From Candidatus Sodaliphilus limicaballi (GTDB lineage: Bacteria; Bacteroidota; Bacteroidia; Bacteroidales; Muribaculaceae): a stretch of 32,156 nucleotides of DNA. Both the position numbers and the translations under genes were made by a program. Within the stretch, counting starts at the first letter, position 1, and every line of letters starts with the position of its first letter. The notes under the pieces are model-generated. The model was not told the origin of the DNA. It did not search any database and saw only the letters and a program-made list of their open reading frames with translations. The DNA lies in NCBI GenBank assembly GCA_018065815.1, contig JAGHSP010000373.1, positions 1 through 32,156 of the forward strand, given 5' to 3'. Shown piece by piece: positions 1 to 32,156 of the stretch.

Positions 1-3
1 GTT

Positions 4-50
4 AAATCAGAGCAATCTGTTATTAATCTTTTCGTGAGGTCCGTGAGATC
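4..50 (+). repeat. Degenerate intergenic repeat (AAATCAGAGCAATCTGT... then tandem CGTGAGGTC/CGTGAGATC)
   Basis: AAATCAGAGCAATCTGT at 4-20 resembles AAATCTGAGCAGTCTGT at 28719-28735. CGTGAGGTC (33-41) and CGTGAGATC (42-50) form an imperfect 9-bp tandem. Confidence 0.45.
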
Positions 51-194
51 CGCGCGGGGGATTCTGCAAAAATTATTTTGGAGTATGGTTACTTTATTTG
101 CTTAAATTCCCAAACAACTTGCAAAATTACAAAAAAATAATGAATGCTGAAAAACAGGACTCGAAATTTAAGCAATCATTTCCCATTTGGGACA

Positions 195-232
195 GAAAAA
201 ATACCCCCAGCGCCGAATAGCGGCGGAGGGGG
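195..232 (-). terminator. Rho-independent terminator of the tyrA-end operon
   Basis: CCCCC-ag-CGCCG-aatag-CGGCG-ga-GGGGG hairpin (204-232). On the minus strand it is followed by TATTTTTT. Confidence 0.85.
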
Positions 233-300
233 AGAGATTCGGATATTGTCTTGCTTGGCAATAAATTAGTAATATCTTTATATAACTCGCTAAATTCGGG

Positions 301-1083
301 TTACTTGATATTTTCACGCACTTCTTCTAGGAATGCCTTCATTGCCTTGCTATCCTTATTGTCAATTATTTCTTGCAGGCGGGTGAGTTTTTCCTTGATT
401 TTGTCGAGCTGGTCGTTGGTGTGCGGGTTGAAGAGGATTTCTTGCAATAGGTAATCATCTTCGCTCATGAGGCCTTGCGCGATGGCCATGTGACGCTTGT
501 AGGTGGTACCGGGAGCGTCCTGGTGCTTCATCACGCTGCCAAAGACCAGGGTGCTGGCAAAGGGGATTGACAGTGAGTAAGCTATGGTCTCGTCGTGCTC
601 GGCAAAGGTGTATTCCCTGATGTTGAGATGCAGGCTGTTGTATATGTCTTTAAAGAATACACGTCCCAGACAGTCGCCCTCGCTGATGATGATGGCGTTC
701 TCGCTGGCAAGATTGCTGAGCGAAGCAAAGGTGGGGCCAAACATGGGATGGGTGCTCACAAATGGGTGACCGCAGTTCTTGTAAAATTCGGGCAATCCTG
801 TCTTGACCGAGGCGATGTCGCTGATGATGCAACTTTGTGGCAAGTGGGGGAGCACTGCCTCAAAAGCGGGAATGGTGTACTTGACCGTCACTGCGTTGAT
901 GAGGAGTTGCGGCTGGAAGGCTTCAATCTCGTCCATAGTGGTGAAACGCATGGCATTGAATGTGAAACGCAGGCGTTCAACATCGGTGTCGTAGATTGCA
1001 ACATCGTGGTTAAAGCTGAGCACGTCGCACAAGAATGATCCCATCTTGCCGGTTCCCATAATAAGAATTTTCATGCGGTCCAT
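301..1083 (-). CDS. tyrA: Prephenate dehydrogenase-like protein
   Basis: N-terminal Rossmann-like MKILIMGTGKMGSFLCDVL; THPMFGPT motif typical of prephenate/arogenate dehydrogenases; operon context. Confidence 0.85.
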   Translation of the reverse strand: MDRMKILIMGTGKMGSFLCDVLSFNHDVAIYDTDVERLRFTFNAMRFTTMDEIEAFQPQLLINAVTVKYTIPAFEAVLPHLPQSCIISDIASVKTGLPEFYKNCGHPFVSTHPMFGPTFASLSNLASENAIIISEGDCLGRVFFKDIYNSLHLNIREYTFAEHDETIAYSLSIPFASTLVFGSVMKHQDAPGTTYKRHMAIAQGLMSEDDYLLQEILFNPHTNDQLDKIKEKLTRLQEIIDNKDSKAMKAFLEEVRENIK

Positions 1084-2165
1084 TACTTTTTGCCTTCAAA
1101 GAGTGAAAGTTGCAGGTTGACTGATTCCTCGTGAATGGCTTGCATCACTTCTTTCATGAACTCGGGGTTGAGTCCAAGAGACTCGGCTTGCTTGACGCGA
1201 CGTTTCATGATCTCGTCGTAGCGTGCAGCCTGCACAATCTGCATGTTGTGTTCTTTCTTGTATGTTCCGATTTCCTTGGCGATGCGCATGCGCTTGGCAA
1301 GAATCTCGAGCAGCTCATTGTCGCAATGGTCGATGTGCTGGCGCAGGGTGGAAAGGTTCTCGGTGCTAACGTGAGTGTCGCGCACAACGAGAGCGTTGAG
1401 AATGACGTTCAGGTTGTCGGGTGTGAGCTGCTGGTTGTTGTCGCTCAACGCTTTGTCGGGGTCGCAGTGGCACTCGATCATGAGACCGTCAACACCCATG
1501 TCGAGACTTTGCTGCGAGATGGGCGAGATGAGTTCGCGCCTGCCGCCCATGTGTGACGGGTCGCACACGATGGTGATGTTGGGTATGCGGCGATGCAACT
1601 CCACAGGTATGTGCCATTGTGGCTCGTTGCGGTAGAGGTGCTTGCCGTAGGCGCTAAAACCACGGTGAATTGCACCGAGTTTGCGTATACCGGCATTGTA
1701 GATGCGCTGAATTCCGCCAATCCATAGTTCGAGATCGGGGTTGACGGGATTCTTTACCAGCACGGGCACGTCTTCGTGACCACGCAATGCATCGGCGATG
1801 TCTTGCATGGCGAAGGGGTTGGCAGCAGTGCGTGCGCCAATCCAGAGGAGGTCGATGCCTGCGTCGAGGGCTGCGTTGACATGCTCGTGTGTTGCGACCT
1901 CGGTGGCGGTGTACATGCCTGTTTCTTTCTTGACCTGCTGCATCCACAGGAGCCCTTTCAGGCCGACGCCTTCAAAGCCTCCGGGCTTGGTGCGGGGTTT
2001 CCAAATGCCTGCACGGAATATCTTGACGCCGTTAGCTGCTAACTGGCGTGCTGTGTCGAGTAATTGTTCTTCACTCTCGGCGCTGCAAGGGCCTGCTATT
2101 ACAAGAGGTTGGTCGGGATCAACGCCAGGGAAAGTGATAGGTTGTAAATCGTTAAACATTTCCAT
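1083..2165 (-). CDS. Bifunctional 3-deoxy-7-phosphoheptulonate synthase / chorismate mutase (type II)
   Basis: N-terminal DAHP synthase (VIAGPCSAES..., KPRTKPGGFEGVGLKGL, CDPSHMGGRRELI) fused to a C-terminal chorismate mutase domain (LRQHIDHCDNELLEILAKRMRIAKEIGTYKKEHN). The start is probably ATG 2165 (MEMFNDLQPITFPG); the ORF extends to 2192. Confidence 0.93.
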   Translation of the reverse strand: MEMFNDLQPITFPGVDPDQPLVIAGPCSAESEEQLLDTARQLAANGVKIFRAGIWKPRTKPGGFEGVGLKGLLWMQQVKKETGMYTATEVATHEHVNAALDAGIDLLWIGARTAANPFAMQDIADALRGHEDVPVLVKNPVNPDLELWIGGIQRIYNAGIRKLGAIHRGFSAYGKHLYRNEPQWHIPVELHRRIPNITIVCDPSHMGGRRELISPISQQSLDMGVDGLMIECHCDPDKALSDNNQQLTPDNLNVILNALVVRDTHVSTENLSTLRQHIDHCDNELLEILAKRMRIAKEIGTYKKEHNMQIVQAARYDEIMKRRVKQAESLGLNPEFMKEVMQAIHEESVNLQLSLFEGKK

Positions 2166-2178
2166 ATTTATATATTTA

Positions 2179-3372
2179 TTAATTGTTGTCAATATTTAGC
2201 ACACGCTGGGTTGCTTGCTGTATGTTGCTTGTTGAAGCACAGAGCGAGATGCGGATGAAGCGGTCGCCGTTGGTGCCGAAGATGAAACCAGGCACGACAA
2301 AAACCCTTGCCTTGTCGAGGATGCGTTGAGCGAATGCTTCACTCGACTCGGCGCTGTCAGGGATGCGTCCCCACAGGAAAAGGCCACGCTGCTGTGGATC
2401 GAATGTGCACCCGAGTGCCTGCATCAGTTGCTCGGCAGCCTTGCGACGCTCGGCATAGACCTGGTTGACCTGGGCATACCACTGTTCGTCGCATTGCAGT
2501 GCGCGCACTGCGGCAAGCATCATGGGTTTGTACTGGCCGGAGTCAACGTTGGACTTTACTTTAAGAATCCAGTTGATGAAAGTGGCGTTAGACGTGACCA
2601 TGCCCATGCGCCAACCTGGCATGTTGTGCGACTTGCTGAGGGAGTTCATCTCGATGGCGATGTCCTTTGCGCCTTCGACTTGAAGTATGCTCAATGGGGT
2701 GTCGTTGAGAATGAAGCTATAAGGATTGTCGTTGACGATGACAATGCCGTGACGGTGCCCGAAGTCAACCAAACGCTCAAACAGTGCTTTGCTGGCAGTC
2801 TTGCCAGTGGGCATGTGGGGATAGTTAACCCACATGAGCTTGATGTTGCTGTCCTTGACGATGTTTTCCAGTTGTTCGAAATCGGGCTCCCAATTACTTT
2901 CCTCGGTGAGGTCATAGTAGTGTATACTAGCGCCAGCAAGGCGGCTGACCGATGTATAGGTGGGGTAGCCAGGGTTGGGTACCAGCACGCCGTCGCCGGG
3001 GTTGATGAAGGCGAGGGTGGTGTGCAGGATACCTTCCTTGGAACCTATGAGCGGTAGCAACTCGGTGGCAGGATCAATTTCAACGCCATACCAACGTGAA
3101 TACCACCCGGCGTAGGCTTCGCGCAATGCGGGCAGGCCCACATAGGGCTGGTATCCGTGTGCACCGGGCTGTTGTGCCTCGTGGTACAGGGTGTTTATCA
3201 CCTCGGGGTGCGGCGGCTGGTCGGGACCACCCACGCCAAGGGAAATTATGTTGGCTCCCTGTGCGTTGAGCGCAGCGATTTCTTTGAGTTTGGTAGAGAA
3301 ATAGTATTCCTTGACCTCGCTCACACGACAGGCGGGTGTTATGTTATTGCTTGCTTTCTTCATATTCTCCAA
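2179..3372 (-). CDS. Pyridoxal phosphate-dependent aminotransferase class I/II
   Basis: SLGVGGPDQPP, GSKEGILHTTLAFINPGDGVLVPNPGYPTY, NSLSKSHNMPGWRMG PLP-lysine region. The start may be the internal Met at 3363 (MKKASNN). Confidence 0.92.
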   Translation of the reverse strand: MENMKKASNNITPACRVSEVKEYYFSTKLKEIAALNAQGANIISLGVGGPDQPPHPEVINTLYHEAQQPGAHGYQPYVGLPALREAYAGWYSRWYGVEIDPATELLPLIGSKEGILHTTLAFINPGDGVLVPNPGYPTYTSVSRLAGASIHYYDLTEESNWEPDFEQLENIVKDSNIKLMWVNYPHMPTGKTASKALFERLVDFGHRHGIVIVNDNPYSFILNDTPLSILQVEGAKDIAIEMNSLSKSHNMPGWRMGMVTSNATFINWILKVKSNVDSGQYKPMMLAAVRALQCDEQWYAQVNQVYAERRKAAEQLMQALGCTFDPQQRGLFLWGRIPDSAESSEAFAQRILDKARVFVVPGFIFGTNGDRFIRISLCASTSNIQQATQRVLNIDNN

Positions 3373-4183
3373 GTATTTTGAAGTCGTTGATGAGTGGTTT
3401 CACGGCGTCGATGCTCTGGCGGTAACGTGTGTAGTCGTTGTAGGTGAGGTCGACGTAGAATCGGTATTCCCACTCACGTCCTATGATGGGCAGAGATTGG
3501 ATTTTGGTTAGGTTCATGCCGTAAAACGAGAAGATGGTGAGTACAGCCGAGAGGCTGCCTTGATTGTGTGGCAGGGTGAACTCGATGCTTGCTTTGTCGG
3601 GTTTGCTGCCTCGGGTGAACTCGGGTGCGGTATCGGGGTCGGCGATGATGAGGAAGCGTGTGAAGTTACGCTTGTTGGTCTGTATGTCCTCGGCAAGGAT
3701 ATTGAGCCCGTAGAGTTCGCCAGCATACTTGCCGCACACGGCAGCGTGTCCCATGAGATTGTTGTTGGCAATCATCTCGGCACTGCCAGCGGTGTCGTTG
3801 GTCTCGACGAGTTTCATGCGAGGATGCCTCATGAGAAATTGCTCGCATTGCCGCAACGCCATGGGGTGAGAGTTGACCTCGACAATGTCGTCGATGGTCT
3901 GCCCCGGGAGGGCGACAAGCGAGTGAGAGATGTACTTGCGGAACTCGCCTATGACGCGATGGTTGCTCTGTCGCAGCAGCTCATGGTTTTGCAACAGGCT
4001 GCCAGCTATGGTATTTTCTATGGCCATGATGCCGAGCATGGAAGCGTCGCCACGCAGCACGTCCATCATCTCGTGAAAAGTCTCGCAGGGCACCGTGGTG
4101 ATGTCCTGGCCCTTGAAGTATTCGTGGGCGGCCTCGTCGTGGAAGCATCCAGCCACGCCCTGTATCGCTACTCTGAGTTCCAT
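3344..4183 (-). CDS. pheA: Prephenate dehydratase
   Basis: MELRVAIQGVAGCFHDEAAHEYF..., NDTAGSAEM, ACT-like GSLSAVLTIFSFYGMNLTKIQSLPI...EYRFYVDL. The track start at 4216 lies inside a terminator hairpin, so ATG 4183 is preferred. Confidence 0.93.
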   Translation of the reverse strand: MELRVAIQGVAGCFHDEAAHEYFKGQDITTVPCETFHEMMDVLRGDASMLGIMAIENTIAGSLLQNHELLRQSNHRVIGEFRKYISHSLVALPGQTIDDIVEVNSHPMALRQCEQFLMRHPRMKLVETNDTAGSAEMIANNNLMGHAAVCGKYAGELYGLNILAEDIQTNKRNFTRFLIIADPDTAPEFTRGSKPDKASIEFTLPHNQGSLSAVLTIFSFYGMNLTKIQSLPIIGREWEYRFYVDLTYNDYTRYRQSIDAVKPLINDFKILGEYEESKQ

Positions 4184-4194
4184 ATATTGTCCAT

Positions 4195-4223
4195 AAAAAA
4201 TCCCGTCACTGTTCATGGCGGGA
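4195..4223 (-). terminator. Intrinsic terminator / attenuator in the pheA operon leader
   Basis: Minus strand: (AG)TCCCG-CCATGAACAGTGA-CGGGA-TTTTTT, 12 nt upstream of the preferred pheA ATG. Confidence 0.82.
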
Positions 4224-4277
4224 CTCGTTATCTTTGTTAATCATCTAATTCTTGAAAAGTAGATTTAATTCATCAAT

Positions 4278-4355
4278 TTAACTCAATACTGATTCCGCCT
4301 TTATTGTGTTAGAATAAAAGTAAAAATAATAGTAATATGAATAAAATCGAGTCAT
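4278..4355 (-). CDS. Phe/Tyr-rich leader peptide (MTRFYSYYYYFYFYSNTIKAESVLS)
   Basis: ATG at 4355-4353, stop TAA at 4280-4278. Residues 4-14 are F Y S Y Y Y Y F Y F Y. Sits between a promoter and an intrinsic terminator upstream of pheA. Confidence 0.85.
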   Translation of the reverse strand: MTRFYSYYYYFYFYSNTIKAESVLS

Positions 4356-4372
4356 ATAATCTTATTTATGCT

Positions 4373-4404
4373 GCAAACTTACCAATAAATATTGAAAATT
4401 GCAA
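4373..4404 (-). promoter_or_regulatory. Bacteroidota-type promoter for the aromatic amino acid operon
   Basis: Minus strand: TTG (4404-4402) and TAAGTTTGC (4381-4373), separated by C plus 19 nt. Matches the TTTG / TAnnTTTG consensus; ATG of the leader peptide is about 18 nt downstream. Confidence 0.72.
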
Positions 4405-4464
4405 TAAATATGTTATAAAATTGATAATCTACCCAAAAAAAGGATGTTTGTTGCGTTGATATTG

Positions 4465-5049
4465 TCATTGCCACAGATGGGAAATGTTGTCGGTGAAGAG
4501 TTTCACGGCAATGGCCATGAGGATGATGCCGAAGAACTTGCGTATGAAGTAGATACCGCTCTTGCCGAGGAGTTTCTGCACCTTGTCGGTGAGGCTGATG
4601 ACGATGAACACCCACACCATGTTGAGCGCAAGTGCAAGCATGATGTTGAGGTCGCTATACATGGCCTTCATGGAGATGAGCGTGGTGAAAGATCCCGCTC
4701 CTGCCAGCAATGGGAAGACAAGTGGCACAAGTGTCGCATCCTTAATGGGGCCGGCATTTTTGAAGATTTCAACGTCGAGAATCATTTCAAGCGACATGAA
4801 CAAGATGAGGATGGCGCCGGCTATCGCAAACGAACCAATATCGCAACCGAAGATTTTGAGAATGAGGTCACCGCCATAGAAGAAACCTATCATGAGCAGC
4901 CATGAATAGATGGTTGCCTTGGTGGCACTGACGTGCTTGCCAGTGGATTTTATCTGCAAGATGATGGGTATAGAACCTACGATATCGATAATACCCAAAA
5001 GAACAAGGAACGCGCTGAGCGTATCCATAATGCTAAAAGAAGAAAACAT
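4465..5049 (-). CDS. MarC family (UPF0056) integral membrane protein
   Basis: AFLVLLGIIDIVGSIPIIL...; multi-helix hydrophobic profile; C-terminal FIRKFFGIILMAIAVKLFTDNI typical of MarC proteins. Confidence 0.82.
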   Translation of the reverse strand: MFSSFSIMDTLSAFLVLLGIIDIVGSIPIILQIKSTGKHVSATKATIYSWLLMIGFFYGGDLILKIFGCDIGSFAIAGAILILFMSLEMILDVEIFKNAGPIKDATLVPLVFPLLAGAGSFTTLISMKAMYSDLNIMLALALNMVWVFIVISLTDKVQKLLGKSGIYFIRKFFGIILMAIAVKLFTDNISHLWQ

Positions 5050-5092
5050 AAAATGGATGTATGGTTAATTAACGATTACTCTAAAAATCTGT

Positions 5093-5101
5093 GCAAAGGT
5101 A
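5093..5101 (-). promoter_or_regulatory. -7 element TACCTTTGC for marC
   Basis: Minus-strand TACCTTTGC with an upstream TTTTG about 18-19 nt away. Confidence 0.55.
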
Positions 5102-5197
5102 AGAAAAAAAATAAACATGCAAAAGTTTATTGGCAGGGAGTTTTAAGTGTGATGAAAAAACATGCGGCAAAATGGTGCTTGATTGGTGGTTTTTTTG

Positions 5198-5205
5198 TAC
5201 CTTTG
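5198..5205 (+). promoter_or_regulatory. -7 element TACCTTTG for nadE
   Basis: TACCTTTG 23 nt before ATG 5229. An upstream TTG exists but its spacing (about 16) is short. Confidence 0.5.
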
Positions 5206-5228
5206 TAAGTTATTTATTGTATAGAGTA

Positions 5229-7214
5229 ATGTTACAGAACAAACCTACATATAAGACTGACTATGGATATGTGCGCGTGGCGTCGGTTGTGCCGTCGCTC
5301 AATGTGGCCGATGTGGCTGGAAATGTGCACAATATCATCAAATCATATAACGAGGCAAGAGAGGAAGGCGCCCAGGTAGTGGTGTTCCCTGAACTTGCTG
5401 TCACGGGTTATACCTGCGGTGACCTTTTCGGCAACGAAGCTTTGTTGGATGAGGTGGAACTGGGAATCGAGGAGATTGCTCGCAACGTGGTAGCTAGCGG
5501 AGGTATCGCTATTGTGGGTGCACCGTTGCGCGAGCGTGGCCACTTGTATAACTGCGCCATCGTGATGACATGCAACAATGGCATGTATGTGGTTCCCAAA
5601 ACTTATTTGCCTAATTATAAGGAGTTTTACGAGAAGCGTTGGTTTACTAGCGATAATATTACCCGTGGGGCGATCACCGAGATTTCGATTAATGGATTAA
5701 AATATCCGTTCGGCACTAACATGATCTTTGAGTGCGGCAGGTTGAAGCTGGCAATCGAGATATGCGAAGACTTGTGGGTTCCGGTTCCTCCAAGCAGTAT
5801 CGCAGCCATTAATGGGGCAAATGTCCTGGTCAACCTCTCGGCCAGCAATGAACTCGTGGGCAAGCATGACTACCTGGTGAATTTGATTAAGCACCAGAGC
5901 AACCAGTGCATTGCGTCATATATTTATGCCTCATCGGGCTATGGCGAGTCAACCACCGACCTAGTGTTTGCCGGCAATGCTATAATAGCTGAAAACGGAA
6001 GCATAATCAAGCAGGGCAAGCGATTCTGCACTACACCGCAGATGTCGGTTGCCGACGTAGATCTTGAAGCCCTTGACAATGAGCGTAGGCTTAACGGCAG
6101 TTTCACTGACAGTATGCTTCAGTTTACACGTCAATACAAGTATATCCCTATTGAGTTTGACCCGCTAGATTATGAGCATGTGAAACTAGAACGCAAGGTG
6201 CGCAAGATGCCCTTCACCCCTAATGAGACGTCGCGATTGAACTCACGTTGTGAAGAAATCGTGAACATTCAGACGCAGGGGCTGATGCGCCGCATGGACT
6301 TCACCCACACGAAGTCGCTTGTAGTGGGGATCTCTGGCGGACTGGATTCAACGCTTGCGCTTATGATAGCAGTGCGGGCCTTTGACCGGCTAGGCCTTGA
6401 CCGCAAAGGTATCTACGGAATCACTATGCCTGGTTTTGGAACGACCGGACGCACCCATAAGAATGCTGTGGCGCTGATGAATGCACTGGGCATTACTGTG
6501 AAAGAAATCAGAATCGCTGATGCAGTGATGCAACATTTTGCCGATATCGAGCATGATCCCGAAGTGCAGGATGTGACATATGAGAACAGTCAGGCACGTG
6601 AACGCACCCAGATACTCATGGACTACGCCAACAAAGTGGGTGGCATGGTGCTGGGCACTGGCGACCTGAGCGAACTTGCACTAGGCTGGGCTACGTATAA
6701 TGGCGATCACATGTCGATGTACAACGTGAATTGCAGCATACCCAAGACACTGGCCCGTCATCTCGTGATGTGGTTTGCGTCGTCGATGAATACCAGCAAC
6801 CCTACTGGCATAGTGATACACGAGACCTTGCTCGATGTGCTAGACACCCCGATCAGCCCCGAACTTACCAAGGCTGATGCCCAGGGCAACATAGCGCAAA
6901 TGACCGAGGATTTGGTTGGTCCCTATGAACTGCACGATTTCTTCTTGTATAACATGCTTCGTCATGGTTTCGGGCCGGAAAAAATCTATTTCTTGGCACG
7001 CAAGGCCTTTGCCGGCATGTATGACAATGCCACTATAAAAAAGTGGCTCACAACATTCAGCCGCCGATTTTTCAACCAGCAGTTTAAGCGTTCCTGCCTG
7101 CCTGATGGTCCAAAGGTGGGAAACGTGTCACTCTCGCCCCGTGGCGACTGGCGCATGCCTAGCGACGCATCAAGCGGGTTGTGGTTGAAACAATGTGAAC
7201 AATTACCTGTGTAA
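5229..7214 (+). CDS. nadE: Glutamine-dependent NAD+ synthetase
   Basis: N-terminal nitrilase-fold glutaminase (VVFPELAVTGYTCGDLF) and C-terminal NAD synthase (GISGGLDSTLALMI). The preferred start at 5229 is in frame and downstream of the promoter; the track start at 5130 lies upstream of it. Confidence 0.95.
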   Translation: MLQNKPTYKTDYGYVRVASVVPSLNVADVAGNVHNIIKSYNEAREEGAQVVVFPELAVTGYTCGDLFGNEALLDEVELGIEEIARNVVASGGIAIVGAPLRERGHLYNCAIVMTCNNGMYVVPKTYLPNYKEFYEKRWFTSDNITRGAITEISINGLKYPFGTNMIFECGRLKLAIEICEDLWVPVPPSSIAAINGANVLVNLSASNELVGKHDYLVNLIKHQSNQCIASYIYASSGYGESTTDLVFAGNAIIAENGSIIKQGKRFCTTPQMSVADVDLEALDNERRLNGSFTDSMLQFTRQYKYIPIEFDPLDYEHVKLERKVRKMPFTPNETSRLNSRCEEIVNIQTQGLMRRMDFTHTKSLVVGISGGLDSTLALMIAVRAFDRLGLDRKGIYGITMPGFGTTGRTHKNAVALMNALGITVKEIRIADAVMQHFADIEHDPEVQDVTYENSQARERTQILMDYANKVGGMVLGTGDLSELALGWATYNGDHMSMYNVNCSIPKTLARHLVMWFASSMNTSNPTGIVIHETLLDVLDTPISPELTKADAQGNIAQMTEDLVGPYELHDFFLYNMLRHGFGPEKIYFLARKAFAGMYDNATIKKWLTTFSRRFFNQQFKRSCLPDGPKVGNVSLSPRGDWRMPSDASSGLWLKQCEQLPV

Positions 7215-7233
7215 AAAAGAGTTGATAAACTGA

Positions 7234-10200
7234 ATGAAGAAAGCTGCACGCAAGATATATAACATACTGCGACTGGCAATAGTGACCGCCCTGGTCACTG
7301 TTGTGGGTGTGTTCGCCATTGCATACGTTGCATTGTCGATCCCTGCTGTGCAAGACAAGATAAAGGAAGTGGGCGAGGAGGAACTCTCCAACTTGCTTCA
7401 TACCGACGTCAAGATAGGCGACGTGACTATCATGCCGTTTAATGAGGTCGTGCTCAAAGATGTCGAGGTGCCCGACCAGAAAGGGGATTCTCTGTTTACC
7501 ATTGAGAAACTTGGCGCAGGCGTGAGTCTGTATAATCTTGTGGTGAACCAGCGCATAGTGTTTACTTATGCTGAAATTGTGGGACTTAAAGGGCACATTG
7601 TTAAGCCCGACAAAGAAAGTCCGACTAACATGCAGTTTATTATCGATGCATTCAAGCCAAAGGATAACAAACCTCCCAAGAAATTTGACTTGGTTATCCA
7701 TAATGTAGTGTTAAGAAAGTGCGCATTGACTTACGACTTGCAGAGTGAACCCCGCAAGGAAGGACAGTTTGACCCTAACCATGTGGCACTTGATAGCATT
7801 AAAGCAGACTTGACCTTGCCGAGGCTTAAAAATGATGACTTCATCATAGAGCTGAATCGCATGTCGCTTGTGGAACAAAGTGGGTTTAAACTCAAAAACA
7901 TTGCGGCAAAGGTTGAGATTAACAACAAGATGACAGCGGCCCGAGGGCTGATTGTGGAATTGCCTAACTCGCTGTTGTCGTTAGGCGACATTGAATTGCA
8001 CTACAACTCACTTAAAACTATGGGGAATGATATTAAAAATTCTCCGGTTGAGGTGGCATTGTCAAACAGTTACATCGCTCTTGAAGACATTTCACCCTTT
8101 GTTCCCAAACTTAAAGGAATGAAAGACGTGGTAGATATCTCGGCAATAATCAAGGGCGACGCTAATCATGTGGATGTACGCACCCTGGCTCTAAATACCC
8201 ATGACAATTTGTTGTCGCTCAATACCAGTGCCACCATAGACAGTTTGTCGAGTAAGGAAAACATTAGTTTTGACGTGCCTCACATCATCCTTCATGCTCA
8301 TGCCGATAAGGTTGAAGACATTGTGTCGCGTTTCGCTTCCCTCACGCCCCAGGCAGCAGGTATAATCAGGCGTTGCGGCGATGTGAGTATCGATGGATCG
8401 GCCAAAGGAAATATCCATAATCTCCATTTTAATGGCGGTGTGGGTACATCGCTAGGTGCGTTGAACCTAAATGGCCAGTTTGTCTCGAATGACGCCAACA
8501 AGAGTTTCTCGGGGCACATAGCGACCTTGGGCTTCGGTCTCGGTGAATTGCTTGCGAAAACTAATCTGCTCGGTGAAGTAGCTATGGACGTGGATCTTAC
8601 CGGCCAGTTGGGCGCTGGAAAACTGTCGAATGCTAGCATTAATGGCGTGATAAGTTACATTGATTTCAATGGCTATCGTTATCATAACATTACCGCCGAC
8701 TTGAAAAATGAACTGAAAGACGTCAATGGTTCGATATCGGTTGATGACCCGTCGGTGAAACTCAATATTGAAGGAGTGGCACATCTTGACGGCCCTGCGA
8801 CTACAATAGACATCGACCTGAATACCGACGGATTGAACATGTCTCGCTTGGGATTTATCAAGAACGTGCCCGATGGACAGGTGTCAATGGTGATGTCATC
8901 AAATTTCAGCGGTAATTCGCTAGATAACCTCACTGGCAGCATTGTTGTTGACGATGTGAATTACAGCGACGGGAATGGTAAGAAGTTGCACTTGAATAAC
9001 GTGACGTTGACTGCCGACAATGCATCAATGCCGCAAAACATCACGCTGAATAGCGATTTCCTGAACGGAAATGTCACAGGCTCGTATGACTTCTCAACAT
9101 TAGTGCCTTCGGTTAAGGGTATGCTATCGACTGCATTCCCCAAACTGTTTGGTAACTATGCCTATGTGCTGAAACGTGCCAGCAAGAAAAACGACTTGGA
9201 TTTCAACTTTGTTCTTGACCCGTCGGACGAGTTGAACGATATAGTCAAGTTGCCAGTTAAGTTTGTGTATAAGACCACGGTAAACGGAAATATAAGCGAG
9301 TCGCACAATTCGTTTGCTGTTAATGTGAATGCTCCTTATCTTCTTAATGGAAATAAGATTATAGAAGGCACCGATCTCTCGGCTCGCCTTGACAATGACG
9401 CAGGCAACGTATCGGTCGTTGCTCACACTTTGGTCCCGCTCAAGCAGGGTAAAGCTGCAGTGACGCTGAATGCCAATGGCATAAATGACAGACTTGATGC
9501 CGACCTGGCTTGGCGTGTAGCCCGTGAGACCGATTTCCACGGTAATCTGAATATGTCGTCATTCTTCGACCGTGACGAAGAAGGCAAGATGATTATTGAT
9601 ATCGATGTCAATCCGTCGCAACTTGTGTTTAATGACAAACCCTGGCAAGTAGATCCTGCCAAGGTGAGTGTGCACGATGGCGTTATTAAGGTGGATAACC
9701 TGTGCGGGCATAGTGATGACCAGTTTGTGAAGATCAACGGAGAGGCATCGAAGAACCCTGAATCAGAACTTTGTTTAGAGTTGAATGACATAAGCCTTGA
9801 CTATGTGTTTGAGACACTAAATATCAACCATGTCACCTTCGGAGGACAAGCAACAGGCAAGTTCTATGCCAGCGATTTGTTCTCAAAGGCTCCGAGACTT
9901 TACACCCCTGTGTTGCATGTGGCAGGATTGTCTTATAATAACGCCCTCATGGGTGACACCGACATCAAGAGTCGCTGGCTTAATGATGAAAAAGCGGTGG
10001 AACTCGATGCCGACATCGCCCAAACCAATGGGCTGCACTCACGCATCAAGGGTGCAATCTTTGCTGCCGACGATTCGTTATATCTCGACTTTGATGCACA
10101 TCGTGCCAATGTGGGATTCCTGAAACCTTACATGTCGGCATTCACAAGCGATGTGCAAGGCGAGGTGTCGGGCAATGCAATCTTGTTTGGTAATTTCAAG

Positions 10201-11787
10201 ACCATTAACTTGAAGGGCGACATCAAAGCCGATAGCCTCAAATTCAAGTTAGACTATACTAATGTATATTACACATGCAGCGGAGACTCTGTGCACATGA
10301 AGCCCGACTTGATCACATTCAGCGACGTGATGATTCATGACCGAGAAGGTCACGAGGCGAAACTCAACGGATGGCTCAAACATAACAGTTTCCATGACCC
10401 GGTATTCAATTTCTCTATTACAGAAGCGAAGAACTTCTTGTGTTATGATACCAATGCTGACATAAATCCGATATGGTATGGCCAAGTTTATGGCAACGGC
10501 TCGGCATTCGTGACAGGAGAACCAGGTGTAGTTGATATCAAGGTAAACATGCAGTCTTCACCTAACAGCAAGTTCACATTCGTGTTGAGCGATGCCGAGG
10601 AGGCTAATGAATATAACTTCATTACATTCCGAGACCGGAACAAGTCTGCCGGAGAAATCAAGGTAGAAGAAGTTGTAGATACTATACCTGAAATAGTGCG
10701 TCAGCTGTCGGCAAAGGCAAATATTGAACAGCAAGGCCCGCCCACAAGTTATAACATAGACTTGCAGGGCGACATTACTCCCGACTTGCAGTTGATAGTC
10801 GTGATGGATCCCGTGGGTGGTGACCGCATCAAGGCAACAGGTAGAGGAAACCTGCGTCTCACCTATAATAATAATGATGAGATGACGATGTTCGGCAAAT
10901 ATACGCTTGAAAAAGGTAATTATAACTTCACCCTTCAAGATGTCATCATCAAGGACTTTACTATCAAGGATGGCAGTAGCATCAGTTTCCAGGGCGATCC
11001 TTATGCAGCGTTGCTCGACATCAAGGCAGTATATGCTCTTAATGCAAACATTAAGGACCTAGACGAAACATTTGCCGACGACAAGGAAATCAACCGTACT
11101 AATGTGCCTGTACATGCATTGTTAAATGCCAAGGGCTTAATAAGCCAGCCGGATATCTCGTTCGATCTTGAATTCCCGACACTGACCACTGATGCTTACC
11201 GACGTATCAAGAGTATCATCAGCACAGACGAGATGATGAACCGTCAAATCATCTATCTGCTGGCACTCAACAGATTCTATACACCCGAGTATATGAATAA
11301 CTCGCGGCCTAACAATGAACTCACCTCGGTGGCGTCATCGACGATATCGTCGCAGTTATCTAACATGCTGGGCAAGATGAGCGACAAGTGGAGTATCTCA
11401 CCCAATTTCAGGACATCGCGTGGTGATTTCAGTGATGTGGAAGTGGATCTTGCCCTGTCGAGCCAACTGCTTAATAACCGTTTGCTCTTCAATGGCAACT
11501 TCGGTTATCGCGACAACAAGTACAATACTCGCAATAGTAATTTCATAGGTGATTTTGACATTGAATACCTTCTTAACAAGAACGGATCGTTCAGGTTGAA
11601 AGCCTACAATCACTTCAACGATCAGAATTTCTATGTGCGTAATGCATTGACTACTCAGGGCGTGGGGCTCGTGTGGAAGCACGACTTTGACCGTCCGTTT
11701 GATTTCCTGAAAAATAATAGATATAAACTTAACATTGTTAAAGACAGTACAGCGACCGATACAGTGAAAGTTGTAGATGTGAAATAA
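7234..11787 (+). CDS. TamB/AsmA-like translocation and assembly module protein
   Basis: 1517 aa, N-terminal TM anchor, long repetitive beta-rich AsmA/TamB-like sequence, C-terminal DUF490-like region (GRGNLRLTYNNNDEMTMFGKYTLEKGNYNFTLQDVI...). Confidence 0.88.
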   Translation: MKKAARKIYNILRLAIVTALVTVVGVFAIAYVALSIPAVQDKIKEVGEEELSNLLHTDVKIGDVTIMPFNEVVLKDVEVPDQKGDSLFTIEKLGAGVSLYNLVVNQRIVFTYAEIVGLKGHIVKPDKESPTNMQFIIDAFKPKDNKPPKKFDLVIHNVVLRKCALTYDLQSEPRKEGQFDPNHVALDSIKADLTLPRLKNDDFIIELNRMSLVEQSGFKLKNIAAKVEINNKMTAARGLIVELPNSLLSLGDIELHYNSLKTMGNDIKNSPVEVALSNSYIALEDISPFVPKLKGMKDVVDISAIIKGDANHVDVRTLALNTHDNLLSLNTSATIDSLSSKENISFDVPHIILHAHADKVEDIVSRFASLTPQAAGIIRRCGDVSIDGSAKGNIHNLHFNGGVGTSLGALNLNGQFVSNDANKSFSGHIATLGFGLGELLAKTNLLGEVAMDVDLTGQLGAGKLSNASINGVISYIDFNGYRYHNITADLKNELKDVNGSISVDDPSVKLNIEGVAHLDGPATTIDIDLNTDGLNMSRLGFIKNVPDGQVSMVMSSNFSGNSLDNLTGSIVVDDVNYSDGNGKKLHLNNVTLTADNASMPQNITLNSDFLNGNVTGSYDFSTLVPSVKGMLSTAFPKLFGNYAYVLKRASKKNDLDFNFVLDPSDELNDIVKLPVKFVYKTTVNGNISESHNSFAVNVNAPYLLNGNKIIEGTDLSARLDNDAGNVSVVAHTLVPLKQGKAAVTLNANGINDRLDADLAWRVARETDFHGNLNMSSFFDRDEEGKMIIDIDVNPSQLVFNDKPWQVDPAKVSVHDGVIKVDNLCGHSDDQFVKINGEASKNPESELCLELNDISLDYVFETLNINHVTFGGQATGKFYASDLFSKAPRLYTPVLHVAGLSYNNALMGDTDIKSRWLNDEKAVELDADIAQTNGLHSRIKGAIFAADDSLYLDFDAHRANVGFLKPYMSAFTSDVQGEVSGNAILFGNFKTINLKGDIKADSLKFKLDYTNVYYTCSGDSVHMKPDLITFSDVMIHDREGHEAKLNGWLKHNSFHDPVFNFSITEAKNFLCYDTNADINPIWYGQVYGNGSAFVTGEPGVVDIKVNMQSSPNSKFTFVLSDAEEANEYNFITFRDRNKSAGEIKVEEVVDTIPEIVRQLSAKANIEQQGPPTSYNIDLQGDITPDLQLIVVMDPVGGDRIKATGRGNLRLTYNNNDEMTMFGKYTLEKGNYNFTLQDVIIKDFTIKDGSSISFQGDPYAALLDIKAVYALNANIKDLDETFADDKEINRTNVPVHALLNAKGLISQPDISFDLEFPTLTTDAYRRIKSIISTDEMMNRQIIYLLALNRFYTPEYMNNSRPNNELTSVASSTISSQLSNMLGKMSDKWSISPNFRTSRGDFSDVEVDLALSSQLLNNRLLFNGNFGYRDNKYNTRNSNFIGDFDIEYLLNKNGSFRLKAYNHFNDQNFYVRNALTTQGVGLVWKHDFDRPFDFLKNNRYKLNIVKDSTATDTVKVVDVK

Positions 11788-12956
11788 TGGCAAGAAGAAT
11801 TATATACATATTATTATTTTTAGTCTCAATTCCCGCGATTGCATCGGGAGCCGAGCGCATTGATAGTGTGGCCCACAGAATAAAAAATAATGTACACAAC
11901 TATCTGCATGATAGTGTTCCTGCTCGCTTGTCAAATAAGATACCAGAGAATAAAAGTTGGATTAAGCAGTTGGTAGATAATCGCTTTAACGTGATGGACA
12001 CGACTCTGAAATGCCCCAGGTTTGTAGAAATGTGTTTAGATGTGTACAGGTGGGGCGACCACACGTTCAACAGCTATGACTCGTCATATGTGTATTCCTG
12101 CCCGCAGAAATGGAAGGTGATGATTAAAGCCAACACCAAGTGGGATATGTATGACTTTGACGCCCGTAACGGCAGTCCTAGCCTGTTTATCAACACTGAG
12201 CCTAGGACTAGTGCTGGTTTCCGCCTGTCGTTCATGGCTGTGGGGTTTGAGTATATGCCCGACATTGATAATCTACTCTCAGGTCGTGTGATAGATCATC
12301 GTCGCACTCGATTCTCATTCACTTGTAGTCGTATTGTAGCCGAATTATACTACAACAAAAACACTGGCACGTCTCGAATAAACAAATTTGGTTCTTATGA
12401 AGACGGACGCTTTGTCAATGTGAAATTTGATGGTCTCACGTCTAAAACTTTTGGAATTGATGCATTCTACGTGTTCAACCACAAGAAATATGCCCATGCT
12501 GCTGCCTATTGTTTCTCGAAAATACAACGGCGTAGTGCAGGATCGTTTATCCTGGGAGTTCAATATACTAATCAGAAACTATCTCTTGACACAAGTAAAT
12601 TGCCAGAGGATTTGAAACCTTATAACCCATGGCCTAACGAAAATTTCTCGTTTCATTTCTATGACTATGCGATTAATGTGGGATATGGCTATAACTGGGT
12701 TTTCCGCAACAACTGGCTGTTTAATGTGACAGCGATGCCCTCGGTGGGTGTGAAGCATTGCGTAGATGATACATTTGACGGACCAACCAACAAACTCGCG
12801 TTGAACATACGCGGACGTTTTGCACTTGTGCGTAATGCTGGTAAATTCTTCTATGGCCTTCATGCAAGTTTCAATGGCTACACATCGTGGGGTAAATCTT
12901 ACTGGTTTTACAATCAGATAGGTGATGTGACTGCAATCGCAGGATTCAGGTTTTGA
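11787..12956 (+). CDS. DUF4421 family protein, predicted outer-membrane beta-barrel-like
   Basis: Signal peptide (IIYILLFLVSIPAIASGA). Overlaps the tamB stop (TAATG). Alternating aromatic/hydrophobic strands and C-terminal ...AIAGFRF. Confidence 0.75.
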   Translation: MARRIIYILLFLVSIPAIASGAERIDSVAHRIKNNVHNYLHDSVPARLSNKIPENKSWIKQLVDNRFNVMDTTLKCPRFVEMCLDVYRWGDHTFNSYDSSYVYSCPQKWKVMIKANTKWDMYDFDARNGSPSLFINTEPRTSAGFRLSFMAVGFEYMPDIDNLLSGRVIDHRRTRFSFTCSRIVAELYYNKNTGTSRINKFGSYEDGRFVNVKFDGLTSKTFGIDAFYVFNHKKYAHAAAYCFSKIQRRSAGSFILGVQYTNQKLSLDTSKLPEDLKPYNPWPNENFSFHFYDYAINVGYGYNWVFRNNWLFNVTAMPSVGVKHCVDDTFDGPTNKLALNIRGRFALVRNAGKFFYGLHASFNGYTSWGKSYWFYNQIGDVTAIAGFRF

Positions 12957-12989
12957 ATAGATTAAAATGTAATTAGAAATCAAAAAGAT

Positions 12990-14006
12990 ATGAGTGTAAC
13001 GATATTAGGAATAGAATCGTCGTGTGATGACACCTCGGCAGCGATAATACGTGATTGTGTGTTGCTGAGCAATGTCATTGCGAGCCAAAAGGTTCATGAG
13101 TCCTATGGCGGAGTGGTTCCTGAACTTGCGTCTCGTGCCCACCAGCAGAACATAGTGCCCGTGGTGAGCGAGGCAATAAAGCAGGCAGGACTTACACGCG
13201 GCGATATAGACGCCATAGCATTCACCCGTGGTCCTGGTCTCCCGGGATCATTGCACGTGGGCACATCGTTTGCCAAGGGACTGTCGCTGGCATTAAACGT
13301 GCCGCTGGTAGATGTGAACCACCTGCATGGTCATGTGCTTGCACATTTCATCAAAGAGACTCCTGAAACCGTTGTCCCGGAGTTCCCCTATTTATGCTTG
13401 CTCATTTCGGGCGGTAACTCTCAAATAATTAAGGTGAATGCCCCTAATGACATGGAGATACTGGGCCAGACTATTGATGACGCAGCTGGCGAGGCATTTG
13501 ACAAGTGTGCCAAGGTTATGGGGTTGCCTTACCCTGGCGGACCTATAATTGACCAGCTGGCTGCCGTGGGTAATGCTGATGCCTTTAAGTTTGCAAAGCC
13601 CAGGTTGCAGGGTTATGATTATAGTTTCAGCGGATTGAAGACATCATTCCTATATACATTACGTGATGAGTTGAAGGTTAACCCTAGTTTTATTGAGGAA
13701 AACAAGGCCGATCTTGCTGCTTCGTTGCAAAGGACGATTATAGATATCTTGATGACAAAATTCACCAAGGCGATAAAGGATACGGGCATCAAGACGATAG
13801 CCATAGGGGGTGGTGTGTCGGCTAATAGTGGCGTGCGTGCTGCTGTCGAAGAGTATGCTCGCCGTCACAAACTCACGGCATTTATCCCTAAGCGCACATT
13901 TACTACCGACAATGCTGCTATGATTGCAGTCGCTGGGCATTACCGTTATCTTGACAAGCAATTTTGCGACATCACTGCACCTCCGTTTGCTAGGGTGGTG
14001 ATTTGA
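12990..14006 (+). CDS. tsaD: tRNA N6-adenosine threonylcarbamoyltransferase
   Basis: ILGIESSCDDTSAAII, HHLxGH-like NHLHGHVLAHF, LCLLISGGNSQI, GGGVSANSGVR. Confidence 0.97.
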   Translation: MSVTILGIESSCDDTSAAIIRDCVLLSNVIASQKVHESYGGVVPELASRAHQQNIVPVVSEAIKQAGLTRGDIDAIAFTRGPGLPGSLHVGTSFAKGLSLALNVPLVDVNHLHGHVLAHFIKETPETVVPEFPYLCLLISGGNSQIIKVNAPNDMEILGQTIDDAAGEAFDKCAKVMGLPYPGGPIIDQLAAVGNADAFKFAKPRLQGYDYSFSGLKTSFLYTLRDELKVNPSFIEENKADLAASLQRTIIDILMTKFTKAIKDTGIKTIAIGGGVSANSGVRAAVEEYARRHKLTAFIPKRTFTTDNAAMIAVAGHYRYLDKQFCDITAPPFARVVI

Positions 14007-14030
14007 TGTAGCATATGTGGTAAAATTATC

Positions 14031-14058
14031 AAGCAGGGGTTCCAGCCTCTGCTTTTTT
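14031..14058 (+). terminator. Rho-independent terminator after tsaD
   Basis: AAGCAGGGG-ttccag-CCTCTGCTT hairpin ending in TTTTTT. Confidence 0.8.
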
Positions 14059-14127
14059 AGTGCTCTTTGTGATAGTTTTAACTTTTGTTATTTTTGGTGT
14101 GTAAAATCTAAGCACATGTGTTGCGTA

Positions 14128-14136
14128 ACTTTGCAG
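14128..14136 (+). promoter_or_regulatory. -7 element TAACTTTGC upstream of the small ORF
   Basis: TAnnTTTGC match 26 nt before ATG 14162; no clear -33 assigned. Confidence 0.5.
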
Positions 14137-14161
14137 TGTAAAATAAGAAAGGAAATATAAT

Positions 14162-14392
14162 ATGGAAAATCTAATTGTTATTTCGTCGCGAGTGATTAAT
14201 CGCATGAAGAATATGTCGGTAGAAGAAAGAAAAGTCATTCTTGACACTTTCTTTTGTGATGAAATCCTGGGTGTGGAACGTAGCATGGAATTGACACCGC
14301 TCCAGGAGCTTGTATATATGATGTTCCGTAATAATGTGATGAATGAGTCTCGTCGTTATAGCAATGAAACTTCACAAGCCTTAGTATCATAA
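14162..14392 (+). CDS. Hypothetical small protein (76 aa)
   Basis: Own -7 element upstream and a terminator downstream; soluble helical-looking MENLIVISSRVINRMKNMSVEERKVILDTFF... Confidence 0.65.
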   Translation: MENLIVISSRVINRMKNMSVEERKVILDTFFCDEILGVERSMELTPLQELVYMMFRNNVMNESRRYSNETSQALVS

Positions 14393-14449
14393 TACACACG
14401 AAAAAGCGGTTAGATGTATTCTATATAGCTGCTTTTGATGATTTGTTGA

Positions 14450-14479
14450 GTCATCCAGAAAAATTGGGTGACTTTTTTT
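14450..14479 (+). terminator. Rho-independent terminator after the small ORF
   Basis: GTCATCC-agaaaaatt-GGGTGAC followed by TTTTTTT. Confidence 0.7.
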
Positions 14480-14549
14480 GTTGTGTTGTCAAATTTAATT
14501 GCTAAATTTGTAAATTATTGTTGCACAAGATAAGATTATTACAACTAAA

Positions 14550-16070
14550 ATGAGGTTTTACAAGCTACTAATTAGTTTATGTGTGGTGGCATTTCTCGTT
14601 TCATGCAGCAACAAAAACGATGAAATGCTGAAAGTTATCCCTGCCGATGCTGTGGGCGTTGTCAGTGTGGATGTCCCTAATATATTGGAAAAAAGCGGCA
14701 TGCTGAGTGGGTCGGGAGATTTTACGATGCCTGAATCGCTGCAAGCAATCGTTGACGAGAATGATGAATCTACATTCAGCAAAATGCTCATTGACCTGCC
14801 TGAAATGGGAGTTGATCATGATTGCAAAGTATTCTCGTTCTATACGTTGAAGACATTCGGCTCGGTAGTGCTCATGGGCATAGACGATGAAGATGCAGCC
14901 CGCAAGGTGATTGAGCGTCGTGCCGGTAAGGATTTTGCCGATGTTGATGGTTTGAACTGTATTTCGGTGGGGGATGATTTCTATGCCTTGCATGATGGGA
15001 TATTTTTCCACGCAACAGTAAACAAACCGCAGGAAGTGAGCAAACTCTCGGCCGCTGCGCGGAATATGCTCGCCCGCACATCGAAGTCAATACTTGACAA
15101 CAGCGAAGTGATGGAGTGCTTGAATGCCGAGAATGACGTGAATGCTTACATGCTGCTCGACGGAGTGAAACTCTTGTCGAAGCGTAGCAAAACTTATAAG
15201 GAGATGTCGGAGAAATTCCCTCTCATTGACATTTTTGTGGAGAGTGATATCAAAGCGTATGTTGCCTCGGCCAATTTAAATGAGGATTCTGCCGAACTGG
15301 AAGTGAAGATCCTGGCCGACGATAACAGCGAGTATGTTCAGTTGCTGTCGGGCACACTGGGCAAACCAACGGCCGACTTCTTGAAATCAGTGCCTGAATC
15401 AATGGAGAACATTGTGTCGATGAGCGTGAAAGGCGAGAAATTTGTTGAGCTTCCTCAAATTGCTACTATGATAGAGACCTTCAAGAAAACTCCGTTCATA
15501 GGACGGCTGGATATAGAATCAATATTGAAGACTATTGATGGTCCTGTGGCAATGGGTATGGCAAAGGATCCTAACCTTGACGACTGGAATGCCGTTGTCA
15601 CTGCATGCTCAACCACGCCCGATGATGTGCTCAACCAGTTGAAGGCTTTCGCCGCATCAATGGGCCAGCAACCTGAGATATATGACAACGAATACATCTA
15701 TGAGTATGACAACAAGATGGTGAAACTGGGCAACAGCAATGGCTCGCTATACATGAAGATGCTCAACTATGAGCAGACCGAGGGCTATGCTTATGACAAT
15801 GCCGATGCACGTGAGTTCTTCTCAAAATCTCCCATGGGCATTTATGTGCGCGCTAAAGACAATAAAGGAGGAAGCATTAAGTTTGGTCTTGTAGACATAC
15901 GCAATTTAAAGGGTACATTCATCCCTGCACAGAAAGGCGCAAATGCCATAGTTGCATTGTTGCAAGTGCTTTGCAGCATTGAACCCGTGCGTGAATATGA
16001 GGATGGAGGAACCGACGAACTTGAAGATGTTATGCCAGTTGCAATTGATGAGCTTAAACCTGTAAATTGA
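14550..16070 (+). CDS. DUF4836 family lipoprotein
   Basis: Lipobox MRFYKLLISLCVVAFLVSCSNKN; IPADAVGVVSVDVPNILEKSG pattern. Preceded by TTG-N19-TAAATTTG. Confidence 0.8.
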   Translation: MRFYKLLISLCVVAFLVSCSNKNDEMLKVIPADAVGVVSVDVPNILEKSGMLSGSGDFTMPESLQAIVDENDESTFSKMLIDLPEMGVDHDCKVFSFYTLKTFGSVVLMGIDDEDAARKVIERRAGKDFADVDGLNCISVGDDFYALHDGIFFHATVNKPQEVSKLSAAARNMLARTSKSILDNSEVMECLNAENDVNAYMLLDGVKLLSKRSKTYKEMSEKFPLIDIFVESDIKAYVASANLNEDSAELEVKILADDNSEYVQLLSGTLGKPTADFLKSVPESMENIVSMSVKGEKFVELPQIATMIETFKKTPFIGRLDIESILKTIDGPVAMGMAKDPNLDDWNAVVTACSTTPDDVLNQLKAFAASMGQQPEIYDNEYIYEYDNKMVKLGNSNGSLYMKMLNYEQTEGYAYDNADAREFFSKSPMGIYVRAKDNKGGSIKFGLVDIRNLKGTFIPAQKGANAIVALLQVLCSIEPVREYEDGGTDELEDVMPVAIDELKPVN

Positions 16071-16076
16071 TTAGTT

Positions 16077-16445
16077 ATGAAAAATGGAAAGAAAGTGTGC
16101 AACGAGTTGAAGCGTGTGCGCAAGCAGATAGCCGATGCTAACGATATAGTATATACTCCCACAGAGTGCAACCACAAGGGCGACTGCAAGGGTACATGTC
16201 CTGCCTGCGAGGCCGAAGTGCGTTACTTGGAAAATCAGCTGAACTTGCGCAGCATGCTGGGCAAGGCGGTGGTTGTTGCCGGACTCGGACTTACTGTGGC
16301 GTCTTGTATCCCTGGCGGCGGACACATGGGGTCTGTGCCAAATCAAAGTATTGACACTGTGTATGAGCTTGAAGGCGATGTAGTTGCCGAGATTGACTCG
16401 ACAACGCTCACTGATAGCATTGATGTCAAGGATATTAACAAATAA
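16077..16445 (+). CDS. Small Cys-rich protein with internal TM/lipobox, candidate radical SAM partner or substrate
   Basis: CX5CX3CX2C (CNHKGDCKGTCPAC), then hydrophobic LGKAVVVAGLGLTVASC and a hydrophilic Asp/Glu/Thr-rich tail. 6 nt after the DUF4836 stop; radical SAM gene downstream. Confidence 0.75.
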   Translation: MKNGKKVCNELKRVRKQIADANDIVYTPTECNHKGDCKGTCPACEAEVRYLENQLNLRSMLGKAVVVAGLGLTVASCIPGGGHMGSVPNQSIDTVYELEGDVVAEIDSTTLTDSIDVKDINK

Positions 16446-16495
16446 ATGCATGAGTGCAGCAAAGCACTCATGTTGATTTAGTAAGGTTTTCGGCA

Positions 16496-17137
16496 GTGTC
16501 AAGTACAGAATCAAAAGAAATCCTAGCTCCTATACTTGCGGTGAGTCGTCATCGCCTTGCACTTGATGGCAATGGCGTTGTGACGCTTGTCGCGTTCATG
16601 GGTTGTCCGCTCCGGTGCGAGTATTGCTTGAACGATTTTTGCCATAACATGGATAGGGTGCCTCGCCGTGTGACGGTGCAGCAGTTGATCGACGAGGTGA
16701 TGATAGATAACCTTTATTTCCTGGCAACTGACGGGGGCATTACCTTTGGCGGCGGCGAGCCATTGCTTCAAAGCCGATTTATTGAGTCGTTTTGCCAGAG
16801 TTGCGACACGCGTTGGAATATCACTCTTGAAACATCGCTTAATGTTCCGCTTGAACATCTTGAACGTGTATTTCCTCATGTCAACAATTATATCATTGAC
16901 ATCAAGGACATGAATCGCGAAATATATGAAAAATACACGCAACTGTCACAAAATAATTTGCTCACTAACCTTGGGTGGCTAATGAGCAAACCTGATATTT
17001 CCAGCAAGGTGACAGTGAGATTACCTCACATTCCGTCATATAATGCCCAAGAGGATGTGGACCGTAGCCGTGAAATTCTTGCCGAAATGGGCGTTGTTAA
17101 CTTTGACGAGTTTAATTACATCGTCAGGAAGAAATAG
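16496..17137 (+). CDS. Radical SAM protein (glycyl-radical-activase-like)
   Basis: GCPLRCEYCLN (CX3CX2C), GGITFGGGEPLL, TLETSLNVP, IIDIKDMN. The start is uncertain: GTG 16454 (inside a hairpin) or GTG 16496. Confidence 0.88.
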   Translation: MSSTESKEILAPILAVSRHRLALDGNGVVTLVAFMGCPLRCEYCLNDFCHNMDRVPRRVTVQQLIDEVMIDNLYFLATDGGITFGGGEPLLQSRFIESFCQSCDTRWNITLETSLNVPLEHLERVFPHVNNYIIDIKDMNREIYEKYTQLSQNNLLTNLGWLMSKPDISSKVTVRLPHIPSYNAQEDVDRSREILAEMGVVNFDEFNYIVRKK

Positions 17138-17155
17138 GGTAGAGGCTATCACTAT

Positions 17156-17896
17156 TTACCCGAACAGCCTATTTGCTTCTTCGAGAGTTTCGGGTTTACC
17201 CACGTCGAGCCAGTTGTAGGGAGACGGTGATTCATAACCATGGATGTGGCAGTTGCCGCACTCGCCTATGTAGAATGGGGTTATGGAGAACACTTGCTCA
17301 CCCTGTGCGTGTTTCTCTAGCAAGGGGAAGATGGACGGAGAGATGACATGTACCCCACCGAAAGCACGTTCTAGCATTTCGTCACCTTGATAGTGAAGTG
17401 AAGCTGGTTTGGTTTCGCCAGTTTTTTTGTTAATCCATCCGTTGAGACGATAATTCTTGTCGAACACAAAATAGCGTTGAGTTTCACGCTCTTTCACTAA
17501 AAGTGATGCAGTGGCGTTGCTTGCCACATGTGCGTTGACCATTGCTTTGAGGTCGAGGTCGGTGAGTATGTCGGCATTGTGCACAAGGAATGGTTCGTCG
17601 CCGTCGAGAAATGGACGCGCTTTGAGAATACCACCGCCAGTGTCGAGGAGCAAGTCACGTTCATCGCTGATGTGGATGTTGAGGCCGAAGTTATCTTTAC
17701 TTGCCAGGAAATCAATAATCTTTTGCCCGAAGTGATGAATGTTGATGGTGATGTCGTCAAAACCTGCTTGTGCCAGGTGATTGATGACGTGCTCAAGCAT
17801 GGCCTTTCCTCCCACCTCTACAAGTGCCTTGGGGCGGTCGTTGGTTAACGGACGCAGCCGGGTTCCGAGCCCGGCTGCAAATATCATTGCTTTCAT
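17156..17896 (-). CDS. Nucleotidyltransferase, MurU-like (N-acetylmuramate-1-phosphate uridylyltransferase-like)
   Basis: MKAMIFAAGLGTRLRPLTNDRPKALVEVGGKAMLEH; immediately next to an AmgK-like kinase. Confidence 0.82.
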   Translation of the reverse strand: MKAMIFAAGLGTRLRPLTNDRPKALVEVGGKAMLEHVINHLAQAGFDDITINIHHFGQKIIDFLASKDNFGLNIHISDERDLLLDTGGGILKARPFLDGDEPFLVHNADILTDLDLKAMVNAHVASNATASLLVKERETQRYFVFDKNYRLNGWINKKTGETKPASLHYQGDEMLERAFGGVHVISPSIFPLLEKHAQGEQVFSITPFYIGECGNCHIHGYESPSPYNWLDVGKPETLEEANRLFG

Positions 17897-19324
17897 TTAC
17901 TTGACGTTGAAAGTTTGCTCAATGTTCTGTTCGCGGTGGATTAGTTCCACCTTGACGTTGAATTTCTCATTGATGTGCTGTGCCATGTGCTGCGCGCTGT
18001 AAACCGAGCGGTGTTGTCCGCCTGTGCAACCAAAGCATATCATCAGGTTGGTGAAACCACGCTCGACATATCTCTTGACGGTTGCATCAACGAGAGCATA
18101 TGCATGGTCAAGGAACACAAGGATCTCACCGTCGTCCTCAAGGAACTTGATAACAGAGGCATCAAGGCCTGTGAAGGGTTTGTAGCGGTCATATTTACCA
18201 GGGTTGTTGACTGCACGGCAATCAAATACAAATCCACCGCCATTGCCCGAGGTGTCGTCGGGGATACCTTTTTTGTAGGCAAAACTCATGACCTTGACCG
18301 TGAGGCTGCGTTTTTCCAATCCCTCGGTAAACTGCGACATGCGCACGAGGTTGTTGAGCACTTCGTTGAGATAGGGATATTCCACATAGGGTGTTTTGAG
18401 CAACTCTCTCAGATTGGCAATCGCGAAGGGAACGCTCTGCATGAAATGCGGTTTCTTCTCGAAGTAACCGCGGAAACCATAGGCACCCAGTACCTGCAAC
18501 GTGCGGAACAGAACGAAGTGGCGCAACTGTGAGTGGAAGTAGTCCTCATCGACAGGTTTATACTTGCGCAGAGCGGTGATGTATTCTTTGAGTAATTCCT
18601 GTCGCAACGAGTCGGGGAAGTTGGCCTTGGCTTGCCACAGGAAAGAGGCAACGTCGTAGTAGAATGGTCCCTTGCGTCCGCCCTGGAAATCGATAAACCA
18701 AGGATTTCCGTCTTTGATCATTACGTTGCGAGACTGGAAATCGCGATACATGAATGTAGCCGAGTTGCTACGTAGCAGCACGTCGGCCATGCGCTGGAAG
18801 TCGTCCTCGAGTTTGCTCTCAAGGAAGTCAAGTCCTGTTGCCTTGAGGAAGCAGTATTTGAAATAATTGAGATCCCACATGATAGAACGGCGGTCGAACT
18901 CGGCAGCAGGATAGCACATTGAGAAGTCAAAACCGTCGGCTCCGGCAAACTGGAATTTACACAGTTGCCTCAGAGTCTCAGCGAGCATTTTTTTCTCTTC
19001 ATCACCAAAGACGCGAGTCTTGCGCCCTTTTTCTATTTCGTTGAAAAGTATGCTGTCGCCCAGGTCTTCCTGGATGTAGGCCATGTGGTCCTCGCTCTCG
19101 AGATATACTTCGGGAACGGGGAGGTTCTTTGATTTGAAATGACGCGCCATGTAGAGGAATGCTTGATTCTCTTCGGCTACCTCGCCGATGACACCGATGA
19201 TAGTTTGCTCACCGGTAAGGCGGAAGTAGCGGCGGTTAGAGCCAGAACCAGGCAATTCTGTTATGCTGGTGCACTCGCTGCCCACGTGTTGGGCATATAA
19301 TTGCTTGAGAATAGAAATGTCCAT
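17897..19324 (-). CDS. AmgK-like sugar kinase / aminoglycoside phosphotransferase domain fused to a RapZ C-terminal domain
   Basis: N-terminal kinase: MYRDFQSRNVMIKDGNPWFIDFQGGRKGPFYYDVASFLWQ. C-terminal RapZ-type: DCRAVNNPGKYDRYKPFTGLD... and FGCTGGQHRSVY. Confidence 0.88.
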   Translation of the reverse strand: MDISILKQLYAQHVGSECTSITELPGSGSNRRYFRLTGEQTIIGVIGEVAEENQAFLYMARHFKSKNLPVPEVYLESEDHMAYIQEDLGDSILFNEIEKGRKTRVFGDEEKKMLAETLRQLCKFQFAGADGFDFSMCYPAAEFDRRSIMWDLNYFKYCFLKATGLDFLESKLEDDFQRMADVLLRSNSATFMYRDFQSRNVMIKDGNPWFIDFQGGRKGPFYYDVASFLWQAKANFPDSLRQELLKEYITALRKYKPVDEDYFHSQLRHFVLFRTLQVLGAYGFRGYFEKKPHFMQSVPFAIANLRELLKTPYVEYPYLNEVLNNLVRMSQFTEGLEKRSLTVKVMSFAYKKGIPDDTSGNGGGFVFDCRAVNNPGKYDRYKPFTGLDASVIKFLEDDGEILVFLDHAYALVDATVKRYVERGFTNLMICFGCTGGQHRSVYSAQHMAQHINEKFNVKVELIHREQNIEQTFNVK

Positions 19325-19326
19325 GT

Positions 19327-20904
19327 TTAAAATTCGCTAGTGAAGTGGAACTTGATTTTGGGGAAGTCTTGCTGTGCCATTTGCAGCACGTAGCCCGAGT
19401 CGGCAAGGAAGACATCTCGTCCGTCACGGTCAACTGCCATGAACTGATATTTGCGTTTCTTGAATGCATCGAGAGCCGCCTCGTCGTCACTTTCGATCCA
19501 GCAGGCTTTGTAGAGGTGAATGGGTTCCCAGCGGCATTGTGCGCCATACTCATGAAGCAAGCGGTACTGGATAACCTCAAACTGAAGTTGGCCCACGGTG
19601 CCTATAATCTTGCGGTTGTTGAACTGGTTGACAAACAACTGTGCCACACCTTCGTCCATGAGTTGCTCGATACCCTTGTTGAGCTGCTTGGTCTTCATGG
19701 GGTCAGTGTTCTCGATATACTTGAACATCTCGGGTGAGAAACTGGGCAGTCCCTTGAAGTGGAGTTCTTCGCCCTCGGTGATGGTGTCGCCTATCTTGAA
19801 GATTCCATTATCGGGGAGACCAACGATATCGCCGGGGTAAACCTCGTCGATAATTTCTTTTTTCTGTGCCATGAATGCTGTGGGAGCTGAGAATCGGTAA
19901 GTCTTGCCGCTGCGCACGTGTTTGTAAACCTCGTTGCGACGGAAGACGCCAGAGCAAACTTTGACGAATGCAATGCAACTGCGGTGGTTGGGGTCCATAT
20001 TGGCATGGATCTTAAAGACGAAACCAGAGAATTTCTCCTCGCTGGGTTCTACTTTGCGTTCCTCGGCTTCTACTGGGCGGGGCGACGGAGCGATGCGCAC
20101 GAAGCAGTCAAGCAACTCCTTTACACCAAATGTGTTGAGCGCAGAGCCGAAGAACACGGGAGCAACTTGACCATCAAGGTAATCGCTGACCTCAAATTCG
20201 GGGTAAACGCCATCAATCAGTTCAATGTCGGTGCGGAGTTGTGCAGCATCGTCTTCGCCCACAGCCTCGTCAATGGACGAGTCGTTGATATCGGCTATTT
20301 CCACACGGTCGGTGACGTGCTGCTTGTCGGGACGGAACAGGTCAAGGCTGTGCTCATAGATGTTATATACTCCCTTGAACTTGGCTCCGATGTTAATGGG
20401 CCAGCTTAAGGGACGAACGCTGATTTGGAGTTCTTTTTCAAGTTCGTCGAGGATGTCAAACGGATCGCGACCCTCGCGGTCAAGTTTGTTGACAAAGATA
20501 ATCACGGGCGTATTGCGCATGCGGCACACTTCCATGAGTTTGCGTGTCTGTGTCTCCACACCCTTTGCCACATCGACCACGATAATAACGCTATCAACAG
20601 CGGTGAGGGTACGGTAAGTGTCCTCGGCAAAATCCTGGTGACCAGGGGTGTCGAGGATGTTAATCTTGTAGTCGCCGTAGTTGAACCCCATAACAGAGGT
20701 TGCTACCGAGATACCACGTTGTTTCTCTATTTCCATCCAGTCGCTGGTGGCTGTTTTCTTAATCTTATTAGATTTCACAGCACCTGCAACATGGATTGCA
20801 CCACCGAAAAGCAGCAGCTTCTCGGTGAGTGTTGTTTTACCTGCATCGGGATGCGAAATAATCGCAAACGTGCGTCGTTTAGATATTTCTTGTACGTTAC
20901 TCAT
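19327..20904 (-). CDS. prfC: Peptide chain release factor 3
   Basis: [42 protein letters not shown]; 525 aa. Confidence 0.96.
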
Positions 20905-21760
20905 TTTCTTTCAAGCGGTTAAGGCAGTGTTTTAGACTGTCCTCCCAATAGGGTATTGTGATGCCGTAAGTGGCTTTAATTTTTGATTTGTCGAGCACGC
21001 TGTAATTGGGGCGTGCGGCTTTGGCAGGGAACTGGTCGCTCATGCAAGGTGAAACGTTGCATGTGGCGATGCCTGCCAGGCGGTGTATGGCCTTAGTGAA
21101 GTCGTACCAGGAGATTGCTCCCTCGTCGCTGAAATGATATATGCCGGGCACCCATTGCGGTGCGTCGATGATTGCTTTAATTGCAAGCGCTAGGTCACGG
21201 GCGTAGGTGGGTGTTCCCACTTGGTCAACGACCACGTTGAGGCTGTCACGTGTCTTGCCTAGCATGAGCATTGTTTTCACAAAGTTCTTGCCATAGGGCG
21301 AGTATAGCCATGCCGTGCGCAACACTATGCTACTTGGGGCTGCACCGAACAGGGCTTTCTCCCCATCGAGTTTGGTGCTGCCATAAACTGATTGCGGGCA
21401 TGTGGTGTCGTCCTCGCGGTAGGGGCGGTGGCCCTTGCCATCGAAGACGTAGTCGGTTGATACATGAATCACTCTTGCATTATGGGCCTGTGCAGCAGTA
21501 GCAAGCAGTTTTACCGCATCTACGTTGATGAGCCGACACAAAGGTTCGTTGTCCTCGGCAGCATCAACAGCGGTGTAGGCTGCACAGTTGACCACGATGT
21601 CAATGTCGTGTGAGTCAAAAAAGTTGCAGAGGGCTTGGGCGTCGGTTAAGTCAAGTTCTGCTACGTCGGTATAGATAACGTTGTAACAGTCGTGTGCGCT
21701 CAACACGTTGCGCATCTCGTTGCCTAATTGGCCATTGGCACCTGTTATGAGAATATTCAT
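20897..21760 (-). CDS. rfbD: dTDP-4-dehydrorhamnose reductase
   Basis: [55 protein letters not shown]. Confidence 0.94.
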
Positions 21761-21765
21761 AGCCG

Positions 21766-22317
21766 TTAATCCAGTTCAAGTTCGTCGGCTTCATATTTGA
21801 CATAATAGGCCGATAAGAGTCCTAAAAAGTGTGATATTTGTGCCATTGCCGTTTCAGTCTCTTTGCTCACTTCCTTGCCTTGCAATTTGAGCAAGAGCAT
21901 GCCGTAGAGGGCGTTGAAGCAAGTCTCGAGTTCGCCTGCGGCATCTTCAACGTTGCCATGCTTGGCGCGGAGCTCGACGATAAAGGGAAGGGTGCGGTAA
22001 TAGTCGGCTCCGTAGGCAGGATATTTATCGTTCTTCACCAGCTGCAGGTGGAGGTCGGTAAGGCGTATGATCACGTTCTTGTTGATCTGGAGATGGCCAG
22101 ACTCTTTCACGTTCTCAAGTTCCATCATCTTGATGAGTGACTCCCACCAGTCACGCATCTGTGCGCGGGTGTCGTCGTCAACCTGATACTGTGCGATGAC
22201 GTTACGCTCAATAATGTCGATGTCGAGATTGCAAGCACGCATGATATCCTCTACCTGCCACATGTAGAGGAGGTATTCGGCCATGTTTTCTTTTCTTTTT
22301 TGTTGAGCGATGATCAT
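21766..22317 (-). CDS. DUF4924 family protein
   Basis: MIIAQQKRKENMAEYLLYMWQVEDIMRACNLD; conserved Bacteroidota family pattern. Confidence 0.78.
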   Translation of the reverse strand: MIIAQQKRKENMAEYLLYMWQVEDIMRACNLDIDIIERNVIAQYQVDDDTRAQMRDWWESLIKMMELENVKESGHLQINKNVIIRLTDLHLQLVKNDKYPAYGADYYRTLPFIVELRAKHGNVEDAAGELETCFNALYGMLLLKLQGKEVSKETETAMAQISHFLGLLSAYYVKYEADELELD

Positions 22318-22320
22318 AGT

Positions 22321-23022
22321 TTATCCAAATTTGCTGATGTTGCGCAAGTTTTCTTCGTCAAGGATCTTGATGCGGCGTCCGTCCACGGTGATGATTTTCT
22401 CCTGGACGAAGGTCGATAATGTCCTGATTGCGTTTGAGGTAGTCATGTTAGAGAGGTTTGCCAAGTCCTCTCGTGCCATGTAAATCTTGAGTGTCTCACC
22501 GTCTTCTTCATATCCGTAGTGGTCGAGCATCACGGTAAGCGCCTCGGCGAGACGGCCGCGCAGGTGTTTCTGCGTGAGGTTGACGATCTTGGTGTCGCTG
22601 CCACCGAGGTTCTTGGATAATTCGTTGATGAAAAACCAAGCCAGCTTGCGGTTGTTGTCAATCATCTCTGTAACGAGTTTCATGGGGAGCATTCCCAGAG
22701 TGGATGCCTCAAATGCCACTGCGCTCGACACGTAGGGTTCATGGGCGAAGAATGCTCGGTAGCCAAAATACTGGATGGGGCGGTAGAGTCGCAAAATCTG
22801 CTGGCGTCCGCCCATGCCGTCTTTCATCAGTTTCACCTTGCCTTCGAGAAGGGTCCACAGATAGACAGGCTCGTCTCGCTCGGCATAGATGATTTGGTTC
22901 TTTTTAAATTTGCGTATAATGAAGTTGTCGGTCACGATTCTCTTCTCCTCGGGACTGAGGATTGTCCATATCGCAGCCAGGTCTTTACTGATAACTTCTT
23001 CTAGCGTACTCTTTTTTATCAT
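22321..23022 (-). CDS. Crp/Fnr family transcriptional regulator
   Basis: cNMP-binding-like N-terminus (VYLWTLLEGKVKLMKDGMGGRQQILRLYRP) and C-terminal HTH (MAREDLANLSNMTTSNAIRTLSTF). Confidence 0.9.
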   Translation of the reverse strand: MIKKSTLEEVISKDLAAIWTILSPEEKRIVTDNFIIRKFKKNQIIYAERDEPVYLWTLLEGKVKLMKDGMGGRQQILRLYRPIQYFGYRAFFAHEPYVSSAVAFEASTLGMLPMKLVTEMIDNNRKLAWFFINELSKNLGGSDTKIVNLTQKHLRGRLAEALTVMLDHYGYEEDGETLKIYMAREDLANLSNMTTSNAIRTLSTFVQEKIITVDGRRIKILDEENLRNISKFG

Positions 23023-23051
23023 TTAAATCTGCATTTTCTCTAATACTGTGT

Positions 23052-23060
23052 GCAAAATTA
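23052..23060 (-). promoter_or_regulatory. -7 element TAATTTTGC for the Crp/Fnr gene
   Basis: Minus-strand TAATTTTGC about 30 nt before ATG 23022; TTG about 20 nt upstream inside a palindrome. Confidence 0.55.
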
Positions 23061-23072
23061 GCAATTTTTCGT

Positions 23073-23092
23073 CTAATATACAAGTATATTAG
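23073..23092. promoter_or_regulatory. Perfect 9-bp-arm palindrome, candidate operator
   Basis: CTAATATAC-AA-GTATATTAG overlapping the predicted -33 of the Crp/Fnr promoter. Confidence 0.6.
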
Positions 23093-23101
23093 TTCTAAAT
23101 C

Positions 23102-24235
23102 CTAGCACATGCGATTTTTGTAGTCGTTGTAAGTGAACTCTCTCATAACGACTTGGGCTCCGTCGAGTCGTTCAAGAATGAGCGCGGGGTGGTCGATACC
23201 GTTGAACATGTTGGTTTTTACCGTTGTGTAATGGTTCATATCCTCAAACGTGAGGCGGTCGCCAGCCTTCATTTCTTGCTCGAAACTCCAGTCTCCCACA
23301 AAGTCTCCACTCAGGCAAGAGTTGCCGCCGATGCGGTAGGTGGGTTTGCTTGTGTCAACATCTTCAAGTGCTTGCGTGATGCGGGGTTTGTAAGGCATTT
23401 CAAGGCAGTCGGGCATGTGGCATGCAAATGACACATCGACGATAGCGGTCTTGATGCCGCAGTTCTCAACGATGTCAACGACGGTTGCTTCGAGGTCGCC
23501 AGTCTGCCAGCAAAAGGCGCTGCCTGGTTCTAGGATGAGGTCCAGGTTGGGGAACTCGCTCTTGAATTGCTTGAGTAGCGAAATGAGGTGCTCCACGTCG
23601 TAGTCCTTGCGTGTCATGAGGTGTCCGCCGCCCATGTTTACCCACTTGAGATGGGGGAGATATTGTCCGAATTGCTCTTTTAATGCCGTGAGCACTTTTT
23701 CGAGGTCATAACTTGTTGACTCGCACAATGCGTGGAAGTGGAAACCCTCAAGTCCCTCGGGGAGTTGTGTCAGGGCATCGGCAGTGACTCCAAAGCGAGA
23801 CCCCGGTGTGCAGGGGTTGTAGATGTCGTGGTCGATAACCGAGCACATGGGGTTGACGCGCAATCCGCAACTGATGTGGCGTCCTGTGGATTCCTTATAC
23901 TCGTCGATTCTGTCTTTGAAACGAACGTATTGTGCTACTGAATTGAAAGTTATGTGCGAACTTCCTTCCATGAATTTTACTATTGTTTCATCGGTGTAGG
24001 CGGGGCAATAAGTGTGTGCCTTGCACTCGAGTTCATCATTGGCTAGCAGCATTTCGTTGACCGAACTTGCGGTGGAGCATATGCCATATTCCCTAAAAAT
24101 GGGGAATGTTTTCCACAAGGCGTTGGCCTTGAAAGCCATGATGATTTTTGCACCGCTCTCGTGCATAACGCGAGAGATGAGGTTGAGGTTGTTGCGCAAT
24201 TTTTCCTCGTAAACTATGTAGTAGGGAGTCTTCAT
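23102..24235 (-). CDS. nspC: Carboxynorspermidine decarboxylase
   Basis: TPYYIVYEEKLRNNL, IIMAFKANALWKTFPI, VNMGGGHLMTRKDYD, EPGSAFCWQTG; PLP-dependent decarboxylase family III features. Confidence 0.94.
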   Translation of the reverse strand: MKTPYYIVYEEKLRNNLNLISRVMHESGAKIIMAFKANALWKTFPIFREYGICSTASSVNEMLLANDELECKAHTYCPAYTDETIVKFMEGSSHITFNSVAQYVRFKDRIDEYKESTGRHISCGLRVNPMCSVIDHDIYNPCTPGSRFGVTADALTQLPEGLEGFHFHALCESTSYDLEKVLTALKEQFGQYLPHLKWVNMGGGHLMTRKDYDVEHLISLLKQFKSEFPNLDLILEPGSAFCWQTGDLEATVVDIVENCGIKTAIVDVSFACHMPDCLEMPYKPRITQALEDVDTSKPTYRIGGNSCLSGDFVGDWSFEQEMKAGDRLTFEDMNHYTTVKTNMFNGIDHPALILERLDGAQVVMREFTYNDYKNRMC

Positions 24236-26583
24236 TATTGTATAATTTCAAATTTAGCGTATTTCAATAATAGTGTCTTGGTTTCCACATCGTCAAAATT
24301 TACAACAATCTTGGCATCGGCACCTTGATTATCAATATTCACGATTGTACCTGAACCAAATCGCGAGTGGTTAATGCGCTGTCCTGTTGTGATTTCGTCC
24401 ACTGTGTGGGGTGCAAATTTACTTCCTGTGGGGAGTGAAGGGGAAGGGAGACTTGAACGTATGGGAGTAATCACTGTTGGACGCGTTTTGCTTGTCGTGG
24501 GCGTACTTATGGGGGGCATGGGCTTGATGGGTTCACAAATGGTTTGGCTGGTACGAACTGTCTTGTCAAGGAATGATGACCTTGTCGATCCTAAATCCAA
24601 ATATTCTGAATCAATGTCCCTAATAAATCGACTAGGTAGACATGGTTTTGTCTCTTTATTGTATTGCGTGCGCGATTTCGCGAATGTCATTGTGCAAGTT
24701 AATTTGGCTCGCGTAATCGCAACGTAGAGTAATCGTCGTTCTTCCTCAATTTCTCTATCTGTACTTTGGTTCATATAAGATGGGAACATATTTTCTTCTA
24801 CCCCAACTATAATGACATGTTTAAATTCAGTTCCCTTTGCTGCATGTACAGTCATTAATGTTACACTATTGCTATTTTGTTCTTTATCTTGATCCGTTTG
24901 TAAGGATGTTTGTGCAAGATAGTCACTTAATTTACACACTTCATCCCCTGATTCATAAAGTTCGTCTACAAATTCGTCAACACTTTTAATTAATTCGTTG
25001 ATGTTCTCTTGACGACTGATATTTTCAGGTGTATTTTCGTTGCTTAATATTGATAGCAGTTTACTGCGTTCGATAATAATTCGTGCCACAGTATTAGCAT
25101 CTATTCCATCATTGTTGAGTTGAATAAATTCGTTGATTAACTCAATAAAGTTGTTGAGCTTTTTGAGTGTCCCTTTGTTTACATTTAGTTCGTAGGTCGC
25201 AGGAGAATTTATTACTTGCCACATACTCACGCCGTGTGTTATGGCGCAATGCTGGATTTTGCCAATAGTAGTGTCACCGATGCCTCGAGATGGAAAGTTG
25301 ATGATGCGGCGCAGCGCTTCATCATCGTACGGATTTATTGATAGACGAAAATAGCTGACAGCATCTTTGATTTCTTTTCTATCAAAGAATGAGTGTCCAC
25401 CATAAATATGAAAGGGAATGGAATCACGGATGTTGCCATGAGTATCATGTAACCCACCTCTACTTAATGCTACTTCTATTATACGGGACTGTGCATTAGT
25501 GCGGTACAATACTGCAATGTCACTATATTGAGTTCCATATCTTGCTTTAATTGCAGTGATTTGATTTGCGACAATGAACGATTCTATGTATTCATTTTCA
25601 CATTGAATTACATTGATTTTCGAGCCGATGCTGTTCTCCGAGAACAGATGTTTTGCTATCTGCCCTTTGTTTTTCTCGATGAGCGAATTGGCGGCTTGGA
25701 TTATATTCTGTGTTGAGCGGTAGTTTTGCTCGAGTTTGTAGGTCTGTAGGGTGGGGTACACCTTTTTGAGTTTCAAGATATTCTCAATATTGGCTCCGCG
25801 GAACGAGTAGATGCTCTGTGCGTCGTCGCCCACAACACACAGGCGGTTGTGCTTGCTGCACAACTGCACGAGAATGAGATGCTGGGCGAAGTTGGTGTCT
25901 TGATACTCATCTACCAGGAAATACTGGAACATGTCCTGGTAGTTATTGAGCACGTCGGGGTTGTCGCGCAGCAATATGTTAGTGTAAAATAGCAGGTCAT
26001 CAAAATCCATGGCTCCGGCAACTCGGCATCGGTTCCAGTAAGCTTTGTATATGGCGTAGGTCATGGGACGTCCGGCATTGTTGTCGGCGTCGCGTATGCC
26101 CTGATGCTTCTCGTAGTCGGCAGGCGAGATAAGGCTGTTTTTCACATTAGAAATGGTGCTTTGTATCGATGACGGCTTATATACCTTATCATCAAGTGCC
26201 ATATCTTTGATGATGAGTTTAATTAATGACCTGGAGTCGTTTGGGTCATAAATGGTAAAGTCGTGCTTGAACCCTATGCGCTCGGCATTCATGCGAAGGA
26301 TGCGTGAGAAAATAGAGTGGAACGTACCCATCCACAAGCGTGATGCGGTCTCATGCCCCACCAGAGCCTCAATGCGCTCTCGCATCTCACGCGCAGCCTT
26401 GTTGGTGAAGGTCAACGCCATGATGCGGTAAGGCGGTATGCCCAGGTTGAGTAAGTGTACTATTTTGTATGTGAGCACACGGGTCTTGCCCGAGCCTGCA
26501 CCTGCTATGACCAGTTGCGGGCCGTCGCAATATTCCACGGCTTTGCGTTGTTGCTCGTTGAGATCGTCAAGATAGTTATACAT
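24235..26583 (-). CDS. UvrD/PcrA-type ATP-dependent DNA helicase
   Basis: LNEQQRKAVEYCDGPQLVIAGAGSGKTRVLTYKI, DEYQDTNFAQ, GDDAQSIYSFRGA, MTVHAAKGTEFKHVIIVG. Confidence 0.95.
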   Translation of the reverse strand: MYNYLDDLNEQQRKAVEYCDGPQLVIAGAGSGKTRVLTYKIVHLLNLGIPPYRIMALTFTNKAAREMRERIEALVGHETASRLWMGTFHSIFSRILRMNAERIGFKHDFTIYDPNDSRSLIKLIIKDMALDDKVYKPSSIQSTISNVKNSLISPADYEKHQGIRDADNNAGRPMTYAIYKAYWNRCRVAGAMDFDDLLFYTNILLRDNPDVLNNYQDMFQYFLVDEYQDTNFAQHLILVQLCSKHNRLCVVGDDAQSIYSFRGANIENILKLKKVYPTLQTYKLEQNYRSTQNIIQAANSLIEKNKGQIAKHLFSENSIGSKINVIQCENEYIESFIVANQITAIKARYGTQYSDIAVLYRTNAQSRIIEVALSRGGLHDTHGNIRDSIPFHIYGGHSFFDRKEIKDAVSYFRLSINPYDDEALRRIINFPSRGIGDTTIGKIQHCAITHGVSMWQVINSPATYELNVNKGTLKKLNNFIELINEFIQLNNDGIDANTVARIIIERSKLLSILSNENTPENISRQENINELIKSVDEFVDELYESGDEVCKLSDYLAQTSLQTDQDKEQNSNSVTLMTVHAAKGTEFKHVIIVGVEENMFPSYMNQSTDREIEEERRLLYVAITRAKLTCTMTFAKSRTQYNKETKPCLPSRFIRDIDSEYLDLGSTRSSFLDKTVRTSQTICEPIKPMPPISTPTTSKTRPTVITPIRSSLPSPSLPTGSKFAPHTVDEITTGQRINHSRFGSGTIVNIDNQGADAKIVVNFDDVETKTLLLKYAKFEIIQ

Positions 26584-26595
26584 AGGTTGATTTTA

Positions 26596-26628
26596 TTTTG
26601 CAAAGATACAAATTTTTGCTTACTTTTG
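26596..26628 (+). promoter_or_regulatory. Promoter of cinA (TTTTG-N20-TACTTTTG)
   Basis: -7 element 26621-26628 ends 4 nt before ATG 26633. Confidence 0.55.
26600..26608 (-). promoter_or_regulatory. -7 element TATCTTTGC for uvrD
   Basis: Minus-strand TAnnTTTGC 16 nt before the uvrD ATG. Confidence 0.55.
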
Positions 26629-26632
26629 TGCT

Positions 26633-27877
26633 ATGAAATACAGTGTAATTGTAATAGGCGACGAATTACTTATAGGGCAGGTGACCGATACCAATTCGGG
26701 ATGGATTGCCCGTGAAGTGTCTCCGCTAGGATGGGAGGCAAGTAGTGTGAAGGTTGTGGCTGATGATGCTGGCGAGATAAAACTTGCCATGGATCAGGCA
26801 TTTGCCGTGACAGATGTGGTGCTGATGACAGGAGGCTTGGGGCCCACAAAGGACGACATCACAAAGGCAACGCTGTGCGAGTATTTCGGCGGCGAAATGA
26901 TATATGACGAAGTGACTGCGCAAAATGTGCTTGAAGTGGTGAATCGCAGAGGCATAAAACTCAATGAGTACACCCGCATGCAGGCGATGGTTCCTTCAAG
27001 TTGCCGTGTGATTCAGAACGAGGTGGGCACAGCTCCCTTCATGTGGTTTGAGCGTGACGGCAAAGTCGCTGTGTCGATGCCTGGTGTGCCTCATGAGATG
27101 CGCACGATGATGCAGCGCGAGGTGATACCGCAACTTTCCCGTCGTTTTCCCGACGGAATGCATGTCGAGCACCGCACGCTCATGGTGAGCGGTATCATCG
27201 AGAGTGCCCTTGCCATGAAACTTGATGATTTCGAGAACTCGCTGCCCGAGAGCCTTCATCTTGCTTACTTGCCCAATGAAGGCATTATCAGATTGCGTCT
27301 TGACGGAAGGCATAGCGATGCAGTAGTCCTTAAAAATCAATTGGACAAGGCCGTTGCCCAACTCCATGCTTTGCTGGGCAATCTCATAATGTGCGACGGA
27401 GATGTCCCTCTTGCGGCTATACTTGGCAATGAGTTGCGCAAGCAGGGCTTGACAATGGCATCGGCCGAGAGTTGCACAGGCGGAAACATTGCACACGAGA
27501 TAACGCGCATAGCAGGCAGCAGCGAGTATTTTACAGGTTCGGTAACGTGCTATGATACAAAGGTTAAGATAAACCAACTGGGTGTACCGCAGGAAGTTGT
27601 TGATGAGTACACCGTCGTGAGCCAACCCGTAGTGGAACAGATGGTGCAAGGCGTGTGTGACCTGTTGGGCTGCGACTGCTCAGTTGCAACCAGTGGTGTG
27701 GCAGGCCCCGGTGGAGGCACCGAGGAAACACCCGTGGGCACTGTGTGGATGGCTGCCAAGGCGGGGAATAGGGTAGTGAGCCAAGTGAAGCGCTTTCCCG
27801 GCGACCGCGACCGTGTAATCAACCGCGCCACCACCGAGGCAATGTTGCTCCTTCTCAACCTACTGCAAGAAGAGTAA
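26633..27877 (+). CDS. cinA: CinA family nicotinamide mononucleotide deamidase / competence-damage protein
   Basis: IGDELLIGQVTDTNSGWIA, TGGLGPTKDDITK, ASAESCTGGNIAHEIT, VATSGVAGPGGGTEETPVGTVW. Confidence 0.95.
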   Translation: MKYSVIVIGDELLIGQVTDTNSGWIAREVSPLGWEASSVKVVADDAGEIKLAMDQAFAVTDVVLMTGGLGPTKDDITKATLCEYFGGEMIYDEVTAQNVLEVVNRRGIKLNEYTRMQAMVPSSCRVIQNEVGTAPFMWFERDGKVAVSMPGVPHEMRTMMQREVIPQLSRRFPDGMHVEHRTLMVSGIIESALAMKLDDFENSLPESLHLAYLPNEGIIRLRLDGRHSDAVVLKNQLDKAVAQLHALLGNLIMCDGDVPLAAILGNELRKQGLTMASAESCTGGNIAHEITRIAGSSEYFTGSVTCYDTKVKINQLGVPQEVVDEYTVVSQPVVEQMVQGVCDLLGCDCSVATSGVAGPGGGTEETPVGTVWMAAKAGNRVVSQVKRFPGDRDRVINRATTEAMLLLLNLLQEE

Positions 27878-27883
27878 TTCATT

Positions 27884-28426
27884 ATGGAAACTGATAGAAT
27901 CTTGTTGCGACGGTGGCAGGAAAGCGATGCCTCTGTGTTGTTCAAGTATGCGTCTGACCCCGAAGTCGGGCCTCGTGCAGGCTGGCCTCCTCACAAGTCA
28001 CAGGAAGAAAGTCTTGACGTGATAAAGAATATCTTCACCAACGACACCACATGGGCAATCGTGCTCAAAGAAACCGGCGAGGCAATAGGCGCCATGGGCT
28101 ACTTCACACACGACACGAGCAACATCCCTATTGGCCAGAACGATTGCGAGATGGGCTACTGGGTAGCTCGCCCATTTTGGAACCGAGGCATCTGCACCGA
28201 AGCTTTGAGGCTCATGCTCGACTACTGCATTAACGTGAAGAAGTTCGACGACATCTGGAGCGACCACTTCACTGGTAACCCCGCGTCAGGCCGAGTGATG
28301 CAGAAGTGCGGCTTCATCGACACCGGCCGCCTAAACCGCTGCAGCAACCTCCTAGGCGGCGACAAGGATATGGTCAAGATAATGAAACTCGACCTTGACA
28401 CCTACTATAACCTGATCAAACAATAA
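27884..28426 (+). CDS. GNAT family N-acetyltransferase (RimJ/RimL-like)
   Basis: METDRILLRRWQESDASVLFKYASDPEVG, IGYWVARPFWNRGICTEALRLMLDY-like motif. Confidence 0.9.
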   Translation: METDRILLRRWQESDASVLFKYASDPEVGPRAGWPPHKSQEESLDVIKNIFTNDTTWAIVLKETGEAIGAMGYFTHDTSNIPIGQNDCEMGYWVARPFWNRGICTEALRLMLDYCINVKKFDDIWSDHFTGNPASGRVMQKCGFIDTGRLNRCSNLLGGDKDMVKIMKLDLDTYYNLIKQ

Positions 28427-28435
28427 ACCATACCG

Positions 28436-28640
28436 ATGACGGTGAAACCGTCACAGTGCATCGTAACCGGCGGACGCAGTCCGTCGGTAGTGACATCTAC
28501 TACGAATCCGACCTCGAAGTGGTCGCACTGTAATATGCAATGCGACCTCATCCGAGGTCGTAGGTGATGGTAGTCATGTACCGACGGTCGGTAGACCGCC
28601 GGTTACGATGCAATGAAACGGTTTCACCGTTTTACGGTCA
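28436..28640. repeat. Nested palindromic inverted-repeat element (~205 bp, six small hairpins in two ~100-nt arms)
   Basis: Arms share TGCATCGTAACCGGCGG / CCGCCGGTTACGATGCA (17 nt exact inverted). Local hairpins include GACGGT-GAA-ACCGTC, ACCGGCGGAC-GCA-GTCCGTCGGT, CGACCTC-ATCC-GAGGTCG, ACCGACGGTC-GGTA-GACCGCCGGT, AAACGGT-TTC-ACCGTTT. Confidence 0.85.
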
Positions 28641-28718
28641 TATAAAACAAATCTACTTTGGACAACACCTTCTGACACAATAATACGCAGATTCCGTTGA
28701 TTTTTGATTCTTCTTTCT

Positions 28719-28793
28719 AAATCTGAGCAGTCTGTGTAATCAGTTGTTTGTAAAGAAAAAAAACTCTGTGTCCTCTGTGTTTCTGTGGGAGAT
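28719..28793 (+). repeat. Degenerate intergenic repeat (AAATCTGAGCAGTCTGTGTAATC ... CTCTGTGTCCTCTGTGTTTCTGTG)
   Basis: Left part matches 4-20 of the window; right part is an internal CTCTGTGT near-tandem. Confidence 0.45.
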
Positions 28794-28795
28794 GG

Positions 28796-30673
28796 TTAGC
28801 GCTTTAGAGGGTTGCCTTCATACCAGTTGATGAAAGCCTTGTTCACCATCATATTGCCGCCTGGGGTGGGGTAGTTGCCCGAGAAGTACCAGTCGCCTGG
28901 TGCAGTGGGGATGGCTTGGTGCAGGTTCTCGACCGTCTGGAAGATGATTTCCACTTTGGCATTGATATCATCGTCGGTCATCATGCGGGCTATCTGGCGC
29001 GAGATCTGCTCGTCGCTGAAGGGGGCGTATATGTCGGTGACATAGTTCTTCATCTGCTCCTTGGGGAGTCCTTCCTGTGCCTTGCAGCGGGCATACACAT
29101 CGTCGATGACAGCCTGGTGGCCTGTGTTCTTGAGCAACTGGATGGCGGCCTTGAAGGCACAGAACTCGCTCATGCGCGACATGTCGATGCCGTAGTAGTC
29201 GGGGTAGCGTATTTGCGGAGCCGACGAAACTATAACAATCTTGCGTGGGTGCAGACGGTCGAGGATGCGCAGGATGCTCTGCTTGAGCGTGGTTCCGCGC
29301 ACGATGCTGTCGTCGATGACCACTAGGTTGTCGATGCCGTTACGCACTTGCCCATAGGTCACGTCATAGACGTGGGCAGCTAGGTCGTTGCGATGGTTGC
29401 CCTCGGTGATGAAAGTGCGCAGTTTGATGTCCTTAATTGCTATCTTCTCGGTGCGCAGGCGTTTTGACAGAATGCGTTCTAGTTGTGCGTAGTAGTTGGG
29501 TGCGGCAGGGTCAAGCGACTTTATCTGCTTGAGTTTCTCCTGTTGCATGTATTGTTCCAGTCCCTCAACCATGCCCATGTAGGCAACCTCGGCAGTGTTA
29601 GGGATAAACGATACTATAGTGTTGTCAAGGTCGCTGTTAACCGCCTTGACGATTTGCGGTACAATCTTTTTGCCCAGGGCTTTACGCTCCATGTAGATGT
29701 CCTTGTCGCTGCCGCGTGAGAAGTAGATGCGCTCAAACGAGCAGTGGCGGTAGTCGAGTTGCGGCAGTATTTGCTTGATTGATATCTCGTTGTTCTTGCT
29801 CACGCATATAGCTGCACCGGGAGTGAGTTCCTTGATATCGCTCACGCTAACATTCATCACAGTCTGGATGACCGGGCGCTCGCTGGCGGCAACGAATATC
29901 TCGTCGTCGATATAGTAGAATGCAGGTCTAATGCCGTGAGGGTCACGCATCACAAACATATCACCGCTACCAGTGATGCCGCACATCGCATAGCCGCCGT
30001 CCCATGTGCTTGACGGGCGCTCGAGGATGCGCTTGAAGTCAAGGTTGCTCTCCATCGCCTCGGTTAGCTCGGTGCCGGTGAGACCTTGCTCGCGGTAGAT
30101 GCGGTGCAGGCGCTGGTTCTCGTTGTCGAGCGATTCGCCCAGTTGCTCAAGCAGCACAATAGTGTCGCTCTTAACACGCGGGTGCTGACCGCGGCTCACG
30201 ATGTCGTCAAATATCTCATCAACGTTAGTCATGTTGAAGTTGCCGCACAGCAGCAGGTTGCGTGACTTCCAGTTGTTGCGGCGTAGGAACGGATGCACGA
30301 AACTCAAGCCACTCTTGCCCGTGGTGCTGTAGCGCAGGTGTCCCATGTAGAGTTCGCCCACGAAGGGGAGGTCGACGGGTGCCACACCCTGTACGAGTGC
30401 CTCGTGGATATTCTTGCGCACGCGGTCAAAGATTTCGCTTATGGCACCCGAACCCAGTGCGCGGTCGCGGAATATGTATTCCTCGCCGGGCTGGGAGTGT
30501 GTATAGACACAGCCTATTCCGGCTCCTTCCTGGCCACGGTTGTGCTGTTTCTCCATGAGCAGGTACAACTTGTTGAGGCCATACAGATAGGTCCCGTACT
30601 TCTCTTTATAGTATTGAAGCGGCTTGCGCAATCTTATCATCGCGATGCCACACTCGTGTTTTAATTGTTCCAT
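28796..30673 (-). CDS. purF: Amidophosphoribosyltransferase-like protein
   Basis: Class II glutamine amidotransferase N-terminus (HECGIAMIRL, QHNRGQEGAGIG) and PRPP-binding motif VVIDDSIVRGTTLKQSI. Confidence 0.88.
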   Translation of the reverse strand: MEQLKHECGIAMIRLRKPLQYYKEKYGTYLYGLNKLYLLMEKQHNRGQEGAGIGCVYTHSQPGEEYIFRDRALGSGAISEIFDRVRKNIHEALVQGVAPVDLPFVGELYMGHLRYSTTGKSGLSFVHPFLRRNNWKSRNLLLCGNFNMTNVDEIFDDIVSRGQHPRVKSDTIVLLEQLGESLDNENQRLHRIYREQGLTGTELTEAMESNLDFKRILERPSSTWDGGYAMCGITGSGDMFVMRDPHGIRPAFYYIDDEIFVAASERPVIQTVMNVSVSDIKELTPGAAICVSKNNEISIKQILPQLDYRHCSFERIYFSRGSDKDIYMERKALGKKIVPQIVKAVNSDLDNTIVSFIPNTAEVAYMGMVEGLEQYMQQEKLKQIKSLDPAAPNYYAQLERILSKRLRTEKIAIKDIKLRTFITEGNHRNDLAAHVYDVTYGQVRNGIDNLVVIDDSIVRGTTLKQSILRILDRLHPRKIVIVSSAPQIRYPDYYGIDMSRMSEFCAFKAAIQLLKNTGHQAVIDDVYARCKAQEGLPKEQMKNYVTDIYAPFSDEQISRQIARMMTDDDINAKVEIIFQTVENLHQAIPTAPGDWYFSGNYPTPGGNMMVNKAFINWYEGNPLKR

Positions 30674-30702
30674 TTAGTCTAATGGGGTGGAGTTATTGGG
30701 TG

Positions 30703-30740
30703 AAAAAATGAGGCGTGGTAGCATGCTACCGGCGCCTCAT
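30703..30740 (-). terminator. Rho-independent terminator downstream of glnN
   Basis: Minus strand: TGAGGCG-CC-GGTAGCATGCTACC-A-CGCCTCA followed by TTTTTT. Confidence 0.85.
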
Positions 30741-30757
30741 TATGGTTATGTCGCGTG

Positions 30758-32156
30758 TTAACGTATGAACAGCAGTTCGCGGTACTTGGGCAATGGCCAC
30801 ATCTCGTCGTCGACCATGAGCTCCAGTTTGTCCACGTGGTAACGTATCTCGTCGAGCAGGGGTGCCACGTTGTCATGGTAGGCGATAGCGCGTTCACGCA
30901 TGCTCTCGATACGGTTAGCAGCCTTGCGGTGGTCTACCATCTCGTTAACCTTGTCCTTGATGAACAGCAGGTGTTCTGACATTTTTTCAATCATCGCAAG
31001 GTCTTGAGAAGCAATTATTTCGCTCTTCTCTTGGGGGAAGAGATTCTTAATCTTATACACGTTGTCGAGCAGGAGCGACATGTAACGTGTTGCAACAGGG
31101 ACAATGTGGTTTAATGCCAAGTCGCCGAATACACGCGCCTCGATCTGAACTTTCTTGGTGTAAATTTCCCATTTCACTTCGTTGCGGGCTTCAAGCTCAA
31201 CCTGGGTGAATACGCCAGTTCTCTTGAAGAGCTCAATAGCTTTGGGTTCAAGATAAGAGTCAAAGATTTTAGGCACCGATGTCTCGCAGTCGAGTCCACG
31301 TTTTGCCGCCTCTTGCTTCCAATCGTCGCTATAACCGTTGCCGTCGAAGTGTATGCTGCGAGATTGCTTGAGGAACACTTTAACTTGACAGAGTATTGCG
31401 TCGTTGAGTTCCATGCCATTGGCCACCAGGGCATCAACAGCGTCTTTGAATTCATAGAGTTGCTCGGCGACGGCGGCATTGAGCGCTATCATTGCCGATG
31501 CACAGTTGGCGCTTGAACCCACGGCGCGGAACTCGAAGCGGTTGCCAGTGAAGGCGAAGGGCGACGTGCGGTTGCGGTCGGTGTTGTCGAGCAGGATCTC
31601 GGGAATCTGCGAAACCTTGAGATTGAGTTCTTCTTTGGCGTTGATGTTGAGGTTGTCGTCCTTGTCGTCGCTCACAAGGCTGTCGATGACCTTGCTCAAC
31701 TGCGATCCCATGAACATGGAGATGATTGCGGGAGGGGCCTCGTTGGCTCCCAGGCGATGAGCGTTGGTTGCCGATGAAATTGATGCCTTGAGCAGTCCGT
31801 TGTAGCGGTGCACTGCGCTCATCACGCAAGAGACGAATGTGATGAATTGCAGGTTTTCCTTGGCGTTCTTGCCCGGCTTGAACAGTTGTGTACCGGTGTC
31901 GGTGCCCAGGCTCCAGTTGTTGTGCTTGCCGCTGCCGTTGATGCCTGCAAAGGGCTTCTCGTGCAATAGCACGCGGAAGTGGTGACGCCTTGCCACTTGT
32001 GCCATCACGCTCATGAGCAGCAGGTTGTGGTCGTTGGCAAGATTGGTTTCTTCATATACGGGGGCCAGCTCAAACTGGTTGGGCGCTACCTCGTTGTGAC
32101 GGGTCTTGACAGGAATACCCAGGCGATGTGCTTCCATCTCCAGGTCAAGCATGAAC
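30758..32156 (-). CDS. glnN: Glutamine synthetase type III (partial, 5' end beyond the window)
   Basis: TRHNEVAPNQFELAPVYEETNLANDHNLLLM, HEKPFAGINGSGKHNNWSL, NRTSPFAFTGNRFEFRAVGS. The track Met at 32152 is internal. Confidence 0.93.
   Translation of the reverse strand, partial: FMLDLEMEAHRLGIPVKTRHNEVAPNQFELAPVYEETNLANDHNLLLMSVMAQVARRHHFRVLLHEKPFAGINGSGKHNNWSLGTDTGTQLFKPGKNAKENLQFITFVSCVMSAVHRYNGLLKASISSATNAHRLGANEAPPAIISMFMGSQLSKVIDSLVSDDKDDNLNINAKEELNLKVSQIPEILLDNTDRNRTSPFAFTGNRFEFRAVGSSANCASAMIALNAAVAEQLYEFKDAVDALVANGMELNDAILCQVKVFLKQSRSIHFDGNGYSDDWKQEAAKRGLDCETSVPKIFDSYLEPKAIELFKRTGVFTQVELEARNEVKWEIYTKKVQIEARVFGDLALNHIVPVATRYMSLLLDNVYKIKNLFPQEKSEIIASQDLAMIEKMSEHLLFIKDKVNEMVDHRKAANRIESMRERAIAYHDNVAPLLDEIRYHVDKLELMVDDEMWPLPKYRELLFIR

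Follow-up and report, generated by a model that had tools for sequence, protein, structure and literature searches.

A predicted tyrosine- and phenylalanine-sensing transcription attenuator upstream of pheA in the class Bacteroidia

Described attenuators and their relation to the pheA leader

The closest described system is the pheL-pheA attenuator of Escherichia coli, in which a Phe-rich leader peptide and alternative 2:3 and 3:4 stems are located before the gene for prephenate dehydratase. Other enteric attenuators respond to more than one amino acid, with one leader serving several products of a shared pathway, as in thr (Thr/Ile) and ilvGMEDA (Ile/Val/Leu). The locus described here lies in a 32,156-nucleotide stretch of DNA from Candidatus Sodaliphilus limicaballi (the window). 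It resembles pheL-pheA in that its leader has many codons for the end-product amino acid, its stems are alternative, and prephenate dehydratase lies downstream. It differs in that the leader combines Phe with Tyr, whereas pheL holds Phe only, and in that the operon also makes Tyr and contains a DAHP synthase. The promoter is moreover of the Bacteroidota type, and the locus has no match in Rfam. As proposed for the present leader, the thr and ilvGMEDA attenuators sense several products through one leader, but the Phe/Tyr combination is different, and to our knowledge no leader of this combination has been described. A comparative survey of amino acid attenuation across bacteria by Lopatovskaya et al. 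(2010; doi 10.1134/S0026893310010164) may include Bacteroidetes cases and possibly an earlier prediction of this leader.

In 2010, leader-peptide attenuation was, to the knowledge of one group, unshown outside Proteobacteria and Actinobacteria before their own Firmicutes case (PMC2965389). Within the phylum of the window, the Bacteroid-trp RNA (RF01692) is a candidate cis-regulatory RNA of Bacteroidetes that is linked to tryptophan by its name (PMC2864571); it differs from the present element in amino acid and gene, and its Rfam model matches neither the window nor the other loci searched. Transcriptomics of Flavobacterium psychrophilum revealed a conserved 5′ element upstream of pheA, present in other genera and without an Rfam match, and separately found clues to leader peptides at amino acid operons (PMC9723704). 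For the pheA element, the main text of that report mentions neither a leader sequence nor Tyr/Phe sensing and describes no distribution past the family level; the element is probably a flavobacterial instance of the attenuator described below. A literature search, with most subscription papers outside its reach, retrieved no described Phe/Tyr leader and no account of its distribution in the phylum. The first-pass annotation of this DNA had known of no characterized example in the lineage; this stands for the Phe/Tyr pair and does not extend to attenuators in general, which are known in the phylum from RF01692 and, as far as the main text of the F. psychrophilum report goes, from PMC9723704. 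The mechanism class is known, and the Phe/Tyr class appears to be undescribed.

No Rfam family, including Phe_leader, Trp_leader, Bacteroid-trp, and T-box, reached its gathering cut-off in the window or in 30 further loci, and the best of the weak scores look like chance (Trp_leader, 12.3 bits versus a cut-off of 41). A T-box, a riboswitch, and a known Rfam leader were discarded as candidates for want of an Rfam match.

Anatomy of the pheA leader region

The operon is encoded on the minus strand and is composed of four genes, as follows: pheA, prephenate dehydratase (3344 to 4183, with the ATG at 4183; PF00800, E value of 8.4e-53); a class I/II aminotransferase (2179 to 3372; PF00155, E value of 1.6e-62); a DAHP synthase fused to chorismate mutase (1083 to 2192; PF00793 and PF01817); and tyrA, prephenate dehydrogenase (301 to 1083; PF02153, E value of 2.7e-9). 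The Pfam domains of all four bear out the earlier statement that the genes downstream of the leader make exactly Phe and Tyr. On the 3′ side of tyrA, a strong GC hairpin of the form CCCCC...GGGGG followed by a T run was read from the sequence (232 to 196, minus strand) and is likely the operon terminator. The closest named relatives of this pheA belong to the Muribaculaceae, the best match being that of Candidatus Sodaliphilus fimicaballi, with 90% identity. In the genus of the window, pheA was matched in only 14 of 101 genomes, and hisG and trpE are likewise rare among the members searched. The window's genome has kept all three genes, and their rarity in the genus suggests widespread loss of amino acid synthesis there.

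Direct reading of the minus strand in the gap between pheA and marC shows a leader peptide ORF of 25 codons plus stop (MTRFYSYYYYFYFYSNTIKAESVLS) at positions 4355 to 4278, and homologous F/Y-rich ORFs are found in other genomes. Residues F4 to Y14 comprise 10 aromatics in 11 positions (7 Tyr and 3 Phe), encoded by the putative sensor codons at 4346 to 4314, the last of which is TAT at 4316 to 4314. The ORF is preceded by a Bacteroidota-type promoter (4404 to 4374, minus strand), consisting of TTG (4404 to 4402), 20 nt, and TAAGTTTG (4381 to 4374), from which we infer a transcription start near 4368. Of 147 homologous leaders, 116 have the motif TAnnTTTG in the 60 nt 5′ of their start; the number expected from shuffles is 9.7.

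An intrinsic terminator (4226 to 4195, minus strand) is situated between the leader ORF and the ATG of pheA. The folded hairpin spans 4226 to 4198 with −12.4 kcal/mol, and its core is formed by TCCCG (4223 to 4219), a 13-nt segment, and CGGGA (4205 to 4201), followed by six T residues (4200 to 4195). A simple consensus scan for terminators did not list it, presumably because the loop exceeds the limit of that scan. The leader ORF with its position and composition, the promoter-like element, and the terminator directly before pheA had all been proposed in the first-pass annotation, and each was located as described there. An additional ATG at 4216 (minus strand), within the terminator loop, is in the frame of pheA and would give 11 extra residues.

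The remaining segments are arranged as alternative pairing partners on the same strand. Region 3 (GAGTCCCGCC, 4226 to 4217) is the 5′ arm common to the terminator and the antiterminator. Region 2 (4299 to 4279) holds the antiterminator arm GGCGGAATC (4299 to 4291), which starts 14 nt past the last aromatic codon and overlaps the 3′ arm (4295 to 4279) of a 1:2 hairpin. Region 1 (4354 to 4338), the 5′ arm of this hairpin, pairs with 4295 to 4279. The 1:2 hairpin had been missed previously and completes a classical four-segment attenuator. The complementarity between GGCGGAATC and GAGTCCCGCC had already been noticed; its positions are confirmed and the pairing covaries in relatives, but the window's own 2:3 pairing, at −11.7 kcal/mol, is modest when compared with shuffles (p = 0.10) and among the weaker ones of the set. 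The case draws its strength from the relatives.

Very probably, the segment from 4404 to 4195 (minus strand) governs the pheA-aminotransferase-DAHP synthase/chorismate mutase-tyrA operon by ribosome-mediated transcription attenuation, with charged tRNA-Tyr and tRNA-Phe as the signals sensed. In this scheme, RNA polymerase would begin at approximately 4368, and a ribosome would begin translation of the 25-codon leader. With Tyr-tRNA or Phe-tRNA in short supply, the ribosome would stall in the Y/F run and open the 1:2 hairpin, leaving region 2 (GGCGGAATC) free just past its leading edge. Region 2 would then pair with the emerging region 3 (GAGTCCCGCC), no terminator would form, and starvation would lead to transcription of the operon. 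When both charged tRNAs are plentiful, the ribosome would reach the stop and cover region 2, so that 3:4 could pair and transcription would end prematurely near 4195. If the leader is left untranslated, the 1:2 hairpin would hold region 2 and termination would again be favored. This scheme has a kinetic dependence, in that 2:3 would have to form before region 4 is synthesized. The sequence features by which an attenuator is recognized are present at this locus: a short ORF rich in end-product codons ahead of the first gene, an intrinsic terminator between this ORF and pheA, an antiterminator exclusive with the terminator and kept by covariation, a 1:2 pause or protector hairpin, and a geometry in which a stalled ribosome is predicted to free region 2 and a terminating ribosome to cover it.

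Conservation, pairing, and spacing across Bacteroidia

Of 81 related loci, 59 have a Tyr/Phe-rich leader in front of pheA; the set is composed of the window and 80 genome-contig loci that are mostly labelled as Muribaculaceae or Bacteroidales MAGs, with Muribaculaceae MAGs in the majority. In a wider set, where PF00800 served to locate pheA, where a leader required at least 6 F/Y in 12, and where order and class names were derived from kinship labels relative to the window, such a leader is present in 60 of 65 further loci of the order Bacteroidales and, for the other orders of the class Bacteroidia, in 28 of 32; beyond the class, none of 16 loci has one. The typical leader in the 81-locus set begins MTRFYAYYFFFYFYF..., and that of Duncaniella muris DSM 103720 (L084) is MKRFYAYSYFYYFYFDKK. 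In close relatives aligned to the window, most differences within the run are synonymous T/C changes or Phe/Tyr or Ser/Phe swaps, and AAAGGCGG of region 2 is conserved in all six.

The loci without a leader in the 81-locus set mostly have pheA close behind another gene, for example one that ends like methionine synthase (L050, L068, L070, L075, and L082) or hisS (L090), these names being judged from the protein ends. Since pheA adjoins another gene in most of these loci, the leader went together with the intergenic region. Four others (L024, L025, L042, and L047) have a gap 5′ of pheA yet carry no leader, the leader of L055 is degenerate, and four loci of the set end at a contig edge within 130 nt of pheA. 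Judged from these sequences, the predicted attenuator is a class-wide feature of Bacteroidia and no local oddity, and most Bacteroidia that retain the pathway carry the putative leader device.

A hairpin below −7 kcal/mol with a T run is found behind 126 of 147 homologous leaders. Among the 123 leaders with a good terminator, the 2:3 pairing has a mean of −15.6 kcal/mol, compared with −7.4 for shuffled sequences and −10.3 for foreign partners. Own arms pair better than foreign arms in each taxonomic group (p values for the groups of 4e-9, 3e-10, and 9e-8, which count related sequences as independent), with −16.1 versus −12.3 in the related-locus set, −15.1 versus −9.7 in the other Bacteroidales, and −15.5 versus −9.8 in the other orders of the class. 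In terminators where GCCTC, TCCTG, or TCTCG replaces TCCCG, region 2 is changed to match. Region 1 lies at the start of the leader; its partner comprises region 2 and bases 3′ of region 2, and in the same 123 leaders this 1:2 pairing amounts to −13.3 kcal/mol, versus −8.8 when shuffled (p = 9e-21, with related sequences again counted as independent) and −9.2 with a foreign region 1. The 1:2 hairpin is weaker in a few loci.

Across 123 leaders, the start of the antiterminator arm lies a median of 12 nt beyond the last aromatic codon, with a standard deviation of 2.7, whereas measured from the stop codon the standard deviation of the same start is 10.7. This spacing, tight to the aromatic codon and loose to the stop, is as ribosome stalling predicts. 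An unbiased scan of the whole leader places 98.4% of the best 2:3 partners between 3 and 22 nt past the last aromatic codon. With the last aromatic codon in the A site, and assuming the usual footprint, the leading edge of the ribosome would lie about 10 nt beyond that codon. In the nascent transcript, 9.1 pairs of 2:3 are expected when the ribosome occupies the last aromatic codon versus 0.7 when it is at the stop, the latter figure being partly by construction, as covered bases are masked and cannot pair. In the full transcript at equilibrium, the terminator wins at every ribosome position (mean pair probability of 0.83 when stalled and 0.93 at the stop). Thermodynamic switching on the full transcript was discarded, as it fails to discriminate between ribosome positions; since equilibrium favors the terminator in all states, switching has to depend on kinetics, as it does in known attenuators. 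Many truncated transcripts still fold 2:3 when no ribosome is present, so the role of the 1:2 hairpin may vary between leaders.

The first-pass annotation had read the region as a ribosome-mediated attenuator in which a ribosome reaching the stop covers the antiterminator arm, and had named the pheA upstream regions of relatives as the place to look for a conserved Y/F run and covarying stems. The run and the 2:3 covariation were both found there. In 88% of leaders, a ribosome at the stop is predicted to mask half or more of the initial 8 nt of region 2. In silico, the attenuator reading draws further support from the 1:2 covariation, the terminator, and the spacing and stop placement.

Other origins of the same arrangement carry much less weight. 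The ORF could encode a functional small hydrophobic protein, with the terminator ending an independent small transcript, a reading in line with the MTRFYAY start conserved in the Muribaculaceae-set loci and with the trp leader peptide of Sinorhizobium, which is described as acting in trans (PMC7298713). However, the residues past the run vary freely, the length ranges from 10 to 42, and the conserved non-aromatic codons fall in region 1, the pairing partner of region 2. The fixed spacing from codon to arm and the 2:3 covariation are likewise unexpected for a protein gene, and this origin is regarded as very improbable. An even smaller chance is given to a T-box, riboswitch, or protein-bound attenuator driving the same terminator, with the Y/F ORF incidental: a terminator and an antiterminator do not by themselves reveal the sensor, but the spacing is locked to the aromatic codons, and no Rfam match at gathering score was obtained in the window or the 30 loci.

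A chance origin, in which T-rich DNA yields Y/F codons next to an unrelated hairpin, has some footing in the T-rich intergenic region of the window, approximately 1% of whose shuffles reach 7 to 8 F/Y per 12; the best of 3,000 dinucleotide shuffles gave 8 per 12, once. Elsewhere in the DNA of the surveyed loci, 1.18 Mb counted strand-specifically, there is a single ATG mini-ORF with at least 7 F/Y per 12 residues. This corresponds to an expectation of about 0.0003 per 330-nt region, whereas more than 140 upstream regions carry a leader, and the stems covary. The 3.16-Mb draft genome, of which the window is contig 41, contains three exact 8-codon F/Y runs, one of which is the window leader. The second (contig C129) lies inside a longer open frame that does not resemble a leader, and the third (contig C297) is at a contig edge and precedes an unrelated gene; there is thus no second leader copy among these runs. 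The background count, the shuffles, and the conservation rule out a chance Y/F run, to which only a vanishingly small probability is assigned.

Amino acids sensed and other leaders in the lineage

Both Phe and Tyr are present in 121 of 123 leaders, and the last four sensor codons of 45 Muribaculaceae-set leaders are predominantly Tyr-Phe-Tyr-Phe. Nearly all mixed leaders precede operons with DAHP synthase/chorismate mutase, usually also with tyrA, and four Phe-dominated leaders (L097, L101, L167, and L189) precede a pheA that has no other pathway genes within 6 kb. Without DAHP synthase the median Tyr fraction is 0.07, and with it 0.43 (p = 5e-4), a correlation that rests on four loci chosen as Phe-rich. 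The first 19 loci had suggested the idea, and, in line with expectation, none of the following 60 had a pheA-only operon. Two exceptions, L111 and L098, have Phe-rich leaders although DAHP synthase and tyrA are nearby. The presence of tyrA alone does not separate Tyr content significantly (p = 0.15), and tyrA was dropped as a predictor, only the absence of DAHP synthase/chorismate mutase being significant.

A genuine attenuator could also sense mainly one amino acid and tolerate the other aromatic codons, which are one base apart. A stall at the last few codons alone would free region 2, the identity of F and Y drifts along the run, and some leaders hold 6 to 7 Phe and zero Tyr. Single sensing is nevertheless rather unlikely given the near-universal co-occurrence of the two residues, the predominant Tyr-Phe-Tyr-Phe order of the last four codons in the Muribaculaceae set, and the coincidence of Tyr-poor leaders with a lone pheA. 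The dual sensing of Phe and Tyr that the first-pass annotation had suggested is supported by the first and last of these observations. Of the 78 leaders from outside the Muribaculaceae set, 29 contain Trp codons (for example, L096, L122, L187, and L195), perhaps owing to the DAHP synthase of the operon, with which the common route to all three aromatics begins.

We consider it likely that a dual Tyr/Phe attenuator, hitherto uncatalogued, is ancestral to the class Bacteroidia and the standard control of Phe/Tyr operons there, that its Tyr content tracks the shared-pathway genes, and that its persistence implies working transcription-translation coupling. Bacteroidota mostly initiate translation without Shine-Dalgarno sites, and uncoupled transcription has reportedly been demonstrated in Bacillus subtilis. 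Since attenuation requires a ribosome close behind RNA polymerase, the element would be a ready reporter of coupling in Bacteroidota. It would provide the Phe/Tyr pathway with a regulator in a bacterial group that is dominant in gut, soil, and marine habitats and whose regulation of amino acid synthesis is little studied, and more than 100 natural variants are supplied, with directly comparable spacing and stems.

A wider set of leaders is indicated in the same lineage, with His-rich and Trp-rich leaders before hisG and trpE. In the genome of the window, no Trp leader is evident before trpE, which seems to have another gene close upstream; mini-ORFs with WWW are located 5′ of trpE in several other Bacteroidales (L247, L249, L250, L251, and L252). 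A His pattern search of the window's genome retrieved mostly His-rich proteins or antisense frames. In this genome, a His-rich mini-ORF (MTLYTAHHHHRHHHCL) lies approximately 340 nt 5′ of the start of the HisG domain (L240, contig C309); a hairpin that holds a matching GGGAGGCTG copy comes after it. Most of 12 relatives likewise have a His-rich leader before hisG.

Follow-up and report, generated by a model that had tools for sequence, protein, structure and literature searches.

The radical SAM enzyme PflA abstracts hydrogen from a glycine in a short hydrophobic-x-Gly loop (RVSGYAV, with the hydrophobic residue at -2), and small glycyl radical proteins of the GrcA/YfiD type are partners of the PflA-type enzyme. 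Radical SAM peptide maturases that modify cysteines also exist, and the families TIGR04133 and TIGR04134 comprise a Bacteroidetes radical SAM protein found beside a putative lipoprotein. We analyzed a stretch of 32,156 nucleotides from "Candidatus Sodaliphilus limicaballi" (GenBank assembly GCA_018065815.1, contig JAGHSP010000373.1; here, the window), in which a PflA-like radical SAM gene directly adjoins the gene of a 122-amino-acid (aa) Cys-rich protein. We propose, with a probability of roughly 55%, that the radical SAM enzyme has the small protein as one of its targets: the conserved N-terminal domain of the small protein (the Cys domain) recruits the enzyme, which modifies a glycine motif in the tail.

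The original prediction, made from this DNA alone, had described a 122-aa protein with a CX5CX3CX2C cluster, a YLENQLNLR segment, a hydrophobic stretch, and an internal VASC, encoded between a DUF4836 lipoprotein gene and a radical SAM gene containing GCPLRCEYCLN. The reading frames of the locus agree with this description (Table 1): the DUF4836 gene occupies positions 14550 to 16070, with its stop codon 7 bases upstream of the small-protein start, and the radical SAM frame includes the GCPLRCEYCLN segment. The downstream of the two GTG codons listed for the radical SAM gene is the more likely start, because relatives begin near it and because a predicted hairpin separates the two genes. No T-run follows the hairpin on the + strand. 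The hairpin could reduce the output of the radical SAM protein relative to the small protein and may in this way set their stoichiometry.

Table 1. Features of the small-protein and radical SAM genes in the window
Feature	Position	Strand	Basis or description
Small-protein gene, 122 aa	16077..16445	+	Cys domain, hydrophobic signal/TM segment, and predicted disordered tail with glycine motif
Cys domain (residues 1-58)	16077..16250	+	Predicted helix 3-21, Cys loop, predicted helix 42-60
Hydrophobic segment and lipobox-like V-A-S-C (residues 62-77)	16260..16307	+	Sequence, relatives
Possible degenerate second motif HMGSVPNQ (residues 83-90)	16323..16346	+	Sequence; compare LSGLVPNQ in locus L046
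Glycine motif LEGDV (residues 98-102)	16368..16382	+	Motif searches of tails
Intercistronic hairpin	16443..16480	+	15 pairs, MFE -16.8 kcal/mol, z -2.67
PflA-like radical SAM gene	16454..17137	+	ORF from GTG 16454; probable start GTG 16496, 213 aa

The Cys domain of the window protein contains C31-x5-C37-x3-C41-x2-C44, followed by the YLENQLNLR helix. Among 138 nonidentical relatives, 16 positions were invariant (G4, C8, L11, R15, A19, N22, I24, C31, G35, C37, G39, C41, P42, C44, E45, and E47), giving the domain five invariant cysteines when C8 is counted. AlphaFold places two helices around the Cys loop at moderate to good confidence; from residue 70 onward, confidence is low, consistent with disorder. 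No Pfam or NCBIfam model names the domain (the first ~60 residues) or the paired radical SAM clade, sequence and fold searches returned no solved structural relative of the domain, and no copy was found among viruses in IMG/VR. A link to PG0870_Nterm (NF040506) was rejected at 14 bits against a cutoff of 50; such subthreshold matches also appeared in 11 of 14 unrelated control genomes and are therefore chance. The window protein holds one copy of this conserved, unnamed domain.

The domain and the radical SAM clade were found almost exclusively together. Of 247 evenly sampled Bacteroidales genomes, 7 carried the Cys domain and the same 7 carried the radical SAM clade, with the genes adjacent in every case (Fisher test, 9.8e-14, phylogeny ignored). 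Clade members scored 263.9 to 328.6 bits, and the next radical SAM protein in any of the 247 genomes scored 120 bits. Within the window's family (198 genomes), 55 genomes carried the domain, 53 the enzyme, and 51 both. Both genomes with the enzyme alone have truncated radical SAM genes, and one of the four with the domain alone has a truncated radical SAM gene at a contig end. By their coordinates, the partners share a contig and lie no more than about 2 kb apart in all except four of the 51 shared genomes. A Cys domain was likewise present in the surrounding DNA read at 111 of 115 distinct radical SAM loci, a figure partly biased by the way that the loci were fetched; at 8 of these 111 loci, the enzyme and the domain are fused in one open reading frame. 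A single radical SAM gene is often accompanied by several Cys-domain genes in the same genome. Both are distributed patchily, family f59 having the domain in 31 of 251 genomes and family f22 in 6 of 9, and a phylum-wide sample contained the domain only in the window genome and one other (G360), both of Bacteroidales. Co-occurrence, adjacency, and natural fusions, all read from genome sequences, strongly support a functional pairing of the domain with the enzyme clade. The original prediction had been staked on co-occurrence of the two genes and on the enzyme not tracking a glycyl radical enzyme elsewhere, and it withstood both comparisons, as the clade follows the Cys domain.

The radical SAM protein carries CX3CX2C at residues 51/55/58 and lacks the ferredoxin insert, the C-terminal part of PflA, and a SPASM domain. 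Radical SAM superfamily membership is clear (PF04055, 41.5 bits against a cutoff of 29.5); Radical_SAM and Fer4_12 are its only Pfam domains, and enzymes of the clade have about 205 to 230 aa. The AlphaFold model (pLDDT 89.7) finds its best PDB matches among radical SAM enzymes. The nearest sequence in a profile search was Escherichia coli PflA (E=7e-24), which also provides the nearest solved fold (Foldseek TM 0.77), and the second structural match is the PflA-peptide complex, crystallized with the Gly-loop peptide. The window enzyme is a shortened PflA relative. Assignment as a glycyl radical enzyme activase was not supported: the clade follows the Cys domain rather than glycyl radical enzymes, and scores fall below the curated cutoffs (TIGR02494, 121 bits versus 174; TIGR02493, 96 versus 232).

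Behind the Cys domain, the window protein has a hydrophobic stretch ending in the lipobox-like residues V74-A75-S76-C77. A lipobox-like Cys follows the hydrophobic stretch in 88 of 137 relatives, an AxA-like signal peptidase I site takes its place in 36, and the remaining 13 fit neither simple pattern. Given these two kinds of site, the internal stretch has the behavior of an h-region within an extended signal peptide. As VASC follows the hydrophobic stretch in the manner of signal peptidase II lipoproteins, C77 is predicted to be lipidated. A start at Met60, which would give a normal lipoprotein signal, was rejected, as Met occupies this position in just 12% of relatives. The tail of the window protein is acidic, and the tails of the family are hypervariable, acidic, Gly-rich, and predicted to be disordered; the earlier expectation of a variable tail behind a conserved Cys part proved correct. 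Among 137 members, a TonB_C domain follows in 65 and a CarboxypepD-like domain in 29; the majority of the rest have a short tail only. In other lineages, the hydrophobic stretch is absent and the Cys domain stands ahead of HIRAN or serpin domains, or it forms a stand-alone protein of 79 to 88 aa.

The otherwise hypervariable tails share a motif, L-x-G-[D/E]-[V/I], in one to four copies. Around glycine in 58 nonredundant tails, we found enrichment of L at -2 (z=12.9), of D/E at +1 (z about 4), and of V (z=12.4) and I (z=5.1) at +2. Per 1,000 aa, L.G[DE][VI] occurred 2.96 times in tails, 0.04 times in 95 other putative lipoproteins from the same contigs, and 0.12 times in other open reading frames, making it 25 to 70 times denser in tails than in other proteins. 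The strict motif is carried by 14/33 to 58% of members, depending on the set, and a relaxed pattern by 91%, yet 55% of other lipoproteins have the latter too. The motif lies in short lipoprotein tails, just before TonB_C, around CarboxypepD, and, where HIRAN or serpin domains are present, in the segment linking them to the Cys domain. G-x-[VIA] precedes the PxFPGG of TonB_C in 27 of 59 proteins with a Cys domain versus 0 of 6 without, the latter being a small control. The window protein has one strict copy; its second is only possible, as the H at -2 misfits the hydrophobic position.

Several loci differ in their gene content. An operon shared by genomes G007, G031, and G077 (L115, 4944-11734; L132 and L133 are similar) encodes the radical SAM protein and a 79- to 88-aa Cys-domain protein together with a DUF1848 protein, a protein of ~1,250 aa, and a candidate defense gene (PADLOC PDC-S51, E=5e-102 in G007), and it is possibly a defense-like branch. 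Neither the G007-type Cys-domain proteins nor those of G968 had the motif in the tail or small gene examined, and LFGDI in the DUF1848 protein was rejected as a motif, since its orthologues do not conserve it. Genome G783 (L184, 1429-3186) pairs the radical SAM gene with an 85-aa Cys-domain protein and a different downstream gene. Tandem arrays of six (L111, 5992-9939) and four (L094, 5093-8063) Cys-domain genes have divergent tails and no radical SAM gene within the DNA examined. At L130 (6898-8865) and L178 (310-1716), a Cys domain without a signal peptide is fused to a serpin (with HIRAN also in L130); these are apparently cytosolic serpins in Bacteroidales.

The main argument for assigning the Cys domain as leader, the motif as target, and the radical SAM protein as enzyme comes from a domain swap. 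In family f22, the Cys domain sits on the C terminus of the radical SAM protein, with neither signal peptide nor tail, and in 6 of 6 such genomes the next gene, 13 to 34 bp downstream, encodes an acidic protein of 61 to 92 aa (MLI[DNK]D...) in which the motif appears two or three times. The motif glycines are among its conserved positions, G32 and G60 being invariant. One genome (G175) joins all parts in a single chain, in the order radical SAM, Cys domain, several motifs, and HIRAN. The Cys domain is thus attached to the motif protein in some lineages and to the enzyme in others, the behavior of a recruiting module. The original prediction had offered the small protein as a substrate (RiPP-like or a modified lipoprotein), an electron donor, or a chaperone. 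The substrate role gains support, because the hypervariable tail holds a recurrent glycine motif that resides on a separate small protein where the Cys domain is joined to the enzyme; the Cys domain itself could still act as an electron donor or a chaperone. That interpretation is thus partly supported, and it lacked the motif, the TonB_C, CarboxypepD, HIRAN, and serpin paralogues, and the fusions.

In the mechanism that we propose, the Cys domain would recruit the PflA-type enzyme in the cytoplasm; the domain is predicted to form a hairpin of two helices enclosing a Cys loop, which probably holds a metal or Fe-S cluster. The enzyme would then modify hydrophobic-x-Gly-x-hydrophobic motifs, LEGDV being that of the window, in the disordered part of the protein that follows the domain, and one enzyme would serve several target genes per genome. 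Hydrogen atom abstraction at or next to the motif glycine, before export, would be the most plausible chemistry. As PflA acts on a hydrophobic-x-Gly loop, the motif glycine is the obvious candidate for the site of attack; attack at its C-alpha and the nature of the final product are speculative and drawn by analogy, and we speculate that a stable product is likelier than a stored radical in exported tails. In proteins of the window type, the Cys domain and hydrophobic stretch would double as an extended signal peptide, leading to export of the modified tail; where a lipobox exists, signal peptidase II would remove the leader and the tail would be lipidated. Conservation, co-occurrence, adjacency, and fusions establish the pairing at the sequence level, as enrichment and conservation do the motif; from these we infer that the Cys domain recruits the enzyme, that the motif is modified, and that export follows. 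A short motif can, as a counterpoint, be a binding site instead of a modified one.

The strongest competing explanation, which we consider unlikely, makes the Cys domain a working part of the enzyme, supplying an auxiliary Fe-S cluster or acting as an electron donor in trans, with the tails and motif otherwise employed and the substrate elsewhere. It would suit an enzyme without the ferredoxin insert of the longer TIGR02494-type activases, the five invariant cysteines, and the enzyme-fused domains of some lineages. A few Cys-domain members also weakly match the Fe-S families HdrC and GlcF (E about 0.005 to 0.008). However, many Cys-domain proteins per genome for one enzyme would be odd for an electron donor, and the glycine motif is left unexplained. 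It is rather improbable that the enzyme modifies the Cys domain itself, for example by thioether or other Cys crosslinks, with the motif serving as the docking site of an export factor, a surface factor, or some other partner. The invariant cysteines do lie within a substrate-like N terminus, and Cys-modifying maturases offer a precedent, but the domain is conserved over its whole length, as a folded module for recognition would be, copies fused to the enzyme would have to modify themselves, and both soluble proteins lacking a signal peptide and trans proteins lacking a Cys domain carry the motif.

Still less probable is that the motif merely reflects the composition of acidic disordered tails, the function of the pair lying elsewhere. 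The tails are indeed rich in acidic residues and Gly, but the motif does not reach such density in shuffles of the same composition or in the 95 other lipoproteins. In an independent set of 33 linkers and tails unused in defining it, 14 carried L.G[DE][VI], versus 0.5 expected and a maximum of 4 in 1,000 shuffles. Motif glycines were also kept in 73% of related pairs, compared with 44% for other tail glycines, although homology among short disordered tails is hard to judge. An orphan activase acting in trans on an NrdD or PFL elsewhere, with the neighboring gene incidental, is largely refuted: it has in its favor the PflA fold, the sequence kinship, and one weak Gly_radical match in the window genome, but that match is the only one there and lies on another contig (C9), as the original prediction of no glycyl radical enzyme near the pair would have it, genome G396 has this radical SAM protein and no Gly_radical match, the clade tracks the Cys domain, and the C-terminal part of the activases is absent.

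Returning to modification of the motif by a recruited enzyme, we tentatively suggest, at less than even odds, a wider generalization. The system may represent a new class of radical SAM modification, in which the glycine of short L-x-G-D/E-V motifs is the point of attack for a PflA-type enzyme in proteins that have no other relationship (lipoproteins, TonB-like transducers, and CarboxypepD, HIRAN, and serpin proteins), all brought to it by one portable Cys-domain leader that also acts as an extended signal peptide or can be enzyme-fused. If true, Bacteroidales of the gut, rumen, and mouth would possess an unrecognized protein-modification system in which a relative of glycyl radical activases modifies proteins instead of activating a glycyl radical enzyme. 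Its targets could be found from sequence alone through the leader domain and a five-residue motif, which together would make a genetically encoded tag, and many "TonB family" and hypothetical lipoproteins would gain a first functional handle.

With PflA and the TIGR02493 and TIGR02494 activases, the window enzyme shares the CX3CX2C, GGGEP, and D-x-K motifs and its nearest sequence and fold; it differs in scoring below every curated cutoff, in missing the C-terminal PflA part and the ferredoxin insert, and in being tied to the Cys domain with no glycyl radical enzyme partner. Like GrcA/YfiD, the 122-aa protein is small, has a glycine motif, and is paired with a PflA-type enzyme, but it has no Gly_radical domain, and the family has multiple short motifs in mostly exported tails. 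The TIGR04133/TIGR04134 pair likewise sets a radical SAM gene beside a putative lipoprotein in Bacteroidetes, and we know of no Cys-domain leader for that pair. Membership was rejected for both families: TIGR04133 was not among the best 25 of 37 NCBIfam families for the window enzyme and therefore matches no better than E=0.003, and TIGR04134 did not match the window protein and matched 1 of 137 relatives at E=0.009. A mining study of Bacteroidales RiPPs describes GG-motif/PCAT systems and makes no mention of TonB (PMC10352776). Among open-licence papers, we found no description of the Cys-domain/radical SAM pair, which apparently belongs to a hitherto undescribed system for protein modification in Bacteroidales of the gut and mouth. 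Its nearest known kinds are the TIGR04133/TIGR04134 pair and the radical SAM RiPP systems, whose defining features it shares in part. No RRE or SPASM/twitch match was found in the enzyme, and no dedicated peptidase or transporter was seen at the loci examined. As in radical SAM RiPP systems, small hypervariable targets, some as tandem paralogues, carry a conserved leader-like domain and a core with recurrent motifs beside the enzyme; here, however, a Cys domain joined to a signal peptide serves as the leader, and complete TonB_C, CarboxypepD, HIRAN, and serpin domains are found among the tails.
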